From Oscillospiraceae bacterium (lineage in GTDB: Bacteria; Bacillota; Clostridia; Oscillospirales; Ruminococcaceae): 64,000 bases of DNA. The notes below the pieces were generated by a model. That model saw only the letters and a program-made list of their open reading frames with translations, was not told the DNA's origin and made no database searches. Below, one piece after another: positions 1 to 64,000 of the stretch (its first letter is position 1; every line of letters starts with the position of its first letter). The position numbers and the translations under genes are program-made. The stretch covers positions 62,001 to 126,000 of the forward strand of contig WQYC01000001.1 in NCBI GenBank assembly GCA_009781425.1, given 5' to 3'.

Positions 1-1
1 G

Positions 2-1975
2 AGCTCTAATATGCTGTCGATTATCAACGATATATTAGACTTTTCGAGAATCGAAGCGGGCAACTTGAAAATCGCCACGCGAGACTATCTCTTCTCTTCC
101 CTGCTCAACGACGTAATTAACATTATAAGAATGAGAATTATAGATTCGCCTGTGCGCTTTGCGGTTAACGCCGATTGTAATATCCCGAACTCGCTTATCG
201 GCGACGAGGTGCGGATTCGTCAGATTCTGATTAATCTTTTGGGTAATGCTGTTAAGTACACGGATAAAGGCTTCGTGCTTTTTGAGGCTTACTGCGAAGA
301 AACCGAAAACGGCACGACAACGCTCGTCATGGAAATATCAGACAGCGGCAGAGGAATCAAGCCCGAAAACTTAGAGAATTTATTCGGTGAGTACGTGCAG
401 GTCGAAGACGAAAACAGACAAGGAATCGAAGGCGTCGGGCTGGGGCTTACTATTACTAACAGTCTTGTGAAAGCTATGCATGGCACAATCAGCGTTGACT
501 CCGAATACGGAAAAGGCAGTAAATTCACCGTCAGACTGCCGCAGAGAATCAACAGCACAGAAAAATTAGCCGCTATCGAAAACCCCGAAAACAAAAAGGT
601 TCTCGTTTATGACCGGCGGGAAATCTACGCAAGCTCAATCCAAAAAGCAATCGAAAACATGGGCGGACACTGCACTTCTATCGCTGATGAAACCTCACTT
701 GAAAAAATATTAGCTGATAATTCCTTTAATTTTATTTTCACTTCGTATACTTTATATGAACAAAGTAAGGAGGTTTTCGTCGCTTCCAAGCATAACGCGC
801 GGATTGTTCTGCTTGCAGAGTTCGGCGAGAAGATAACAGAGCGGAATCTGAGCGTCCTCTCAATGCCTGTTTATTCAATGGCAATCGCTAATATCCTTAA
901 CAACATCTCCGACAGCTATCTGTACAGCGAAATAAATGAAGCAGTCGTAAGGTTCACTGCGCCCGACGTAAAGGTTCTCGTCGTTGATGATATTAACACG
1001 AATTTGCGCGTTGCGAAGGGCTTGCTGATGCCTTATAAAATGCAGATTGACCTTTGTAACAGCGGCATGGAGGCGATTGCGGCGGTCGAAGCTGTTAAAT
1101 ACGATATTATCTTCATGGACCACAGAATGCCCGAAATGGACGGCATCGAAGCCACCGGTCATATAAGAAGCATGGGCTTCAAAGATGTTCCTATTATCGC
1201 GCTTACCGCAAACGCTGTTTCGGGAACAAGGGAGCTTTTCTTAGAGAACGACTTCAACGAATATTTGTCAAAGCCGATAGACACCGTAAGACTTAATTCT
1301 GTTTTAGAGAAGTTTATTCCTAAGTCAAAGCAGAGAAGCTTGTCGGAAACCCGCAGCCTGACTCTCCCGTCAATTGAACTCGAAACAAAACCACCTATTG
1401 AAATTAAAGGGCTCAACGTGAACAAAGGTATTTCTCTTTCGGCAGGCTCGCTCGACAATTATATTGAAACACTCAGAGTTTTCAGCGAGGACTGCACAGA
1501 GCGCACAGAAACGCTCAAAAGCTGCATAGAAGCAAACGACATGAAGCTCTATGCAACCTGCGCTCATGCAATTAAGAGCGCGGCAAGAAATGTAGGTGCT
1601 GAGAAAATTTCCGACTTCGCTTATGAGTTAGAATTCGCCGCGGGCTGTGACGATTCCGCGACTGTCAGTAAGCTGCACAGCGAGTTTCTAAACGATTTAA
1701 ACGAGCTGCTCAGCAGAATAAAAGAAGCTGTTCCTGCCTCTGCTTCAAACGATGATATAACCGCCGAGGAAGTAGCTTTATTAAAACCGCAGCTTGAAAA
1801 ACTCGCGAAGGCACTCGATAAAATGGACGCAGGCGCGATGAATTCCGTAATAAGCGAGCTGCAGAAAAACGCAAGAAGTGAAAAGCTTGCTGACGCAATC
1901 AGAAATATTTCAACAAAAATCCTCATAAGCGAGTACGGCGAAGCGGCGAAATTAGTTCAGGAATTATTAAAATAG
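2..1975 (+). CDS. Hybrid histidine kinase, 5'-truncated by window edge
   Basis: This is the C-terminal part of a membrane-associated sensor kinase, open to the left edge; the reading frame continues upstream of the first visible ATG at 11. It begins just after the phospho-acceptor histidine, in the second dimerisation helix (NDILDFSRIEAG). Next come a HATPase_c domain (about residues 60-180 of the visible part, with a GVGLGL G-box), a degenerate receiver (about 195-310) without the usual acidic pocket, a canonical receiver (about 320-435, FMDHRMPEMDG, phospho-Asp near 372), an Hpt domain (His near 521, HAIKSAARNVGA) and a helical tail. Domain order matches the 1481-residue kinase encoded convergently next door, so it probably works as an internal His-Asp-His phosphorelay. 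The input domain lies outside the window. Confidence 0.9.
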   Translation, partial: SSNMLSIINDILDFSRIEAGNLKIATRDYLFSSLLNDVINIIRMRIIDSPVRFAVNADCNIPNSLIGDEVRIRQILINLLGNAVKYTDKGFVLFEAYCEETENGTTTLVMEISDSGRGIKPENLENLFGEYVQVEDENRQGIEGVGLGLTITNSLVKAMHGTISVDSEYGKGSKFTVRLPQRINSTEKLAAIENPENKKVLVYDRREIYASSIQKAIENMGGHCTSIADETSLEKILADNSFNFIFTSYTLYEQSKEVFVASKHNARIVLLAEFGEKITERNLSVLSMPVYSMAIANILNNISDSYLYSEINEAVVRFTAPDVKVLVVDDINTNLRVAKGLLMPYKMQIDLCNSGMEAIAAVEAVKYDIIFMDHRMPEMDGIEATGHIRSMGFKDVPIIALTANAVSGTRELFLENDFNEYLSKPIDTVRLNSVLEKFIPKSKQRSLSETRSLTLPSIELETKPPIEIKGLNVNKGISLSAGSLDNYIETLRVFSEDCTERTETLKSCIEANDMKLYATCAHAIKSAARNVGAEKISDFAYELEFAAGCDDSATVSKLHSEFLNDLNELLSRIKEAVPASASNDDITAEEVALLKPQLEKLAKALDKMDAGAMNSVISELQKNARSEKLADAIRNISTKILISEYGEAAKLVQELLK

Positions 1976-1982
1976 CAAACAA

Positions 1983-2010
1983 AAAAACACTGTCGCTTGA
2001 CAGTGTTTTT
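1983..2010. terminator. Bidirectional intrinsic terminator
   Basis: A perfect 12-bp stem (arms 1983-1994 and 1999-2010, core ACACTGTC/GACAGTGT) closes on a GCTT loop. It has an A-tract on the left and a T-rich tract on the right, so it can terminate both the plus-strand kinase and the minus-strand lipoprotein gene that converge here. Confidence 0.9.
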
Positions 2011-2025
2011 GTTTTATTATGAAAA

Positions 2026-2802
2026 CTACTTCTTAACGATTAAAACAGCTTCGGTCACAAGGCTCGGCTCACCGAAAATTATTGTTTCAAGGCGTTCGTC
2101 GGTCACTGCCCAGGTAGCCGCGCTCATATCGACTCTGCCCGAGGTTACAACGTCGTCAATATCCTCATAATCAACGATAATAACGTCCACGTCCATTCCG
2201 AGATAAAGTGCAAAACGCTGAACCATTTCCATATCAAAACCGACTAATACGCCGTTTTCATAGTAGCTGAGAGGGGCGTAATTTCCTGTGTCGCAGACTC
2301 GCAGTGTCCCGTTTTCAGCGGTAAGCTCAAAGGTTGGAATATCCTCAAACGCAGGTAAATCCTCGCCGAGCCAGCGGTCAAGAATTTGAGCGAGCGTTCC
2401 GTCAGCTGTGATACCCGCGAACCACTCGTTATACTTGTCCCTCAATTCCTCTGTGTGAAAAATATGCGCGGCTCTGTTGATGTAAATATATTCAGGCACG
2501 CTAATGTATCTGAATTCCGGGTATAATCCGCTGTTTTCAAGTCTGCGGACGAAGCCGTCGCTAATCAGAATCGCGTCAACACCGCCGCTGCGCAGAGCCT
2601 CAAGCATACTGGCGGTATTTGAATATTCCTGCGTTCTCGCTTTGAATAAATTGCGCGACAAATCACCGTAAACATCGCCCGCTTCGACAGCTATGCGCTT
2701 CCCTGTGTCGATGAAATCTGTGTATGTGCGCGCGCTCCCGCAAGCTGTCAAAGCCATAACAGCCGCCAAAAACACAGCTAAAATTAAAGTTTTTCTTTTC
2801 AT
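2026..2802 (-). CDS. Substrate-binding lipoprotein (SBP_bac_3 type) with permuted lobe order
   Basis: A 258-residue exported lipoprotein: a hydrophobic signal peptide ends in the lipobox LTAC (Cys21). The rest matches the family-3 periplasmic binding fold that carries amino acids, but the halves are in reversed order. Residues about 33-150 look like the second lobe and C-terminal tail (KRIAVEAGD, LRSGGVDAI, ADGTLAQILDRWLG). Residues about 165-258 look like the normal N-terminal lobe (LRVCDTGNYAPLSYY, GFDMEMVQ, GRVDMSAATW). The chain ends where lobe 1 normally leads into lobe 2. It follows the tandem-SBP kinase by 15 bp on the same strand and may present ligand to it. No permease or ATPase gene accompanies it, so a sensory role is more likely than transport. 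Confidence 0.8.
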   Translation of the reverse strand: MKRKTLILAVFLAAVMALTACGSARTYTDFIDTGKRIAVEAGDVYGDLSRNLFKARTQEYSNTASMLEALRSGGVDAILISDGFVRRLENSGLYPEFRYISVPEYIYINRAAHIFHTEELRDKYNEWFAGITADGTLAQILDRWLGEDLPAFEDIPTFELTAENGTLRVCDTGNYAPLSYYENGVLVGFDMEMVQRFALYLGMDVDVIIVDYEDIDDVVTSGRVDMSAATWAVTDERLETIIFGEPSLVTEAVLIVKK

Positions 2803-2817
2803 AATTACCCCGTTTTT

Positions 2818-5800
2818 TTATATTTTTAATTCTTCAGCGATTGCGTTTTCTGCTTCTTCAAAATCGCTGTGCATGATAAATTCTTTTATTTTTTCTAAGA
2901 AGGCAATCGTTTCCTTTGTGCCGTTTTTGACCTCGGCGAGCGCGCTGAGCGCACCTCTTCTGTTGTAATCTGCAGATAATTCCTGTATAGCAAGAAGCTT
3001 TTCGCGTATATCTGAAATGCTCAAATCACCTTCGCTCGCGCTGTTACTTTTTTGTTCGGATTCCATTTTACCCAGTAAAATACTCAGCTTGTTCAGAAAA
3101 TCGGGTGCGGAAGCGACTACCGCTTCCATGTTCCTTTCGCGGCTGTCTGTTTCCAATTTAAACGCGAGCTCCGATAAATTCTTTTCGCCGATATTGAACA
3201 GCGAGCTCTTGATTCCGTGAGTGAATACAGTGAATTTCCGCAAGCCCTCTTCGTCTTCCTTGAGGTTTTCAAAGCTCGATTCATTTGATAATTCTTTAAG
3301 GAAATCCACTACCTTGCGCGCGTCTCTAATGAAGGATTCGAGCAGCATGGAATCTATTTCCTGCGGTGTCAAGTCGCTTGCGGCGGGTAATTCATTAGCT
3401 TGATTCTTTAATTTTTCAAGAACCTCGGGAGGCTGCTTGTCCCTTATCAAGTTGTTGAGAACCGAGTCTAACTGGCGCGTGTCAATCGGCTTTGAAATAA
3501 AATCATCGAAGCCGTTTTGCAAGAAGACCTTCGACTGCCCCGTGACCGCGTTTGCCGATAAAGCGATGATAGGCGCGGTATATCCGAGCTCGCGGAGCTT
3601 AGTTGTCGTTTCGATGCCGTCCATTTCGGGCATCATGTGGTCCATGAAAATAATGTCGTAAGTATTACCGTCTTTAACTTTATCAAGAGCCTCATACCCG
3701 CTCATGGCTGTTTCGATTTGCAACTTATAAGGTCGCAGAAGCCCCAGTGCTACGTACAAATTAGTTTCCACGTCGTCAACAACTAACACTCTTCCGTAAG
3801 GCATGATGTTGCGCGCTATGCGGCTTCTCTTCCTCTGTTCCATGTAATTAACGCGGAATTGTGATAAATTTTCGGCTATTTCCTTGCCTAAAAGCTCATC
3901 GTCAATTATTCCCTGCGGAAGCTTAACGGTGAACGACGAGCCTGCGTCAAGCTCACTCTCGGCAGTGATTTTACCGTCCATAAGGTTCACTAAACGCTGT
4001 GTAATTGCAAGCCCGAGCCCTGTCCCTTCTATGGACTGCATCGTATCCTCTGTGAAGCGTGAATACTCGAAAAACATCTTATTCAGCTGTTCTTCTGTCA
4101 TTCCGCGCCCTGTGTCGATTACGTTCAGCACAAGCATTATGTAATTATCCCACGCTGAGGTTTCAAAAGTCACCTCTAATGTCACCTTGCCCTTTTCGGT
4201 ATACTTGAACGCGTTTGAAAGCAGATTGTTTAAAACCTGTTTAATTCTCAGCTCGTCGCCGATTAGCTTTGACGGAATATTTTCATCGATTCTCAGCTCA
4301 AATTCAATAGGCTTGCTGTCAATACGCATCATGTTTAGGTGCGTCGAGTCGTTAATCAAGCTCGCGATTTTATACTGAGTGGGGGTAATATCAAGCTTGC
4401 CCGCTTCAATTTTCGAGAAGTCAAGTATATCGTTTATGATTCCGAGGAGCATATCACAGGAGTTGTAAATCTTGCCAAGCCCCTCCTCAAATTCAGCGGG
4501 AATCGTTTCATTCTGCATTAAAATCTCGGTGATGCCGAGAATCGCGTTCATCGGCGTGCGGATTTCATGGCTCATATTAGCAAGGAACGAGGACTTACTC
4601 CTGTTTGCAATTTCCGCTTCCTCCCGCGCTTGGTGCCGCTCATGACTGGAAATCGCGAGCGCCATCAGGTCCGCCAAGGACGAAACAAAGCTCTGCTCCT
4701 TGATGAGCCATTCGCGGCTCATCGGATATTCTGCGCAGATGTTCTGCTCGGCACAGACAGCACCGACTAACTCGCCGTCAACACGAATCGGCGCGTCAAG
4801 CAGTGCGCATAAATCCTCACCGTAGCCGCCGCTCGTAATGTCATACGAGGCTTCTCTGATGTTATTAGTTACAATCAGCCGCTTGGTTTTGAGCAGGTTT
4901 GCGTACTCTTCCCTGCTGATTAAATCGAAGTCGGGCTGTACGGTATGCCTTCCGCTTTCGCTGTTGTAGCAGGAAATATTTATCAGCGTGTTGGAATCCT
5001 CCGACAAGCTCCATATGCTTATACGGTTAGTGTTGAGCGCGAAGCAGCCCTCTTCAACGATGATTTCGGCGGCAGTTTTTATATCACCTGTGGAAATCGC
5101 GGGGTTTTTTGTGATTCTTGTTAAAGTATCGTTGAGCTTATTCGCGTAGTCGTAGTTTTCTTTTATCGTATTTTCTGTTTCTTTTATTTTTGAAATGTCG
5201 TGCGCGATTCCGATTATACCGATAGTTTTCCCGTCTAAAATAAGCGGAATCTTGCTCGTTTCAAAGAGCAAATGCTCCCCGTCTGCGCGCGGTATGTATT
5301 CTTCGACCGTGACCATACGCTCCTCACGTATTGTTTGGCGGTCTTTATCATTATACCATTCCGCCATTTGCGGAGAAACACCGAGCCCGCTTTCATCGTT
5401 TTTTCCGAGAATCTCATCCTTGCTTTTTCCGAAATGCTTTAAAAAGGCTTTGTTACAATGTGTGTAGAGTAAATCCGAATTTTTGGTGAAAATAAGGTCG
5501 GGGATTGAATCGAACAGCGTATTCAAGGTCGTTGTTTCAAGCGCGACAAGCTTTTCTAATCGTCTGCCGACATGGCGGCTTTTCGCGAGCAGCGAGATTA
5601 CAAGAACAAGCACAAACAGCGAAAGCACCGTAACCCCAATCATCCACGGTCTCTGCGCTAATAATAGCTTAATATTATAATCATAGGTTTTATGAAGCCA
5701 CTGCTCCGATATTGTGTTCGTGTCGATAACGCCGAGCGTTTTATCAATAATAGAATGTAAAAGCTCCTGCTCTTTATTTATTCCGAAGGTCGATTCAAAG

Positions 5801-7263
5801 CTGTTATTAAATATAATATTCGCTTTAAAATTCGGAAGCTCAAGATAATTCGTAAGCGACAGCAGAGTCGAATAGCTGTTCATAATCATATCAATTTCGC
5901 CCCGCGTCAAAGCTTCGCGGGCGTCGTCCTGGCTGTCAAATACAATTGTATCGGGGTGGTCGGGAAAATAGTTGTTGAAAAATTCAGTATGCGCGTTGCT
6001 TTTAACTAACCCGACTGTCGTGGAATAAATTCTGTTAACGTTTATATTCGGCAGGTCAATCGTGGATATAAGAACCGACTGTTCTGTTCTGAAGGAGTTC
6101 GTCGGCCAGAGGAACTGCCCTTCCCTGTTCGGCGACTGAACCACCTCTGAAAGTATATGTATTTCGCCGCTTCTGAGCATTTCGAGCAGCATGAAAAATT
6201 CTGTCGTGTTGTCGTTAATAATTTCAAATTCCAAGCCGGTCAGCCAGCTGATTTCCTCAAGCACATCGAAAGCTATTCCCTGCCAGCCATTGTAGCGTCT
6301 GCTGTAAAAGCTTACAGGATAGTTGTCGTATTCAACGCCGAGCGGTATAACGGAATTGTTTCTTAAAAACTCGCGCTCCTCCGGCGTAAACTGCATTAAC
6401 AGTTTGTTTCGGGTATATTGCCTTCTACCCTCGTCGTATAAATCGCTTAAATGACTGAGCCCGCTGTTTTCAAGTGCCCTTTGAACAGCATTAATTATCG
6501 GCGCAAGCTCAGCGTTTCTCGTTGAAAGCGAAACAGGCGAGTAGATAAGCGGGAAATAATTCTCAGTTACAATATCACCAAAAGCATCAAAGACAGCTTC
6601 CGCTGAGCTTTCCGCGAGCATGGCGTCCACCTCACCGCTCTTCAAAAGCTCGTAAGCCGCTACGTATTCGGTAACCCACACAGGCTCAAATTCATAAAGC
6701 GCATGATTTAAAACGTTTTGCGCGCTCGCGGTATTAGCGAGAAGCGCGTAGCGCGGCAGGCGCGGCGTCGCGATTTCGATTTCAGTAAGTGGCTCGCTGT
6801 CTGCGATTCTGAAGTATTCCACCCAGCGCATAGCTATGGGCGAGGTCATGAAGTAGCCTTGCTCTAACCTTGCTTCCGTGGCGGTCAGCGTCCCCGAAAA
6901 ATCAATCTGTTCTGTTTCAAGACCGCTGATTAATTCCTCCCACGGTAGTATCGCGGGGACAAATTCAACGCCGAATAATTCAGACAGCCAATCGCACACA
7001 AGAACAGTGTAGCCTGCGATTTCGCCGTTTTCGTCATAAAACGTCTCTGTGCTTTCTAACATTGCGTATGTAAACGAGCTTTTCCTTGACAATAATTCTT
7101 CAAGCTCATTTATGTCGTTCGCCGACAGCCCCGGTATATCCTTATAAGACGTATAAACAGTGGATTTACCGCTGTTGTCCTCTGCGGTGTTACAGCCCGA
7201 GAATACAGCAGAAAATATAATTATTGAAAGAAAAACGCATAATAATCTGCAAACATTTTTCAT
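2818..7263 (-). CDS. Hybrid sensor histidine kinase with tandem solute-binding domains
   Basis: A 1481-residue sensor. An N-terminal lipoprotein-like signal ends in FSGC (Cys24). Two SBP_bac_3 domains follow (about 55-290 and 310-550), then one membrane helix (about 555-580), PAS (about 590-705), GAF (about 730-890), HisKA (His near 897 in SHEIRTPMNAILG), HATPase_c (about 1010-1130), a receiver (MDHMMPEMDG, Asp near 1208), Hpt (His near 1349, HGIKSSLFNIG) and a helical tail. The two extracytoplasmic domains should bind small ligands such as amino acids and drive an internal phosphorelay. The GAF domain may add a cytoplasmic cue. An AAAGGGAA ribosome site precedes the start. It is followed at 15 bp by the SBP lipoprotein and preceded at 27 bp by the 936-residue kinase. 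Confidence 0.93.
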   Translation of the reverse strand: MKNVCRLLCVFLSIIIFSAVFSGCNTAEDNSGKSTVYTSYKDIPGLSANDINELEELLSRKSSFTYAMLESTETFYDENGEIAGYTVLVCDWLSELFGVEFVPAILPWEELISGLETEQIDFSGTLTATEARLEQGYFMTSPIAMRWVEYFRIADSEPLTEIEIATPRLPRYALLANTASAQNVLNHALYEFEPVWVTEYVAAYELLKSGEVDAMLAESSAEAVFDAFGDIVTENYFPLIYSPVSLSTRNAELAPIINAVQRALENSGLSHLSDLYDEGRRQYTRNKLLMQFTPEEREFLRNNSVIPLGVEYDNYPVSFYSRRYNGWQGIAFDVLEEISWLTGLEFEIINDNTTEFFMLLEMLRSGEIHILSEVVQSPNREGQFLWPTNSFRTEQSVLISTIDLPNINVNRIYSTTVGLVKSNAHTEFFNNYFPDHPDTIVFDSQDDAREALTRGEIDMIMNSYSTLLSLTNYLELPNFKANIIFNNSFESTFGINKEQELLHSIIDKTLGVIDTNTISEQWLHKTYDYNIKLLLAQRPWMIGVTVLSLFVLVLVISLLAKSRHVGRRLEKLVALETTTLNTLFDSIPDLIFTKNSDLLYTHCNKAFLKHFGKSKDEILGKNDESGLGVSPQMAEWYNDKDRQTIREERMVTVEEYIPRADGEHLLFETSKIPLILDGKTIGIIGIAHDISKIKETENTIKENYDYANKLNDTLTRITKNPAISTGDIKTAAEIIVEEGCFALNTNRISIWSLSEDSNTLINISCYNSESGRHTVQPDFDLISREEYANLLKTKRLIVTNNIREASYDITSGGYGEDLCALLDAPIRVDGELVGAVCAEQNICAEYPMSREWLIKEQSFVSSLADLMALAISSHERHQAREEAEIANRSKSSFLANMSHEIRTPMNAILGITEILMQNETIPAEFEEGLGKIYNSCDMLLGIINDILDFSKIEAGKLDITPTQYKIASLINDSTHLNMMRIDSKPIEFELRIDENIPSKLIGDELRIKQVLNNLLSNAFKYTEKGKVTLEVTFETSAWDNYIMLVLNVIDTGRGMTEEQLNKMFFEYSRFTEDTMQSIEGTGLGLAITQRLVNLMDGKITAESELDAGSSFTVKLPQGIIDDELLGKEIAENLSQFRVNYMEQRKRSRIARNIMPYGRVLVVDDVETNLYVALGLLRPYKLQIETAMSGYEALDKVKDGNTYDIIFMDHMMPEMDGIETTTKLRELGYTAPIIALSANAVTGQSKVFLQNGFDDFISKPIDTRQLDSVLNNLIRDKQPPEVLEKLKNQANELPAASDLTPQEIDSMLLESFIRDARKVVDFLKELSNESSFENLKEDEEGLRKFTVFTHGIKSSLFNIGEKNLSELAFKLETDSRERNMEAVVASAPDFLNKLSILLGKMESEQKSNSASEGDLSISDIREKLLAIQELSADYNRRGALSALAEVKNGTKETIAFLEKIKEFIMHSDFEEAENAIAEELKI

Positions 7264-7290
7264 TTGTAATTCCCTTTCAAGCTTTAGTTT

Positions 7291-10101
7291 TTATTCCGCT
7301 AAATACTTCCGCAGTATATTAAACACTTTTTCAACATCGAACGGTTTTGCTATATGGTCGTTCATTCCTGCGGCGATACAGGCGTCTATATCTTCTTTAA
7401 AGGCGTTCGCAGTGATTGCAACGATGGGCAATTTCTCGAGTGTGCACTGCGGAAGCTCGCGTATTCTCCTTGTAGCTTCATAACCGTCCATTTGCGGCAT
7501 TCTTAAATCCATTAGAATCATGTCATATTTTTCGGGGCTTTCGGTTACTGTGTCTAACGCTTCCTTTCCGTTAGCGGCGCAGTCAATTTCAATTCCCGTA
7601 TCCTTCAAGAACGATAAAATTATTACGCGGTTTATTTCAACATCTTCAACGACTAATAATTTTTTACCGTTGAATGTATTCCCCGCTGTGTCGCCGCGGA
7701 GCGACTTATCGTTAGTTTTTACAGTTTTATTTCCGCGCTGTGCTTTAACAGTTATCGTGAACCTTGTGCCCTTATTCAGCTCCGACTCTACTTTGATTTG
7801 TCCGCCCATCAGCTCGATTACCCGCTTGGAAATAGCAAGCCCGAGCCCTGTGCCGCCGTATTCGCGGCTGATTCCGCTTTCCGCCTGCTCAAAGGCGTTG
7901 AACAGCTTGCTCTGCTGTTCGGGCGATATTCCTATTCCGTTGTCCTCGACTATGATTTGAAGCTCACAGCTTCCGCCAACGTCTTCAACTAAAGAAGCGT
8001 TCAGATTTATTACGCCGCCCTCGGGAGTGAATTTCACCGCGTTAGACAGCAGATTGGTTATAACCTGCGATAAACGCTGGTCGTCGCCGATTATATAAGC
8101 AGGTATTTTTTCATCTATATTTATGTTAAGATTCTGCTGTTTTTCATCAGAGCGGAAGCGTATAATCGTCATAATCCTCTGCATCATCTGCTCGAAATTA
8201 TACTCTATAGGCGAGAGCTCCAACTTATTTGCTTCAATCTTTGCCATATCTAAAATATCGTTGATTATACTTAGGAGGTGCGACGAAGCCTCACTTATAC
8301 TGTCTAAGGATTTATTTTTCTCTGTTACGTTTTCTGCTTTTTGCGCAATGCTCGTCATGCCTATAATCGCGTTCAGCGGTGTTCTTATTTCATGGCTCAT
8401 GTTGGAGAGGAAGTCGCCCTTCGCCTTGCTCGCGGTGTTCGCTGTACCCAAAGCGGCTTCAAGCTTAACAGCGTTTTCTTTTATATCAAGAATCATCTTA
8501 TTGCGGATAAATGAATTCGCGATTAACAAGCTTACGGAGTGCATAACTGTTTCTTCAGCTTCGTCAAAAATCCTCTCCTTTTGATAATCGTCGAAGCAAA
8601 CAAATCCCCAAAACTCGCTCTCAATAAATATTGGTACGCAAAGGAACGAGAGGATTCCTGTAGGTGTTAAAAACGACTTTGTATCTGTTGTAATCTCCCG
8701 CGTTATTACGTTTAAATTCTTTCCGACTGCTAAGGTTTCCCGCCATTCAATTATGAAGTTGTCAAACTTGAAAACCTCTCCCGCTGTAAACCCGAGCTGT
8801 TTTGAAGAGCTGTCGAATATTTGAGTACAGTATAATTCCCCGCCGTCAGTGTGATTGCGCCATAAATTTACGCTGTCGACCTTAACTGCCTTTGCGACCA
8901 TGCCGACGCTTTCGTGCAGAACCCGCTCGAAGGAATCTGTGTCTGCTTCATAAAGCAAAACGCCCATTTGGTCTACGATTTGCAGCAATTCATTTCGGTA
9001 TTCAAGGTCTTTCGTGATTTTATTGTATTCACGTAAATCGCGGGTGTAACCGACAACTACGGTTTCGCCGCTGTAATTTGAGCGCACAAGTATGACCTCT
9101 GCCGGTATAAAAGTATCCTCGTTCGGCATTTTGTGCATCCAATCGAATTTGCAATAGCCTTCCTCAAACGCAATATTTACAAGGCGCACTGCTTTTTCAT
9201 CGGAGCGTTGCCCGTCAGGCTGATACTCCGGCGAACAGCTTACTATAAACTTTTCAGCGTATTCCTGTCTATCCTTGAAGCCGTAAAGCTTTACAGCCGC
9301 TTCATTACAGTCGATTGTATTTAAGTTTTTATCCCAGATTTGCGCACAGGTCGGAGAGGTATTCAACATTAAAGACGCGCGCTCGTTTGCTTCCTTTACC
9401 GACTTCTCCATAGAAGAGAAAGCCGATTGCGTATGCTTGAATTCTCTTTTCACAAAATGAATCGAAAAGATAATAAATATGCAGGCAAAAATTATAGAAA
9501 ACAAAACTGTTCTGATTCTGATTTCGTTTATGGTGCTGTGAACGTTTTCTGCGTCGAATTCTATTCCCACAACACCAATCACATTGCCGTCCGCATCAAA
9601 ATATGGAAAGTATGTTACATATAAAACTCCGTATTCCGAAATTGCAATTTCATTATGAAAATAGGGCTCTTTAGCTTCAAAGCATTCTATTAATAACGCC
9701 GTAAATTTTTCTTCAACTAACATTCCTGCATGAGTAAAATATTTATCGTCCTTATCCAAAGCGTCAACTAAGTAAATTAATTCGCCTTCGTCGTTGAATT
9801 TCACTGTATATAAAAACTTAATGCCTGCTATTCTCCTGATTTCATCTAAGCGGCTGTGCACTTCTAAAAACAATTCGCTCGTCTGGTCTTCAATAGTATT
9901 TATTTCGTAAAATATGCGCTCGTCGATAACTCTCTCAGCGTGCTTAAAAATATTTCTCGCGTCCTGCTCATAGTGATATATCGTTAAATTATAATGCTGA
10001 CTGAAATTAATAAAATAAATAATAGTCGTAATTGAAAATATAGCCAATAATAAAATCGCTATTACTTTGATTTGTAAGCTTCTCCAAATGTTGCGTGTCA
10101 T
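7291..10101 (-). CDS. Hybrid sensor histidine kinase (extracytoplasmic sensor, PAS, GAF, REC)
   Basis: A 936-residue membrane kinase. Membrane helices near 12-34 and 195-220 bracket an extracytoplasmic domain of about 160 residues that ends in a Cache-like strand pattern (GNVIGVVGIEFD). Cytoplasmic domains are PAS (about 240-360), GAF (about 380-530), HisKA (His near 570, SHEIRTPLNAIIG), HATPase_c (about 680-790, GGTGLGLAIS) and a C-terminal receiver (MDLRMPQMDG, Asp near 863). There is no Hpt domain, so the receiver phosphate must pass to another Hpt, for example the free Hpt protein encoded at 22.9-23.2 kb. The start codon overlaps the stop of the preceding receiver-kinase gene as ATGA, which implies translational coupling. 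Confidence 0.92.
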   Translation of the reverse strand: MTRNIWRSLQIKVIAILLLAIFSITTIIYFINFSQHYNLTIYHYEQDARNIFKHAERVIDERIFYEINTIEDQTSELFLEVHSRLDEIRRIAGIKFLYTVKFNDEGELIYLVDALDKDDKYFTHAGMLVEEKFTALLIECFEAKEPYFHNEIAISEYGVLYVTYFPYFDADGNVIGVVGIEFDAENVHSTINEIRIRTVLFSIIFACIFIIFSIHFVKREFKHTQSAFSSMEKSVKEANERASLMLNTSPTCAQIWDKNLNTIDCNEAAVKLYGFKDRQEYAEKFIVSCSPEYQPDGQRSDEKAVRLVNIAFEEGYCKFDWMHKMPNEDTFIPAEVILVRSNYSGETVVVGYTRDLREYNKITKDLEYRNELLQIVDQMGVLLYEADTDSFERVLHESVGMVAKAVKVDSVNLWRNHTDGGELYCTQIFDSSSKQLGFTAGEVFKFDNFIIEWRETLAVGKNLNVITREITTDTKSFLTPTGILSFLCVPIFIESEFWGFVCFDDYQKERIFDEAEETVMHSVSLLIANSFIRNKMILDIKENAVKLEAALGTANTASKAKGDFLSNMSHEIRTPLNAIIGMTSIAQKAENVTEKNKSLDSISEASSHLLSIINDILDMAKIEANKLELSPIEYNFEQMMQRIMTIIRFRSDEKQQNLNINIDEKIPAYIIGDDQRLSQVITNLLSNAVKFTPEGGVINLNASLVEDVGGSCELQIIVEDNGIGISPEQQSKLFNAFEQAESGISREYGGTGLGLAISKRVIELMGGQIKVESELNKGTRFTITVKAQRGNKTVKTNDKSLRGDTAGNTFNGKKLLVVEDVEINRVIILSFLKDTGIEIDCAANGKEALDTVTESPEKYDMILMDLRMPQMDGYEATRRIRELPQCTLEKLPIVAITANAFKEDIDACIAAGMNDHIAKPFDVEKVFNILRKYLAE

Positions 10102-11294
10102 GTAGTTACCTCTTTTTTCAATTTACAAGTAAAGCTAAATTCCGCGCCCTTATTCGGTTCAGATACAACGCAGATTTCACCGTCAATCTTTTCGACAATC
10201 CGCTTTGATAAGGCAAGCCCCAGCCCGATTCCGCCATGAGTCCGCGTCGCGCTGTCGTCGCATTGCTCAAAAGCATCGAAGAGCCCTTTTTGTTTTTCCT
10301 GCGCTATTCCGACTCCGTTGTCAGTTACGATAATTTTGAGTGAAACCGATTCTTTATTTTCTTCAAGTAAATTAATATCCAAATTTATAATGCCTTTTTC
10401 GGGCGTGAACTTAAATGCGTTCGACAATAAATTATTAATCACCTGCTCTAATCGGTTTGCGTCACCGATAAGCCGCTGCGGAACAGCAGGGTCAAGCTTA
10501 GCAAAGAATTTCTGCTCCTTCGCCGCTGCGCTTTCGCTCGCTGTTTTTGATATAGCGTCAAAGAATACGACAGTGTCAAATGCTGCTTCAGTCAGCTTAA
10601 ATCCGCTGTATTCCATACTTGATATGTCAAGTATATCGTTAATAATTCCGAGCAAATGATGCGAAGCTTTGTCGATTTCACCAAGACACATATCTACCTC
10701 GTCGGGTATATTCCCCTGCAGCTGAGCGATTTGCACCATGCCCATTATCGCTGTCATCGGCGTCCTCATTTCATGGCTCATGCGGGAAAGGAACTGACTT
10801 TTCACCTGACTGCTTTGCTCTGCTATTTCTCTTTGATGCTCTGCTATTCTTTTCGCTTCGGTGAGCTCTTCTTTGAGTTTCAATTCAATATTCAAGTCGC
10901 GTTCAATTAAATTACGCTCGATAATTTTTATTTGATTCTGCACTCTCAGCTTAACAATAGCAGTTTTAAAGGGCTTTCTGATATAATCCGCCGCACCGAG
11001 AAGCAGACCCTTTTCCTCGGAATCCGTACTGTCTAAGCCCGTAACAAAAATTACGGGAATAGCCTTCGTTTTCTCATTATTTTTCAAGTCGGTAATTACG
11101 GCATAGCCGTCTATACCCGCCATAACGATGTCAAGCAGAATCACGCTCGGTGTAAATTCCCGTGCGATTTCTATTGCGTCCTGCCCGTTATTCGCCGCGT
11201 AAACGACATAATCTGTGTACAGAATAGTTTTTAAAACACTGATATTTGCTCTGTCGTCATCTACGATTAAAATGCTGTATTTTTTGTTATCCAT
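10098..11294 (-). CDS. Receiver-histidine kinase fusion, soluble
   Basis: A cytoplasmic protein of 398 residues: an N-terminal receiver (about 5-120, DDDRAN, VILLDIVMAGIDG with Asp near 57, KPF signature), a linker coiled coil, HisKA (His near 174, SHEMRTPMTAIMG) and HATPase_c (GGIGLGLALS). There is no membrane segment or other sensor, so it probably takes phosphate or an allosteric signal from other kinases here. I chose the ATG at 11294, which has GGAG nine bases upstream. An in-frame ATG at 11309 lies inside the upstream gene and has no ribosome site. It overlaps the next gene by ATGA. Confidence 0.9.
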   Translation of the reverse strand: MDNKKYSILIVDDDRANISVLKTILYTDYVVYAANNGQDAIEIAREFTPSVILLDIVMAGIDGYAVITDLKNNEKTKAIPVIFVTGLDSTDSEEKGLLLGAADYIRKPFKTAIVKLRVQNQIKIIERNLIERDLNIELKLKEELTEAKRIAEHQREIAEQSSQVKSQFLSRMSHEMRTPMTAIMGMVQIAQLQGNIPDEVDMCLGEIDKASHHLLGIINDILDISSMEYSGFKLTEAAFDTVVFFDAISKTASESAAAKEQKFFAKLDPAVPQRLIGDANRLEQVINNLLSNAFKFTPEKGIINLDINLLEENKESVSLKIIVTDNGVGIAQEKQKGLFDAFEQCDDSATRTHGGIGLGLALSKRIVEKIDGEICVVSEPNKGAEFSFTCKLKKEVTT

Positions 11295-11296
11295 TA

Positions 11297-14200
11297 TTAT
11301 TGACTCCATTCCATCATAATTTTTTGTAATTCACTGTATGCCTGTTTTAAACTGAATTCCTCAATAAGCTTCACTAACTGCCCGCTCCCCGGTATTCTTC
11401 GGATTTCATCAAGCATATCCTCACATTCCGGGTTTTTTGCTTTCAGCAGCGGCTCTAACTTTTGGGTTATTCTTATTATCTCTTCTTTATCGGTAGTTTC
11501 AACAACCTTGTTCTGATTAAATTCATCAAGCAAAGGCGCAAGCTTTTCGAGCACTAACTTTAATTCTAACTCGAGAATATTTAAGCTTTGCTTTGGAATC
11601 GGATTCTCGCCGTCTAAGATTGATTTCTCAACCTCAACTGCCGCCTTCCTTAAATTCGCCTCGTCAAGATGACCTGCGTTGCCTTTGAGCGTATGCACGA
11701 TTCTGTGAGCGGTTTTATTATCGCCTGCGTCAAGATTTTTTACGAGCTCTGCAAATGTATGCTGATTATCTCGCACGAAATTAAGCCTTACCTGCTTTTG
11801 TAAGCTTTCATCATCATTATTATTGCTTCCGACGGCTGAAAAACCGCTGATGTGTATAAACCTGCTTAAACACTGCCATAACTCCTGCGTCGTAAACGGC
11901 TTCCCTATGCAGTCAGCCATTCCGCATTCCTTGTAAAGCTCCATGTCGTTAGACATTACGTTCGCTGTGAAAGCAATTATCGGGGTTTCAATACCCATTT
12001 CTTTAATTTTCGTTGCGGCTTCCAGCCCGTCCATGACAGGCATATGAATATCCATGAAAATTAAATCAAAGGGCTTTTCACCATTTCGCAGACGCTCTGC
12101 AACAAGCTTTACGCCGTCCTCGCCGTTATAAGTCACCACAGTTTGAAGCCCGACTCTCGATAAGTGGTCGCAAATCACCTGCTGATTTAAAGTATTATCC
12201 TCGCAAACTAAAATCTCACCCGTGAAATTAGGCTTATCAAAACTGTTCATGAGAATCTTTTGCGCGGGAAGCTTAGAGGTATCATCAATTAAATCAAAGG
12301 TGAGCTCAAAAGCGAATCTGCTGCCGATTCCCTGTGCGCTTTCTACCTGAAGCTCGCCGCCCATGAGTTCGATTATATTCTTTGTGATTGCAAGCCCGAG
12401 CCCTGTGCCGCCGAATCTGCGCGTCACGCTGCCGTCAGCCTGCACAAACGGCTCGAAGATTCTCTCGATTTGCTCGGGTGTCATTCCGATTCCCGAGTCT
12501 TTAACCTCAAACATAATCGTCGCTGTTTTTTCAGTAGAGGTTTTAATAGATGCGAGTAGCTTGATTGCGCCTATGTTTGTGAATTTCACTGCATTTGAAA
12601 GCAAATTAATGATGATTTGCCGCAGTCTCACCGGGTCCCCGAGCATCTTTTTCCCGACAGAGGGCTCAGCATAGCAATACAGCGTGGTGTTTCGCTCCTT
12701 TGTTTTCGGAGCGATTACCATTTGGCAGTAGGCAAATATACTCGGTAAATCAAAAGGAATTTTTTCAAGCTCGATTTTACCCGACTCAATCTTGGAAATA
12801 TCTAATATGTCATTGATTATATCCAAAAGCACTACCGCGCTTTCGTGGATATTATCAAGGTATTGGCGGGTTTTATCTGAGATTTTATCGTCCTTTGCAA
12901 GCTCGGAAAAGCCGATAATGCTGTTCATCGGCGTTCTTATTTCGTGGCTCATGTTTGCTAAGAAGGCTGTTTTAGCCTTGTTCGCGGATTCCGCTATGGC
13001 GCGTTGATTTTCTATTTCTATTATGCTGTTTTTCGCTTCAGTTATATCCATTAACATTCCCGCGACCCGCAAGGGATTTCCTTTTTTATCGCGGATTGTT
13101 TCTCCCGAAGCGCGGTAATATGAGTATTCATCGTTGTTTTTCAAGAGCCTGTATTCAATGTAATAGGGCGTCTCGCCAGTTTTATCAAGTATGTGCTTTG
13201 TGAAAACATCAAGCACTCTTTCCTTATCGTCAGGGTGCAGGCGGTCGCTCCAGCTTTTCAGCACGTTCGGAAAGTCTTCCTCTGTAAAATAGCCCAGCAT
13301 ATTTCTGAAATCGTCCGACCACATAAAATTATTATCGGGGTTTATAGGGTCGTGCTCTATAATTTCCATATCCCATAAGCCTATGTGCGTAGCTTGCACA
13401 GCTAAGTTCAGCTTCGCAAGCTGTAAGTTATTATCTTCATTTAATTTAGTCAGCCGCTGTTCAATCGTTGTCGAAAGGAGTCTCGCGCTTACGAAGGTAG
13501 TGCCGAGAATTATCAGCGTGATTAAAGAACCGGTCAGTATGAAAAATACAACCTTACTCGTATCCGCCGCTGTATAATATCCGACGCATAACATTCCGAT
13601 GATTTCGTTGTTTTCGCCGTAAAGCGGCGAATATTTCGCAAGCACGTTTTTATCGAAAAGCTCTATTCTCCCCGTAAATACTTCTCCCGCGAAAACTGCA
13701 TTTGTTATTTCCTCATCTGCCTTCGAGCCTAATAAAAATCTGTTGTTGCCGTTAGTAACAGAAGTAGACACACGTATATCGCCCGAGAAGAAAGTAACCT
13801 CACAGCCTGTTGTAGCCTTCAGCTCGCGCACAAATTCCTGGCTGTCTAACCTGAAGCCCAACGATACAACGCCGATAATTTCATCGTTGCTGTTATATAT
13901 CGGCGCGCCGCCATACGCGGCAAGACTTACGGTAATGCCCTGCGCAACATAGGATTCCACCCTGCCTTCAAGTGCCTGCTCTATGTGCGGGAGCATCAGC
14001 GGCTGACCGTATTCGTCAGGCGCGTGAGTTCTTATAATTACAATGCCTTCATTGTCGAGTATAGTGCAGAATTCCACTCTTGCCATAATCTGAAGCGCAT
14101 TCGCTATATACATGATTCTGTCGCGGTCATTGTTAATCACCGCTTCTATTAAATCCTGATTGCTTGCAATACCGATTGCCGCGTTGCGCGCGTTAGCTTT

Positions 14201-14368
14201 TAAGCTTTCGATTTCGCGCTCAATTACCATTTTAGCTACGTCGTTTTTGTCGTGCATTGCATTATTAAGCTCAACACTAAACAGCAAAACCGAACAGACA
14301 AGCACAGCCACGCACGATAAGACCGACAGCATGACCATTGGAGCATATATTTTTCTTTTGATATTCAT
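11297..14368 (-). CDS. Hybrid sensor histidine kinase with Cache-type sensor, PAS, REC and Hpt
   Basis: A 1023-residue kinase. Membrane helices near 8-32 and 275-300 enclose a long extracytoplasmic Cache-like region (about 40-265, with paired GVVSLGF and GMLCVGYY strands). PAS (about 310-440) precedes HisKA (His near 475, SHEIRTPMNSIIG), HATPase_c (about 565-680, GGTGLGLAIT), a receiver (MDIHMPVMDG, Asp near 773), Hpt (His near 892, HTLKGNAGHL) and a helical C-terminal extension of about 90 residues. From PAS onward its architecture closely parallels the 1304-residue kinase in the same locus, so the two are likely paralogues with different input domains. It lies 6 bp after the 840-residue kinase in one operon. 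Confidence 0.92.
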   Translation of the reverse strand: MNIKRKIYAPMVMLSVLSCVAVLVCSVLLFSVELNNAMHDKNDVAKMVIEREIESLKANARNAAIGIASNQDLIEAVINNDRDRIMYIANALQIMARVEFCTILDNEGIVIIRTHAPDEYGQPLMLPHIEQALEGRVESYVAQGITVSLAAYGGAPIYNSNDEIIGVVSLGFRLDSQEFVRELKATTGCEVTFFSGDIRVSTSVTNGNNRFLLGSKADEEITNAVFAGEVFTGRIELFDKNVLAKYSPLYGENNEIIGMLCVGYYTAADTSKVVFFILTGSLITLIILGTTFVSARLLSTTIEQRLTKLNEDNNLQLAKLNLAVQATHIGLWDMEIIEHDPINPDNNFMWSDDFRNMLGYFTEEDFPNVLKSWSDRLHPDDKERVLDVFTKHILDKTGETPYYIEYRLLKNNDEYSYYRASGETIRDKKGNPLRVAGMLMDITEAKNSIIEIENQRAIAESANKAKTAFLANMSHEIRTPMNSIIGFSELAKDDKISDKTRQYLDNIHESAVVLLDIINDILDISKIESGKIELEKIPFDLPSIFAYCQMVIAPKTKERNTTLYCYAEPSVGKKMLGDPVRLRQIIINLLSNAVKFTNIGAIKLLASIKTSTEKTATIMFEVKDSGIGMTPEQIERIFEPFVQADGSVTRRFGGTGLGLAITKNIIELMGGELQVESAQGIGSRFAFELTFDLIDDTSKLPAQKILMNSFDKPNFTGEILVCEDNTLNQQVICDHLSRVGLQTVVTYNGEDGVKLVAERLRNGEKPFDLIFMDIHMPVMDGLEAATKIKEMGIETPIIAFTANVMSNDMELYKECGMADCIGKPFTTQELWQCLSRFIHISGFSAVGSNNNDDESLQKQVRLNFVRDNQHTFAELVKNLDAGDNKTAHRIVHTLKGNAGHLDEANLRKAAVEVEKSILDGENPIPKQSLNILELELKLVLEKLAPLLDEFNQNKVVETTDKEEIIRITQKLEPLLKAKNPECEDMLDEIRRIPGSGQLVKLIEEFSLKQAYSELQKIMMEWSQ

Positions 14369-14374
14369 ACTCTG

Positions 14375-16897
14375 TTACCTGTCTGTTAATAAATATTTAC
14401 GCAGTAAACGGAACAGCTCGTCTATGTCTATGGGCTTGCCTATGTGCCCGTTCATTCCCGACTCGGCACATTGCTCAATGTCTTCCTTAAATACGTTCGC
14501 CGTCATGGCGATAATCGGAACAGCTTTCGCTCTGCTGTGATTTAACTTTCTTATTTCGCGCGTCGCTTCATGCCCGTCCATCTTCGGCATTTGAACGTCC
14601 ATGAAAATCAAATCGTAATAATTATCGGGCGATTCCGCGAACTTATTTATCGCTTCTATGCCGTCAACAGCGCAGTCTATTTTTAACTCGGTGGCTTCGA
14701 GCAGAGCCATTAATACCTCACGATTCACCTCAACGTCTTCCGTTAAAAGTATTCTGTTCTCCTTGAAAATTCCGCTTACGTCGTCGTCGTGCTTATTATT
14801 CTTAGCTTCGCTGACTCCGATTACCTCCGTGATTGCGTCCGCAATCGCCGACGGGAACAGCGGCTTCGACAAGAACCTGTCAACGCCCGCCGCTTTAGCT
14901 TCGTCAGCAATATCACACCATTCGGCGGCTGAAATCATGATTACAACTGTGTTATCCGGCTTTTCAGACTTAGCTTTTATTTCCTGCGCTAAAGCTAAGC
15001 CGTCCATACCCGGCATCTTCCAGTCAACGAAATATATGTCATACATACCGTTCTGACCAATAAGCGATAATGCCTCCATGCCGCTTTTCGCTGTATCGCA
15101 GGAGGTTCCGAAGCCCTGCATAACATCAACAAAATAATCAAGGATTTCAACATCATCGTCTACTGCCATAATCGAAACATTATTCCAGTTTACGCCGATT
15201 TCTGAAAGATTCGCAGACTTTTTTGTGCCGCGCTCCGCTTGGAAGGTAAACGAGAAGGACGAGCCTTTTCCTACCTCAGATTCAACCTCAATCGTACCGC
15301 CCATCATTTCAACGATTCTCTTGGAAATAGCTAAGCCGAGCCCCGTCCCGCCGAACTTCCGCGTCGTGTTTGATTCAGCCTGCTGAAACGATTGAAATAG
15401 CTTTTGCTGCTGCTCGGGAGTTATGCCTATGCCTGTGTCTGTGATTGTAACGCGGATAGTATACACGCCGTCTTCCAAAGCGACAAAGCGGGTGTCAAGC
15501 TTGATTGAACCTTCCTCGGGAGTGAATTTTACTGCATTTCCGAGCAAATTTGTGATTACCTGCGCTATTCTGTTGTCGTCGCCGATGAGTCTGCGCGGTA
15601 TAGATTTGTCGATAAACACTGTCAGTTCCTGCTTTCTCTCGGTAGCGCGGAAGCCGACTATGTTTATAACCCGCTGAAGCATTTTCTCAAAATTAAACTC
15701 TTCATAAGACAGCTCAAATTTATTTGCTTCGATTTTAGACATATCAAGAACGTCGTTGATTACACCTAATAAATGCTGTGAAGCGTTTTCGATTTTTTCA
15801 AAGCAGTACATCATGCGCTGTGCGTCAGAAGCGGCTTTCCCGATAATCGTCATGCCGATAATAGCGTTCATCGGCGTCCTTATTTCATGGCTCATGTTAG
15901 CTAAGAATGCACTCTTTTGCTTGTTTTCATAATCGGCTTTTTCTCTCATGCGGTCGATGTAAATTAAAATCAGAATCAACACTAAAGCAAGCAGTGCACC
16001 GGTTATGGTAAGCGTCACCGCCATCGTCGTAACATCATTGAAATACTGCGCTTTCGGCGTTACGAAGCCTAAATACCAGCCGTTCGGAAGCCTTTGGAAG
16101 AATGCTAATGATTCCTCTCCTTTAAAGCTCATCATTTCGTATTCAAATACTTTGCCGATTCTTTCTAATTCCTCAGTCATCGCCCAAGCAGGAAAGTTCG
16201 GGTCTCTCATGCTCATGCCCACGTATTCGGGATTAGGGTGCGAGAGTATAATAAAGTCTCCGCTCGCTAACATTCCGTAGCCGCCCTGCCCTGAAGACGC
16301 TTCAACTATATCATCTGCAACGCTTTGAAGCGGAACGTCAATGCTCGCTACGCCGATTAACTCCCCGTCGTCACAAAAAAGCGCGCGGGAAAACGAATAA
16401 ACTAATTCGCCCGTTCTCGCGTCGGGATACGGTTCTTCCTCTGCGATGCCGCCGTTCGCCGCGACTGCCGCTATAAACCACGGTCTTTCCTGTGGAACAT
16501 AATCCGCACCGGGAATCCAGTCGATTCCGCTGATGAAGCCTTCTTCCCCGTCTAATGTCTTAAACCAGCCGTAAACATACCCAAAGTCGTCCGGGGCGGC
16601 GGTTTCAATCATTAAATATTCGCAAAGCGTTTTTATGTACGCTTCAAGCGCGCTGAAGCTGTATCCCTGCAGAATCATGTCATTCACAGTGCTTGAAAAT
16701 CCGTGAAAGGTCAGCTTTGACTCACTGATGACAGTTTCAACCATGATATGCTCTGCTTCAATTGTGTTATTTGCATGATTTACTATATGCTCGTATACGA
16801 TTTCTCTCATAAAGCTGTAGCTCAAAGCAACCATCGTTATAAAAGCAAGCAGAACAAAGGCAATTTGTATGTATAAGGATTTAATCTTTTTTAACAT
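14375..16897 (-). CDS. Hybrid sensor histidine kinase with dCache_1 sensor and two receivers
   Basis: An 840-residue kinase. Membrane helices near 12-32 and 290-315 flank a double-Cache extracytoplasmic domain. That domain carries a Tyr-x4-Arg-Pro-Trp-Phe segment, a downstream EEPYPDA tyrosine and a later ASIDV aspartate, which is the spacing known for amino-acid-binding dCache_1 domains. HisKA (His near 337, SHEIRTPMNAIIG), HATPase_c (about 440-555), an intermediate receiver (VDWKMPGMDG, Asp near 626) and a terminal receiver (MDVQMPKMDG, Asp near 766) follow. There is no Hpt. A GGAGGGG ribosome site precedes the ATG and a promoter lies about 45-75 bp upstream, so it is the first gene of the unit running down to 2026. 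Confidence 0.92.
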   Translation of the reverse strand: MLKKIKSLYIQIAFVLLAFITMVALSYSFMREIVYEHIVNHANNTIEAEHIMVETVISESKLTFHGFSSTVNDMILQGYSFSALEAYIKTLCEYLMIETAAPDDFGYVYGWFKTLDGEEGFISGIDWIPGADYVPQERPWFIAAVAANGGIAEEEPYPDARTGELVYSFSRALFCDDGELIGVASIDVPLQSVADDIVEASSGQGGYGMLASGDFIILSHPNPEYVGMSMRDPNFPAWAMTEELERIGKVFEYEMMSFKGEESLAFFQRLPNGWYLGFVTPKAQYFNDVTTMAVTLTITGALLALVLILILIYIDRMREKADYENKQKSAFLANMSHEIRTPMNAIIGMTIIGKAASDAQRMMYCFEKIENASQHLLGVINDVLDMSKIEANKFELSYEEFNFEKMLQRVINIVGFRATERKQELTVFIDKSIPRRLIGDDNRIAQVITNLLGNAVKFTPEEGSIKLDTRFVALEDGVYTIRVTITDTGIGITPEQQQKLFQSFQQAESNTTRKFGGTGLGLAISKRIVEMMGGTIEVESEVGKGSSFSFTFQAERGTKKSANLSEIGVNWNNVSIMAVDDDVEILDYFVDVMQGFGTSCDTAKSGMEALSLIGQNGMYDIYFVDWKMPGMDGLALAQEIKAKSEKPDNTVVIMISAAEWCDIADEAKAAGVDRFLSKPLFPSAIADAITEVIGVSEAKNNKHDDDVSGIFKENRILLTEDVEVNREVLMALLEATELKIDCAVDGIEAINKFAESPDNYYDLIFMDVQMPKMDGHEATREIRKLNHSRAKAVPIIAMTANVFKEDIEQCAESGMNGHIGKPIDIDELFRLLRKYLLTDR

Positions 16898-16942
16898 TAT
16901 TTACCCCTCCGGTACTATAAAATATATAATGTCTAATAATAT

Positions 16943-16971
16943 AGCGTAACACAGATTGAGAAAAATGTCAA
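16943..16971 (-). promoter_or_regulatory. Predicted sigma-A promoter for the kinase operon
   Basis: Read leftward, a perfect -35 TTGACA (16966-16971) is separated by 17 nt from a weak -10 TACGCT (16943-16948). It sits in the 92-bp gap between the diguanylate cyclase stop and the 840-residue kinase start, the only sizeable gap in the minus-strand array. Confidence 0.5.
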
Positions 16972-16989
16972 GTTTAGCAGCTTTCGTTC

Positions 16990-17895
16990 CTACACGTCGG
17001 ACACATGAACAACCTTGTTTTTTCCTGTCCTCTTCGCTGTATAAAGCGCCTCGTCTGTCTTGTCGATAAAGTCCCTCAATTCAGTTTCGGGAGCAGGAAC
17101 AAGCGTATTTACGCCTACGCTCACAGTTATCACGGTCAACTCGCCGCTCAAAAGCGGAATCGGCGTCTTTTCAATTTCCGAGCGGATTTTTTCCGCGACC
17201 TCCATGATTCCATTTTTATCCGTATTCGGAAGCAGTACAACAAACTCCTCGCCACCCCACCGCGCCGCAATGTCGGTCACGCGTCTCAAGGAGGTTTTCA
17301 GTATATTTGCAATCGTCTGCAACGCTATGTCGCCCTGCTGATGACCGTATGTATCGTTATAATTTTTAAAGTTATCTGCGTCCAAAATCAAAAAGCTAAT
17401 CGGTAATTTTTCGCGTATTGTTCTGCCCCATTCCCTGTTCATATACTCGTCGAAGCCGCGGCGGTTTTTAATGCCGGTAAGCTGGTCGGTGACGCTTATT
17501 CTGTTGATTGTACGAAGCTGATTAATCATATCTATTTGGTTTTTAATCCGCAGCTTAACGATGCTCGGGCTGAAAGGCTTCGGGATATAATCTGCCGCAC
17601 CTAAGTTTAAGCCCTTTTCTTCATCGCCAAGATTATCAAGACCGGTAATGAAAATCACAGGAATGTTCCATGTTTTCTCGCTTTTTTTCAATTCCGCGAT
17701 TACCTCATAGCCGTCCATGTCGGGCATAATCACGTCGAGCAGAATTATGTCGGGTGTGAATTCCTCAGCAGTTTCGATACCGTCTCTTCCGTTTTTCGCC
17801 GCGTATATCTTATAATCCGCATTCAGCAAGGTTTTCAGCGCGCTTATATTTGCTTTTTCGTCATCTATGATTAAAATGCTGTTCTTATTTTCCAT
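16990..17895 (-). CDS. Receiver-GGDEF diguanylate cyclase
   Basis: A cytoplasmic 301-residue response regulator that makes cyclic di-GMP from two GTP. It has a receiver (about 5-120, DDEKAN, ILLDVIMPDMDG, KPF) and a GGDEF domain (about 140-300). The catalytic loop reads RWGGEEF (near 214), an active variant. RVTD sits five residues upstream of it, the classical RxxD product-inhibition site, so synthesis is probably limited by its own product. The ATG overlaps the end of the upstream tandem-SBP kinase by 11 nt, with AGGAGA as ribosome site. It is the last gene of the unit beginning with Hpt and HD-GYP, so enzymes that make and degrade the messenger are encoded together. Confidence 0.95.
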   Translation of the reverse strand: MENKNSILIIDDEKANISALKTLLNADYKIYAAKNGRDGIETAEEFTPDIILLDVIMPDMDGYEVIAELKKSEKTWNIPVIFITGLDNLGDEEKGLNLGAADYIPKPFSPSIVKLRIKNQIDMINQLRTINRISVTDQLTGIKNRRGFDEYMNREWGRTIREKLPISFLILDADNFKNYNDTYGHQQGDIALQTIANILKTSLRRVTDIAARWGGEEFVVLLPNTDKNGIMEVAEKIRSEIEKTPIPLLSGELTVITVSVGVNTLVPAPETELRDFIDKTDEALYTAKRTGKNKVVHVSDV

Positions 17896-20800
17896 CGCTT
17901 ATCTCCTGCTCTTTCTTGATTTTTGATAATTCATTTAACGCTTCCTTAAAATTAAAATCATCAATATATTCAACTAATTCATCACTGCCTGGAATCGCAC
18001 GTACCTCGTCGATTAAGTCCTCGCAATCCGGGTTTTTCGCGAGCAACAGCGGCTCTAACTTAGCGATTATTTCATTTATTTTTTCTTTGTCTGCTGTTTT
18101 TTCAATCACCTTGGAAGTGCTTTCCTCTAACAAGGGCGCTAACTCAGTAAGAATCGACTTTAGCTCGGTTTCAAGGGTGTTCAGCAAATCCTTTGAAATC
18201 AAGTCTTCCTTGTTCTTGCGCGCGATTTTAGACGGCGAAAGAGCGTTTTCTATTTCAATCGCTATGTTTTGCAAGGCTTCGCTGCCGATTTGACCTGCGT
18301 TACCTCGCAAGGTATGTGCAATTCTGTGCGCGGATTTCAAGTCGCCGCTGTCTAATTTTTCTGCGAATTGATTGAAGGTATTCTGATTATTTTTAACAAA
18401 ATTAATTACAAACTGCTTTCTCATTTTTTCATCTTCGGCGGCTTGACGATGATTCTCGACATCGGAATAGCTTTCAACGGGAATATGCTTGCTCAGAATA
18501 CGCCACAACTCCTGCGACGTAAACGGTTTACCGATAAAGTCGGTCATTCCGTTGATTTTATAGTGCTCTAAGTCGTTAGTCATTATATTCGCAGTTGAGG
18601 CGACTATGGGCGTTTTTACGCCTAAGCTCGAAAGCTTGCTCGCGGCTTCCAAGCCGTCCATAACAGGCATATGAATATCCATAAAGATTAAATCGAACGG
18701 CTTTTGGTTCTTACTCACGCGCTCTGCGACTATTTCAACGCCAATTGCACCGTTATGCGCTACGACAGCCTGCAGTCCCACTCTCGCCAAATGGTCGCAA
18801 ATCACCTTTTGGTTCATAACATTATCTTCGCAAACCAAAACCTCGCCTTTGAAATTAGGCTTTCTGATATTGCTTGTAATTGTCTTCTTGGTCGGGAAAT
18901 CATTAGTATCCTCAATTAAGTCGAAGGTCAGGTCAAACTTAAATTTACTGCCTACTCCCGGCGTGCTTTCAACCTGAAGCGTCCCGCCCATTAGCTCGAT
19001 AATATTCTTAGTTATCGTAAGACCCAAGCCCGTACCGCCGAAGTTCCGCGTGATGCTTTCATCTCCCTGCATAAAAGGCAGAAAAACTCTTTCTATCTGC
19101 TCGGGAGTCATGCCTATGCCGCTGTCCTTTACTTCAAACGTAACCGTTGTTTGTCCGTTTGTGCTCTTAATAGAAGCTAACAGCTTAACCATGCCCTTGT
19201 TGGTGAATTTCACTGCATTAGAGAGCAGGTTAATGATGATTTGCCGCAGTCTCACAGGGTCACCAAGAAGCTTTTTCCCGACAGACGGCTCGGCATAGCA
19301 GTAGAGCATAAGCCCTTTTTCCTCTGCTTTTGGCATGATTACCGACTGGCAATGCTCGAATATATCCGGTAAATTAAACGGAATGTGCTCCAGCTCAATC
19401 TTACCCGATTCAATTTTAGAAATATCTAAAATATCATTGATAATTTTCAGCAGCCATTCCGCGCTTGACTGTATGTTATACATATATTCGCGGACTTTTA
19501 AAGGAATATTATTGTCGTCCGACGCAAGCTCTAAGAAGCCGATAATCGAATTCATCGGCGTTCTGATTTCATGGCTCATGTTAGCTAAGAAGGCGGATTT
19601 CGCTTTATTTGCGACCTCGGCGGCTTCCCGCGCGTAGCGCAGCTTAATCTGCGTTGTTTCTATTTCGGCAAGATATTCCTTATACGCTCTTAAATCCCGC
19701 GTGTATACAACAACAACATCTTCGCCTTTAAACTTAACACGCACTAAGGTCAGCTCGCAGGGAACAGGCTCGCCGTCGTCCGGCATCCGCCCCATCCATT
19801 CGCACTGGTAGTAGCCGTCTTCAAGTGTTTTATATACGATTTCTTTGATTTTTTCCATCGTGTCTGTGCCGTCCGGCTGAGCTTCCGGAGAAAGCTCAAA
19901 GAATCTGTCGAAATACTCCTGCTTGTCTTTCAGCTTGAAAAAATCTACCGCCGTTTGGTTGCAGTCGATGTTGTTCATATTTTTATCCCAGAAATTAATG
20001 AAAAGCGGCGCAGAATCAAGCATAATCCGCATACGCTCTTCCGCTTCGAGAATCTCGTTTGTCCGCTCCTCCACTAACCCTTTAAGACGCTTACCCTCGC
20101 CGCCTTTAATGAACAGCACGATAATAATAAGCAGAATAATAACAGAAAACAGAATAATTACGCCAATCAGCCACGGCTGCTGCGCTTCAATTACTTTCGA
20201 GCGGTAATCAAATGTCCGCTGAAGCCACTGCGCGGAAACCGCCTCAACGTCCGTCATGCTCAAAACCTTGTCGATAATCGAGCATAAAACAGCCTCGTCT
20301 TTAATAAACGTAATCATAGTCGGGACAGGCTCGCCGAAGGCTCTGTTCACCTTATAGCCCGGCTGTTCCTGGAAGTGCGTTAAATGCAGAACACGATTGG
20401 AGCCGGTCATAACCATATCTATTTTATCGTTTGTTAAGGCTTCGAGAGCTTGGTCAATGCCGTCAAATTCGATTATAGCAGTGTGACTGGGAAACCACTG
20501 ACGAAACATATTCGCGTGGCTCGTATTGCGAGCAACGCCTACTCTTACGTGAAGGATTTCATTAATCGTAACCTTCGGGAAGTCCGCTTTTGATATGAGT
20601 GCCGCTTGCTCGTCAACAATTATGTATTCAGACCAGACAAAGCTTTCCTCCCGCTCCTTTGACCATGCTAAGGACGGGATTACACGCGCCTCCCCCTCTG
20701 CAAGCATTTGCAATAAAACCGGAAAGTTTGCGGTTTCGTCATGAGCGACTTCAAAGGTCAAGCCTGTGAGCGCGGTTACTTCGTCTAATAAGTCAAAGTA

Positions 20801-21799
20801 AATCCCCTGCCACTTATCCTCGCGCGGGTTGTAAAAGCTCAGCGGATAATTGACATTGAAAGCAGTAATCGGAACTACAGGATTCTGTGCGATATAAACG
20901 CGTTCTTCCTCTGTAAGGATTTGCGATATTTTATATCCTCTGTACTCTTGGTATCCCGAATTATATAAATGACTTAAATAAGGCATCGCGCCGTTTCGCA
21001 GAGCCTTGTTAACTATAGAAATAATCGGCTCTAAATCATTTTTAGCCGTAGCCATTGAAACTGGATTGAAAATCAAAGGAAAAAAGTCTTCAATAATCAC
21101 ATCGTCATAGCCGATAAAAAACGCGTCGATTATCCCCGTAACGATAAAGGCGTCAGCCTCACCGCTCGCAATCATTTCATATGCTTCGATATACTCTGTA
21201 ACCCACATAGGCTCATATGTACTGCGGTCAGTTACGGAAGCGATAAATTCTTCAACAGGTGTGTTTTGCATAAAAGCAAAATTTAACGGACGCTCTTCTA
21301 AAATCTCGCTAAAGGCAAGACTGTCTTTGATTCTTACGGTTACGAACTGCCTTTCAGCAATCGTATCAGTCATGTGATATTTTAAAAGACGCTCCTCCGT
21401 AATCATTATGTTTCCTGTGAAATCAATCTCATGGGCCTCTAACTTTCTGACAATATCATATGACGAAAGATTTTCAGGGATAAACTCAATTTCAAAAAGC
21501 TCTGTCAGCCATTCGCAAAACAAAGCGGCGTAGCCGCCCATTTCACCGCTTGACTTCATAAATAATTCAGTAGACGGAATCATTGCGTAAGAAAAAGACT
21601 CATATTGCTTCTGCAATTCCTCGATTGCGGCGATTTCCTGCGCCGTCACACCGGGAACATCGCGGAACGAAGCGAACGGCGGCTCTATAACATCAGAACG
21701 CACCGAAGTACTCGTCGCGCAACCGGAAAACAATATGAGTAATAAAGTTATAATCGTAAGTACAGCTACTGTGATACGCGCTTTTCTTTTTGTGTCCAT
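17885..21799 (-). CDS. Hybrid sensor histidine kinase with tandem solute-binding domains, REC and Hpt
   Basis: A 1304-residue sensor. A lipoprotein signal ends in FSGC, followed by two SBP_bac_3 domains (about 45-280 and 300-535), a membrane helix (about 540-565), PAS (about 585-705), HisKA (His near 744, SHEIRTPMNSIIG), HATPase_c (GGTGLGLTIT), a receiver (MDIHMPVMDG, Asp near 1042), Hpt (HTLRGNAGQI, near 1161) and a helical tail. It resembles the 1481-residue kinase in its input half and the 1023-residue kinase in its output half, which suggests domain shuffling within the locus. The ATG at 21799 gives a compact signal peptide and has GGTGGA ten bases upstream. An in-frame ATG at 21817 is the alternative. 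Confidence 0.92.
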   Translation of the reverse strand: MDTKRKARITVAVLTIITLLLILFSGCATSTSVRSDVIEPPFASFRDVPGVTAQEIAAIEELQKQYESFSYAMIPSTELFMKSSGEMGGYAALFCEWLTELFEIEFIPENLSSYDIVRKLEAHEIDFTGNIMITEERLLKYHMTDTIAERQFVTVRIKDSLAFSEILEERPLNFAFMQNTPVEEFIASVTDRSTYEPMWVTEYIEAYEMIASGEADAFIVTGIIDAFFIGYDDVIIEDFFPLIFNPVSMATAKNDLEPIISIVNKALRNGAMPYLSHLYNSGYQEYRGYKISQILTEEERVYIAQNPVVPITAFNVNYPLSFYNPREDKWQGIYFDLLDEVTALTGLTFEVAHDETANFPVLLQMLAEGEARVIPSLAWSKEREESFVWSEYIIVDEQAALISKADFPKVTINEILHVRVGVARNTSHANMFRQWFPSHTAIIEFDGIDQALEALTNDKIDMVMTGSNRVLHLTHFQEQPGYKVNRAFGEPVPTMITFIKDEAVLCSIIDKVLSMTDVEAVSAQWLQRTFDYRSKVIEAQQPWLIGVIILFSVIILLIIIVLFIKGGEGKRLKGLVEERTNEILEAEERMRIMLDSAPLFINFWDKNMNNIDCNQTAVDFFKLKDKQEYFDRFFELSPEAQPDGTDTMEKIKEIVYKTLEDGYYQCEWMGRMPDDGEPVPCELTLVRVKFKGEDVVVVYTRDLRAYKEYLAEIETTQIKLRYAREAAEVANKAKSAFLANMSHEIRTPMNSIIGFLELASDDNNIPLKVREYMYNIQSSAEWLLKIINDILDISKIESGKIELEHIPFNLPDIFEHCQSVIMPKAEEKGLMLYCYAEPSVGKKLLGDPVRLRQIIINLLSNAVKFTNKGMVKLLASIKSTNGQTTVTFEVKDSGIGMTPEQIERVFLPFMQGDESITRNFGGTGLGLTITKNIIELMGGTLQVESTPGVGSKFKFDLTFDLIEDTNDFPTKKTITSNIRKPNFKGEVLVCEDNVMNQKVICDHLARVGLQAVVAHNGAIGVEIVAERVSKNQKPFDLIFMDIHMPVMDGLEAASKLSSLGVKTPIVASTANIMTNDLEHYKINGMTDFIGKPFTSQELWRILSKHIPVESYSDVENHRQAAEDEKMRKQFVINFVKNNQNTFNQFAEKLDSGDLKSAHRIAHTLRGNAGQIGSEALQNIAIEIENALSPSKIARKNKEDLISKDLLNTLETELKSILTELAPLLEESTSKVIEKTADKEKINEIIAKLEPLLLAKNPDCEDLIDEVRAIPGSDELVEYIDDFNFKEALNELSKIKKEQEISDGK

Positions 21800-21825
21800 A
21801 ATTATAAAATCCACCATTTCTTCTT

Positions 21826-22854
21826 TTATGAATTACGGAATTTCTGCGATTCCGCCCGAAAGTCCTCTGCCGCTTCTAAAAACACTTCAACAAGCTTAGG
21901 GTCAAAATGCGAGCCCGAATCATTTTTGATGATTTCTACCGCCTTTTCATGCGCGAACGCTTTTTTATACGGGCGTTCAGAGACTAACGCGTCATATACA
22001 TCTGCAATCGCCATTACCCGCCCCTCGAGCGGAATGTCCTCCCCGCTGAGTCCCCGCGGATAACCCTTGCCGTTCCATTTTTCGTGATGGCTCCCTGCGA
22101 AGCGTCTCGCATAAACTAAAAAATCATCTTCCTCGGTTTTATCAATGATTTCGCTGATTATGCGTTCGCCCTCGGGCGAGTGCGTTTTAATTATATCGAA
22201 CTCTTCATCGGTCAGCTTTTCTGTTTTGTTGAGTATAACGTCGCTTACAACGATTTTCCCGACGTCGTGCAGCTGTGCCGACGGCAGAAGTAAAGCCATA
22301 TCCCAAGTGCGGATTTCATCAGCGTAAACATTCATCGCCATTAGCTTTTCAACGAGTATCTTCAAATAGCCCTGCGTTCGCTCGATATGCTTACCTGTGA
22401 TTTTGTCGCGGCTTTCCACTAAGTCAGCGATTACGCCGATTGTAGTTGTGTGCAGTCTTTGCTGTGCCATGAGGCTTTTCTTGATTAACTTATCGGTTTC
22501 CAAGTGCGCTTCAACCCGTCTGATTAAAACAAGCGGCGAAAAAGGCTTCCCGATAAAATCGACTACGCCGCTTTCAAAGCCGAGCGCTTCCACCTCGTAG
22601 TCAACAGTTCCTGTCAAAAATACCACGGGAATCGCCTTGAAGCGTGCGTCAGACTTCAAGATTTTCAAGGCTTCAAAGCCGTCCATAACCGGCATTTTAA
22701 TATCAAGCAGAATTAAATCCGGTATTGTTTTTTCGAGTGCTTCAAACATTTCGGCGGCAGATTCAAGCGTGTATGTATTATAATCCTTTTCAAGCGCGTT
22801 TTCAGCCACTATTCTGTTGATTTCATTATCGTCAACTATAAATATTGTTTTCAT
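21826..22854 (-). CDS. Receiver-HD-GYP cyclic di-GMP phosphodiesterase
   Basis: A 342-residue RpfG-like response regulator. The receiver (about 1-120) carries DDNEINR, ILLDIKMPVMDG and KPF. The HD-GYP domain (about 140-330) carries HDVGK (near 197), a following HSPEGERI histidine, HHEKWNGKGYP (near 258) and ADVYDAL, so the metal ligands and GYP motif expected for hydrolysis of cyclic di-GMP are present. It sits between the Hpt protein and a tandem-SBP kinase, so phosphate from the Hpt probably sets its activity, opposing the cyclase in the same unit. An AAGGGGT ribosome site precedes the ATG. Confidence 0.95.
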   Translation of the reverse strand: MKTIFIVDDNEINRIVAENALEKDYNTYTLESAAEMFEALEKTIPDLILLDIKMPVMDGFEALKILKSDARFKAIPVVFLTGTVDYEVEALGFESGVVDFIGKPFSPLVLIRRVEAHLETDKLIKKSLMAQQRLHTTTIGVIADLVESRDKITGKHIERTQGYLKILVEKLMAMNVYADEIRTWDMALLLPSAQLHDVGKIVVSDVILNKTEKLTDEEFDIIKTHSPEGERIISEIIDKTEEDDFLVYARRFAGSHHEKWNGKGYPRGLSGEDIPLEGRVMAIADVYDALVSERPYKKAFAHEKAVEIIKNDSGSHFDPKLVEVFLEAAEDFRAESQKFRNS

Positions 22855-22868
22855 TTTTACCCCTTTGA

Positions 22869-23246
22869 TTAGCCCAAAATCTTCTCAAGATTATCCGCGA
22901 AAGCCGCAAGCTTATCTTTAAAAGCAGGGAGATTTTCTTCTATTCTTGCGACATCGCTGTTTTTTGCATACATTTCAAGCTGAAGCGCAAGCTCTGATAA
23001 ATATGTCGCGCCGATGTTCTTCAGCGAGCTTTTATATCCGTGAACCATTACGTTGAAATCAGAAATTTCATCAAGATTAATCATTCGGTCAAATCTTTCC
23101 TTATCGTTTCGCTCGTTTTTCACAAAAACTCTGAGGATTTTAAAATAAACCGCGACCATGTTCATGACGTTTTTAAGTCCGCTGTCAACGTCAAGCCCCT
23201 CTATGTTTCTCAGCGCGAGAATCTTTTCATCATCCGTTAAAAACAT
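22869..23246 (-). CDS. Stand-alone Hpt phosphotransfer protein
   Basis: A 125-residue helical cytoplasmic protein with the Hpt signature HGYKSSLKNIGATYLSEL (acceptor His near 69). It has no receiver or kinase domain. It can shuttle phosphate between receivers of kinases that lack an Hpt (the 936- and 840-residue kinases) and the receiver-output enzymes in the same unit. A GGGGG ribosome site lies five bases before the ATG. It is the first protein gene after tRNA-Arg, with only 42 bp between and no terminator. Confidence 0.9.
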   Translation of the reverse strand: MFLTDDEKILALRNIEGLDVDSGLKNVMNMVAVYFKILRVFVKNERNDKERFDRMINLDEISDFNVMVHGYKSSLKNIGATYLSELALQLEMYAKNSDVARIEENLPAFKDKLAAFADNLEKILG

Positions 23247-23288
23247 ATGAACCCCCTAAAATATATTGATTTCAACACTTCTTGTAAA

Positions 23289-23361
23289 TCTGCTCGGCGC
23301 GACTCGAACGCGCAATCAACAGAGTCGGAGTCTGTCATGTTATCCATTACACTACGAGCAG
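23289..23361 (-). tRNA. tRNA-Arg (anticodon CCG)
   Basis: A 73-nt cloverleaf on the minus strand. The acceptor stem CTGCTCG/CGAGCAG pairs perfectly and the discriminator is A. The D arm contains GG, the anticodon stem is ACAGA/TCTGT with loop CTCCGAC (anticodon CCG at 23326-23328), and the T stem is GCGCG/CGCGC with loop TTCGAGT. CCA is not encoded. It reads the CGG arginine codon. It lies between the aminotransferase gene and the Hpt operon. Confidence 0.95.
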
Positions 23362-23388
23362 TAATCGCGGCAAAAAGCCGCATCTTTC

Positions 23389-23417
23389 ATTTTAACACAA
23401 TTATCACGATTTTGCAA
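23389..23417 (-). promoter_or_regulatory. Predicted sigma-A promoter for tRNA-Arg and signalling operon
   Basis: Read leftward: -35 TTGCAA (23412-23417), a 17-nt spacer and -10 TAAAAT (23389-23394), starting about 20-30 nt before the mature tRNA end. The -35 lies inside the 3' end of the aminotransferase gene. A short GCGGC/GCCGC hairpin occupies the tRNA leader at about 23366-23380. Confidence 0.6.
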
Positions 23418-24645
23418 GTAAAACTTCAATACTTGCAAGCTTTACGCAGGCACAAAATATTTCCATTGCGCTTTCAAGCTCGCCGAGCGGCGGAAAAGTC
23501 GGTGCTATTCTGATATTCTTATCGTCGGGGTCCTTGCCGTAAGGGAAGGTCGCGCCCGCCCCCGTCAGAATCAAGCCCGCCTGCTTACAAAGCTCAACCA
23601 CGCGCTTTGCCGTGCCTTTAAAGCCGTTGAAGGAGATAAAATATCCGCCGCGCGGTTTATGCCATTCGCCGAGGTTATTTGGTTTTAAGTCGCGGTCAAG
23701 TATTTCGCAGACTAAATTAAACTTAGGCTCAATGACGGCGCGGTGCTTTTGCATATGCGCGGCAAGAGCTTCGGAATTCGGCAGGAATTTCGCGTGCCTA
23801 AGCTGATTAAGCTTGTCAAAGCCTATAGTCTGCACGGACATTTCTTTTTGTATTGCTTTTATATTTACAATGCTCGAAGCAACTGCGCAAATCCCGCCCC
23901 CCGCGAACGTAACCTTCGAGGTTGACGCGAAAACGTAGGCTCTGTCGGGGTTGCCCGCCTTTGCACATTCGGCGATGATATTCGGAATCGTGTCGGGCGC
24001 GTCTGCAAGATGATGCATGCAGTAGGCGTTATCCCAGTAGATTTTGAAGCTTTCATCAGCTGTTTTCATCGCGGCGAGCCGCTTGACAGTTTCCGCGGAA
24101 AAGGTGAAGCCGTCGGGGTTAGAATAAACCGGAACGCAAATCATGCCTTTTATGTCTGCGTCCGAAGCCGCAAGCTTTTCAATTTCGTCCATATCGAGGT
24201 CGCTGTTTATAAAAGGCACAGAAATCATTTCAATCCCGAAGTGCTCCAAAATCGTGAAATGCCTGTCATAGCCAGGCACAGGGCAGATGAACTTTGTGCC
24301 TTTTGCATATTTTGCTCTTGCAAACGTATCGTACATCAGCTGAAGGCTCGCGTTCCCGCCGAGAATAATTTCGTCGGGATTTTCAATCCCCAGCATAGAC
24401 ATAAAAAGCCTTTTCGCTTCTATAATCCCATCAAGCATACCGTAATTGCGGCAGTCGAAGCCGCTTTCGCTCTTGAAATTGCCTAAATCTATGTAAAGCA
24501 TATCTTTTGAGAGGTCTAACTGCTCACTGCAAGGCTTCCCGCGCGACATATCAAGCTTCAAGCCCTTGCTTTTTAACGCTTCGTATTCCTTTTCAAGCTC
24601 GGCTTTGAGCGCAATTAATTCCTCTTTGGTTCTTTCTGTGTACAT
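23404..24645 (-). CDS. PLP-dependent aminotransferase, class I-like (aspartate aminotransferase type Ic)
   Basis: A cytoplasmic fold-type I aminotransferase of about 413 residues. Visible signatures are the N-terminal SRGKPCSEQLDLS, GGNASLQLMYDTF (cofactor phosphate loop), CVPVYSNPDG, YWDNAYCMHHL, the Schiff-base lysine in ASTSKVTFAGGG, and a C-terminal substrate arginine in NIRIAPTFPP. The GKP and GNAS segments resemble the Asp_aminotransf Pfam family (PF12897) rather than classical AspC. The amino donor is not fixed by sequence. I start at the ATG at 24645, with GGAGAA nine bases upstream; an in-frame TTG at 24654 would sit on the ribosome site. It is probably monocistronic and its 3' end holds the -35 box of the tRNA promoter. 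Confidence 0.88.
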   Translation of the reverse strand: MYTERTKEELIALKAELEKEYEALKSKGLKLDMSRGKPCSEQLDLSKDMLYIDLGNFKSESGFDCRNYGMLDGIIEAKRLFMSMLGIENPDEIILGGNASLQLMYDTFARAKYAKGTKFICPVPGYDRHFTILEHFGIEMISVPFINSDLDMDEIEKLAASDADIKGMICVPVYSNPDGFTFSAETVKRLAAMKTADESFKIYWDNAYCMHHLADAPDTIPNIIAECAKAGNPDRAYVFASTSKVTFAGGGICAVASSIVNIKAIQKEMSVQTIGFDKLNQLRHAKFLPNSEALAAHMQKHRAVIEPKFNLVCEILDRDLKPNNLGEWHKPRGGYFISFNGFKGTAKRVVELCKQAGLILTGAGATFPYGKDPDDKNIRIAPTFPPLGELESAMEIFCACVKLASIEVLLAKS

Positions 24646-24712
24646 AACAATCAATTCTCCCGCTTGTTTTATCCTTACTATTATAAATCATAATCGGATA
24701 ATTTGCAAGTTG

Positions 24713-24742
24713 TTTTTGAAAATTTGTTTAAGTTTTCAAAAA
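24713..24742. promoter_or_regulatory. AT-rich inverted repeat in divergent intergenic region
   Basis: TTTTTGAAAA (24713-24722) and TTTTCAAAAA (24733-24742) form a perfect 10-bp inverted repeat across a 10-nt gap, between the divergently read aminotransferase and the unknown gene at 24799. It could be an operator. No clear -35/-10 pair stands out next to it. Confidence 0.35.
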
Positions 24743-24798
24743 AACTGCCGATATTAATAATTAAGTGTTAATATTTTCCTAAAAGGGAGGCAGATTTT

Positions 24799-25587
24799 AT
24801 GATTATCGGCAGTAGTTTTAATGTACATAAGCTTACAGATACCAACATTATTAAATACTCGAAGCCTGCTAACAACGACAAGGTCGCAGGGTTTATGAGC
24901 AAAAACCGCTTCGATTTTCTTGAAATCACCGACGACAGCGAGTTTTCCGCAAGATTGCAAGCCTTGAAGCGGAAGTTTTTAGGCGAGCTCAACGGCTTGA
25001 CGCGCGAGGAGCGGGAAAACATCGCCTCCACGGCTTACATTGAAATGCAGAAAATTTTACTTCGGGAAATCAAAAAGGAAGAATCCTCTATTGAAGCCTT
25101 TAAACAGCTTTCAGAGGAGCGCGATACCGAGGGATTTGAGCAAAGAATGGAGTCACTGCTTCGCGGAATTCCGGGCTTCCCCGGCAAGCTTTCAAGCAGT
25201 AAATTTAATCTTTTCGGCGAGATTTTCTCAGCGGTCACAGGCATTAACTCGTCGTTCTTGAAAATCGGCAGTGATTCACTTTGCGGGCGTCCCGACCGCA
25301 CTGAAGAAAATTTTATCAGTGAAGCCAATAAAAATATTAACAACCTAAAAGCGCAGTCTGACGCGCTTTACAGAATGTACCGCGATTTTTTAGGCGAGGA
25401 AGATGATGAAGCTGCAGAATCCAAGCAAAAGCTCATCAAAAACGGCGAGCTTCTCGCCTTGCTGTCTGAAATCAAGCAATTGTTCACAGAGGCGGGATAT
25501 ATGATAATTGACGAAAGGAGCAGCCATGAATACAACGTCGATAAGCTTTATGAATCATTGCGCGAACGCTATGGCGAGAGCGAATAA
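24799..25587 (+). CDS. Unknown cytoplasmic protein, 262 residues
   Basis: I do not recognise the family. The protein is charged and mostly helical, with no signal peptide or membrane segment, and predicted coiled-coil stretches around 65-100 (REERENIASTAYIEMQ) and 165-215. A strong GGGAGG ribosome site lies eight bases upstream of the ATG, so it is well translated. Its 3' end overlaps the next gene by 62 nt in another frame. A terminator follows the pair, so the two form a small independent unit between the aminotransferase and the chemoreceptor. Confidence 0.75.
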   Translation: MIIGSSFNVHKLTDTNIIKYSKPANNDKVAGFMSKNRFDFLEITDDSEFSARLQALKRKFLGELNGLTREERENIASTAYIEMQKILLREIKKEESSIEAFKQLSEERDTEGFEQRMESLLRGIPGFPGKLSSSKFNLFGEIFSAVTGINSSFLKIGSDSLCGRPDRTEENFISEANKNINNLKAQSDALYRMYRDFLGEEDDEAAESKQKLIKNGELLALLSEIKQLFTEAGYMIIDERSSHEYNVDKLYESLRERYGESE

Positions 25588-25759
25588 GCTTGAAAAGAAG
25601 TGCCGGGTTGAAAAGCATTTCGGCATGAAAGTCGATAAAACCGACGTTTTCTATCATATTTTAGCGAGCGACCTCCGTAAAATCGAAGAGGAAAAGCTGT
25701 ACGGCAGGTCTGATAAGTCGAGCGATTTCTTCAAAAGACGCTTCGACAGGTGGGATTGA
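25526..25759 (+). CDS. Unknown small protein, 77 residues, overlapping upstream gene
   Basis: A basic, helical cytoplasmic protein with no recognised domain; the middle is rich in lysine and aspartate (KHFGMKVDKTDVFYHIL) and it ends FFKRRFDRWD. The ATG at 25526 is five bases after AAAGGAG, although this ribosome site lies inside the upstream coding region and the two frames overlap by 62 nt. Such a long overlap with a strong internal ribosome site suggests co-expression of a partner protein. The stop is followed by a strong terminator. Confidence 0.7.
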   Translation: MNTTSISFMNHCANAMARANKLEKKCRVEKHFGMKVDKTDVFYHILASDLRKIEEEKLYGRSDKSSDFFKRRFDRWD

Positions 25760-25770
25760 ATAAAAATAAA

Positions 25771-25807
25771 AAGAGTGCGGCAAATTTATGCCGCACTCTT
25801 GCTTTTT
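25771..25807 (+). terminator. Intrinsic terminator
   Basis: A perfect 12-bp stem (25771-25782 with 25789-25800, core GAGTGCGGCA/TGCCGCACTC) and a 6-nt loop, then GCTTTTT. It ends the two-gene unknown unit. The -35 box of the next promoter overlaps its T-tract. Confidence 0.9.
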
Positions 25808-25827
25808 ACGCAAAAATATGCTAAAAT
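25799..25827 (+). promoter_or_regulatory. Predicted sigma-A promoter for the chemoreceptor gene
   Basis: -35 TTGCTT (25799-25804), 17-nt spacer, -10 TAAAAT (25822-25827), 33 bp before the ATG at 25861. The -35 is shared with the tail of the preceding terminator. Confidence 0.55.
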
Positions 25828-25860
25828 AGAACTACTTTGAATTTAAAAGGAAACGGACTT

Positions 25861-27111
25861 ATGAAAAAGCTGAGCATTAAAGCCTTATTATTCATACTTC
25901 TCGGAGGTGCGGCGGTTTTGAGCCTTGTCTTCGCGGTTGTTATGCTGTTCATATTATCGCATTACGAGAACAATGGCGTGCTTTTCACAGTTGTCTGCGC
26001 TTTTGCGGCTTTAATTCCCGCGCTTCTCATAGCGTCAGCTTTCCTTTTGACGCGCAGGCTTTCAAAGCCGCTCGCGTTCTTAGCAAAATGTATTTCGGAC
26101 ATAGCGGAAACAGGAAATATTTTCCTTGACGACTACGCTTATAAACAGACTAAAATACTTAACAGCCGCGCGGACGAAATCGGGAAAATCTCCCGCAGTG
26201 TCGGCGATATGCTCGCGATGTTCCGCGATAAAATAAAGTCACTCAACGCCGTCAAGGACGGCGACTTAACTACAAAAATCAACTGCCGTTCACAAAAAGA
26301 CACAGTAGGCTCGGCTTTAGTGAAAATGACCGAGAGCCTTAATATAATGTTCGTCGATATTCAAGACGCGTCGAACCACGTTACGCAGGGCTCATTTAAA
26401 ATGAACGACGACGTGCTCGCGCTTGCCGAGGTTACAGGTGAGCAAGCCGAGGAAATCGGGCATTTAAGTGAGCAAATCGGCAGAGTAGCCGAGCAGACCG
26501 CTCACAGCTCAGAAATGGCGGCTGAATCCTCCGAGCTTTCTCTTTCTGTAAAGGAATTAGCGGAGCGCGGCGGCGAGCAGATGGCGCAGATGACAGAAGC
26601 TGTTAATCAGATTAATGAGTCAAGCAGAGAAATCGGCAAAGTAATAAAAATCATTGATTCTATAGCTTTTCAAACGAATATTCTCGCACTGAACGCAGCG
26701 GTTGAAGCGGCGCGAGCGGGCGACGCCGGCAAGGGCTTCGCTGTAGTTGCCGACGAAGTGCGCAATTTAGCTTCAAAAAGCGCGGATGCCGCGAGAGATA
26801 CAAGCGCGCTGATTGCGAATTCGCTTGAAAAAGCAGAGCTCGGCTCGCAAATCGCAGAAGAAACCGCGGCTTCGCTGAACGAAATAGTTCAGCGCATAAC
26901 TGAAAGCACGGAATTAGCGGTAAAAATCGCGCGTTCCTCTGAAAGTCAAGCGGCGGCAATCGCCGATATAGATAAAGGTATCGAAAAAATAAACGGCACA
27001 GTTCAGAAAAACAGCCACACAGCGGAGGAAAGCGCGCGCGACAGCAAGGAAATCAGCGAGCAGTCGGAGCGGCTGACGGAATTTATTGGCAGATTTAAAA
27101 TTAAGGCATAA
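25861..27111 (+). CDS. Methyl-accepting chemotaxis protein lacking a ligand-binding domain
   Basis: A 416-residue transducer. Two membrane helices (about 8-32 and 42-64) are joined by a loop of only about ten residues, so there is no extracytoplasmic sensor domain. A HAMP-like region (about 65-150) leads into a cytoplasmic signalling coiled coil whose hairpin tip matches the highly conserved CheA/CheW-binding site ([37 protein letters not shown]). It would couple a membrane or cytoplasmic cue to a chemotaxis-type kinase. No che genes are in the window. I start at the ATG at 25861 with AAGGAA eight bases upstream rather than at the in-frame TTG at 25837. It has its own promoter. Confidence 0.92.
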
Positions 27112-27119
27112 ATTAGTTA

Positions 27120-27148
27120 TTGAAATCCACGGATTTTTGTGTTATAAT
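27120..27148 (+). promoter_or_regulatory. Predicted sigma-A promoter for the NifV-like/araD unit
   Basis: -35 TTGAAA (27120-27125), 17-nt spacer, perfect -10 TATAAT (27143-27148), 37 bp upstream of the ATG at 27186. Confidence 0.7.
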
Positions 27149-27185
27149 TAATCAAAATAAATAAAGTATTTCGGAGTAAATGCTC

Positions 27186-28121
27186 ATGAAAACAGCTATA
27201 ATTGACAGGAGTCTCTGCGGAGTTATTTTCAAGGAAATAACGAGCAAAACCGATGTTTATACATACGTGCTGTCGCTTAAGGAAGCGGGCGCAGACTACG
27301 TTGAGCTTGACCTCAACGCTTTGCTTCGGCTTCCCGAGCCGATGGGTGCAGAGAATTATATTTTCCGCGTTGAGCAAGCATACGAACACGAAATCGCGAA
27401 CGCTTTTCCTTTTTCTTATGCAGTTTTACCGCTGAAATTCGCGCATTTAATCGAAAAGCTTCAGATTCCCGTGATTCTTGAAATAAAAACAGGCGATGCC
27501 GATATTCCCGCTCTGCTCAAGGTTGTCGCGGAAAGCATAGACTTGACGAAGATTGCGCTTCTGCGGCTTGTCGGCGATTTTAATAAGCACCCCGACGAGT
27601 TCAAGTCGATTTTGGCAAAGGTGCGAATGAGATATGCTGTACCCTTTGATGTTTGTCCGCTCAACACGACGCTCTGCGCGCTTTCGGCGGCAGTGACGGC
27701 GTATGAAGTCGGCATAGATTCGCTGACGCTAAACTTCGGCAACAGCAATAACTTCACGCCGCTTGAGGAATTCCTTATTTCAATGGCAACAATCCATAAA
27801 GTCACGATTAATCGGAATTATATCTCGGGGATTTGCAAGGCTTCTGTCATGTCCTCGCTGATTTGCGAAATAGAAACGACAAATTTACAAAAGCTGATGA
27901 AGCGTTATCAGCTTTCGCCGCAGAGAGTCGAGGTTGCGGACGGTCAGCCGCTGAACCTAAACCCTTGGAAAGGAAAAAAGCACCAAAGACGCTCGCTGAT
28001 TGAGCGCAGGCTTGACTATATGGAGGTTGAAGACGACCTCTCGCAGGAAATCATGACACAATTAAAAAAGTGCGGCGTTGATTTCTTCGCGAACGACAAG
28101 AAAGACAGCTATCTTAATTAG
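27186..28121 (+). CDS. Degenerate NifV/homocitrate-synthase-like TIM-barrel protein
   Basis: A cytoplasmic 311-residue protein. The order of segments follows the DRE-TIM barrel of homocitrate and isopropylmalate synthases: N-terminal IIDRSLCG where the family has IIDTTLRDG, EAGADYVELD, then FDVCPLNTTLCALSAAVTA where the family has the HxHND metal site, then GIDSLTLNF..NNFTPLEEFL where it has the TVNGxGxRxGNxxLEE segment. The catalytic Arg-Asp and both metal-binding histidines are replaced, so lyase or synthase activity is unlikely. The C-terminal 60 residues are charged and unlike the family. A GGAG sits nine bases before the chosen ATG; another ATG at 27180 is too close to it. It precedes araD by 20 bp. 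Confidence 0.7.
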   Translation: MKTAIIDRSLCGVIFKEITSKTDVYTYVLSLKEAGADYVELDLNALLRLPEPMGAENYIFRVEQAYEHEIANAFPFSYAVLPLKFAHLIEKLQIPVILEIKTGDADIPALLKVVAESIDLTKIALLRLVGDFNKHPDEFKSILAKVRMRYAVPFDVCPLNTTLCALSAAVTAYEVGIDSLTLNFGNSNNFTPLEEFLISMATIHKVTINRNYISGICKASVMSSLICEIETTNLQKLMKRYQLSPQRVEVADGQPLNLNPWKGKKHQRRSLIERRLDYMEVEDDLSQEIMTQLKKCGVDFFANDKKDSYLN

Positions 28122-28141
28122 GCACCTTAGGAGGTAACAGA

Positions 28142-28855
28142 ATGAGTAATAATTACGAGCAATTAAAAGAGCGGGTTTGTAAGGCTAACAAGCTTCTACC
28201 CCGAAATAATTTAAGCCTTTTCTCGTGGGGGAGCGTTTCGGCGATTGACCGCGAGCAAGGCGTAATGGTTATTAAGCCGACCGGCGCGTCCTTTGACAAG
28301 CTGACGGCAAAGGTAATGTCTGTAGTAGATTTAAGCGGCAAGCTGATTGAGGGCTCGCCGCCGTCTATTGACACGCCCGCGCACTTAGAGCTGTACCGCT
28401 CCTTCCCGCTTGTGGGCGGAATCGCGCATACTCACTCGAAGTGGGCGACGATTATGGCACAAATCGGGCTGGATATACCTGTGCTCGGCGCGGTTCACGC
28501 TGAGTATTTCTACGGCGACATACCCTGTACAAAGCAGCTCACCAACGAGCAGATTCACAAGGATTATTCCCGCGAAACAGGACTTCAAATAGTCCGCGCG
28601 CTTTATGAAAAGAAGCTGACCCCCGAGCGTGTCGGCGCGTGCCTCGTGGCTTCGCACGGGCCTTTCACCTGGGGCGCAACTGAGCTTGTGGCGATTCAGA
28701 ACGCGATTGTGCTTGAAGAAGTTGCTATGGCGGCTTGGCATACGATGCAGGTGCCTTTCAAGGTTGGCAGAATCCCGCAGACGATGTTAGACGAGCATTT
28801 CTTTACAAGAAATAGCAAGCAGACGCCGATGGGGGAGGTTCCTGAGGTGGTGTGA
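28142..28855 (+). CDS. araD: L-ribulose-5-phosphate 4-epimerase-like class II aldolase family protein
   Basis: A cytoplasmic zinc-dependent class II aldolase fold of 237 residues, the size of AraD, which interconverts L-ribulose 5-phosphate and D-xylulose 5-phosphate. Matches include SWGSVSAIDRE, VIKPTGASF, SIDTPAHLELY, the zinc pair HTHS (His96 and His98), HAEYFYGDIPCT and ASHGPFTWG (third zinc His), and NAIVLEEVA. Two points differ from the E. coli enzyme as I recall it: the Asp120 acid/base residue is Glu here (HAEYF), and the C-terminal tyrosine (Tyr229) is not evident. No arabinose genes are adjacent, so the physiological substrate is uncertain. AGGAGGT precedes the ATG. Confidence 0.82.
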   Translation: MSNNYEQLKERVCKANKLLPRNNLSLFSWGSVSAIDREQGVMVIKPTGASFDKLTAKVMSVVDLSGKLIEGSPPSIDTPAHLELYRSFPLVGGIAHTHSKWATIMAQIGLDIPVLGAVHAEYFYGDIPCTKQLTNEQIHKDYSRETGLQIVRALYEKKLTPERVGACLVASHGPFTWGATELVAIQNAIVLEEVAMAAWHTMQVPFKVGRIPQTMLDEHFFTRNSKQTPMGEVPEVV

Positions 28856-28864
28856 GGTTCAATT

Positions 28865-29323
28865 ATGGCTATCAGAAATTCTGCAAAAGCAATAATAATT
28901 GCTGACGGAAGAATATTACTCACAAAAAACAAAGATGCTGACGGCGATTTCTATTTATTGCCGGGCGGCGGACAGGAAAAATTTGAAGATATTCATGAAG
29001 CCTTACATCGAGAAGTTTATGAGGAAACATCATGCAGGATAAACATAAAAGATATTCGTTTTATTAGGGAATATATAGCAAAACGGCATGAATTTGCAGA
29101 ATATGACAGCGATTCCCATCAAATTGAATATATGTTTGAATGTTCTTTAACAGATGATACTGCCCCTTGTAACGGAAGCGTTCCTGACGCCTACCAAACA
29201 GGCGTTGAATTTATACCCCTGTCACAAATAAAATCAATAAGATTATATCCGACTATCTTAAAAAACGTTATACATGAAGACGGAACATTTGATGATAAGA
29301 TTTATTTAGGTGCAGTGAATTAA
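28865..29323 (+). CDS. NUDIX hydrolase
   Basis: A 152-residue cytoplasmic protein with a Nudix box, GGGQEKFEDIHEALHREVYE followed by ETSC (residues about 38-61), so the GX5EX7REUXEE core is complete and only the usual Gly near its end is Ser. It should hydrolyse a nucleoside diphosphate linked to another moiety; the substrate cannot be read from the sequence. It starts 9 bp after araD and may be in the same transcript. Base composition drops to clearly more AT-rich here and in the next gene, which may point to separate acquisition. Confidence 0.88.
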   Translation: MAIRNSAKAIIIADGRILLTKNKDADGDFYLLPGGGQEKFEDIHEALHREVYEETSCRINIKDIRFIREYIAKRHEFAEYDSDSHQIEYMFECSLTDDTAPCNGSVPDAYQTGVEFIPLSQIKSIRLYPTILKNVIHEDGTFDDKIYLGAVN

Positions 29324-29340
29324 AAAGGAGGACAGCTAAA

Positions 29341-29757
29341 ATGCAAAATAAAGCACTTGAGGTTTATGTAAAGCAAGCGGAATACATATATGATGACCGC
29401 GGCACTAATGCCATGAATTTTATTACAGACGACGGATATTTCTGTATCCAAAGAGGCGTGTTCATTGAAACTGATGAAGCTCCCATGTACAGCAAGCCTT
29501 ATATTGAATTAAACGAGCAAAATGGAACTTACTGCGATTTTCTTGAGGTTCTGTTCTCGGAGAATAAAGTTTTTATTGCTTTAGAAAAGGATTTTTTAGA
29601 TTATAGGCAGGTTACGGTTAATATGACAGAAAATATTGATTTGAAAACTATCGACTTTTTTGTCAATCATTTATATTTGGGCGACGTTGTAAAATATGCA
29701 GAGGATATAGATAAAGCTATGCAGATAGAGCAAACAATTTTTCCGGAGGAAATATAG
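29341..29757 (+). CDS. Imm10-like protein (putative orphan immunity protein)
   Basis: A 138-residue cytoplasmic protein, acidic, with no signal peptide. The pattern YFCIQR, then PYIELNEQNGTYCDFLEVL and FIALEKDF, then a hydrophobic C-terminal helix, resembles the Imm10 immunity family of polymorphic toxin systems (YLIFQR, YYVEVNDQ and so on). The match is by eye and moderate. No toxin gene is adjacent; the neighbours are a NUDIX gene upstream and a convergent membrane protein downstream. An AAAGGAGG ribosome site precedes the start. The gene is AT-rich compared with the surrounding genes. Confidence 0.55.
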   Translation: MQNKALEVYVKQAEYIYDDRGTNAMNFITDDGYFCIQRGVFIETDEAPMYSKPYIELNEQNGTYCDFLEVLFSENKVFIALEKDFLDYRQVTVNMTENIDLKTIDFFVNHLYLGDVVKYAEDIDKAMQIEQTIFPEEI

Positions 29758-29788
29758 ATAAAAATATTTTCACTTACATAAAACCGCA

Positions 29789-29819
29789 CAGGGAACGATT
29801 ACTCGTTCCCTGTTTTTTT
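29789..29819. terminator. Intrinsic terminator at convergent gene ends
   Basis: CAGGGAACGA (29789-29798) pairs perfectly with TCGTTCCCTG (29803-29812) across a TTAC loop, followed by a T7 tract on the plus strand. The stop codon of the minus-strand membrane gene lies inside the hairpin. Confidence 0.9.
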
Positions 29820-30293
29820 ATCCACTCTTCTGATGTATGCAATCTCAATCAAACAACACACAGAAACTAATAAAAACATAAAACTGCATACCATCAGACC
29901 GCCAATGTGGGTCAAACCCCATTCGCTGTCTATAAATTCTACGTCACTTGAAAAATACCCGTCCAACCCTGAGTATGCCAATAAAACAGCACCGATGAAA
30001 AAGACAATGGGAAGTATAAACTTTTTCTTGTTATCGAACCTTTTTCCTATGCCTATGCCGCGAAAACAACATTCTGTAGCATGAAATGTCATAATAAGAA
30101 CCGTGCATACATATAACGACACAGCGGGATATGCCCAAAAAATGCCGTTTCTTATAAGCAGAAAATTTAAAAAATTAACTAACAGCGCAAAGAAAAACCC
30201 GTGCTTATAACAGCTGTTAAGAATATTAAGCTGTCTTTCGTCAAAACCGTCTATGTTTTTTAGGCTGATGTTTTTAAGACTAAATTTTTTCAT
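29799..30293 (-). CDS. Four-helix membrane protein paired with an XRE regulator (DUF6773-like)
   Basis: A 164-residue inner-membrane protein. After a short cytoplasmic N-terminus with a DERQ motif come four hydrophobic segments (around 30-50, 55-75, 95-115 and 130-155) and a basic C-terminus. It resembles small clostridial membrane proteins (DUF6773-like) that commonly follow a short XRE regulator; the function is unknown. The ATG at 30293 has GGAGGAGAG just upstream; a longer frame to 30335 lacks a ribosome site. Its start overlaps the end of the regulator gene by 14 nt, so the two are translated together. Confidence 0.7.
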   Translation of the reverse strand: MKKFSLKNISLKNIDGFDERQLNILNSCYKHGFFFALLVNFLNFLLIRNGIFWAYPAVSLYVCTVLIMTFHATECCFRGIGIGKRFDNKKKFILPIVFFIGAVLLAYSGLDGYFSSDVEFIDSEWGLTHIGGLMVCSFMFLLVSVCCLIEIAYIRRVDKKTGNE

Positions 30294-30495
30294 CACTGCT
30301 CTCCTCCCAAAATAAATCATTAAGTGTCTTGTCAAGTGTGCGGCAGATTGCCGTGCAGAGCTTTATGGACGGATTGTATTCGCCGAGCTCTATGGCGTTT
30401 ATAGTCTGGCGGCTTACACCCGCCGCGTCCGCAAGGTCCTTCTGCGTCATATCCTTCGCCGCCCGCGCAGCTTTGAGCCGTAAGTTTTTGCTCAT
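30280..30495 (-). CDS. XRE/Cro-CI family transcriptional regulator
   Basis: A 71-residue protein that is nearly all helix-turn-helix: LKAARAAKDMTQKDLADAAG, then VSRQTINAIELGEYNPS and a short C-terminus (LNDLFWEE). This compact architecture is typical of regulators encoded with a membrane partner. AAGGGGGTGG lies upstream of the ATG. A consensus sigma-A promoter precedes it, and autoregulation is plausible. The partner gene begins inside its 3' end. Confidence 0.93.
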   Translation of the reverse strand: MSKNLRLKAARAAKDMTQKDLADAAGVSRQTINAIELGEYNPSIKLCTAICRTLDKTLNDLFWEESSDEKI

Positions 30496-30516
30496 TCAGC
30501 ACCACCCCCTTAGCAT

Positions 30517-30545
30517 ATTATATCATTTATATTTCTATTTGTCAA
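30517..30545 (-). promoter_or_regulatory. Consensus sigma-A promoter for XRE regulator operon
   Basis: Read leftward: perfect -35 TTGACA (30540-30545), 17-nt spacer, perfect -10 TATAAT (30517-30522), ending 21 bp before the regulator ATG. Confidence 0.85.
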
Positions 30546-30673
30546 GTATATGTTACATTTTATTTTAAAAAATATTTTCAAAAAAGACTTTCTTTTCTTG
30601 TCCGTTTGTGTTATACTTAATAAGTAAGGCAAAAAATGCCAATATATCTAAATTTTAGGAGGACATCTAAAAA

Positions 30674-33316
30674 ATGAGCAAACAATTCGTTTATCTGTTC
30701 AAAGACGGAGACGGCTCCAACAAAAACCTGCTTGGCGGTAAAGGTGCGAACCTCGCCGAAATGACAAAGCTTGGTCTGCCGATTCCCCAAGGCTTCACTG
30801 TTACTACCGAGGCTTGCACTCAGTACTATGAAGACGGCGAAGTAATTAACAACACAATCCAAGCAGAAATCATGGAAAACATCGTGGCGATGGAAGGCAT
30901 CACCGGCAAGAAATTCGGTGACAAGGAAAACCCGCTCTTAGTTTCTGTACGTTCGGGCGCACGCGCTTCCATGCCGGGCATGATGGACACTATTCTTAAC
31001 CTCGGCTTAAATGACGAAGTTACAAAGGTTATCGCTGATAAATCGGGCAACGCTCGCTGGGCGTATGACTGCTACAGAAGATTTATTCAAATGTATTCCG
31101 ACGTTGTTATGGAAGTCGGGAAAGAATATTTCGAGAAATTAATCCACGCGATGAAAGAAAAGCTCGGCAAGGTGCTCGACACAGAGCTTACTGCTGATGA
31201 ATTAAGCGAGCTCTGCGAACAGTTCAAGGCTGAATATAAGTCAAAGCTCGGCGAAGACTTCCCTTCCGACCCGAAAGAACAGCTAATGGGCGCAATTAAG
31301 GCTGTTTTCCGTTCATGGAACAACAACCGTGCAATTTACTACCGCCGTATGCATGATATTCCCGGCTCTTGGGGAACTGCTGTAAACGTACAGGCGATGG
31401 TATTCGGAAACTTAGGCGATACATCGGGTACAGGCGTTGCATTCACACGTGACCCTGCTACAGGCGAAAAGAAATTATACGGTGAATACCTCATCAACGC
31501 GCAGGGCGAAGACGTTGTTGCGGGAATCCGCACTCCCTCGCCTATCACCGACCTTGAGCGTGACCTCCCCGAAGCATACAACGAATTCGTTGCAATTTGC
31601 AACAAACTCGAAAACCACTACAAAGATATGCAGGACATGGAGTTCACGATTGAAGATAAAAAGCTGTTCATGCTTCAGACGAGAAGCGGTAAGAGAACAG
31701 CGGCGGCGGCTCTCAAAATCGCCTGCGACTTAGTTGACGAAGGCATGAGAACCGAGCAATCTGCACTCTGCATGATTGACCCGAAACAGCTTGACGCACT
31801 TCTGCACCCGCAGTTTGACGCGGACGCTCTCAAAGCGGCGAAATCCGTCGGTAAGGGCATCGCGGCTTCTCCCGGCGCGGCTTGCGGCGAGATTGCATTC
31901 TCGGCTGAAACAGCGGCGGCTTGGGGCAAAGCGGGCAAAAACGTAATCTTAGTCCGTCCCGAAACCAGCCCTGAGGACATCGAGGGCATGGACGTTTCTA
32001 AAGGTATTCTCACCTCTACAGGCGGCAAAACCTCTCACGCGGCGGTTGTAGCGCGCGGAATGGGTACTTGCTGTATCGTAGGCTCGAGCGACCTCAAAAT
32101 CAACGAAGAAGCACTCACCTGCACAATCGGCGGCGTTGCTTTTAAAGAAGGCGACGTAATCTCGCTCGACGGTACCTCCGGTTTAATTTACGGCGGCGCA
32201 ATCAAAACCGTTGAAGCTACCATCGGCGGCGACTTCGACAGAGTTATGCAGTGGGCTGACAAATACAAGAGACTTACAGTTCGTACAAACGCTGACTCCC
32301 CGAAAGACGCGGCAACAGCTATTAAGTTCGGCGCACAGGGTATAGGCTTATGCCGTACCGAGCATATGTTCTTTGAAAAGGACAGAATCGCAGCGATTCG
32401 TGAAATGATTTGCGCTGATACTGTTGAAGAGCGCGAAAAGGCTCTCGCTAAATTAGAACCCATGCAGCAGGGCGACTTTGAAGGTCTGTTCGTGGAAATG
32501 GGACAATATCCCGTTACTATCCGCTTCCTCGACCCGCCGCTTCATGAATTCTTAGCAGGCTTCAGCGAAGAAGACATGGCTACTCTCGCTAAAAACGTTA
32601 ACAAATCTGTTGCTCAAATCAAAGAAATCATCGAATCTCTCCACGAATTCAACCCGATGATGGGACACAGAGGCTGCCGTCTCGCAGTAACTTACCCCGA
32701 AATCGCGGCTATGCAAACTCGTGCAGTTATTAAAGCGGCAATTGCTGTTAACAAAAAAGGCATGAGCGTAGTTCCCGAAATTATGATTCCGCTGATTAGC
32801 GAAGTTAAAGAATTGGCTTACGTTAAAAAAGTAGTTGTTGATACTGCTGAAGCGATTATCAAAGAATCCGGCGCGAACCTCAAATACATGGTTGGTACTA
32901 TGATTGAGATTCCGAGAGCGGCTCTTACCGCTGACGAGGTTGCAGGCGAGGCTGAATTCTTCAGCTTCGGAACCAACGACCTTACACAGATGACCTTCGG
33001 GTTCTCTCGCGACGACGCAGGTAAATTCCTCGATGCTTACTACGAAAAAGGCATTTACGAGTTTGACCCGTTCGCGAAGATTGACTTCATCGGCGTTGGC
33101 GAGCTTATGAAAATCGCTTGCACAAAAGGACGTCAGGCGCGCCCGAACCTCAAGCTCGGTATCTGCGGCGAGCACGGCGGCGACCCCGCTTCTGTAGCGT
33201 TCTGCCACACAATAGGGCTTGACTACGTTTCCTGCTCACCGTTCAGAGTACCGATTGCAAGACTTGCGGCGGCGCAAGCGGCGATTGAAGACGGGAATAT
33301 TTCTAACAAGGGTTAA
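30674..33316 (+). CDS. ppdK: Pyruvate, phosphate dikinase
   Basis: An 880-residue cytoplasmic enzyme, full family length. It interconverts ATP, phosphate and pyruvate with AMP, pyrophosphate and phosphoenolpyruvate. The N-terminal ATP-grasp region shows LLGGKGANLAEMTKLGLPIP and VRSGARASMPGMMDTILNLG. The central swivelling domain has the phospho-histidine in TGGKTSHAAVVARGMG with CCIVG. The C-terminal pyruvate/PEP barrel has GLCRTEHMFF, MMGHRGCRL, SFGTNDLTQMTFG and the catalytic cysteine in GICGEHGGDP. In clostridia it serves pyrophosphate-linked glycolysis or PEP synthesis. It has an AGGAGG ribosome site, and a likely -10 TATACT lies near 30611. It stands alone, with a strong terminator behind. 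Confidence 0.98.
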   Translation: MSKQFVYLFKDGDGSNKNLLGGKGANLAEMTKLGLPIPQGFTVTTEACTQYYEDGEVINNTIQAEIMENIVAMEGITGKKFGDKENPLLVSVRSGARASMPGMMDTILNLGLNDEVTKVIADKSGNARWAYDCYRRFIQMYSDVVMEVGKEYFEKLIHAMKEKLGKVLDTELTADELSELCEQFKAEYKSKLGEDFPSDPKEQLMGAIKAVFRSWNNNRAIYYRRMHDIPGSWGTAVNVQAMVFGNLGDTSGTGVAFTRDPATGEKKLYGEYLINAQGEDVVAGIRTPSPITDLERDLPEAYNEFVAICNKLENHYKDMQDMEFTIEDKKLFMLQTRSGKRTAAAALKIACDLVDEGMRTEQSALCMIDPKQLDALLHPQFDADALKAAKSVGKGIAASPGAACGEIAFSAETAAAWGKAGKNVILVRPETSPEDIEGMDVSKGILTSTGGKTSHAAVVARGMGTCCIVGSSDLKINEEALTCTIGGVAFKEGDVISLDGTSGLIYGGAIKTVEATIGGDFDRVMQWADKYKRLTVRTNADSPKDAATAIKFGAQGIGLCRTEHMFFEKDRIAAIREMICADTVEEREKALAKLEPMQQGDFEGLFVEMGQYPVTIRFLDPPLHEFLAGFSEEDMATLAKNVNKSVAQIKEIIESLHEFNPMMGHRGCRLAVTYPEIAAMQTRAVIKAAIAVNKKGMSVVPEIMIPLISEVKELAYVKKVVVDTAEAIIKESGANLKYMVGTMIEIPRAALTADEVAGEAEFFSFGTNDLTQMTFGFSRDDAGKFLDAYYEKGIYEFDPFAKIDFIGVGELMKIACTKGRQARPNLKLGICGEHGGDPASVAFCHTIGLDYVSCSPFRVPIARLAAAQAAIEDGNISNKG

Positions 33317-33327
33317 TTACAATTAAT

Positions 33328-33360
33328 AAAACCTCCGGCTTGAAAAAGCCGGAGGTTTTT
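33328..33360 (+). terminator. Intrinsic terminator after ppdK
   Basis: AACCTCCGGCTT and AAGCCGGAGGTT (arms 33328-33341 and 33346-33359) enclose a GAAA tetraloop, with a T-tract. The A-rich left side lets it also serve the minus-strand lipoprotein gene that ends at 33362. Confidence 0.93.
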
Positions 33361-33361
33361 G

Positions 33362-34300
33362 TTATTCTGCAAGCTCCCTTGAATAAATATTCATTAAGCC
33401 GTCTGCGTTTCTTCTGAAAGTATAAAGATAGCGAGGAACATCGTTATATGCTTCGTTTAAATCTAACATTTTGGGTGTCCATAAGCCGCCGCCCCATCGG
33501 TATTCATCTGATAAAACAGAGCCTATATCTTCATTATCTGCACGAATAATGCGAATATCTTTACCATAACTTTCATAACGAAAATAAGCTTCCACTATTT
33601 CAAGATAATATATATCATCAGCAAAATAAACATCTTCTATTATGGGTGAAGCATATATTTCACTACGATTTGGACCTGTATAACCACAAATGAAAAACAA
33701 ACCCGTTTCTTCGTCCCATTCCCAACCCCAAGATTCAGTGCTATAATCGTTAAAATTATAGTTCATTATAGATAGATTCGGATTAATATAGGTTTTTAAT
33801 ATATTCTCTATTACTTCGGGTTTGTAATACAATGCACACCAAGACGCTAAATGGCAACAAAAACCGTATTCATTTACAACACAATTTTCACCTATTATTT
33901 CCTCGTTAGGTGTATGTGTGTTTCTGATAAAACGGTTATTTACCCATATGTAGTCAAGAAAAACTTCAAGAGAAACACTGTTTATATCGGTAAATTCATT
34001 TAGAAAACGATATGGTATTTGAAAACCATATGTTAATTTCAGCATATCAAGAACATCTTCTGTGCTTACCGTTTCAAATTCGGGTGTGACGTAAATGATA
34101 GGTTCGGGTTCCGGTTCGGGGTCGGGGTCGGGTTCGGGTTCGGTCATTATTTCCGGTTCGGGGATTATTTCCGGCTCGTCAAACGGGACGACAGGGTCGT
34201 CGTCCCCTACGTCGGGTTCATCAAATACATCAAACTCGCCGCAAGCCGTAACGCCGAGCAGTATCACTGCCGTGAGGATTACTGCGAATATTTTTCTCAT
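33362..34300 (-). CDS. Unknown secreted lipoprotein with Pro/Glu/Asp-rich linker
   Basis: A 312-residue surface lipoprotein: the signal peptide ends in VTAC (Cys20). Residues about 25-70 are an acidic linker dominated by alternating Pro-Glu and Pro-Asp, probably a cell-wall spacer. The folded part (about 75-312) is aromatic-rich with two adjacent cysteines (GFCCHLASWCAL) and is not a family I recognise. It is the last gene of a minus-strand run with two dockerin-bearing secreted proteins and starts 7 bp after the upstream stop, but it has no dockerin-like tail itself. It is more AT-rich than its neighbours. Confidence 0.8.
   Translation of the reverse strand: MRKIFAVILTAVILLGVTACGEFDVFDEPDVGDDDPVVPFDEPEIIPEPEIMTEPEPDPDPEPEPEPIIYVTPEFETVSTEDVLDMLKLTYGFQIPYRFLNEFTDINSVSLEVFLDYIWVNNRFIRNTHTPNEEIIGENCVVNEYGFCCHLASWCALYYKPEVIENILKTYINPNLSIMNYNFNDYSTESWGWEWDEETGLFFICGYTGPNRSEIYASPIIEDVYFADDIYYLEIVEAYFRYESYGKDIRIIRADNEDIGSVLSDEYRWGGGLWTPKMLDLNEAYNDVPRYLYTFRRNADGLMNIYSRELAE
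34095..34170. repeat. Low-complexity tract coding for the acidic Pro-rich linker
   Basis: Imperfect 6-nt units of the type GGTTCG/GGGTCG are tandemly repeated, encoding alternating Pro-Glu/Pro-Asp on the minus strand in the lipoprotein linker. Such tracts can vary in copy number by slippage. Confidence 0.8.
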
Positions 34301-34307
34301 AATTCTG

Positions 34308-35525
34308 CTAACCCTCCGCTACCATTCTGAGCATCATCAGCGCGTCAGCCGACGTAATTACGCCGTCGCCGTTATAATCATAATGCTTAACCAGTTCGCT
34401 TTTTATATTATATAATCCCGCGGAATGACGAAGAACCACGAGCGCAAGAGAAGTGGTCGGAGTCCAAAGCGGATTTATTCGTTCACGGATAAGTCGATTT
34501 TTACGGCTGTCGACACACTCCCATAAAAGCATTTCATTGTTTCTGCCATAAACAGCAAGTTCGTTTATGAGCTTGCTTATTTGTTCATGTTCCCTTTCTC
34601 CGCCGAACATAAGAGCATCGTAAAATCGTTGGGGAAAGCTTTTAAGCATTTCCCATGTGACATCGTTTTTGAATTCATTACGGAAAGAATCAAGGGAAAT
34701 ATCAAGTAATTCGTTACGCGAATTAACTATGTGAGCACCATCGAACCTCATTATAACCTGGCGCGCTGTCAAAAAATCGGATGCAGTAAAATTCAAAGCA
34801 GGATATTTTTCAAAAACGCTGTTAATCATGCTGATATATTCTGCTTGAGAGGTTAGCGATGCAATCCAAAAATCCACACTGTCAGCGTAATAAATCGGGC
34901 GGATAAAAAACGTGCTTCTTTCCCAAGAGGCGGCTTTCCAGGCAGGTGCTGCATTACGAAACTCTTCATCAAATAATGAAGCTAAAAGCTCGCTGTAAGG
35001 GCTAAGCGCGTGGGCAACCTCATGTAATGCAACTTCAACAAATACTTCGCTATGCGCGCCGCTGATAAAAGCAAGGCAATTACCGTCTGTACCTGCCGAC
35101 ATTGAAAAAACGCCGCCGTAACCCCCGTTTGCAAATTTAAAGTCTACATGGTTTAAAACGAGCTCAAGATATTCTGCATTAAAAGGAAACACCCGTGACA
35201 GAGTATCTTTGCGGAAACCTTCAACAAACACTTCTCTAAATTGTTTCGCAAGTGTTATTTCAGCTTCAGTAAGCGGCGGCACAGATTTCCCCGTCATCAT
35301 ATCGTTAAATAGATTTGGCGAAGTAAAATTGTGCGCTTCTTTTTCATAAAATTCTGCGAGAGCTTCCGCTAATGCGCCGTTGCTCGGTACGAAATGAAGA
35401 TTCGGATTTCTGAACTTCGGGGTATCCCAGGGAGCGGCGTTCCTGCTCGCAGAAACGGAGAGTGTCAGCGTGTTTAATATTATAATAAATACTAAAAACG
35501 CCGCAATTTTTCTTTTCACGACCAC
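34308..35525 (-). CDS. Secreted HExxH protein with C-terminal dockerin-like repeat
   Basis: A 405-residue exported protein with an N-terminal signal (KRKIAAFLVFIIILNTLTLS). It has a putative zinc-metallopeptidase site, VALHEVAHALSP (about residues 165-177), set in a region with GGYGGVFSMSAGTDGNCLAF. The third metal ligand is not obvious, so protease activity is a suggestion. The C-terminus is one complete EF-hand dockerin-like repeat (DYNGDGVITSADALMMLRMV). The start is ambiguous between GTG codons at 35525 and 35519; both follow the upstream stop closely, with GGGGG as ribosome site. It is co-transcribed with the CAP protein and the lipoprotein. Confidence 0.82.
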   Translation of the reverse strand: MVVKRKIAAFLVFIIILNTLTLSVSASRNAAPWDTPKFRNPNLHFVPSNGALAEALAEFYEKEAHNFTSPNLFNDMMTGKSVPPLTEAEITLAKQFREVFVEGFRKDTLSRVFPFNAEYLELVLNHVDFKFANGGYGGVFSMSAGTDGNCLAFISGAHSEVFVEVALHEVAHALSPYSELLASLFDEEFRNAAPAWKAASWERSTFFIRPIYYADSVDFWIASLTSQAEYISMINSVFEKYPALNFTASDFLTARQVIMRFDGAHIVNSRNELLDISLDSFRNEFKNDVTWEMLKSFPQRFYDALMFGGEREHEQISKLINELAVYGRNNEMLLWECVDSRKNRLIRERINPLWTPTTSLALVVLRHSAGLYNIKSELVKHYDYNGDGVITSADALMMLRMVAEG

Positions 35526-35526
35526 A

Positions 35527-36381
35527 CTAAACCCCCGCGACCATTTTGAGTATCATCAGCGCGTCTGCTGACGAAATCACGCCGTCGCCGTTTAAATCAT
35601 ATCTCGCTGTCTGCTCGGGTGTAAGCGTTACTGTTCCTGCCGCCGCTCTTAAAACCGTCAGAGCGTCATTAGTTGTAAATGCGCGGGAAAGCTCAAGCGC
35701 AAAGGTATAATTCTGCTTGCCGTAGGTGATTGTAACACTTTGCGCACTCTCGGAATTTTTGTCATAGCCTTTGCACATATCGGCAATTAAAGGCATATAC
35801 GACGCTCCGTGACTATCACAACTCAGTATTAAAATCAGATTTAACTCGTTAATATCCCTGCCTGTTACTAATATCGGATTTGCCGAGGTTGTTCCAATTC
35901 CGGAAACAGTTGTTTCACAGCTGCCTACGAATACCTGCACCCAGTTATTCACATCGGCATATCCGGTTCCGATATGAGAGAAGTCAGCGGTTAAGATGTT
36001 TTCTTTGTGACCTTGGCTGTCCATCCAGCTTTGCATTACTGCGCTCGGCGAACGCTGTCCTCTTGCGATGTTTTCACCCGCCGTCCGATTAGATATGCTC
36101 AAGTCCGAAAGGACGGTAAAACAAACGCTTCCGTCCGGGCGGTTATGCGAAAAAACTGTTTTAAGCTCTGCCGAACGAACATTCGCCGCTCGCTGAAGCG
36201 TATCAAATATGGAAAGCGGGGTTAGATTTACTTTTGCACGTTCAATGTTCGTGAGCCGCAAGACCTCCCACTCGTTATCAGTCCAGAACTGCGGAACTGA
36301 TGCTGTTATCTCCGCGCTTGCCGATAACGGAATCGACAGCATTACTGCCGCAACGAATATTAAAACTATTTTTTTAATCAT
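35527..36381 (-). CDS. Secreted CAP (SCP/PR1) domain protein with dockerin-like tail
   Basis: A 284-residue exported protein. The signal peptide ends near ASA-EITA. The CAP domain spans about 35-150 and shows LTNIERAKVNLTPL, FSHNRPDGS, AGENIARG, WMDSQGHKENIL and FSHIGTGYA, including the usual histidines and the Glu of GEN. After an unassigned middle region comes a C-terminal dockerin-like pair. The first helix unit (TTNDALTVLRAAAG) has no calcium loop, whereas the second (YDLNGDGVISSADALMILKM) is complete. Its ATG overlaps the stop of the pilT-like gene by 4 nt, an unexpected coupling of a cytoplasmic motor ATPase gene with a secreted protein gene. Confidence 0.9.
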   Translation of the reverse strand: MIKKIVLIFVAAVMLSIPLSASAEITASVPQFWTDNEWEVLRLTNIERAKVNLTPLSIFDTLQRAANVRSAELKTVFSHNRPDGSVCFTVLSDLSISNRTAGENIARGQRSPSAVMQSWMDSQGHKENILTADFSHIGTGYADVNNWVQVFVGSCETTVSGIGTTSANPILVTGRDINELNLILILSCDSHGASYMPLIADMCKGYDKNSESAQSVTITYGKQNYTFALELSRAFTTNDALTVLRAAAGTVTLTPEQTARYDLNGDGVISSADALMILKMVAGV

Positions 36382-37424
36382 ATCTTTGCCCCCATTTCAA
36401 CTCTGTCTGTCGAATTAAACAGCGCGACATCACGCGAAATCAACCCTTTGCGGTAAAAATCAATTATAACATCGTCCATGAGAGCCATGCCGAGATTCTT
36501 CCCTTGCTGCATAATCGTTTCAAGCTGATGGCACTTGTTTGAACGTATCATGTTTTTGCAAGCGTCCGTGCCAAGCAGGATTTCAAGCGCGGCGATTCTT
36601 CCGGTTCCGTCACTGCGCGGCATCAGCGTTTGGCTTATGACGCACTCTAAAATCTGCGAAAGCTGAACTAACATCTGCTGCTGAATGTTGTGCGGGCAGG
36701 CGTCGATAATACGGTTTACGGCGTGGATTGCACCTCTCGTATGCAAAGTAGCGAGAACAAGGTGCCCTGTTTCTGCCGCTGTAACAGCAAGCTGCATAGT
36801 TTCGTAGTCGCGCATTTCCCCTACGAAGATAACGTCGGGGTCTTCGCGGAGCGCGCTTTTGAGCGCCGCACTGAAGCTCTTGACATCTCTGCCTATTTCG
36901 CGCTGATGAATCGTCGCCATTTTCTTGTCATAGCGGTATTCAACAGGGTCTTCAATCGTGATAATGTGGCAGGGACGCGTCGCGTTAATGAAGTCGAGAA
37001 TAATGGAAAGCGTCGTAGTTTTGCCGCTCCCCGAAACACCCGAAACGATAATCAGCCCGTTTCTTTTAAGCGATAACTCCTTCAGCACCGGAGGAAGCTT
37101 CATCTCCTCCATAGTAGGAATCGTGCTGTTGAGCAGACGGATTGCACAGGCTAACTTCCCCATCTGACGGAAGACGTTGCAACGTTGACGCGCGCCGTTT
37201 TTAAGCTCGAACACAAAGTCAACGTCGTTCCCGTTGTTAAAGCTTTCCTCCTGGTCGGCGTTGAGCAGCTGTATAATCATGCGGTTGCTCACCTGAACGT
37301 TGCTGAGCTCAGGTATAGATGTGAGGTCGCCGTTTATACGGAATACGGGCTCCATGTCTACGGATAAATGTATATCAGACGCGCCCTTCGCTCTTGCGGA
37401 GAGAATAAATTCTTCAAAAGTCAT
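36378..37424 (-). CDS. pilT: Type IV pilus retraction ATPase PilT
   Basis: A 348-residue cytoplasmic hexameric ATPase that depolymerises type IV pili. The N-terminal PAS-like domain carries GASDIHLSVDMEPVFRING. The core has Walker A GVSGSGKTTT, the Asp box IITIEDPVEY, Walker B DPDVIFVGEMRD, the His box ATLHTRGAIHAVNRIID and AALEIL near the end. Length and motifs are standard. No pilin or PilB gene is adjacent, so the rest of the pilus machinery lies elsewhere. Cyclic di-GMP enzymes in the same window could control pilus-based motility, as known in clostridia; that link is inference. Gene order is cobU-like, then pilT 28 bp later, then the CAP gene. Confidence 0.95.
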   Translation of the reverse strand: MTFEEFILSARAKGASDIHLSVDMEPVFRINGDLTSIPELSNVQVSNRMIIQLLNADQEESFNNGNDVDFVFELKNGARQRCNVFRQMGKLACAIRLLNSTIPTMEEMKLPPVLKELSLKRNGLIIVSGVSGSGKTTTLSIILDFINATRPCHIITIEDPVEYRYDKKMATIHQREIGRDVKSFSAALKSALREDPDVIFVGEMRDYETMQLAVTAAETGHLVLATLHTRGAIHAVNRIIDACPHNIQQQMLVQLSQILECVISQTLMPRSDGTGRIAALEILLGTDACKNMIRSNKCHQLETIMQQGKNLGMALMDDVIIDFYRKGLISRDVALFNSTDRVEMGAKI

Positions 37425-37452
37425 ATGTATAAAATCCTTTCTAAAATATGAT

Positions 37453-37998
37453 TTAACCTTTAATCTTAAAGGTTATTCCGCTTGCCGAAAGATGAACCTC
37501 GTTGCTTAAATTGGCTATTCTCTGGTTGACGTTGCCGAGGATTTCTCTGAACCAGCGTGCGTCCTCCTGCGACGGAATCGGACAAAAGCCAAGCTCTGTC
37601 GATAAAATAATAATGTTCCCGTTTGATTCCCTGACGTTGTTCAAAACGTCAATAATTTCGTTAATAACCTGCTGCTCGATTTCCCTTCTGATTATATCAT
37701 TCATGTCTGAATAATCAGGGCATTTCCTGTACGCCGCACGGTTTACATAAGCCGCCAAGCTGTCCAAAATCGAGAACTTGCGCCCCTTTACGAGCTCGGC
37801 TAAGTTATCAGCCTCCGTTTTTACTTCCCACTCAATTCCGCGTTCCTTGCAGTTATAGTCGATTCTCCTTGCCGTATCGTCGTCAAGACTTCCCGATATA
37901 ACCATGTACAAAACGTTATCGCAGCCCGCGAAATGAGTTACTGCCCAGCGCGACTTCCCGCTTGAGGCACCGCCTGTAATAAAAGTTACTTTTGCCAC
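37453..37998 (-). CDS. CobU-like adenosylcobinamide kinase, guanylylation histidine missing
   Basis: A 181-residue P-loop protein of the CobU family (adenosylcobinamide kinase and phosphate guanylyltransferase in B12 assembly). Family signatures are FITGGASSGKSRWA (P-loop), YMVISGSLDDDTARRI, STELGFCPIPSQEDARWFRE and NQRIANLSNEVHLSASGI. In the Salmonella enzyme as I recall it, the segment after ARRI carries the guanylylated His46 in RIxxHxxxRP. Here it reads RIDYNCKERG, so that histidine is Asn. The kinase half may remain while GMP transfer is doubtful. No other cobalamin gene is nearby; neighbours are pilT and a dockerin-like gene. Confidence 0.8.
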   Translation of the reverse strand: MAKVTFITGGASSGKSRWAVTHFAGCDNVLYMVISGSLDDDTARRIDYNCKERGIEWEVKTEADNLAELVKGRKFSILDSLAAYVNRAAYRKCPDYSDMNDIIRREIEQQVINEIIDVLNNVRESNGNIIILSTELGFCPIPSQEDARWFREILGNVNQRIANLSNEVHLSASGITFKIKG

Positions 37999-38025
37999 GT
38001 TGCACCATTCCTTTCTGTAAATATT

Positions 38026-39216
38026 TTATATTTCTTTAATTATTCCCGCAATGTATCTGAGGATATTTAGTGCGTCGGCTGTATTAATAACGCCGTCGCC
38101 GTCAGTGTCGTATCTTACCCGCTGTTCCGGTGTCAGCGTCGTCACCCCTGCAACATAGCGTAGAATGTTCAGCACGTCGGCGGTGGTGAATGACTCGGGT
38201 TTTGGAGGTTCTTCAAGCTTTTCGGTTGGGGGCGTTGTCGAGGTATCTGCTGAAGCAGATGAACTGCCGCTTGAACCGCTTGGTCTGCTTCCTCCTCCCA
38301 TACCGTAGATTACTCTCAAAGCGTCAGTAAGTTGCACACTTGACAGAACACTGTCTATCATTCCGTCTTTAACTGCAAATGCGGAAATTTGATTATACGT
38401 ACCGGAAATTAAAAATGGTTCGGTATACAAGAGGGAACTTTGAGTCGCGGTATAATAAATTGTCACATCAGGGTCGTCGTGCGTGATTTCAACATACGCA
38501 TTTTCTCTGAAGTAAGTACCTGTATAGTTTAAAAGCTTGATTGTAGGCGGCGAAACCTGCACTTCGTCTGCATTTGCTTCAATAATATTGAAAACACTAA
38601 ACTGCGGAATAGCTTGATACGCGGTTTTTGAGCCTGCGGGGACATATATTGTTGTGAGATTATCACTCCCCTTAAAAACATCAGAACCCAATGAAGGCGG
38701 TATCGCTGACCCGAAGATTATTGCTGTGAGATTCGGACAGTTCGCTAATGCATTATCAAAAAATCCTTTTAAACCATCGTCAACAGTCAGCGTTTTTATA
38801 AATGTATTTCCATCAAGAGCATTTCTTCCGAGATATTCAAAATCATAATACGTACGACCATCATAAACACCGTGCCTTGTTGATAGCATACTATGAGAGT
38901 AATGCGGATAATTATTAGAGGTAATATTAAGCACCGAAAATACTGAACCTCCGATTACAGTTCCGCCAATTGAACCACCCAAGGTACTCATGATAAGTCT
39001 CCCGAAACGCTGATGCCCCGGACAGGCAACGTGCCCCTGCTCTTTACAATTAATAATCATGCAACCTGTACAAATACGCGGATACAAGAACGATTCTCTG
39101 CAAGGGAAACAACCTGTAGTAGCATTACCGCTCGTGGCTGACGTTAATGGCATTGCCGAAGCCGTCACAAAAATCATAACCACCGCAACAAGCACGGAAA
39201 AAACACGTTTTCTCAT
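38026..39216 (-). CDS. Secreted protein with leucine-rich-repeat-like region and two dockerin-like repeats
   Basis: A 396-residue exported protein. After a signal peptide there is a short cysteine-rich part (CFPCRES, CTGCMIINC) and a hydrophobic glycine-rich stretch. A BspA-like (LRR_5) region follows (FEYLGRNALDGNTFIKTLTV, CPNLTAIIFG, GSDNLTTIYVPAGS), then a domain resembling the chitobiase C-terminal beta module (DPDVTIYYTATQSSLLYTEP), a Ser-rich linker, and a dockerin-like pair in which the first unit (TTADVLNILRYVAG) lacks a calcium loop and the second (YDTDGDGVINTADALNILRY) has it. It is probably a surface adhesin or binding protein. The ATG follows GGAGAGGGGCGG, and a strong promoter abuts the divergent glgA promoter. 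Confidence 0.85.
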   Translation of the reverse strand: MRKRVFSVLVAVVMIFVTASAMPLTSATSGNATTGCFPCRESFLYPRICTGCMIINCKEQGHVACPGHQRFGRLIMSTLGGSIGGTVIGGSVFSVLNITSNNYPHYSHSMLSTRHGVYDGRTYYDFEYLGRNALDGNTFIKTLTVDDGLKGFFDNALANCPNLTAIIFGSAIPPSLGSDVFKGSDNLTTIYVPAGSKTAYQAIPQFSVFNIIEANADEVQVSPPTIKLLNYTGTYFRENAYVEITHDDPDVTIYYTATQSSLLYTEPFLISGTYNQISAFAVKDGMIDSVLSSVQLTDALRVIYGMGGGSRPSGSSGSSSASADTSTTPPTEKLEEPPKPESFTTADVLNILRYVAGVTTLTPEQRVRYDTDGDGVINTADALNILRYIAGIIKEI

Positions 39217-39260
39217 AGCTCAAACCGCCCCTCTCCATAAATTAAAACTATTTGGAATTA

Positions 39261-39289
39261 ATTATAACATATTTTGGTTGACAAGTCAA
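39261..39289 (-). promoter_or_regulatory. Predicted sigma-A promoter for the LRR/dockerin gene
   Basis: Read leftward: -35 TTGACT (39284-39289), 17-nt spacer, perfect -10 TATAAT (39261-39266). The -35 directly abuts the -35 of the opposing glgA promoter. Confidence 0.75.
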
Positions 39290-39307
39290 TCTTAAATGTG
39301 TTACACT
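39278..39307 (+). promoter_or_regulatory. Predicted sigma-A promoter for glgA
   Basis: Perfect -35 TTGACA (39278-39283), 18-nt spacer, -10 TACACT (39302-39307). A TATAAT at 39309-39314 is an alternative -10 with a poor -35. Together with the opposing box it forms the palindrome TTGAC-AA-GTCAA. Confidence 0.6.
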
Positions 39308-39350
39308 ATATAATAAGATATAAGAACGTAATAAACAGGAGGAAGTTTTC

Positions 39351-40799
39351 ATGAAGATTTTATACGCGGCAAGCGAAGCACAGCCCTTCGCCGCTTCCGG
39401 CGGTCTCGCCGACGTTGCGGGCTCTCTGCCTAAGGCATTAGTTAAGGAGGGGCACGAGTGCGCCGTGGTTATGCCTTTTTACAAGAATACGATTAAGGAA
39501 GAAGACCAGGCGAAGTTTAAGTTTCTGACGAGCTTTAACATACCTGTGGGCTGGCGCACACAATACTGCGGCGTGTTTACATACACCGCGCCGGAGGGTG
39601 TTGTATATTATTTCCTTGACAACGAGTATTATTTCCGCCGCGACTTCGGGATTTACGGCTACTATGACGACGCTGAAAGATTCGCTTACTTCTCGCGCGC
39701 GATTCTCGAAATGCTGTTTCATATTGATTATAAGCCCGACGTGATTAACTCCAACGACTGGCAGTGCGCGCTTATTCCTGTTTATTATCAGATTTATTAT
39801 AAGTACAATCACGAGCTCAAGGACATAAGAAACGTCTTCACGATTCACAATATTGCATATCAGGGGCAGTACGGCTTGAACCTGCTTGAAGAAATTCTTT
39901 CGATTCCGAGACACATGGCGAACATCGTTGAATACGACGGCGACGCGAACTTCATGAAGGGCGCGATTGAAGTAGCTGACAAGGTCACTACGGTTTCACC
40001 CACCTATGCAACAGAAATCCTTGACCCGTGGTTCTCGCACGGCTTAGACAGAATCCTTGCAAGTAAGGAATATAAAACCTGCGGCTTCCTCAACGGTATT
40101 GACATTGATATGTACAACCCCGCAACCGATAAGGACATCGCCGCGAACTTCTCGCTTAAGTCCAAAGCGGGCAAAAAAGCCTGCAAAGCCGCTCTGCTTG
40201 AAGAGGTCGGGCTTTTAAACGGTGCTGACGCCGCCAAATGTGATGAGCCTTTAATCGGCATAACCACCCGCTTAGTCGAGCACAAGGGCTTGGATTTAAT
40301 AAAAGAAGCCTTCGACCGCATTGTGAGTCAAGGCTTTAAGGTTGTAGTTCTCGGCTCGGGACACCCTGCCTACGAGCATTTCTTCGATGAAATGAAGTAC
40401 CGCTATCCCGATAAGGTTGCGTTCGTTAAAGGCTTCATTCCCGCTCTCGCGAAAAAAATCTATGCAGGCGTAGATATGTTCCTCATGCCGAGTAAGTCAG
40501 AGCCTTGCGGCTTGGCGCAGATGATTTCCCTACGCTACGGAACTGTGCCGATTGTCCGCGCTACAGGCGGCTTAAAGGACAGCATTGTTGATTTCGGTGA
40601 CGAAAACGGCACAGGCTTCACCTTCCAAACCTACCACCCCGACGATATGTTCAGTGCAATTGAGCGCGCTTATAATGCATATCAGGACAAAAAAGCATGG
40701 AACGCGCTTATCAACCGCGCTATGAAGGCGGACTTCAGCTGGAGCGTTTCAGCGAAGCTTTACATCGGGCTTTATGAAGAATTGATTAGTTGGAATTAA
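39351..40799 (+). CDS. glgA: Glycogen synthase (ADP-glucose type, GT5)
   Basis: A 482-residue cytoplasmic GT-B enzyme that extends alpha-1,4-glucan from ADP-glucose. The N-terminal domain shows the ASGGLADVAGSLP loop, TIHNIAYQGQYG and VSPTYATEIL; the C-terminal domain shows GITTRLVEHKGLDLI, MPSKSEPCGLAQMISLRYG and VRATGGLKDSI. The Lys of the family KxGGL motif, which contacts ADP-glucose in E. coli GlgA, is Ala here (FAASGGL); I think this occurs in some clostridial homologues. No branching or pyrophosphorylase gene is adjacent, so it is a lone glg gene. An AGGAGG ribosome site, its own promoter and a strong terminator define a single-gene unit. Confidence 0.95.
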   Translation: MKILYAASEAQPFAASGGLADVAGSLPKALVKEGHECAVVMPFYKNTIKEEDQAKFKFLTSFNIPVGWRTQYCGVFTYTAPEGVVYYFLDNEYYFRRDFGIYGYYDDAERFAYFSRAILEMLFHIDYKPDVINSNDWQCALIPVYYQIYYKYNHELKDIRNVFTIHNIAYQGQYGLNLLEEILSIPRHMANIVEYDGDANFMKGAIEVADKVTTVSPTYATEILDPWFSHGLDRILASKEYKTCGFLNGIDIDMYNPATDKDIAANFSLKSKAGKKACKAALLEEVGLLNGADAAKCDEPLIGITTRLVEHKGLDLIKEAFDRIVSQGFKVVVLGSGHPAYEHFFDEMKYRYPDKVAFVKGFIPALAKKIYAGVDMFLMPSKSEPCGLAQMISLRYGTVPIVRATGGLKDSIVDFGDENGTGFTFQTYHPDDMFSAIERAYNAYQDKKAWNALINRAMKADFSWSVSAKLYIGLYEELISWN

Positions 40800-40810
40800 A
40801 AAACAAACAT

Positions 40811-40848
40811 AAAAAATCGGGACGCCCTCTACGGCGTCCCGATTTTTT
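40811..40848. terminator. Bidirectional intrinsic terminator between glgA and metA
   Basis: A perfect 16-bp stem (40811-40826 with 40833-40848; core TCGGGACGCC/GGCGTCCCGA) with a 6-nt loop, an A6 run on the left and a T6 run on the right. It serves both convergent genes. Confidence 0.95.
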
Positions 40849-40851
40849 ATA

Positions 40852-41781
40852 TCATATCACAAGCGGTTCGATTTTCGTTATATCAAACGACGTTTTCTGA
40901 TAAACGCAGAAGTTCAGCCAGTTTGAATACATCAGGCTCCCGTGCGCGAACCAGGTGTTCATAGGTTCCATGCTCGGGTCATCGTTCGGGAAATAATTGA
41001 AAGGTAAAGCGGTGTCAAGTCCTTTTTCCTTGTCGCGGACATATTCGCCTTTCAGTGTCCCGCGGTCGTATTCGGGGTGTCCTGTTATAAAAATCTGTCT
41101 GCCCGATTTATCAGAAATTAAATACGCTCCCGAAAGCTCGGACGACGCCAAAAGCGTCAGCTTCGGGTGTTTTTTTATGTCTTCAATATTATTTTCAGTG
41201 TAAATCGAGTACGGCACGTTGAAAACATCATCGAAGCCTTTAAAGAGCGGGTGATTTTCAACGTGAACCTTCTGCGGGAACACGCCGTATCTCTTTTTCT
41301 CAAGCTCGCGCTTTTCAATTCCGTAGTGGTAATAAAGCCCCGCCTGCGCGCCCCAGCAGATGTGAATAACAGAATATGCATTAGTTTTTGACCACTGCAT
41401 GATTTTGCAGATTTCCTCCCAGTAAGTGACTTCCTCGAAGGGTAACTTCTCCACAGGCGCGCCTGTAATGAACAGCGCGTCGAAATGCTTATCTTTAATT
41501 TCGTCAAAGGTAGTATAGAACATCGAAAGATGCTCCTGCGAAGTGTTTTTTGATAAATGCGTCGCAGTCCGAACGAACGTCACGTTGACCTGAATCGGCG
41601 TGTTCGACAGCAAGCGCAGAAGCTGAGTTTCCGTTTCGATTTTAGTCGGCATGAGGTTGACAATCGCGACCTCAAGCGGGCGAATGTCCTGCTCTTGTGC
41701 GAGTGACTCGCACATAACAAATACATTCTCGTCCGAAAGTGTTTTGAAAGCCGGCAGGGTTTGCGGTATGTTTATCGGCAT
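40852..41781 (-). CDS. metA: Homoserine O-acyltransferase, predicted acetyl-CoA specific
   Basis: A 309-residue cytoplasmic enzyme that activates homoserine for methionine synthesis. Conserved elements are ILNLMP-type VAIVNLMPTKIETE, RTATHLSKNTSQEHL, the catalytic cysteine in HICWGAQAGL (Cys142), and the His and Glu of TGHPEYDRGTL. Residue 111 in GAPVEKL is Glu. In this family Glu at 111 marks use of acetyl-CoA, whereas Gly marks succinyl-CoA (established with Bacillus and E. coli enzymes), so O-acetylhomoserine is the predicted product. It is the last gene of a minus-strand unit, 3 bp after the sugar acetyltransferase gene. No SAM riboswitch or T-box is visible upstream. Confidence 0.95.
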   Translation of the reverse strand: MPINIPQTLPAFKTLSDENVFVMCESLAQEQDIRPLEVAIVNLMPTKIETETQLLRLLSNTPIQVNVTFVRTATHLSKNTSQEHLSMFYTTFDEIKDKHFDALFITGAPVEKLPFEEVTYWEEICKIMQWSKTNAYSVIHICWGAQAGLYYHYGIEKRELEKKRYGVFPQKVHVENHPLFKGFDDVFNVPYSIYTENNIEDIKKHPKLTLLASSELSGAYLISDKSGRQIFITGHPEYDRGTLKGEYVRDKEKGLDTALPFNYFPNDDPSMEPMNTWFAHGSLMYSNWLNFCVYQKTSFDITKIEPLVI

Positions 41782-41784
41782 AAT

Positions 41785-42399
41785 TTATATCTCCTCTATT
41801 TCTAAATCCTTGTAATAATATTTCATGTCGCGCTCGCCTATTTCGCGCATTACCTTGCACGGATTCCCGACAGCAACGACGTTCGGCGGTATGTCCTTTG
41901 TTACTATGCTTCCTGCGCCGATTACGGAATTATCGCCTATTGTTATCCCCGGCAGAATCACCGCTCCTGCGCCGACCCACACGTTGTTGCCTATTCGCAC
42001 CTCGGCGTTATACTGCCCTTGACGACTGCGAAGCGGCGGGTGAATCGGGTGCGTGGCTGTGGTGATAATCACATTCGGCGCGAAAAGCACGTTGTCGCCT
42101 ACATAAATATGAGTATCATCAACCATAGTCAAGTTAAAATTCGCGTAGACTTTTTTGCCGAAATGCACGTACTTCCCCGCCCAGTTAGCGTGAAGCGGCG
42201 GTTCTATGTAGCAGTTCTCACCGATTTCCGCGAACATTTCCTTGAGCATTTCTTGTCTTTTATCAAGCTCGGACGGGCGGGTCTGATTAAATTCATAAAG
42301 CATATCAAGCCGCTCTAACTGCTCCGCGACAAGCCGCTCGTCATTGCAGAAGTACAGCTTTTTGCTATGCATACGCGCTTTGATTTCGTTAAGTTCCAT
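41785..42399 (-). CDS. Maltose/galactoside-type O-acetyltransferase (left-handed beta helix)
   Basis: A 204-residue cytoplasmic acetyl-CoA-dependent acetyltransferase of the LacA/Maa/NodL group. The N-terminal mac domain has LNEIKARMHSKKLYFCND. The hexapeptide-repeat helix follows (VYVGDN-type HIYVGDNVLF, VRIGNNVWVGAGAVILPG, ITIGDNSVIGAGSIV), with the catalytic histidine in TTATHPIHPPLR and the C-terminal VGNPCKVMREI. The acceptor is probably a sugar or sugar phosphate. It is unlikely to be serine acetyltransferase because the mac domain is present. The second of two tandem ATGs is better spaced from GGGAGG. It overlaps the upstream membrane gene and precedes metA by 3 bp. Confidence 0.9.
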   Translation of the reverse strand: MELNEIKARMHSKKLYFCNDERLVAEQLERLDMLYEFNQTRPSELDKRQEMLKEMFAEIGENCYIEPPLHANWAGKYVHFGKKVYANFNLTMVDDTHIYVGDNVLFAPNVIITTATHPIHPPLRSRQGQYNAEVRIGNNVWVGAGAVILPGITIGDNSVIGAGSIVTKDIPPNVVAVGNPCKVMREIGERDMKYYYKDLEIEEI

Positions 42400-42790
42400 C
42401 ATTTTCCTCCCGTGTCTTCGATGCAGAGCCTATAAAATAAGCTATCATATATGTAACCTGTGCAATAATGTGATAAGCAAATGCAAATCCGAGCATCCAA
42501 ACTAAATCACCAAAACCGCCGCCGCCCGCAAATTGTTCATACGGCTTAAAAATCCCCACAAGTATTAAGCACAAACCGCAAGCTATTATCAAAATTAATA
42601 AGCCCTGCCAAAACCCGCGCTTCGCCTTGCGTGTGCGAACGGCAAACGTTATCCCCGATGCAATTGACGGCAGAATAAGCATGATAAAGAATAACATTCC
42701 TCCGGACAAAGACAGCACGATTAAAGCCGCCGCCCAGATAATTGTATAAATAATTATTGATATAATTGCAGATTTTAACACAGCAGTCAC
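42389..42790 (-). CDS. Unknown four-helix membrane protein
   Basis: A 133-residue inner-membrane protein with hydrophobic segments around 7-27, 30-50, 60-82 and 95-118, a short basic loop (RTRKAKRG), a glycine run (FAGGGGFGD) and a charged C-terminus. The family is not recognised. The start is GTG, at 42790 or possibly 42781; AAGGCGGTG lies upstream. It overlaps the acetyltransferase start by 11 nt and heads the minus-strand unit with metA. Confidence 0.65.
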   Translation of the reverse strand: MTAVLKSAIISIIIYTIIWAAALIVLSLSGGMLFFIMLILPSIASGITFAVRTRKAKRGFWQGLLILIIACGLCLILVGIFKPYEQFAGGGGFGDLVWMLGFAFAYHIIAQVTYMIAYFIGSASKTREENDGT

Positions 42791-42862
42791 CGCCTTGATG
42801 TTTAATTATAGCATAGAATTGCATAAATTTCAATAGTATATATTATAATGGAGGACAAACTA

Positions 42863-44509
42863 TTGAAAAACAAAACTATGCTTGAAAACGCCGCGATTCT
42901 TTTTATCGCTATGGCAGTGACGAAAATCGTCGGCGCGCTCTTAAAAATTCCGCTTGGCAATATCCTCGGGGGCTTAGGCATGAGCTACTTTTCCTCGGCG
43001 TACAGCGTCTTCGGCCCTGTCTTCGCGCTGACAGCCGCGGCGATTCCGACTGTACTTACAAAAATTGTCGCGCAGAACGCAGCCGCCGGGAAATTCAAAA
43101 ACGTGCGTAAAATCAGGAAAGTCGCGCTTCGTGCGGCGGCTCTGCTCGGCTTCGGGGGAACGGTGCTGATTTTGGTTATAACCGTGCCGTTCACGCGCTT
43201 TGTCGCTGACGCACCAAAGAGCATACCTTCGATGCTGATTATCGCGCCGTCTGTGTTTTTCTGCTGTATTGCTTCGGTTTACCGAGGATATTATGAAGGC
43301 TTGCGAAACACGCTTCCGACAGCGATTTCGCAGGTTATAGAAGCTGTTATTAAATCCGCGCTCGGAGTTACACTTTCTTTTTTTGTTCTGCGTGCAACAA
43401 GCTCGCTGTCCTACGCGGCGGCGGCGGCAGTGCTCGGGATTACAATCAGCGAGGTTTTCGGCTTGCTATTCCTTATTCTGCGCGGCTTTGCAAGTGACGG
43501 TATTTCAAAAGAAGAGCTTGATTTCAGCCCCGAACCCGAAAGCGGAATGAGGCTGCTTGGGAAGTTTTTCAAGGAAGCTTTTCCGATTACTCTCGGCGCA
43601 TTAGCTGTTAACTTAAACTCGCTGATAGACTTACTTACAATCACAAACTGCATTAATTACGCGATAAATCTCAACCGCTCGTTCTTCCTTGCACGGTTTA
43701 CTTACGGGCTTCAGGGAGGAATCGCGCTCGAAGACTTAGGGAATTTCATCTATGGAAGCTATACGGGAATCGTTGCATCAATTTTCACTTTGATTCCTGC
43801 AATGACAGGGATGTTGAGTAAAAGCGCGCTTCCCGCCGTTACGGCGGCATGGGAACGCGGTAATATTGACGGACTTCGCCGCAGCTTAAAAATACTTTTT
43901 AAAAGCACTTTTGTGGTCGGGCTTCCGCTCTGCCTCGGAATGGCAGCGTTCTCAGAGCCTGTGTTAAACCTGCTTTACAGCACAAAGCCTGCAGAGGCAT
44001 ACGTCTGCGCCCGCCCGCTTTTAATTCTCAGTCTCGGCGGGATTACGCTCTCGCTGACGGCAACCTTGTTCGCGGTTTTCTTCGCAATCGGGCGTTCAGA
44101 CCTGCCTGTAAAGCTAATGCTCACAGGCGCGATAGTGAAGCTCTGCATGAACCTTTGGCTTCTGCGAATTCCGCATTTAAACATAAACGGCGCGGCGATT
44201 GCGACTATCGGCTGTTATGCAGTGATTTGCATTTTAGGGTTTATTTGTCTTGCGCGGCTTGTTAAAATCAAGCTCGGACTGCCTGTGTTCTTCGCAAAAG
44301 CACTGCTTAACTCCGCGCTTTGTGCGGGTTCTGCGCTACTCGCTTTCAACTTTGTTTTCATTAATAACGGCAAAATCATACAGCTTGTATTATCAATAGC
44401 GACAGGGGCTTTTGTATATGGCATCGCAACCTTAATCACTGACAGAAGCACTTTTATGAACTATGCAAAAAGATTCATCAAAAACAAAGCTCAATCGTCC
44501 TTGCAGTAA
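42863..44509 (+). CDS. SpoVB-like MOP-superfamily flippase (polysaccharide transporter family)
   Basis: A 548-residue integral membrane protein with about 14 hydrophobic segments, opening with FIAMAVTKIVGALLKIPLG and containing GYYEGLRNTLPTAISQVIEA, a hallmark of the SpoVB/MurJ-like clostridial branch. It is probably a flippase for lipid-linked glycans in cell-wall or spore-cortex assembly; the substrate is not known. I choose the TTG at 42863 because GGAGG lies eight bases upstream. An ATG at 42848 sits on the ribosome site itself. Its 3' end overlaps the convergent SUFU-like gene by 19 nt. Confidence 0.88.
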   Translation: MKNKTMLENAAILFIAMAVTKIVGALLKIPLGNILGGLGMSYFSSAYSVFGPVFALTAAAIPTVLTKIVAQNAAAGKFKNVRKIRKVALRAAALLGFGGTVLILVITVPFTRFVADAPKSIPSMLIIAPSVFFCCIASVYRGYYEGLRNTLPTAISQVIEAVIKSALGVTLSFFVLRATSSLSYAAAAAVLGITISEVFGLLFLILRGFASDGISKEELDFSPEPESGMRLLGKFFKEAFPITLGALAVNLNSLIDLLTITNCINYAINLNRSFFLARFTYGLQGGIALEDLGNFIYGSYTGIVASIFTLIPAMTGMLSKSALPAVTAAWERGNIDGLRRSLKILFKSTFVVGLPLCLGMAAFSEPVLNLLYSTKPAEAYVCARPLLILSLGGITLSLTATLFAVFFAIGRSDLPVKLMLTGAIVKLCMNLWLLRIPHLNINGAAIATIGCYAVICILGFICLARLVKIKLGLPVFFAKALLNSALCAGSALLAFNFVFINNGKIIQLVLSIATGAFVYGIATLITDRSTFMNYAKRFIKNKAQSSLQ

Positions 44510-45168
44510 TTTCTTCTGTTTATATCAACAACATCAGAAAAATCTTCGTCGAACATATCCATAAGCTCGTGCGTACCGTTTTTAATTTTGAAGTCCATTT
44601 CCTCTCTGTAAATCGGAATAAGCTGATAAAAATGTACGAGCTCCTCCGCGCCAATATCGGCTTTAAAGGCTTTGCTCCCGAATTTATGCGGCATTTCCAC
44701 TAACACACAGCAAAAGCCTGTGTTCTCAGCGAACACCTCGCCGCCGGGCACAGTATGCCCCCAGCCGAGCCAAACGCCCTGCATGACCGGCATACGCGCT
44801 AAGATTTTCAGCCATCGTAAGGGCCAATAAAGCTTTTCATCGGGCTCGCCGTCTTCTTCGTCGCTCGTCTGTTCGGGGAATTCCCAGTGCGCAGGGAGAC
44901 GTATTATGTACTCGGCGCGCCGTGAGTTAATCGGGTGCTCGTAGTCCTCGGGGATTTCCATTCTGAACGCACCCGCGCCACTCGTAACAAGCGTGTATCC
45001 CTCATGCTTTTCAGTAGGTTTAATCAGCAGAATATTTACCTGGACGCTTTCCGATTCCTTCTCATGAAAAACCTTTTCGGCTTTGCCGAAGTGCGTTTCG
45101 ATATGCGCTTTTAATTTTTCGCCTTGCTCTTCTGTATAAGCGCAGGGTAGTTTTTGTTCTTCTGTCAT
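44491..45168 (-). CDS. Suppressor-of-fused (SUFU) domain protein
   Basis: A 225-residue soluble protein with the bacterial SUFU-like domain: TLVTSGAGAFRMEIP, RAEYIIRLPAHWEFP, YWPLRWLKILARMP, WLGWGHTVPGGEVFAENTGF and VLVEMP. The bacterial family is of unknown function and often lies in immunity or stress neighbourhoods; no toxin gene is seen here. The ATG at 45168 is seven bases after AGGAGG. The open frame extends upstream to 45399 but that extension opposes a real zinc-ribbon gene and has no ribosome site, so it is rejected. The C-terminus overlaps the end of the flippase gene on the other strand. Confidence 0.88.
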   Translation of the reverse strand: MTEEQKLPCAYTEEQGEKLKAHIETHFGKAEKVFHEKESESVQVNILLIKPTEKHEGYTLVTSGAGAFRMEIPEDYEHPINSRRAEYIIRLPAHWEFPEQTSDEEDGEPDEKLYWPLRWLKILARMPVMQGVWLGWGHTVPGGEVFAENTGFCCVLVEMPHKFGSKAFKADIGAEELVHFYQLIPIYREEMDFKIKNGTHELMDMFDEDFSDVVDINRRNYCKDD

Positions 45169-45192
45169 GATTTTTCCTCCTGTTTTAAAGGG

Positions 45193-45221
45193 TTGAATTT
45201 TTATAAGATTTCTGATATAAT
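45193..45221 (+). promoter_or_regulatory. Predicted sigma-A promoter for the zinc-ribbon microprotein
   Basis: -35 TTGAAT (45193-45198), 17-nt spacer, perfect -10 TATAAT (45216-45221), ending 26 bp before the TTG start at 45248. Confidence 0.7.
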
Positions 45222-45247
45222 TAAAAGAAAAAGGCTGGTGATAATCT

Positions 45248-45424
45248 TTGAAAAGATGCCCTAAATGCATGAAATACGATAGCGACAACGTACGCTTTTG
45301 CAAGTCCTGCGGCACTGAGCTTTTCTTTGAAGAGCGTTTTGAATATGAAGAAAAAGAACCGGGCTTTATTTCAAGGCTGTTCAGCCGCCTCAAAAACATT
45401 TTTACTTCTTCACCGAAAAATTAA
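45248..45424 (+). CDS. Zinc-ribbon microprotein, 58 residues
   Basis: A small protein translated from TTG: MKRCPKCMKYDSDNVRFCKS continues as CGTELFF, giving a CxxC...CxxC zinc ribbon (Cys4, Cys7, Cys18, Cys21). An acidic stretch and an amphipathic basic C-terminus (ISRLFSRLKNIF) that could touch the membrane follow. A strong promoter lies just upstream; the ribosome site (AAAGGCTGGTGA) is weak. The last 23 nt overlap the 3' end of the convergent 381-residue gene. The four cysteines in phase and a dedicated promoter support a real gene. The role is unknown. Confidence 0.72.
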   Translation: MKRCPKCMKYDSDNVRFCKSCGTELFFEERFEYEEKEPGFISRLFSRLKNIFTSSPKN

Positions 45425-46547
45425 GCTCGCCTGCTATGTGCTTCCCTTCAAGTGCTTCCGAAAACATCATGATGTTTTTATAGACTTCGCTTTTTTCGGG
45501 TTCAGTTTTCCCGCTTGCAAGCTCCTCGTAATATTTTTCAAGCAATCTGTAAAAAGAAAGTCTGCGCGCGGTTTTGAGCGCGCTCTCGAAGTCCTTCTCG
45601 TCGCTCAAAATCAAACGCGAGAAGGAACGCCCGATGTCCCCTAATGCACAATACAGCGTATAATTTTTCTTTATCGCGCTTGTTATGTTCAGCGTGACCC
45701 TTGGGAGCGGCAAATTCCTTAGCGCGTCGGTCATTTTGGCGGCGCGCGCTTTTATTTCTGCGCGGTTTTCACTGAAAACAAGCTCGAAGACCTCCTGCCC
45801 CGCGAGCCGCTTTTTCTCGTCAGCCTCGCGGTTCGGCTGAAGCGTGAAAATTCCGTCAACAGAGTAAATATCGTCAAGCTTCAAGCCGTGGAACGCCATC
45901 GCGTAAAGAGAAATAAAACCCATGCGCTCCCGCGCGTCGGACAAGTCTATAATCTTCGTATATTTTTCCTCGCCGTAAATGCCGATTACAGTTTCCTTGG
46001 CGAACGACAAGCCCTTCGCGGTCAGATTATGGTGAAACATTTCGCTGTTGAAGTGCGTGACGAATTCAAAGTCGCGCTTTGCCGAAGCGAGCAACGCCCG
46101 AACCGCTTCTCTGTTGATTTCTTCAAGGTAGCCTGTTATTTTATTCAAGTGCGCGCCGCTGACCGGCGAGACTTTTTGTTTTTTGCTGAATTTCTTATTA
46201 AGCTTAGGACATTCCGCGCTCGCTTCAAAAATTATCTGCTCGGGCGGCGAAAACTCAAAACAACCGTCGTTCATGAAGAGCCTACTGAAATAAACCCGCT
46301 TACCTTTTAGAATCAGCTTCAGCAGCAATAATCTGCGCGCGTCCTCCTCCGAACCGCCGGTCTTGTTAGTTTTCACCTTAAAAGCAGACAGCGGCTTTGC
46401 TTCAATGAGAATCAGCTCGTGCTTATTTATATTAAATTTCTGCGTGAGGCTCCTTGTTTCAGGCTCGATAATCTCGCCCTCCACGCCGAGCGCGTATGAA
46501 AGGCTGTCTTTTTGAAGTAGTGGATTGTCTTTGAGTAAAACTTTCAT
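45402..46547 (-). CDS. Unknown cytoplasmic protein, 381 residues, likely leaderless mRNA
   Basis: A soluble charged protein of 381 residues with no signal peptide or membrane segment, and no family that I recognise. It is mixed alpha/beta in the first 120 residues (KHELILIEAKPLSAFKV) and mainly helical later (DEKDFESALKTARRLSFYRL). Upstream of the ATG at 46547 there is no ribosome site. Instead a -35/-10 pair places the transcription start at or next to the A of the ATG, so the transcript is probably leaderless. An in-frame ATG at 46565 would lie across the -10 box. It is divergent from the dockerin-like gene at 46632. Confidence 0.7.
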   Translation of the reverse strand: MKVLLKDNPLLQKDSLSYALGVEGEIIEPETRSLTQKFNINKHELILIEAKPLSAFKVKTNKTGGSEEDARRLLLLKLILKGKRVYFSRLFMNDGCFEFSPPEQIIFEASAECPKLNKKFSKKQKVSPVSGAHLNKITGYLEEINREAVRALLASAKRDFEFVTHFNSEMFHHNLTAKGLSFAKETVIGIYGEEKYTKIIDLSDARERMGFISLYAMAFHGLKLDDIYSVDGIFTLQPNREADEKKRLAGQEVFELVFSENRAEIKARAAKMTDALRNLPLPRVTLNITSAIKKNYTLYCALGDIGRSFSRLILSDEKDFESALKTARRLSFYRLLEKYYEELASGKTEPEKSEVYKNIMMFSEALEGKHIAGELNFSVKK

Positions 46548-46553
46548 AATTAT

Positions 46554-46582
46554 ATTATAACACATATTTGCATTTTAAGCAA
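46554..46582 (-). promoter_or_regulatory. Predicted sigma-A promoter, leaderless start
   Basis: Read leftward: -35 TTGCTT (46577-46582), 17-nt spacer, perfect -10 TATAAT (46554-46559). The ATG at 46547 begins seven bases after the -10, where transcription should start. Confidence 0.7.
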
Positions 46583-46596
46583 ATGTATGGTATAAT
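46568..46596 (+). promoter_or_regulatory. Predicted sigma-A promoter for the dockerin/guaA/pncA/nadE unit
   Basis: -35 TTGCAT (46568-46573), 17-nt spacer, perfect -10 TATAAT (46591-46596). It interleaves with the opposing promoter. Both -35 boxes fall in the inverted repeat ATTTGC-N7-GCAAAT (46566-46584). Confidence 0.75.
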
Positions 46597-46631
46597 TAAT
46601 TTTAATAATTAAATACATAAGGAGAAAAAAC

Positions 46632-47393
46632 ATGAAAAAGCTGTTGGTGGTTGTGTTGGTTTTTGTTTTATTTACGACTACTGTAGGTGCGGAGAGCATA
46701 AAAAGCGACATTAATCCCGATTATCACAAACTCACCATAAATATACCGATTGGTGGAATTCACGGAACTCCGGCATACATAAACTTCTGGGATAAAGAAT
46801 TAACCGAAGATGTATTGTTTAAATTCTTTCCGGGATTTGAGCGCTTCGATTCGATTGAAAGAGTTCATGTAAATTTTAACGGCGATAAACTACTTGGAAT
46901 TTATATAAGAATTATGTACTCTGTTCAAACTTACGCTATAGTAGGTATCGTAGGTGATTTCAATACAAGACATGATTTTGAAAATGAACCGCTGACTTCT
47001 GATATTTTGGGGATTCATGTAACTGCATGGGGTCTCCCGCTTTGGGTTTTTAGAAATCAATTAGGGGCGCGTTTTAACTTAGATAATATTTATTATAACA
47101 TAAGAGTTGATGAAACTGATGAAAATAAAGAATACAGTCCATTTCTTGAAATGCTTGTGAATGAAATTATACGGAGTAGTGTGATTGACGGCTTAGAAGC
47201 GGAGTTAAACGCTTTTGTAAGGGCAACTATGTTTTCCACTGCTGACGCGATAGAGATTCTGCGGTTTGTGGCAGGATTGGAAAATTATGTTGAGAAAGGT
47301 ATTCGTGCATTAGCCTCCGCAGACTTGAACGGTGACGGGAAAATAGATACAGCGGACGCAGTGGAAGTTTTGCGTAGAGTCGCAGGATTATAA
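46632..47393 (+). CDS. Unknown secreted protein with two dockerin-like repeats
   Basis: A 253-residue exported protein: the signal peptide (KKLLVVVLVFVLFTTTVGAE) is followed by an unassigned beta-rich domain (about 25-195) and a C-terminal dockerin-like pair. The first unit (STADAIEILRFVAGLE) lacks a calcium loop; the second (DLNGDGKIDTADAVEVLR) has one. An AAGGAG ribosome site precedes the ATG. It is the first gene of the unit with GMP synthase, nicotinamidase and NAD synthetase, 17 bp before the second. The functional link is not apparent. The front part is AT-rich compared with the downstream metabolic genes. Confidence 0.82.
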   Translation: MKKLLVVVLVFVLFTTTVGAESIKSDINPDYHKLTINIPIGGIHGTPAYINFWDKELTEDVLFKFFPGFERFDSIERVHVNFNGDKLLGIYIRIMYSVQTYAIVGIVGDFNTRHDFENEPLTSDILGIHVTAWGLPLWVFRNQLGARFNLDNIYYNIRVDETDENKEYSPFLEMLVNEIIRSSVIDGLEAELNAFVRATMFSTADAIEILRFVAGLENYVEKGIRALASADLNGDGKIDTADAVEVLRRVAGL

Positions 47394-47410
47394 TAAAAAG
47401 GAGATAAAAA

Positions 47411-48349
47411 ATGAAAGACATCAAAGCTTACAAGGAACAAAAAATCGCGGAGTTAAAAGCGCAGATTGGTGATAAAAAGGCTCTGCTCGGGCTTTCGGGC
47501 GGCGTGGACAGCTCGGTTTGCTGTGCGCTTTTGGCGCAGGCAATCGGAAAAGGGCTGTACTGCATTTTCGTTGACCACGGGCTTATGCGCAAGAACGAGG
47601 GTGACGAGGTTGAGGCGGCGTTCAAGGACATGAATCTTAACTTTATCCGCGCCAATGCGGAAGAGCGGTTCTTAGGCAAGCTCGCGGGCGTCACTGACCC
47701 CGAGCAGAAACGCAAAATCATCGGCTCGGAGTTTATCCGCGTTTTCGAGGAGGAATCGAACAAGCTCGGTAAGATTGATTTTTTAGCACAAGGTACGATT
47801 TCGCTTGACGTGATTGAATCCAAGGACGCAATCAAGAGCCATCACAATGTCGGAGGCTTGCCTGCCGACGTGAAATTCAGCGGTATCGTTGAGCCGCTCC
47901 GCGAGCTTAACAAAGAAGAAGTCCGCGCGCTCGGGCGCGAGCTTGGGCTCCCCGCACACTTGGTTGAGCGGCAGCCGTTCCCGGGACCGGGGCTTGCAGT
48001 GCGCTGCATAGGCGCGCTCACAAAGGAACGCCTTGATATTCTGCGCGACGCTGATTATATTTTCCGCAGTGAGCTTTCGGCGGCGGGACTCGACAAAAAT
48101 ATAAGCCAGTGCTTCGCCGCGCTCACCGACATGAAGGCGGTCGGGGTGAAGGACGGCAATCGGACTTACGGTTATATCGCGGTGCTTCGAGCCGTGAAAA
48201 CTACTGACTTTATGAACGCGAAGGTTGTTAGAATTCCGTATGAAGTTTTAGAAAAATGCTCGGCGAGAATTATATCTGAGGTTGACGGAATCAGCCGCGT
48301 GGTTTATGATATTACAAGCAAGCCGCCGGGGACGATTGAGCTTGAATAA
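47411..48349 (+). CDS. guaA: GMP synthase ATP-pyrophosphatase subunit, no glutaminase domain
   Basis: A 312-residue cytoplasmic protein equal to the C-terminal two-thirds of GuaA, which adenylates XMP and aminates it to GMP. Motifs: the PP-loop [52 protein letters not shown], the dimerisation-domain [15 protein letters not shown] and the C-terminal [18 protein letters not shown]. The usual N-terminal class I amidotransferase domain (about 190 residues) is absent; the ATG has its own AAAGGAGA site right after the dockerin-like gene. It therefore needs free ammonia or a separate glutaminase subunit, as in archaea. No such subunit is in the window. Confidence 0.93.
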
Positions 48350-48358
48350 GGAGCAAAC

Positions 48359-48883
48359 ATGAAAAAACTCTTACTCGTCATCGATATGCAAAACGACTTC
48401 ATCACAGGCGCGCTCGGCTCGCCGCAGGCGCAGGCGATTGTTCCCGCTGTTAAATCGAAAATCGAGCAGTATAAGCGCGAAAATCACAAAATTATTTTCA
48501 CACGCGACACGCACGGCGAAGATTATATAAGCACGCAGGAAGGCAGATTTTTACCTGTTCCGCATTGCATAACAGGCACGGAAGGACACGAAATCACGCC
48601 GGAGCTTAACACAAGCGGCTGTGAAATTTTCGATAAACCCACTTTCGGTTCTTTGGACTTAGCGGAGCAAGTTGCCGCAAATGAAAACTACGATGAAATC
48701 GAGCTTTGCGGGCTTTGCACGGACATCTGCGTGGTCAGTAACGCGCTGATTTTAAAAGCGAAGCTGCCCGAAACAAAAATCGTTGTTGACGCCGAGTGCT
48801 GTGCGGGCGTTACGGCGGAAAGCCACAACGCCGCGCTTCTTACCATGAAATCATGTCAAGTTGAGGTGTTAAATTATGTTTAA
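48359..48883 (+). CDS. Nicotinamidase-like cysteine hydrolase (isochorismatase fold)
   Basis: A 174-residue cytoplasmic hydrolase. The catalytic aspartate lies in LLVIDMQNDF, the lysine probably in FDKPTFGSL and the nucleophile cysteine in LCGLCTDICVVSNAL. The Asp and following residues (TRDTHGEDY, HCITGTEGHEI) match the metal-site region of nicotinamidases, which cut nicotinamide to nicotinate and ammonia. Being directly upstream of nadE, with an 8-nt overlap, supports a PncA role in NAD salvage. Other isochorismatase-fold activities cannot be excluded. Confidence 0.87.
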   Translation: MKKLLLVIDMQNDFITGALGSPQAQAIVPAVKSKIEQYKRENHKIIFTRDTHGEDYISTQEGRFLPVPHCITGTEGHEITPELNTSGCEIFDKPTFGSLDLAEQVAANENYDEIELCGLCTDICVVSNALILKAKLPETKIVVDAECCAGVTAESHNAALLTMKSCQVEVLNYV

Positions 48884-49607
48884 CGCAAAGGAAACAAAAA
48901 CCCGAATTGTGCAGTGGATTGCAGAATATTTCGAGAACAACGCAACTCCCGAAACCAAAGCCGTCGTCGGTATAAGCGGCGGGAAAGACAGCTCGATTGT
49001 CGCCGCGCTCTGCGCGGAAGCTCTCGGAAGAGAGCGTGTTTTCGGCGTGCTTATGCCGCAGGGTAAGCAGCATGATATCGACGTTTCCTATGATTTATGC
49101 AAAACGCTCGGAATTGAATATATCGAGATTAACATCGAAAAATCAGTACAGGCTTTATATGACGAAATTGCTTCAAGCGGGCAGAAGCTCAACGACGTTG
49201 CGGTTTTTAACACACCTGCGCGTATTCGCATGACTGCGCTTTATGCAATTTCTGCAATCGTTGGCGGCAGAGTCGCGAACACGAGCAACCTCAGCGAAGA
49301 TTACGTCGGCTACGCTACAAAGTTCGGCGATTCCGCAGGCGATTTCAGCCCGTTGTCTGATTTAACAGTCACAGAAGTCAAAGCCGTAGGACGTGAAACC
49401 GCGCTCCCTGCAAGGTTCATCGACAAGACGCCGCTTGACGGCTTGTGCGGGAAAACTGACGAGGAGAACTTAGGCTTCACTTATGAAGCTCTTGATAAAT
49501 ATATACGTGAGGGAATCTGCGAAGACGAAGCAGCCAAGCGGGAAATCGACAGACTTCACAAAATCAGTCGTCATAAGCTTGCGCCGCTTCCCATCTTTAA
49601 GCTTTGA
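48876..49607 (+). CDS. nadE: Ammonia-dependent NAD synthetase
   Basis: A 243-residue cytoplasmic enzyme that amidates nicotinate adenine dinucleotide to NAD using ATP. The PP-loop reads VVGISGGKDSSIVAAL; further signatures are VLMPQGKQ, NTPARIRMTALYAIS, VANTSNLSEDYVGYATKFGD, DFSPLSDLTVTEV and DGLCGKTDEENLGF. Only the synthetase domain is present, so it is the NH3-dependent class without a nitrilase-type glutaminase domain. Its ATG overlaps the nicotinamidase gene by 8 nt. It is the last gene of the unit. Confidence 0.96.
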   Translation: MFNAKETKTRIVQWIAEYFENNATPETKAVVGISGGKDSSIVAALCAEALGRERVFGVLMPQGKQHDIDVSYDLCKTLGIEYIEINIEKSVQALYDEIASSGQKLNDVAVFNTPARIRMTALYAISAIVGGRVANTSNLSEDYVGYATKFGDSAGDFSPLSDLTVTEVKAVGRETALPARFIDKTPLDGLCGKTDEENLGFTYEALDKYIREGICEDEAAKREIDRLHKISRHKLAPLPIFKL

Positions 49608-49626
49608 AAACTTGCACAAATGCAAA

Positions 49627-49648
49627 GGGGCAGGCTATTGCCCACCCC
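49627..49648 (-). terminator. Probable terminator of the HU gene
   Basis: Read leftward, GGGGTGGGC pairs with GCCTGCCCC (two G-U pairs) around an AATA loop, followed by CTTTGCATTT. The G-U pairs become mismatches in the opposite sense, so it favours the minus strand. The T-run is weak. Confidence 0.55.
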
Positions 49649-49671
49649 AACATTTCATTGCTAATCGGTTC

Positions 49672-49962
49672 TTATTTCTTAACCTTTGCTTTTGCTACGG
49701 ATTCCTTCAAGAGCTTACCTGCTTTGAAAGCCGGAACCTTCTTCGCAGCAATCTTGATTTTCTTTTGAGTCTGCGGGTTGATGCCTTCTCTTGCAGCTCT
49801 TTCGCGAACTTCAAAAGTGCCGAAGCCTACTAAAGAAACTTTTTCGCCCTTTTTGAGAGCGTCGGTGATGCTGTCGATTACAGCGATGAGAGCTACCTCG
49901 GAATTCTTTTTGCTGAAACCGGTCTTCTCAGCGATAGCTGCTACTAATTCGATTTTTGTCAT
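49672..49962 (-). CDS. hup: HU family DNA-binding protein
   Basis: A 96-residue histone-like protein that bends and packages DNA as a dimer. Signatures: MTKIELVAAIAEKTGFSKKN, the dimer core, GFGTFEVRERAAREGINPQT (beta-arm with the intercalating proline) and a lysine-rich C-terminus. The ATG at 49962 is nine bases after GGAGG; an upstream in-frame start at 49986 adds no family residues. A near-consensus promoter lies upstream. It is convergent with nadE. Confidence 0.97.
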   Translation of the reverse strand: MTKIELVAAIAEKTGFSKKNSEVALIAVIDSITDALKKGEKVSLVGFGTFEVRERAAREGINPQTQKKIKIAAKKVPAFKAGKLLKESVAKAKVKK

Positions 49963-49997
49963 TCTGAACTTCCTCCAAATAAACATTTATATGTCAT

Positions 49998-50025
49998 ATT
50001 ATATCATAAAATGGCGTTTTGTCAA
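49998..50025 (-). promoter_or_regulatory. Predicted sigma-A promoter for hup
   Basis: Read leftward: perfect -35 TTGACA (50020-50025), 16-nt spacer, perfect -10 TATAAT (49998-50003). Confidence 0.8.
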
Positions 50026-50081
50026 TTAATATGCGCTAAAAAAAACAAAAAATTACTTTTTCGTGATATTTACTTAAATAT

Positions 50082-50112
50082 TTGCCCGTTCGGCAAGCCA
50101 ATGTAGTATAAA
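50082..50112 (+). promoter_or_regulatory. Possible promoter with inverted repeat upstream of the 34-residue gene
   Basis: TTGCCC (50082-50087) and TATAAA (50107-50112) are spaced by 19 nt, longer than optimal. The -35 overlaps the inverted repeat TTGCC-N5-GGCAA (50082-50096), which could be an operator. Confidence 0.3.
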
Positions 50113-50162
50113 TTGCACTAATAAAATTCATTAAGGTTACAAACAAAAAGGAGGTAAAGGAA

Positions 50163-50267
50163 ATGTACAAACGCGAAAAGTATACTAAAATTTTGAGAAT
50201 CGGCGCGCTGATTATAGCGATTATCTTTATTTTAGGCATAATTCTCGATTCAGTAGGTCTGTTTTAG
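50163..50267 (+). CDS. Small single-helix membrane peptide, 34 residues
   Basis: A 34-codon gene: a basic N-terminus (MYKREKYTKILR) and one hydrophobic helix of about 20 residues (IGALIIAIIFILGIILDSV), ending GLF. A near-perfect AGGAGGTAAAGGAA site precedes the ATG, which is the main evidence for translation. The -35 box of the pduL promoter overlaps its last codons. The function is unknown; it may be a regulatory or membrane-stabilising peptide. Confidence 0.6.
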   Translation: MYKREKYTKILRIGALIIAIIFILGIILDSVGLF

Positions 50268-50296
50268 TTGACAAGACCTGCAAATTATGATAAAAT
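50268..50296 (+). promoter_or_regulatory. Predicted sigma-A promoter for pduL
   Basis: Perfect -35 TTGACA (50268-50273), 17-nt spacer, -10 TAAAAT (50291-50296), 38 bp before the pduL ATG. Confidence 0.8.
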
Positions 50297-50333
50297 TTAA
50301 GCATATTCATTAAAATATGCGGGAGGATTTATC

Positions 50334-50909
50334 ATGGCTAAGGTTATAGTAGAAACATCGGCAAGGCACGTACATCTTACACAAGAGGCACTTGAAGCGC
50401 TATTCGGCGCAGGCGCAGAGCTGCACGAGGTCAAGCGGCTTTCACAGCCCACGGAGTTTTCCACAGAAGAACGTGTGACAATCGTAGGCCCCAAGCGCGA
50501 AATCCCGAACGTAATCGTTCTCGGACCCAACAGAGCGGCTGTTCAGGTGGAGGTTTCGACGTCTGACGCACGTTCGCTCGGCATTAAGCCTGTGATTCGC
50601 GAATCGGGCGACGTCGCGGGGACGCCCGGCTGTAAGCTTGTCGGTCCTAAAGGCGAGTATGAAATCACTGAAGGCGTAATCGTCGCAAAGAGACACGTAC
50701 ATATGACGCCGCCGTTCGCAGAGCAGCACGGCTTCACAAACGGCGAGATAATTAATATAAAAGTAGAGGGAACAGGCAGAAGCGCGCTTCTCGGCGACGT
50801 AGTCTGCAGAATCCGCGATACTTTCGGGGAAGCCGCGCATATTGACACCGACGAAGCCAACGCAGTTGGCGCGACACCCGATTTAATGGGAGAATTAGTT
50901 AAGATATGA
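50334..50909 (+). CDS. pduL: Phosphate propanoyltransferase/phosphotransacetylase PduL
   Basis: A 191-residue zinc enzyme that converts acyl-CoA and phosphate to acyl-phosphate and CoA. Two tandem PduL halves show the metal motifs ARHVHLTQEAL (about 11-21) and KRHVHMTPPF (about 119-128), with LGPNRAAVQVEVS and GDVAGTPG between. The chain begins almost at the first motif and lacks the N-terminal encapsulation helix of microcompartment PduL, so it probably acts free in the cytosol as a Pta substitute for acetate production. A GGGAGG site precedes the start. It overlaps the next gene by ATGA. Confidence 0.95.
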   Translation: MAKVIVETSARHVHLTQEALEALFGAGAELHEVKRLSQPTEFSTEERVTIVGPKREIPNVIVLGPNRAAVQVEVSTSDARSLGIKPVIRESGDVAGTPGCKLVGPKGEYEITEGVIVAKRHVHMTPPFAEQHGFTNGEIINIKVEGTGRSALLGDVVCRIRDTFGEAAHIDTDEANAVGATPDLMGELVKI

Positions 50910-51238
50910 AAAAGCTAATTTCGATTTTAATTATCACAGTGATGATTCTGACATTGTCGCTATTCGATTCCGCTGATGAAACGAACAGCGAGCCGGAAAC
51001 CGCCACTGCCGATGATTATATATTCCTAACACTTTTCCTTGGCGTACCCCTCGTTATAATTTTCGGTTACAGACTTCTAAAGCTTAACATGAAGCACAAA
51101 AAAGAGCGGGAAGAACGTGAGCGCGAGTGGGAACGCGAAAAAATGGAGCACGAGCTGAAGGTTTTGCAAATGCAGTCAAAAATGTTTGACGACTCGGTGG
51201 AAGACCTCGCGAAAAAATACAATTATACCGAAGAATAG
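50906..51238 (+). CDS. Small membrane-anchored coiled-coil protein of unknown function
   Basis: A 110-residue protein: an N-terminal hydrophobic segment (KKLISILIITVMILTLSLF), an acidic loop, a second membrane helix (about 40-58) and a highly charged coiled coil (KHKKEREEREREWEREKMEH) to the C-terminus. It resembles small two-helix proteins of the phage-shock or flotillin-adjacent type only in outline; I do not assign a family. Its ATG overlaps the pduL stop, so it is translationally coupled to it. A terminator follows. Confidence 0.72.
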   Translation: MKKLISILIITVMILTLSLFDSADETNSEPETATADDYIFLTLFLGVPLVIIFGYRLLKLNMKHKKEREEREREWEREKMEHELKVLQMQSKMFDDSVEDLAKKYNYTEE

Positions 51239-51241
51239 ATT

Positions 51242-51270
51242 AAAACGGACGCGTTCAGCGTCCGTTTTTC
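51242..51270. terminator. Bidirectional intrinsic terminator
   Basis: AAAACGGACGC (51242-51252) and GCGTCCGTTTT (51258-51268) form a perfect 11-bp stem around GTTCA, with a T-tract. It lies between the convergent pduL unit and the minus-strand membrane gene. Confidence 0.92.
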
Positions 51271-51659
51271 TTTATAGTTGTGATTACAAGATACAAAAAC
51301 TGATAAGCAATGCAGGTTGAAATCACTATAGGAACGTTATGCGGGTTTTCAATCAAGAGATTAGTGGTGAGAATACCGTCAAGAAGCGTTCTGCGGAAGC
51401 TGAAATTCAAAATGAAGGTAACAGCAACCGCAGCCTCTAAGACTATCGAATAATGTAAAAGCCACTTCGCGAAGCATTTTTTGAGGCTTGATTCGTTACC
51501 GTCCCGCTTAGAAAAAATAAAAACGTATAAATACTGATAAATTGTTACCGCGATAAACAAAAGCAGAAGCGCGTCTGAAGCCTGTATGAAGCTCTCAAAA
51601 ATAATGTATCTGAAAAACAGCCCAGAAATGATAAATGAGAAAATATAAATTAATTTCAT
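51255..51659 (-). CDS. Unknown four-helix membrane protein
   Basis: A 134-residue inner-membrane protein with hydrophobic segments near 1-20, 28-50, 65-88 and 108-128, short charged loops and a basic C-terminus (TTIKKNGR). The family is not recognised. The stop lies inside the bidirectional terminator. The start follows AGAGGTGATTAAAC, a modest ribosome site. It is separated by 32 bp from the TauE pair upstream and may share its transcript. Confidence 0.65.
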   Translation of the reverse strand: MKLIYIFSFIISGLFFRYIIFESFIQASDALLLLFIAVTIYQYLYVFIFSKRDGNESSLKKCFAKWLLHYSIVLEAAVAVTFILNFSFRRTLLDGILTTNLLIENPHNVPIVISTCIAYQFLYLVITTIKKNGR

Positions 51660-51691
51660 GTTTAATCACCTCTGCTGTAATTATAGCACGG

Positions 51692-52066
51692 CTACGGCTT
51701 TTTTTCAACTGCTTTCTTGTGAAATATTTCCCGCAGTCCGACGAAGACGAGCAGCCCTGCGAAAAGCTTCCGAAGCAAATTCTCGTTAACAACGCCGAGC
51801 AGAAGCGCACCGCCCGCAACCCCGACAACCCCCGCAATGCAAATCGGTGCAACGAGTTTCCATTCAATCAGCTTGTTTTTAGTGTGAATAAGCATTGAAA
51901 TAAGCGCAATCGGCAGAAAGAAGAGCAGGTTTATGCCGCCTGCCGCTACCTGCGCCGTCCCCGCGAAAACCGTCAGAAAAATAATCAGCACGAAGCCCCC
52001 GCCAAGCCCCATTGAGGCAGTAACGCCCGTCAAAAATCCCGCAATCGCAATCCAAACAATACTCAT
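51692..52066 (-). CDS. TauE/SafE family transporter, half-length subunit B
   Basis: A 124-residue membrane protein with four hydrophobic helices. It opens with the family repeat signature SIVWIAIAGFLTGVTASMGL followed by GGGFV, and ends in LRKLFAGLLVFVGLREIF. That is one half of the usual eight-helix TauE/SafE (DUF81) exporter of sulphur-containing or other organic anions. Its ATG overlaps the stop of the other half-gene (ATGA), so the two halves are made together and probably form a heterodimer. The open frame extends further upstream through the partner gene, but that part is an out-of-frame shadow. Confidence 0.88.
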   Translation of the reverse strand: MSIVWIAIAGFLTGVTASMGLGGGFVLIIFLTVFAGTAQVAAGGINLLFFLPIALISMLIHTKNKLIEWKLVAPICIAGVVGVAGGALLLGVVNENLLRKLFAGLLVFVGLREIFHKKAVEKKP

Positions 52067-52425
52067 AAAAACAAAATCCTCACAGCCGAAGCCAGCACAA
52101 CAACCCCGAAGATTCGCCTTAACAACGAGTTCGGGACTTTTTTCAGTAACAGCGAGCCTAAAACAGCTCCTGCGATTCCCCACGGTACGTAAGCAAGCGC
52201 GGTTTTCCACTCTAAGCTTCCGCGAAACCCGTATGCAATCACCGACATTATAGACAAAAAGAAGATGATTGCAACCGATGTCGCGTGGCTTTTTCGGGCT
52301 TCAAGCCCGAAAAGCCGAAGCATAGGCACAGCGATTACGCCGCCGCCCGACCCGAACAAGCCGTTCAGCAGACCGCAAAGCGCGCCTGTTAAGGCTTTTG
52401 CCTGCTTTTTAATAAAATCCTTCAT
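52063..52425 (-). CDS. TauE/SafE family transporter, half-length subunit A
   Basis: A 120-residue membrane protein with four helices and the same repeat signature (ALCGLLNGLFGSGGGVIAVP, ARKSHATSVAIIF, LLKKVPNSLLRRIFGVVVL). It corresponds to one half of a standard TauE/SafE transporter and is translationally coupled to the second half. The substrate is unknown. No clear ribosome site lies upstream of the ATG in the AT-rich leader, which is odd for the first gene of a unit. Confidence 0.85.
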   Translation of the reverse strand: MKDFIKKQAKALTGALCGLLNGLFGSGGGVIAVPMLRLFGLEARKSHATSVAIIFFLSIMSVIAYGFRGSLEWKTALAYVPWGIAGAVLGSLLLKKVPNSLLRRIFGVVVLASAVRILFL

Positions 52426-52539
52426 AAATAATAGTATTTACTTTTTTATTTTAAAAAATAAGCTAAAGTTTTGGAAATATATTCCGATATTATAAGAGAA
52501 AGATTGTTTTATTTGCGTCAGAAAGGAGGCGTATTCGCT

Positions 52540-53124
52540 ATGATGAAGTCATTAGCGCCGATGACTGCGATGTTTTTGAACTCGCAGAACAAAAAGAGCG
52601 CGGCTAATTTCTATGTCCGCGTGGCAAATAACAGGGCTTCTGCGAAGACTGCCTCTGCTATTGCTATGGATAGAATGTCTTGCGAGAGAAGGCACCCGCT
52701 CGCCGACGTAAATCCCAACAAAGAAAAAAATATAGATAAGTTCGAGGGTTACAGCAAAAGCGAGTGGGACCGTGGCGAAGACGTTGCCGAGCGCACGTTC
52801 GCAATGCTTTACAGAGAACTCGAAAACACAAAGGTTAAAGGCAGCACAATGGACGTCATGGTTAAGTGCATAAGAATCGCAAACCGTATTCAGCGCGGCG
52901 ATTTTGTTCCGCTTCGTGATGATAAGTTCCTGTTCGATAATTACCCGCAAATGCACCTTAGTGCATGGATGCTCCGTAAGTTCAAGGAAGACCCCGAGGA
53001 ACACGAGAGCGAGCTTTGCGACGAGTGCGATGTGGACACGGTTAAAATTAATATAAGCTCATCAGGCACTTCAAGCTCAGCGTGTTCAATCGAAGTCAGT
53101 ATGCCCGAAATAAGCATTGCTTAA
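52540..53124 (+). CDS. Unknown protein, 194 residues
   Basis: A soluble protein with no signal peptide and no recognised family. The N-terminal 50 residues are rich in Asn, Ala and Ser; the centre is charged and helical (GEDVAERTFAMLYRELENTK, MVKCIRIANRIQRGDFVPL); and the C-terminus holds two acidic cysteine pairs (ELCDECDVDTV) and a Ser-rich stretch. AAAGGAGG lies ten bases before the ATG. A longer open frame to 52471 lacks a ribosome site. The short GGAA-ATATA-TTCC palindrome upstream (52475-52487) could be an operator. It stands alone between the TauE pair and the lyase gene. Confidence 0.7.
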   Translation: MMKSLAPMTAMFLNSQNKKSAANFYVRVANNRASAKTASAIAMDRMSCERRHPLADVNPNKEKNIDKFEGYSKSEWDRGEDVAERTFAMLYRELENTKVKGSTMDVMVKCIRIANRIQRGDFVPLRDDKFLFDNYPQMHLSAWMLRKFKEDPEEHESELCDECDVDTVKINISSSGTSSSACSIEVSMPEISIA

Positions 53125-53153
53125 AATATTTCCGAATTTCCCCTTAAAAGCTA

Positions 53154-53182
53154 TTGACTTTTTCTCCTAATTAGTTTATAAT
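53154..53182 (+). promoter_or_regulatory. Predicted sigma-A promoter of the beta-eliminating lyase unit
   Basis: -35 TTGACT (53154-53159), 17-nt spacer, perfect -10 TATAAT (53177-53182). Transcription should start near 53188-53190, just ahead of the leader hairpin. Confidence 0.8.
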
Positions 53183-53199
53183 TTTAAGGAGCTAAATAA

Positions 53200-53234
53200 C
53201 TCCCCGAGTACCTGCTCGGGGAGCTGTATTTTTT
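53200..53234 (+). promoter_or_regulatory. Leader hairpin with U-tract, possible attenuator
   Basis: CTCCCCGAG (53200-53208) pairs perfectly with CTCGGGGAG (53215-53223), followed by CTGTA and T6 (53229-53234). This terminator-like element lies between the promoter and the lyase ribosome site. The first transcribed GGAG (53188-53191) can pair instead with CTCC (53200-53203), so an alternative fold exists. Confidence 0.55.
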
Positions 53235-53249
53235 AAGGAGAAACAAAAT

Positions 53250-54698
53250 ATGTCAAACGTAAAATTCATGTCCGGGGAGAATATCCCACTCGAAATGCAC
53301 AAAGTCCGCATGGTTCAGAAAATCAATCTTCTTCCCGTTGAGGAACGCTTAAAGGCTATTGAGGAAGCGGGATACAACACCTTTCTTCTCAAAAACCGCG
53401 ATGTGTTCTTAGACCAGCTGACCGACAGCGGCGTTAACGCCATGAGCCAGGACCAGTACGCGGCAATGATGCGCGCAGACGACAGCTACGCAGGCTCGGA
53501 GACTTTTTATCGTTTAGAAGAGGTTCTGCAGGACGTTTTCGGCATGAAATACTTTTTGCCCGCGCACCAGGGGCGTGCGTGCGAGCATCTTCTTGCAAAG
53601 ATTCTTGTTAAGCCGGGCATGACAACAATCATGAATTATCACTTCACGACGACCAAAGCGCATATTACGCTGATGGGCGGAATCGTTGAGGAAATCGTGA
53701 TTGACGAAGGCTTAAAAATAAACAGCGATATGCCTTTCAAGGGCGACTTAAACATAGATAAGCTGAACGATTTAATCAAAAAGCTCGGCAAGGAAAAAAT
53801 CGCGTTCGTGCGCATTGAAGCCGGCACGAACTTAATAGGCGGTCAGCCTGTTTCCATGAAAAATATGCGCGAGGTTTCCGATATTTGCCGTAACGCAGGG
53901 ATTCCGCTTGTTTACGACGCGAGCCTGCTCGGTGATAATCTGTACTTTATAAAAGTCCGCGACGAAAAATATAAAAACGTTGATATTAAATCAATCTGCC
54001 GCGAAATCGCGTCAATGATGGACATTGTTTACTTCTCCGCACGGAAGCTTGGCTCAGCGCGCGGCGGCGGTATTTTAGTCAATGACGATGATATGTATTT
54101 AAGACTCCGCGAGTTAATCCCGCTCTACGAGGGCTTCCTCACCTACGGCGGTATGTCGGTGCGCGAAATGGAAGCTTTAGCTGTTGGTCTACAGGAAACT
54201 ATGGATTTTGAAGTAATTAATCAAACGCCAATAATCGTTGAAGCTTTGTGCAACGAGCTGCTTGCCAAAGGTGTTCCCGTTGTTACGCCTGCGGGCGGAC
54301 TCGGCTGTCACGTTGACGCTACGGCGTTCTGCGAGCATCTGCCGCAAACGCAGTATCGTGCAGGTGCTTTAACTGCCGCGATTTACATTGCGAGCGGCGT
54401 GCGTAACATGGAGCGCGGCACAATGAGCGAACAGCGCAACGAGGACGGAAGCGAGCGTTTCGCGGAAATGGAGCTTGCACGGCTTGCAGTACCAAGACGT
54501 GTCTTTACGCTGTCACAGGTGAAATACACCGCAGACAGAATCAACTGGCTTTACCAGAACCGCAATCTGATTGGCGGACTTGAATTCACGGAAGAACCGC
54601 GCGTTCTGCGCTTCTTCTTCGGCCGCTTAAAGCCAATCGGAAACTGGCCCGAGCAATTAGCGAAGAAGTTCCGCGCGGATTTCGGTGATAGCTTATAA
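53250..54698 (+). CDS. Tyrosine phenol-lyase/tryptophanase family beta-eliminating lyase
   Basis: A 482-residue PLP enzyme that should cleave an aromatic amino acid to pyruvate, ammonia and phenol or indole. Matches to tyrosine phenol-lyase: ERLKAIEEAGYNTFLL, LTDSGVNAMS, DDSYAGSETFYRLE (Tyr71), PAHQGRACEHLL (Arg100), FTTTKAH (Thr124), NLIGGQPVSM, YDAS (Asp214), the Schiff-base lysine in FSARKLGS, GVRNMERG (Met379/Arg381) and LRFFFGRL (Phe448/449). Met-x-Arg and Phe-Phe favour tyrosine over tryptophan. Arg217 (cofactor contact) and Lys256 are Leu and Arg here, so it is a divergent member and the substrate is not certain. Numbering is from the Citrobacter enzyme, recalled. It has an AAGGAG ribosome site after the leader hairpin. 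Confidence 0.87.
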   Translation: MSNVKFMSGENIPLEMHKVRMVQKINLLPVEERLKAIEEAGYNTFLLKNRDVFLDQLTDSGVNAMSQDQYAAMMRADDSYAGSETFYRLEEVLQDVFGMKYFLPAHQGRACEHLLAKILVKPGMTTIMNYHFTTTKAHITLMGGIVEEIVIDEGLKINSDMPFKGDLNIDKLNDLIKKLGKEKIAFVRIEAGTNLIGGQPVSMKNMREVSDICRNAGIPLVYDASLLGDNLYFIKVRDEKYKNVDIKSICREIASMMDIVYFSARKLGSARGGGILVNDDDMYLRLRELIPLYEGFLTYGGMSVREMEALAVGLQETMDFEVINQTPIIVEALCNELLAKGVPVVTPAGGLGCHVDATAFCEHLPQTQYRAGALTAAIYIASGVRNMERGTMSEQRNEDGSERFAEMELARLAVPRRVFTLSQVKYTADRINWLYQNRNLIGGLEFTEEPRVLRFFFGRLKPIGNWPEQLAKKFRADFGDSL

Positions 54699-54726
54699 GA
54701 TTTTGTAAGACAGGGAGAATATTTTT

Positions 54727-55878
54727 ATGGAAAGCAACGTAAGCGCGAGCGCGATTACCACTCAGCAGTTCCCTTTCGGCTCGGTTATTGTTTCGGAAAA
54801 TTCTCTGAAGCAGATGATTGTTGTGCTTCAAGGAAACGCGGGCGTCTATAAAAACTACAAAATGACCAACGAGACTTTCGTGAAGTCCGTGGGTCAAGGG
54901 AGCTTTGCCTGTGAGCAATCGCTGTTTCTGAACAAGGAGCACGACGAGACCTTAGTCGCGCTGACGGACGTTACGGCGTTTTCTGTCACGCGCAATAATT
55001 TAAAGGAATTCTACACGAAATACCCCGAAGTTGCGTTTTCAGTTACCGAGCAGATTTATAAGCGGCTTGCGGAGACTTCTGCCGCGCTTGAAAAATACGA
55101 GCGGCTGCAGCCCAAAGAAAAATCAGAACAGAAGGCGCAGAAAAGCTCGCTTTTCCCCGAAGGTCACGCGGGGAACTACACGTTGCCGCTCAATCATAAT
55201 CAATCGACTATTATCTGCCTTAACAAAACCGCTTGTCCCCTTTGCGGGCGCAAGTTTGAAACGCATTATATTTTGTCGTCGAAGCTGCGCCGGCTGAACG
55301 CCGACGACGATATGCGCGTGCGGTACAAGGACGTTGAACCGCTTTATTATAATATTATTACCTGCCCGAACTGCCTTTACAGCGGAGAAACTACAAACTT
55401 CGGCGAAGCATCAAAGCGTCATTCCGACGCAGTTAATGCGAAAATCGGTCCTTACAGGCTCGAAACCGTGATTCAATCAGGCAACGACCGCGATACGCAT
55501 ACTGTTTTTGTCGGGTATTATCTTGCACTGCTTTGCGCGCCGATTGTAGCTGAAAATCATGAGCTTACAGTCGCGGGATTGTGGCTGAAAATCAGCCGTC
55601 TTTATGAGGACTGCAAGGATTCAAAGATGTGTTTGTATGCAACGCGGCAGGCGTTAGACAGCTATAATTACGTCTACTCAAATCTTCGGATTACTGACAA
55701 TCAAACACAGCAGGTACGTTGCTTGCTTGGCGAATTGTATTATAAACTCGGCGAATACGACGCGTCAAGGCAGTTCCTGTTCATGATTAAGTCCGACAAG
55801 GACGCACCCGCCTCGCTTAAAAGGCAGGCGGAGAACAGACTTGAAACGATACGGGAGATTAAGAAAGCCGAGAGTTAA
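54727..55878 (+). CDS. DUF2225 protein with N-terminal cNMP-binding-like domain
   Basis: A 383-residue cytoplasmic protein. Residues about 10-115 resemble a cyclic-nucleotide-binding beta-roll (FPFGSVIVSENSLKQMIVVL, GQGSFACEQSLF, VALTDVTAFSV), but the arginine of the phosphate-binding cassette is absent, so nucleotide binding is doubtful. The rest is DUF2225: two zinc-type cysteine pairs (CPLCG, CPNCLYSG) and C-terminal TPR-like helices (LWLKISRLYEDCKDSKMCLY, LGELYYKLGEYDASRQFL). It starts 28 bp after the lyase and is probably in the same transcript. The role is unknown. Confidence 0.87.
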   Translation: MESNVSASAITTQQFPFGSVIVSENSLKQMIVVLQGNAGVYKNYKMTNETFVKSVGQGSFACEQSLFLNKEHDETLVALTDVTAFSVTRNNLKEFYTKYPEVAFSVTEQIYKRLAETSAALEKYERLQPKEKSEQKAQKSSLFPEGHAGNYTLPLNHNQSTIICLNKTACPLCGRKFETHYILSSKLRRLNADDDMRVRYKDVEPLYYNIITCPNCLYSGETTNFGEASKRHSDAVNAKIGPYRLETVIQSGNDRDTHTVFVGYYLALLCAPIVAENHELTVAGLWLKISRLYEDCKDSKMCLYATRQALDSYNYVYSNLRITDNQTQQVRCLLGELYYKLGEYDASRQFLFMIKSDKDAPASLKRQAENRLETIREIKKAES

Positions 55879-55885
55879 GCATAAA

Positions 55886-55920
55886 GAAGTGAGCAGTTTA
55901 AAAACTGCTCTTCTTTTTTT
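55886..55920. terminator. Intrinsic terminator after the DUF2225 gene
   Basis: GAGCAGTT (55891-55898) pairs with AACTGCTC (55903-55910), extended by flanking AGAAG/CTTCT with one bulge, then a T7 run. Confidence 0.88.
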
Positions 55921-55931
55921 ATTATTTTATT

Positions 55932-56633
55932 TTATGTAAGCCCCGCAACTGTTTGCAAAATCCTAAGCGCGTCGGTAGTAGTCGGCACACCGTCAATCCC
56001 GAACCTCGCAATCTGCTCGTCAGTAAACTCAACCAACCCCGCAACCGCGCGAAGAATCAACAGAGCGTCAGCGGTTGTTAATTCCCCGTAAAGCAGAACC
56101 ATAATTTCATTAGTATTTGTTAAATCAACAGCTTTAATTTCAGAAGCTCTTGCTTCTCTAAAACTAATATTTTGTTCCATATTGTGTGATTCAATATATA
56201 TTTTTTCATTTTCTTCGCGTGTAAAAGTTAAACTATAATAAGGGTTACCCAAATACATATTTCTGGCATATTTTGCCCCTTCTGAAGCTCTAAAATCTTT
56301 AGGTAAATATATTATCCACACATAGTTTTCATTTACTTGAACAAAGTGTACAAAAAAGTTTTCAGGAATTTCTGTCAGTAAGTAAATTGTTTCAAGTTCT
56401 ATAAATCTTATACATTCCACAATATTTTTATCTTCACTTGATACTAACACCTCAAAATCTATAAACTCATTAATTTCTTTACCTTCTTTAGCGGTTAAAT
56501 AGGCTTTCAAAAAATCTTCTAATGACGAAAATTCAACGAAAGAAATCGCTGCTTCAACCCCTGCCGATTCCACCGCTGATAATGAAAAAACCAACGAAAA
56601 CATAATCAAAATAACTAAAACTTTTCTCACCAC
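55932..56633 (-). CDS. Unknown secreted protein with degenerate dockerin-like pair
   Basis: A 233-residue exported protein with a cleavable signal (RKVLVILIMFSLVFSLSAVE), an unassigned domain (about 30-175) and two C-terminal dockerin-like units (TTADALLILRAVAGL and, ten residues later, GIDGVPTTTDALRILQTVAG). Here even the second unit has lost most calcium ligands (GIDGVPT instead of DxNxDG), the most degenerate of the five modules in this window. The start overlaps the pyrD stop by 7 nt, so a secreted protein is tied to the end of the pyrimidine operon. The body is AT-rich compared with pyrD. Confidence 0.8.
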   Translation of the reverse strand: MVRKVLVILIMFSLVFSLSAVESAGVEAAISFVEFSSLEDFLKAYLTAKEGKEINEFIDFEVLVSSEDKNIVECIRFIELETIYLLTEIPENFFVHFVQVNENYVWIIYLPKDFRASEGAKYARNMYLGNPYYSLTFTREENEKIYIESHNMEQNISFREARASEIKAVDLTNTNEIMVLLYGELTTADALLILRAVAGLVEFTDEQIARFGIDGVPTTTDALRILQTVAGLT

Positions 56634-57556
56634 GGCTTCACTCCTCCCACGAATTCATCAATTTTCTTAATCCCGTTAATATCCATATAATGCTCCAGCC
56701 CGCCTATAATTTTCAGCGGGGCGAGCGGGTCGGAGATAATCGCTGTGCCTATTTGCACGGCTTTTGCACCTGCGAGCATCATTTCTACCGCGTCCTCTGC
56801 AGAGTTAATCCCGCCCATGCCTACAACGTCGATTTTGACGGCGTTAACCACCTGCCAAACCATTCGCACAGCCACGGGAAACACAGCAGGCCCCGATAAG
56901 CCGCCCACGTTCCTGTGCAGAATCGGGCGTTTTGTGCGTATGTCGATTCTCATGCCGAGCAGTGTGTTTATCAGCGAAACAGCGTCTGCACCCTCGCTTT
57001 CAACGGCTTTTGCGATTTCTGTAATGTCTGTCACGTTCGGGGTTAATTTAATCATAATCGGCTTTTTTGTAGCCGTGCGGACTGTTTTGGTTACAAGCGC
57101 CGCGCCTTCACAGGAAACGCCCCACGCCGCACCGCCTTTTTTCACGTTTGGGCAGGATATGTTCACTTCGAGCATATCAACGTCAGTGCCGTCAAGCTTA
57201 CTTGCGATTTCAGCGTAGTCCTCGGGCGTGTCGCCGGCTATGTTCGCTATAATTATATTTGCACCCTCGCGCTTCAAGCGTGGGAGGTGCTTTTCTATGA
57301 AAGTGTCAACCCCGGGGTTTTGCAATCCCACGGAATTAAGCATACCTGCAGGGGTTTCCGCGACTCTCGGAGGGGTGTTCCCCTGCCGTTTATGAAGCGT
57401 CAAGCCCTTGCAAGAAATCCCACCGAGCAAGCTCAAAGGATAAAGGTCAGTGTAATACTCGCCGAAGCCGTAAACGCCTGAAGCCGCAATTACGGGATTC
57501 GGGAAGGTAACGCCCGCGACTGTCGCGGTTAAGTCCCACTTCTTTTTCATAATCAT
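56627..57556 (-). CDS. pyrD: Dihydroorotate dehydrogenase, class 1B catalytic subunit
   Basis: A 309-residue cytoplasmic flavin (FMN) TIM barrel that oxidises dihydroorotate to orotate with NAD via PyrK. Signatures: NPVIAASGVYGFG, GISCKGLTL, GLQNPGVD, the base cysteine in VNISCPNVKKGG, IKLTPNVTDI, HRNVGGLSGPAVFPVAVRMV, VGMGGINSAEDAVEM and AGAKAVQIGTA. Length and motifs are standard. The ATG shares its A with the pyrK stop (TAATG), so the subunits are translated together. GAGG lies ten bases upstream. Confidence 0.97.
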   Translation of the reverse strand: MIMKKKWDLTATVAGVTFPNPVIAASGVYGFGEYYTDLYPLSLLGGISCKGLTLHKRQGNTPPRVAETPAGMLNSVGLQNPGVDTFIEKHLPRLKREGANIIIANIAGDTPEDYAEIASKLDGTDVDMLEVNISCPNVKKGGAAWGVSCEGAALVTKTVRTATKKPIMIKLTPNVTDITEIAKAVESEGADAVSLINTLLGMRIDIRTKRPILHRNVGGLSGPAVFPVAVRMVWQVVNAVKIDVVGMGGINSAEDAVEMMLAGAKAVQIGTAIISDPLAPLKIIGGLEHYMDINGIKKIDEFVGGVKPW

Positions 57557-58323
57557 TACAGCACTACCTCCTCGCCTTTAAATACAGGGCCGTCGCGGCA
57601 AACCATGAGCATACCGCTCTTTAATTCGCAGGCGCAAACCGCGCACGCACCTACGCCGCAGCCCATGCGCTGTTCGAGCGAAACCTCGCAGGGGACGCCG
57701 CTTTTTTCACAGATTTGCACAATCGCCGCGAGCATCGGCTGAGGCCCGCAGGCGTAAACCATATCTACGTCGCCTTTCGCGAGTTCAGCTTCCAAAGGCG
57801 CAGTGACAGTGCCTTTTAAGCCTACGCTTCCATCGTCGGTGCAGGTAATTACGTGAACATCGTTCTGCTTAAAATCGTTCGCAAGAATAATTTTATCGTA
57901 GCTTCTGAAGCCGAGGATTGCCGTTGCGCTTTCACGGAAAACCTTCGCGACACCGAAAAGCGGCGCAGTGCCGATTCCACCGCCGACAGTGATTATTCTG
58001 CGGTCGAGCGCAATGCTTTCCTGCAATGTAAAGCCGTTGCCGAGCGGCGCAATCATGTCGATGCTGTCGCCGACGTTTGCGTCTGTGAGCTTCGCCGTGC
58101 CGTGCCCGCGGATTTCAAAAACTATGCGGATTGAACCGTTTCTGCGGTCAATATCGCAGATTGAAATAGGGCGGCGCAGGGTGAAGCCCTCGACCTTGAT
58201 ATGCACGAACTGCCCGGGCTTCGCCGCTTCCGCGACATCGGGGCATAAAATCACATACGAATATACTCCCGCCGAGATGGCGGTTTTTTCTATAATGTGA
58301 TAAGAGCCGCATTTGTAAGGCAT
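57556..58323 (-). CDS. pyrK: Dihydroorotate dehydrogenase electron-transfer subunit
   Basis: A 255-residue FAD and 2Fe-2S protein that moves electrons from PyrD to NAD. The FAD domain has LRRPISICDIDR and VGDSIDMIAPLGNGF. The NAD domain has RIITVGGGIGTAPLFGVAK and MVYACGPQPMLAA. The cluster cysteines are in RMGCGVGACAVCACEL with a later MVCRDGP (C-x4-C-x2-C-x11-C). It is coupled to pyrD. Upstream lies the RAYT gene and a REP-like palindrome at 58339-58364, which separates it from carB. Confidence 0.96.
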   Translation of the reverse strand: MPYKCGSYHIIEKTAISAGVYSYVILCPDVAEAAKPGQFVHIKVEGFTLRRPISICDIDRRNGSIRIVFEIRGHGTAKLTDANVGDSIDMIAPLGNGFTLQESIALDRRIITVGGGIGTAPLFGVAKVFRESATAILGFRSYDKIILANDFKQNDVHVITCTDDGSVGLKGTVTAPLEAELAKGDVDMVYACGPQPMLAAIVQICEKSGVPCEVSLEQRMGCGVGACAVCACELKSGMLMVCRDGPVFKGEEVVL

Positions 58324-58338
58324 GATTTTTTCCTTTCG

Positions 58339-58364
58339 GGGCGTCGAGGACGCCGCCCCCTACA
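58339..58364. repeat. REP-like palindrome copy 1
   Basis: A 26-nt GC-rich unit with arms GGCGTC/GACGCC inside GGGG...CCCC and ending CCCCTAC. It is intergenic between the RAYT gene and pyrK, and matches two copies inside the RAYT gene. Confidence 0.75.
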
Positions 58365-58389
58365 TTATGTTTTTATTATTAGCAAAATT

Positions 58390-58938
58390 TTACTTCATAA
58401 TACAAAAATATTCATCACTATCCCAGTTCAACGGGTTTTCATCTATGTATTTCCATATTCGGTTGTATTCTTCCTCGTCACGGATAATGCGGTCGTGGTA
58501 TGAGCGTTGCCAAAATGAAAAACCACACTCTTTATTTGTATATCGTTTTAATGTCGATATGAAACTTGGAATTTTTGCGTTCGTAGGGGTCGGCGTCCCC
58601 GACGACCCGCTTTCCGGCACTATCGATAATTCGCTGTTAACAATGCAAACAATCATATGTATGTGATTAGGCATGATAATATATTTTGTTATTTCTAAAT
58701 CATTGTATAAATTGTTCATTTCTTGAATACGCGAATCCACAATCTGACCTATTTTTGATAATTCGCAATACGGGGCGTCGATAACATTTATCGGGGCGTC
58801 GGGGACGCCGCCCCCTACGATTTCGCCCAATATTTCGTGCTTATCTTTCACGCATATCGTCACAAAATAACACCCTGCATTTGAATAATCATAACCTTTC
58901 AATCTTAGGCACTTTCTTTTCGGCAGTTCCTTCCTCAT
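58390..58938 (-). CDS. RAYT-type (REP-associated) Y1 transposase
   Basis: A 182-residue single-stranded-DNA transposase-like protein of the Y1/IS200 superfamily, RAYT branch. Signatures: RLKGYDYSNAGCYFVTICVK, the metal site MPNHIHMIV (HxH), a downstream helix with the probable catalytic tyrosine (STLKRYTNKE), and the RAYT C-terminal FWQRSYHDRIIRDEEEYNRI and YIDENPLNW. Two surface-loop segments (IVGGGVPDAP and SSGTPTPTNA) are encoded by copies of the GC-rich REP-like palindrome. The ATG overlaps the carB stop (ATGA), so it is coupled to the pyrimidine operon. RAYTs usually act on REP palindromes in their own genome. Confidence 0.9.
   Translation of the reverse strand: MRKELPKRKCLRLKGYDYSNAGCYFVTICVKDKHEILGEIVGGGVPDAPINVIDAPYCELSKIGQIVDSRIQEMNNLYNDLEITKYIIMPNHIHMIVCIVNSELSIVPESGSSGTPTPTNAKIPSFISTLKRYTNKECGFSFWQRSYHDRIIRDEEEYNRIWKYIDENPLNWDSDEYFCIMK
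58583..58608. repeat. REP-like palindrome copy 2, inside the RAYT gene
   Basis: The same GC-rich unit as at 58339, opposite orientation (arms GGCGTC and GACGAC around CCC, one mismatch), in frame in the RAYT coding region. Confidence 0.75.
58792..58817. repeat. REP-like palindrome copy 3, inside the RAYT gene
   Basis: The same unit and orientation as copy 1 (GGCGTC-GGG-GACGCC core, ending CCCCTAC), in frame in the RAYT coding region, encoding GGGVPDAP on the minus strand. Confidence 0.78.
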
Positions 58939-61900
58939 ATCTTCGTAATATCCACCATCTCCACATCGTCTATCGTCATTCCCGATTCGAGGCAGTCGGC
59001 GAGCGCGTTTGCGGTGTCGATTGAAGTAAGGCAGGCTATGCCGCGTTCTACGGATTTGCGGCGGATTTTCACGCTGTCAAGCGCGGGGTCTCTGCCTGTT
59101 TCGGACGTTGAAACAACGTAGTCGATTTTCCCGCTTTCAATCAGCGAAATTACATTCGGCTCCTTGCCGTCTTTAATGCGGTAAACGAAATTCGCGGGAA
59201 TCATGTTGTGATTCAGCAGTGAAGCCGTTCCGCTTGTGGCGTAGATGTCGAAGCCGAGCTTCTCGAATTTCCCTGCGAGCTCGATGATTTCGGGCTTGTC
59301 GGAATTACGCACCGAGAATAGAACTCCTCTCGGCTTCCCTTCTTCCGACTTCTTGAACTTGAAGCCTGCCGCGAGCAAGCCCTTAAAAAGTGCTTCCTTA
59401 AAGGTTTTCGCGATTCCGAGCGTTTCGCCTGTAGACTTCATTTCAGGGCCAAGCTGAGTATCAACGTCGTGCAGCTTCTCAAAGCTGAACACGGGAACTT
59501 TCACGGCGAAATACTCGCTTTTGGGGAACAAGCCTGTCGGCAAACCCTGCTGTTTTAAAGTCTGCCCGAGCATGATTTTAGTTGCGATGTCCACCATCTG
59601 CACGCCCGTTACCTTGCTGATATACGGCACGGTGCGGGACGAGCGCGGGTTGACCTCGATTACGTAGACCTCGTTGTTGTAAACGACGTATTGAATATTC
59701 ACCAAGCCGATGATGTTCAGTGCTTTGGCCAATCTCTCGGTGTAGTCGATAATCATGTTTTTGATTTTGCCTTTTATTATCGCGGGATAAACAGAAATGC
59801 TGTCGCCCGAGTGAACGCCCGCGCGCTCGATATGCTCCATTATTCCGGGAATAAGGAAGTCTTCACCGTCGCAAATTGCATCAACCTCTATTTCCTTGCC
59901 CATTAAGTATTTGTCGATTAAGACAGGGTTTTCGAGCTTTGTCGCAGTGATTATTTCCATGTATTCCTGAACGTCGCTGTCGCAGTGCGCGATAATCATG
60001 TTTTGCCCGCCGAGAACATACGACGGTCGCAGAAGCACAGGATAGCCAAGCTTACCTGCGGCGTTCAAAGCTTCCTCAGTGGTATAAACCGTCATGCCCT
60101 CGGGGCGCGGTATATTGCACTTTTCAAGCAGTGCGTCAAAGCGCTCGCGGTCCTCCGCCGCGTCAATGCTGTCGGCGGAAGTTCCGAGAATATTCACGCC
60201 TTTGTCCTGTAGGTGCTTAGTAAGTTTAATCGCAGTCTGTCCGCCGAATTGCACCACAACGCCCCACGGCTTTTCTGTATTTATTAAGTTATCAACATCT
60301 TCGGGGGTGAGCGGGTCGAAGTAAAGCCTGTCGCCCGTGTCAAAGTCAGTCGAAACTGTTTCGGGGTTGTTGTTAACGATTATCGCTTCATAGCCCATTT
60401 CCTTTAACGCCCACACGCAATGCACCGAGCAGTAGTCAAACTCAATCCCCTGCCCTATTCTTATGGGCCCCGAGCCGAAAACTATAACTTTCTTCTTTTC
60501 AGGCGAGTTCATAAATTCAAACGCTTCGTTTTCCTCGTCGCAGTTTACGCCGTAGAAATAAGGCGTTTGCGCCTCAAACTCAGCTGCGCAGGTGTCAACT
60601 AATTTATAAACGCAGTGCTTTTTGTCGATGTTTTTTTCCGCTAATTTCTCGCCGGAAAGCCGTTCGATTGTCTTATCTAAGTAGCCGTATTTTTTAGCAA
60701 GCTGATATTTTTCAGCAGTTAAGCCTTTTGCTAAGTCCTGCTCAAGCTTGCACAGATTGCGTAGCTTTTCAACGAACCACTTATCAAACGCGGTTATGCG
60801 GCAGATTTCTTCGGTTGTCACGCCGCGCTTCAACGCTTCAAATATGCAGAAGATTCTGTCGCAGTCAATGTCGCTGAGCTTGGCGATTACTTCATCGTTT
60901 GTAAGCTTCTCGAACACAGGCTTAGTCAGCGTATCTAAGCCGAGCTCAACGCCGCGCACAGCCTTCATCATCGCTTCCTCGAAGCTGACGCCGATTGACA
61001 TAACCTCGCCCGTAGCTTTCATCTGCGTGCCTAATGTTTTCTTCGCGTAGACGAACTTATCAAACGCAAAACGCGGAAATTTTATGACAACATAGTCAAG
61101 CGCAGGTTCAAAGCAGGCGTAAGTCTTGCCTGTGATTGCATTCGGGATTTCGTCAAGCGAGTAGCCGATTGCGATTCGTGTCGCAACCTTTGCAATGGGG
61201 TAGCCTGTCGCCTTTGAAGCGAGCGCGGAAGAACGGCTGACGCGCGGGTTTACCTCGATTACAGCGTACTCAAAGCTGTTTGGATTGAGAGCCAGCTGCA
61301 CATTACAGCCGCCCTCGATTCCAAGCGCGTTAACGATGTTCAGCGCGGCAGTTCTCATCATTTGAAAATCTTTTTCCGAGAGCGTAAGGCAAGGCGCGAC
61401 AACAATACTGTCGCCCGTGTGAACGCCGACGGGGTCTACGTTTTCCATTGAGCAGACGGTAATCACGTTCCCCTTGCTGTCGCGTATGCACTCGAACTCG
61501 ATTTCTTTCCAGCCCGAAATTCCTTTTTCAATCAGCACCTGCGTAATCGGCGAAAGACGCAAGCCGTTGTCTGCAATTACGCGCAAAGCCGCTTCGTCAC
61601 CCGCTATTCCTCCGCCCGAGCCGCCCATTGTGAAAGCAGGGCGAACCACCACAGGATAGCCTAATTTCCCCGCGACTTCAAGTGCGTCATCCAAGGTTTC
61701 AACCACCTTTGACGGTATGCAGGGCTCGCCGATTGCTTCCATTGTTTCCTTGAAAATCTGCCTGTCCTCGGCTTTGTCGATTGTGTCAACCTTCGCGCCG
61801 AGCAGCTTTACGTTATGCTCGTCAAGGAAGCCTTCCTTCGCGAGCTGCATCGAAAGTGTCAGCCCTGTTTGCCCGCCGAGCGTGGAAAGCAGGCTGTCGG

Positions 61901-62147
61901 GCTTTTCGAGCTTGATGATTTTTTTCACGCTGTCCAAAGTCAGTGGTTCTATATAAATTATGTCCGCCATGTTTTTGTCTGTCATTATCGTCGCGGGGTT
62001 GGAGTTCACGAGCACAACCTCCAAGCCCTCGGCTTTAAGGGCGCGGCAGGCTTGCGTTCCCGCATAGTCGAATTCCGCGGCTTGTCCTATAACTATAGGC
62101 CCCGAGCCTATTACGAGGATTTTTTTGATGTCTTTACGAAGTGGCAT
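58935..62147 (-). CDS. carB: Carbamoyl-phosphate synthase large subunit
   Basis: A 1070-residue cytoplasmic synthetase, full length. It makes carbamoyl phosphate from bicarbonate, ammonia and two ATP. Two homologous halves start with KKILVIGSGPIVIGQAAEFD and KKVIVFGSGPIRIGQGIEFD. ATP-grasp motifs include RPAFTMGGSGGGIAG and RPSYVLGGQNMIIAH, with EVNPRVSRSSALASKATGYP and EVNPRSSRTVPYISKVTG. The C-terminal allosteric (MGS-like) domain follows (about 935-1070, IYATSGTASLLN). All synthetase motifs look intact, in contrast to the glutaminase of CarA. A GGAGAATCTT site precedes the start. The end overlaps the RAYT gene by 4 nt. Confidence 0.98.
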   Translation of the reverse strand: MPLRKDIKKILVIGSGPIVIGQAAEFDYAGTQACRALKAEGLEVVLVNSNPATIMTDKNMADIIYIEPLTLDSVKKIIKLEKPDSLLSTLGGQTGLTLSMQLAKEGFLDEHNVKLLGAKVDTIDKAEDRQIFKETMEAIGEPCIPSKVVETLDDALEVAGKLGYPVVVRPAFTMGGSGGGIAGDEAALRVIADNGLRLSPITQVLIEKGISGWKEIEFECIRDSKGNVITVCSMENVDPVGVHTGDSIVVAPCLTLSEKDFQMMRTAALNIVNALGIEGGCNVQLALNPNSFEYAVIEVNPRVSRSSALASKATGYPIAKVATRIAIGYSLDEIPNAITGKTYACFEPALDYVVIKFPRFAFDKFVYAKKTLGTQMKATGEVMSIGVSFEEAMMKAVRGVELGLDTLTKPVFEKLTNDEVIAKLSDIDCDRIFCIFEALKRGVTTEEICRITAFDKWFVEKLRNLCKLEQDLAKGLTAEKYQLAKKYGYLDKTIERLSGEKLAEKNIDKKHCVYKLVDTCAAEFEAQTPYFYGVNCDEENEAFEFMNSPEKKKVIVFGSGPIRIGQGIEFDYCSVHCVWALKEMGYEAIIVNNNPETVSTDFDTGDRLYFDPLTPEDVDNLINTEKPWGVVVQFGGQTAIKLTKHLQDKGVNILGTSADSIDAAEDRERFDALLEKCNIPRPEGMTVYTTEEALNAAGKLGYPVLLRPSYVLGGQNMIIAHCDSDVQEYMEIITATKLENPVLIDKYLMGKEIEVDAICDGEDFLIPGIMEHIERAGVHSGDSISVYPAIIKGKIKNMIIDYTERLAKALNIIGLVNIQYVVYNNEVYVIEVNPRSSRTVPYISKVTGVQMVDIATKIMLGQTLKQQGLPTGLFPKSEYFAVKVPVFSFEKLHDVDTQLGPEMKSTGETLGIAKTFKEALFKGLLAAGFKFKKSEEGKPRGVLFSVRNSDKPEIIELAGKFEKLGFDIYATSGTASLLNHNMIPANFVYRIKDGKEPNVISLIESGKIDYVVSTSETGRDPALDSVKIRRKSVERGIACLTSIDTANALADCLESGMTIDDVEMVDITKI

Positions 62148-62192
62148 AAGATTCTCCTTTTCTTTATCTTTTATATAATTTGCTATGTTGTG

Positions 62193-62387
62193 TTATTTAA
62201 TTATAAGAGCTATTATCCCTATGATTAATAACACTATTAACATTCCAAAAATTCCAATTATATTTAATGTTATAATCTTAATTACCTTATTTGCTTTTAT
62301 ACTTTTGTGAGCATCATATTGCTAACCTTTTTTCTGCAAGTATTCTTCCCAAAATTGCATAATGAGATGAAAAATTAACTCAAACAT
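62193..62387 (-). pseudogene. Small membrane-protein gene interrupted by an amber codon
   Basis: On the minus strand, an ATG at 62387 with AAAAAGG upstream opens MFELIFHLIMQFWEEYLQKK then Gly and a TAG (62322-62324). The same frame then runs on for another 42 codons (QYDAHKSIKANKVIKIITLN and a hydrophobic segment ending in LIIK) to TAA at 62193. The whole would be a 64-residue protein with a C-terminal membrane helix. This is most simply a gene broken by one nonsense mutation; a 21-residue leader peptide is the alternative. The surrounding 62148-62424 gap shows nothing else that I can assign. Confidence 0.4.
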
Positions 62388-62424
62388 TTTCCTTTTTCCT
62401 AACTATCTTAAAAGTATAACTACG

Positions 62425-62480
62425 AACCACCCCGTCAACCAGTCTGCGGACTGGTTGCCACCCCTCCTCGGAGGGGAATT
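62425..62480. repeat. 56-bp palindromic repeat, left copy flanking the DUF559 gene
   Basis: It begins AACCACCCCGTC and ends GGAGGGGAATT and holds two hairpins: AACCAGTC/GACTGGTT around TGCG, and CCCCTCC/GGAGGGG. It is identical over 56 bp to the copy at 62876-62931, in the same orientation. It directly abuts the DUF559 stop codon. Confidence 0.95.
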
Positions 62481-62872
62481 TAGTTGAACGTGATAGGTTT
62501 GCTCAATGCGGGGTGGTTTTCCAACATTTCCATAACTTTGTTTAAATTATTAAGCACATCGTATGCTTGTATGCGGATTACAGTTAAACCTAAGCTCGTC
62601 ATAAAACTATTGCGGTCGCCGTCATAAATTTCTTTGTTGTCGTGAGATTTTCCGTCAATTTCAATCACAACTGCACAATCAACACAATAAAAATCAACTA
62701 TGTAATTTCCTATTATTTTTTGACGGTCAAAATCGTAGCCTTTGAATTTTTTCTTATTAAACTGCTTCCACATTATAACTTCACATAGGTTTCCCGCCTT
62801 GCGTAATTCTCTTGCTCTTTCCCGCAATTCCGGATTAAAAGGCAGTGAACTATAATTTACTATATTTCTCAT
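62480..62872 (-). CDS. DUF559 Vsr/restriction-endonuclease-fold protein
   Basis: A 130-residue protein of the DUF559 family (very-short-patch-repair-like endonuclease fold). Features: RERARELRKAGNLCEVIMWK, FKGYDFDRQKIIGNYIVDFY, CAVVIEIDGKSHDNKEIYDG with the putative metal-binding Asp and Glu, then LGLTVIRIQAYDVL. The function is unproven; DNA nicking or cleavage is the family expectation. The ATG at 62872 lies just after the right-hand repeat, whose GGGGTGG can act as ribosome site. The stop abuts the left-hand repeat. The gene and its repeats therefore form one compact 507-bp unit inserted between carA and carB. Confidence 0.88.
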   Translation of the reverse strand: MRNIVNYSSLPFNPELRERARELRKAGNLCEVIMWKQFNKKKFKGYDFDRQKIIGNYIVDFYCVDCAVVIEIDGKSHDNKEIYDGDRNSFMTSLGLTVIRIQAYDVLNNLNKVMEMLENHPALSKPITFN

Positions 62873-62875
62873 TTC

Positions 62876-62931
62876 AACCACCCCGTCAACCAGTCTGCGG
62901 ACTGGTTGCCACCCCTCCTCGGAGGGGAATT
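62876..62931. repeat. 56-bp palindromic repeat, right copy flanking the DUF559 gene
   Basis: An exact direct copy of 62425-62480, with the same two internal hairpins, immediately upstream of the DUF559 start. Confidence 0.95.
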
Positions 62932-62952
62932 AATTTTTACTTTTGATGTTCC

Positions 62953-62996
62953 CAATTCCCCTCCGAGGAGGGGTGGCGCGAAGCGACGGGGTGGTT
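62953..62996. repeat. Inverted variant copy of the DUF559-associated repeat
   Basis: Read on the minus strand it begins AACCACCCCGTC and ends GGAGGGGAATT like the flanking copies, but the first hairpin is replaced by GCTTCGCG. With the copy at 62876-62931 it makes a large inverted repeat upstream of the DUF559 gene. Confidence 0.9.
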
Positions 62997-63015
62997 TAAT
63001 TCGCAGTTGCTTTAA

Positions 63016-64000
63016 TTATTTCACCAACCCCAAGAACCTCTCCACCAAATAAGCAGTCGCATTCACTCCGCTCATGTCCGACGGAGCAAACTGCATTGAC
63101 AGTGCAGGGAAACTGCTGTAGCTTATCGCCTCGCAGGTTTTATCGTTTGCATTTATGTGCGTGATTTTACCGACAGCTTCGGGCAAATCTGAAACATAGT
63201 ACCCATGATTCTGCGCAGTGATATAAGTCCTGCCTGATTCAAGGTCAACTACAGGGATATTTGCGCCTCTGTGTCCGTGCGTGTGCTTTGCGGTCGTACC
63301 GCCTGCGGCGAGGGCGAGAAGCTGATGCCCCAAGCCTATTCCCAAAAGCGGGATTTTCGAGGCTATGAGAGCCTTTACGGCTTCGATTTCTTCTGTACAT
63401 TCGGCAGGATTTCCCGCGCCGTTTGACAATACAATGCCGTCGAAATCAGCGGGGTTTATTGTTTCAGTGAAAGGCACAACTGTTACGTTACAGCCGAGCT
63501 TATTAAGTAGAGCGACTATGCTTTTTCTGTGCCCGTAGTCGATTAGAGCGATGTTGTGTTTTGCATTTTCGGCTCTGTACGTGACGCTTTCCGTGCCGCT
63601 GATTAAAGTAATTTCCGGTGTGAAAGATTTCAGCTTGCTTATATCTGCGCTTTCTGTAGTTGAAATCACGCCGTTCATCGTGCCTTTTTTGCGGAGAATT
63701 CGCGCGAGCTTACGCGTGTCAATCCCGCAAAGTCCGATGATTCCGCGCTTTTTCATGAACTCGTCAAGCGTTTCCTCCGAGCGGAAATTCGACGCTACTA
63801 CGCTCTGCTCACGCACGATTAAACCTGCCGCGCCGCCGTAATCCGACAAGTCGTCGTGGCTGTTTGCGCCCGGGCAGCCCGCAATCGGGAACGTCTGCAC
63901 CACGATTTGCCCACTGTAATTCGGGTCTGTCAGCGTTTCTTGGAAGCCTGTCATGCAGGTCGTGAAGACGACTTCGCCTATTAGCTCGCCCTCTGCTCCA
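63016..64000 (-). CDS. carA: Carbamoyl-phosphate synthase small subunit with inactivated glutaminase, 5'-truncated by window edge
   Basis: The small (glutaminase) subunit of carbamoyl-phosphate synthase; the frame stays open to the right edge, so roughly 15-35 N-terminal residues are missing. The N-terminal domain is typical (GEVVFTTCMTGFQETLTDPN, GLCGIDTRKLARILRKKG). The class I amidotransferase domain is recognisable (IVLSNGAGNPAE, GLGHQLLALAAGG, KHTHGHRGANIPV, ITAQNHGYYV). The nucleophile cysteine of GICLGHQ is Gly (LLGIGLGHQ; codon GGC, plus-strand 63334-63336). The His and Glu of the HPE motif are APS (SMQFAPSDM). All three triad residues are therefore lost. It may act only as a structural or allosteric partner of CarB, with ammonia as nitrogen source. 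Confidence 0.93.
   Translation of the reverse strand, partial: GAEGELIGEVVFTTCMTGFQETLTDPNYSGQIVVQTFPIAGCPGANSHDDLSDYGGAAGLIVREQSVVASNFRSEETLDEFMKKRGIIGLCGIDTRKLARILRKKGTMNGVISTTESADISKLKSFTPEITLISGTESVTYRAENAKHNIALIDYGHRKSIVALLNKLGCNVTVVPFTETINPADFDGIVLSNGAGNPAECTEEIEAVKALIASKIPLLGIGLGHQLLALAAGGTTAKHTHGHRGANIPVVDLESGRTYITAQNHGYYVSDLPEAVGKITHINANDKTCEAISYSSFPALSMQFAPSDMSGVNATAYLVERFLGLVK

Follow-up and report, generated by a model that had tools for sequence, protein, structure and literature searches.

Loss of the glutaminase triad from CarA and a probable change to free ammonia in nucleotide amidations of an Oscillospiraceae bacterium

The carbamoyl phosphate synthetase (CPS) encoded at the end of the 64,000-nucleotide stretch of DNA analysed here (the window, C1:62001-126000 of a 2.55 Mb assembly in 67 contigs, 97.7% complete) has lost all three residues of its glutaminase triad. 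Judging from the sequences, we estimate a probability of about three in four that this CarAB is an ammonia-dependent CPS and part of a genome-wide change to free NH3 that would also include GuaA, PyrG, PurL and NadE. We further lean towards the view that the lineage gave up glutamine for its nucleotide amidations (carbamoyl phosphate, GMP, CTP, FGAM and NAD) and uses free ammonia, and that related lineages of the order are partway there, several times independently, via dead sites, half-domains and full domain loss.

carA and its operon

In the window carA is located on the minus strand at 63016..64000, with an ORF (63016..63999) that is open at the window end: 327 of the 347 aa lie inside and the gene start just past it. 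The full gene (L002:5017-6060, minus strand) begins with ATG and contains no internal stop. Over its whole length the product scores above the curated cut-offs of two families, with 322 against 221 bits for NCBIfam NF009475 and 320 against 307 bits for TIGR01368. When aligned to E. coli CarA (1c30 and 1cs0; E. coli residue numbers are counted along this alignment) the place of the nucleophile Cys269 is taken by Gly242 (GIGLGHQ; codon 63334..63336, minus strand). At the places of His353, Pro354 and Glu355 we find Ala325, Pro326 and Ser327 (QFAPS; codons 63079..63087, minus strand). The Cys-His-Glu triad of a glutamine-hydrolyzing CarA is therefore absent, replaced by Gly, Ala and Ser, which confirms what an earlier note on this DNA had read from the letters.

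The changes are not confined to the triad. Compared to E. coli CarA, Ser47, which we take to be a position near the glutamine pocket, is replaced by Asn, and the NGPGDP loop reads NGAGNP. Both changes are common to G000, G012, G026 and G017; the equivalents of Gln273, Gln310, Asn311 and Gly313 are retained in the same four genomes, i.e. apart from Ser47 and the loop the glutamine pocket is mostly preserved. The retained residues would suit a dead domain that serves as a glutamine sensor, binding glutamine unsplit and tuning the NH3-dependent reaction. We give this reading hardly any credence, since it is opposed by the replacement of Ser47 and of the loop and by the second CarA copy of G006, from which the domain is gone. 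The part of CarA that lies in the window (327 aa) was modelled with AlphaFold2 (mean pLDDT 84, pTM 0.85), and the model has a TM-score of 0.91 against E. coli CarA; in this predicted structure the fold is kept and the active site is gone.

The same loss is carried by G012, G026, G017 and G021, and a sequencing error is therefore ruled out. Only a single PF00988 match was found in the whole genome (assembly 97.7% complete), so that carA is no decayed extra copy. The second, intact carA that the earlier note had considered was not found in this assembly, and the single match together with the dN/dS values given below rules out a recent pseudogene beside an intact copy. As that note had stated, the frame is undamaged: all 347 aa form an intact frame under purifying selection.

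The synthetase subunit is encoded 0.9 kb downstream by carB (58935..62147, minus strand, 1070 aa). The alignment of CarB to its E. coli counterpart spans residues 1–1056, and the ATP-grasp motifs, checked to about residue 970, are intact in it. Upstream of carA lie pyrF and pyrC, both named by eye from the sequence. Between carA and carB we noticed a DUF559 ORF (62480-62881, minus strand; PF04480, E 3e-29) bracketed by 61-nt direct repeats (62425-62485 and 62876-62936) that are 97% alike. The repeats contain the palindrome CCCCTCCTCGGAGGGG, and an inverted part-copy is present at 62954-62977; the region 62425-62998 resembles a small mobile unit that entered the operon by insertion. At the other end of carB a 182-aa ORF (58390-58938) overlaps its last 4 bases and has a weak match, below the cut-off, to IS200-like transposases (PF01797, E 5e-4). 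In the relatives G056 and G051 (L053:504-4571, minus strand, and L033:5264-9325, plus strand) the reading frame of CarB also includes a diaminopimelate epimerase domain (PF01678) as an in-frame fusion. CarB frames of 1297–1426 aa in eight more relatives may represent the same fusion.

Amidotransferases elsewhere in the genome

The loss is wider than the CarA change described in the earlier note and extends to GuaA, PyrG and PurL of the same genome. The guaA gene (47411..48349, plus strand, 312 aa) encodes the synthetase part only: it matches TIGR00884 (ATPPase and C-terminal part; 434 bits, cut-off 339) in full, but of the 512 positions of NF000848 only 196–512. Neither a GuaA glutaminase domain nor a separate glutaminase subunit was found, the two PF00117 domains of the genome being those of CarA and PyrG. 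PyrG reads GLSLGMT where intact relatives have G(I/L)CLGM, i.e. the nucleophile Cys of CTP synthase (GxCLGM) is replaced by Ser, while HPE is retained. In PurL we find GIGNGFQ and SCGEG compared to GICNGFQ and SHGEG in intact relatives (Cys to Gly, His to Cys). All three PF00117/PF13507 glutaminase domains that we found in the genome have therefore lost their nucleophile Cys. The NAD synthase gene nadE (48876..49607, plus strand, 243 aa; TIGR00552, 181 bits) is of the single-domain ammonia type and lacks a glutaminase domain. PurF, the genome's one PF13522 domain, keeps its catalytic Cys, and one or more glutaminase sites may thus remain functional; it has Gly at an Asp that is kept in B. subtilis PurF. 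In the window, the protein encoded at 46632-47393 has a C-terminal end that appears dockerin-like by eye (DLNGDG...TADA) without a Pfam match, and the same was seen by eye at the C-terminal end of a protein at L295:457-2004 (minus strand).

A separate glutaminase or deaminase might supply NH3 in trans, in which case the nitrogen would still derive from intracellular glutamine or amino acids and not from external ammonium. Such a source would fit the glutamine synthetase that is present with both its Pfam domains, and the glutaminase domains covered here (PF00117, PF13507 and PF13522) leave room for it in GlsA, asparaginase, PdxT, GATase_3 and GatA; GltB, AsnB and other or unrelated glutaminase families likewise lie beyond them. 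However, the genome profile search returned no PF00117 domain beyond CarA and PyrG, which rules out another glutaminase of this family in trans, and because GuaA, PyrG and PurL are hit in parallel, either a partner for each of them or one general source would be needed. We therefore regard supply in trans as rather unlikely and favour the direct use of free NH3.

GlmS was not found in the genome by profile search, and NagB was. Across 19 genomes GlmS is full-length in seven, partial in G055 and not found in 11 (own included); NagB is present in 12 of 21, in G045 split over two frames. NagB occurs in 9 of 12 genomes without GlmS vs 3 of 9 with it, the GlmS state of G022 and G027 being taken from other searches than the GlmS search; with a Fisher p of 0.087 there is no clear link. 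For Akkermansia, which lacks GlmS, it has been described that NagB is unable to substitute at physiological conditions and that GlcNAc is needed (PMC5902328). A NagB that runs backwards with NH3 in place of GlmS is an idea only.

Glutaminase losses among relatives

We searched the window genome and 59 relatives with PF00988 and aligned all 57 CarA copies, which were found in 54 of the 60 genomes. The nucleophile Cys is present in 42 copies (one of them cut just after the Cys by a contig end), absent in 14 including our own, and one copy lacks the entire glutaminase domain. In the 14 dead CarAs the position is occupied by Gly, Ser, Arg, Asp or Glu. For comparison, a genome-contig scan with N-terminal peptides as queries, which serves as a background set and has no close kin among the matches listed, gave at least 80 CarA loci, and among those listed 78 had Cys and HPE, one had Cys and HPD and one had lost the Cys.

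A tree built from the CarA N-terminal domain and the start of CarB (56 rows, six of them less than half filled; the second G036 copy was left out) shows eight switches between intact and dead states, all forced by well-supported branches, which rules out a single origin of all dead CarAs. A first tree of the N-terminal domain alone gave nine changes, five of them forced. Since the Cys is near-universal elsewhere, the changes are most simply losses. The window genome's clade (support 100/99) comprises G000, G012, G026, G017, G021 and the second copy of G006, and the change is conserved within it, as the earlier note had thought worth checking. Two long branches, the second copy of G042 and G052, meet in the tree, and their grouping is unsure.

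Within the clade CarA is full-length in G000, G012 and G026. In G021 a stretch of the glutaminase domain is missing, leaving about 265 aa, and the CarA in the pyrimidine operon of G006 is reduced to its N-terminal domain (about 143 aa), with carB behind it. In the three two-copy genomes (G006, G036 and G042) it is the copy beside pyrC/pyrF that is dead or shortened, whereas the Cys is present in the other. However, CarA is intact in many relatives whose carA lies in the pyrC/pyrF context, so the context alone is not decisive.

GuaA was matched in 53 of the 60 genomes. Classified by open-frame length it is full-length in 33 and only short (313–373 aa) in 14; five genomes have only a form of 432–455 aa, and in one the gene is cut by a contig end. 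A half-domain form was found in G037, G046, G052, G056 and the second G058 copy (L280:2367-3738 and L276:860-2159, both plus strand, are examples among relatives). It covers about positions 1–78 of 190 of PF00117 and ends about where the Cys should stand, with the full synthetase part behind. The glutaminase remnant in GuaA of G003 is too weak to match. In G058 the half-domain GuaA adjoins a full-length GuaA, and in G049 (L293:1146-3744, plus strand) a full-length GuaA is directly followed by a short GuaA without glutaminase domain.

The GuaA glutaminase domain is missing or incomplete in all 11 genomes whose CarA is dead and in five of the 35 whose CarA is intact (Fisher p 3e-7, kinship not corrected). 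These 46 of the 60 genomes are those scored after omission of genomes without a CarA or GuaA match and of G013, where GuaA is cut by a contig end. G010 has no PF00958 match in the GuaA search yet a GuaA-like stretch beside its carA. Corrected for kinship the test yields five independent pairs, of which on average 3.8 point in the same direction and none in the opposite one (p 0.06–0.5); it stays below significance because the pairs are too few.

CTP synthase and FGAM synthase were analyzed in smaller sets. The 30 genomes for PyrG were chosen by hand (21 with dead or missing CarA or incomplete GuaA and nine others, including G020 that also has a short GuaA), and the counts are therefore no measure of prevalence. 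PyrG was matched in 16 of them, with Cys to Ser in G000, G012, G026 and G020. The PyrG of G021 has the Cys but reads RPE in place of HPE. There was no match to CTP synthase (PF06418) in the other 14 (G017, G022, G027, G004, G051, G056, G037, G052, G045, G055, G057, G040, G059 and G046). PurL was found in 24 of 25 genomes in 27 copies, 19 with and eight without the Cys. Since six relatives (G051, G056, G037, G052, G022 and G027) pair a dead CarA with an intact PurL, the conversion is often partial. In G020 CarA is intact, GuaA is short and PyrG has Ser for Cys.

We used a simple Nei-Gojobori count, in which synonymous sites are near saturation, to compare selection on the two domains of CarA. 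Among G000, G012 and G026 dN/dS is 0.11–0.16 for the dead glutaminase domain and 0.09–0.11 for the N-terminal domain; in seven pairs of intact genomes the values are 0.01–0.08 and 0.03–0.13, respectively. Pairs among G022, G027 and G004 gave 0.16–0.19 for the glutaminase domain; CarA is dead in the first two, and that of G004 has the Cys with HPD. Selection on the dead domain is relaxed, not lifted. The domain is dispensable, as it is partly deleted in G021 and gone from the pyrimidine-operon copy of G006. The proposal of the earlier note that the losses reflect adaptation and not decay is thus supported by the constraint in G000, G012 and G026 and needs to be qualified in view of these two relatives.

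Decay would mean that the pathway is on its way out, with uptake or salvage of carbamoyl phosphate and nucleotides, while CarAB, GuaA and PyrG would be in an early stage of erosion. The erosion of the dead domain in kin can be read in this way, as can the lack of a CarA match in 6 of the 60 genomes and of a PyrG match in 14 of the 30 chosen ones. However, CarA, CarB, GuaA, PyrG, PurL and NadE of the window genome all have full frames, both CarA domains have a dN/dS near 0.1, CarB is intact and 89–92% identical in G026 and G012, and it is the glutaminase parts that are hit while the synthetase parts are spared. We consider decay highly unlikely and retain the change to free ammonia as our explanation.

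Proposed use of ammonia and comparison with known systems

According to this explanation CarA would retain its N-terminal domain and a folded dead glutaminase domain that may brace CarB, and CarB would use bicarbonate, two ATP and free NH3 to form carbamoyl phosphate in the manner of vertebrate CPS I. GMP synthase (domain lost), CTP synthase (Cys to Ser), FGAM synthase (Cys to Gly, His to Cys) and NAD synthase would likewise take free NH3, and the retained glutamine synthetase would probably supply glutamine for protein. In the simplest account the glutaminase parts were lost one after another and the synthetase parts kept where NH4+ is plentiful. We infer the use of NH3 in vivo, the ammonium-rich habitat and the bracing role of the dead domain. 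Some observations speak against the explanation: PurF has its catalytic Cys, conversion among the relatives is often partial, the kinship-corrected test of CarA with GuaA falls short of significance, the glutamine pocket is mostly preserved, and E. coli CPSase takes very high NH3 concentrations (PMC6245113). The ammonia-dependent CarAB proposed in the earlier note thus gains support by computation. For E. coli CPS it is described that variants whose tunnel is blocked or perforated have normal activity with external ammonia, for which an alternative path has been suggested (PMC4655335). The chemistry with NH3 is therefore possible and the question is one of affinity.

Ammonia-dependent CPS in vertebrates and ammonia-type NadE in many bacteria are known already; the new side is the genome-wide loss of glutaminases. 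In Table 1 of a 2012 survey, which counts presence and not active-site residues, none of the genomes tabulated for CarAB (600), GuaA (730), PyrG (800) and PurL (660) lacks a glutaminase component (PMC3376133). A 2018 review names glutamine as the donor for all bacterial CPSases (PMC6245113), and a structural paper presents CPS1 as the one CPS type not using glutamine (PMC4655335). Our search of the open-access literature found no report of dead CarA glutaminase sites in bacteria or of a genome-wide loss. If the explanation is true, the textbook channelling that couples glutaminase and synthetase via an ammonia tunnel would be dispensable in nature, and in several enzymes at once. Intermediate relatives with a dead triad, half a glutaminase domain or no domain would let one ask how channelling is lost, and an ammonium need in growing such organisms might be explained.

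Several known systems resemble parts of this arrangement. In the two-subunit archaeal GMP synthetase the synthetase part is a separate chain as well; it has a separate glutaminase subunit (PMC9312489), for which the PF00117 search of the window genome gave no counterpart. Single-domain NadE (type N), of which the window holds one, is an amidotransferase synthetase working without a glutaminase part. Its use of ammonia in vivo has been argued, it accounts for 44% of genomes in Table 1 of the survey and it was proposed to be ancestral; the state of the window lineage, in contrast, is derived and hits enzymes for which that table contains no such case (PMC3376133). CPS III of soda-lake fish (Oreochromis Alcolapia) has made a convergent shift from glutamine to ammonia, but it still has the triad and lost a residue that binds glutamine (PMC7657897), whereas the window CarA lost the triad. 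E. coli CarAB has the same subunits and fold, and the engineered loss of Cys in the CarA C269S mutant (1c30) resembles the natural one. Wild-type E. coli CPSase differs in that it uses glutamine, and its use of ammonia takes very high NH3 concentrations (PMC6245113).

The comparison with CPS I drawn in the earlier note holds for the lost nucleophile: vertebrate CPS1 uses ammonia as donor and its nucleophile Cys is replaced (PMC4655335). In the human enzyme (5dot, 5dou) Ser stands at this position and the glutaminase fold is kept, and our CarA model shares this fold with TM-scores of 0.84–0.86. Of the features of a CPS I type, nucleophile replacement is present in the window CarA (Gly242) and the single fused chain is not. 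CPS1 is one fused chain, acts in the urea cycle and is switched on by N-acetylglutamate. The window system, in contrast, consists of separate carA and carB in a bacterial pyrimidine operon, has all three triad residues replaced and belongs to a genome in which GuaA, PyrG and PurL are changed as well.
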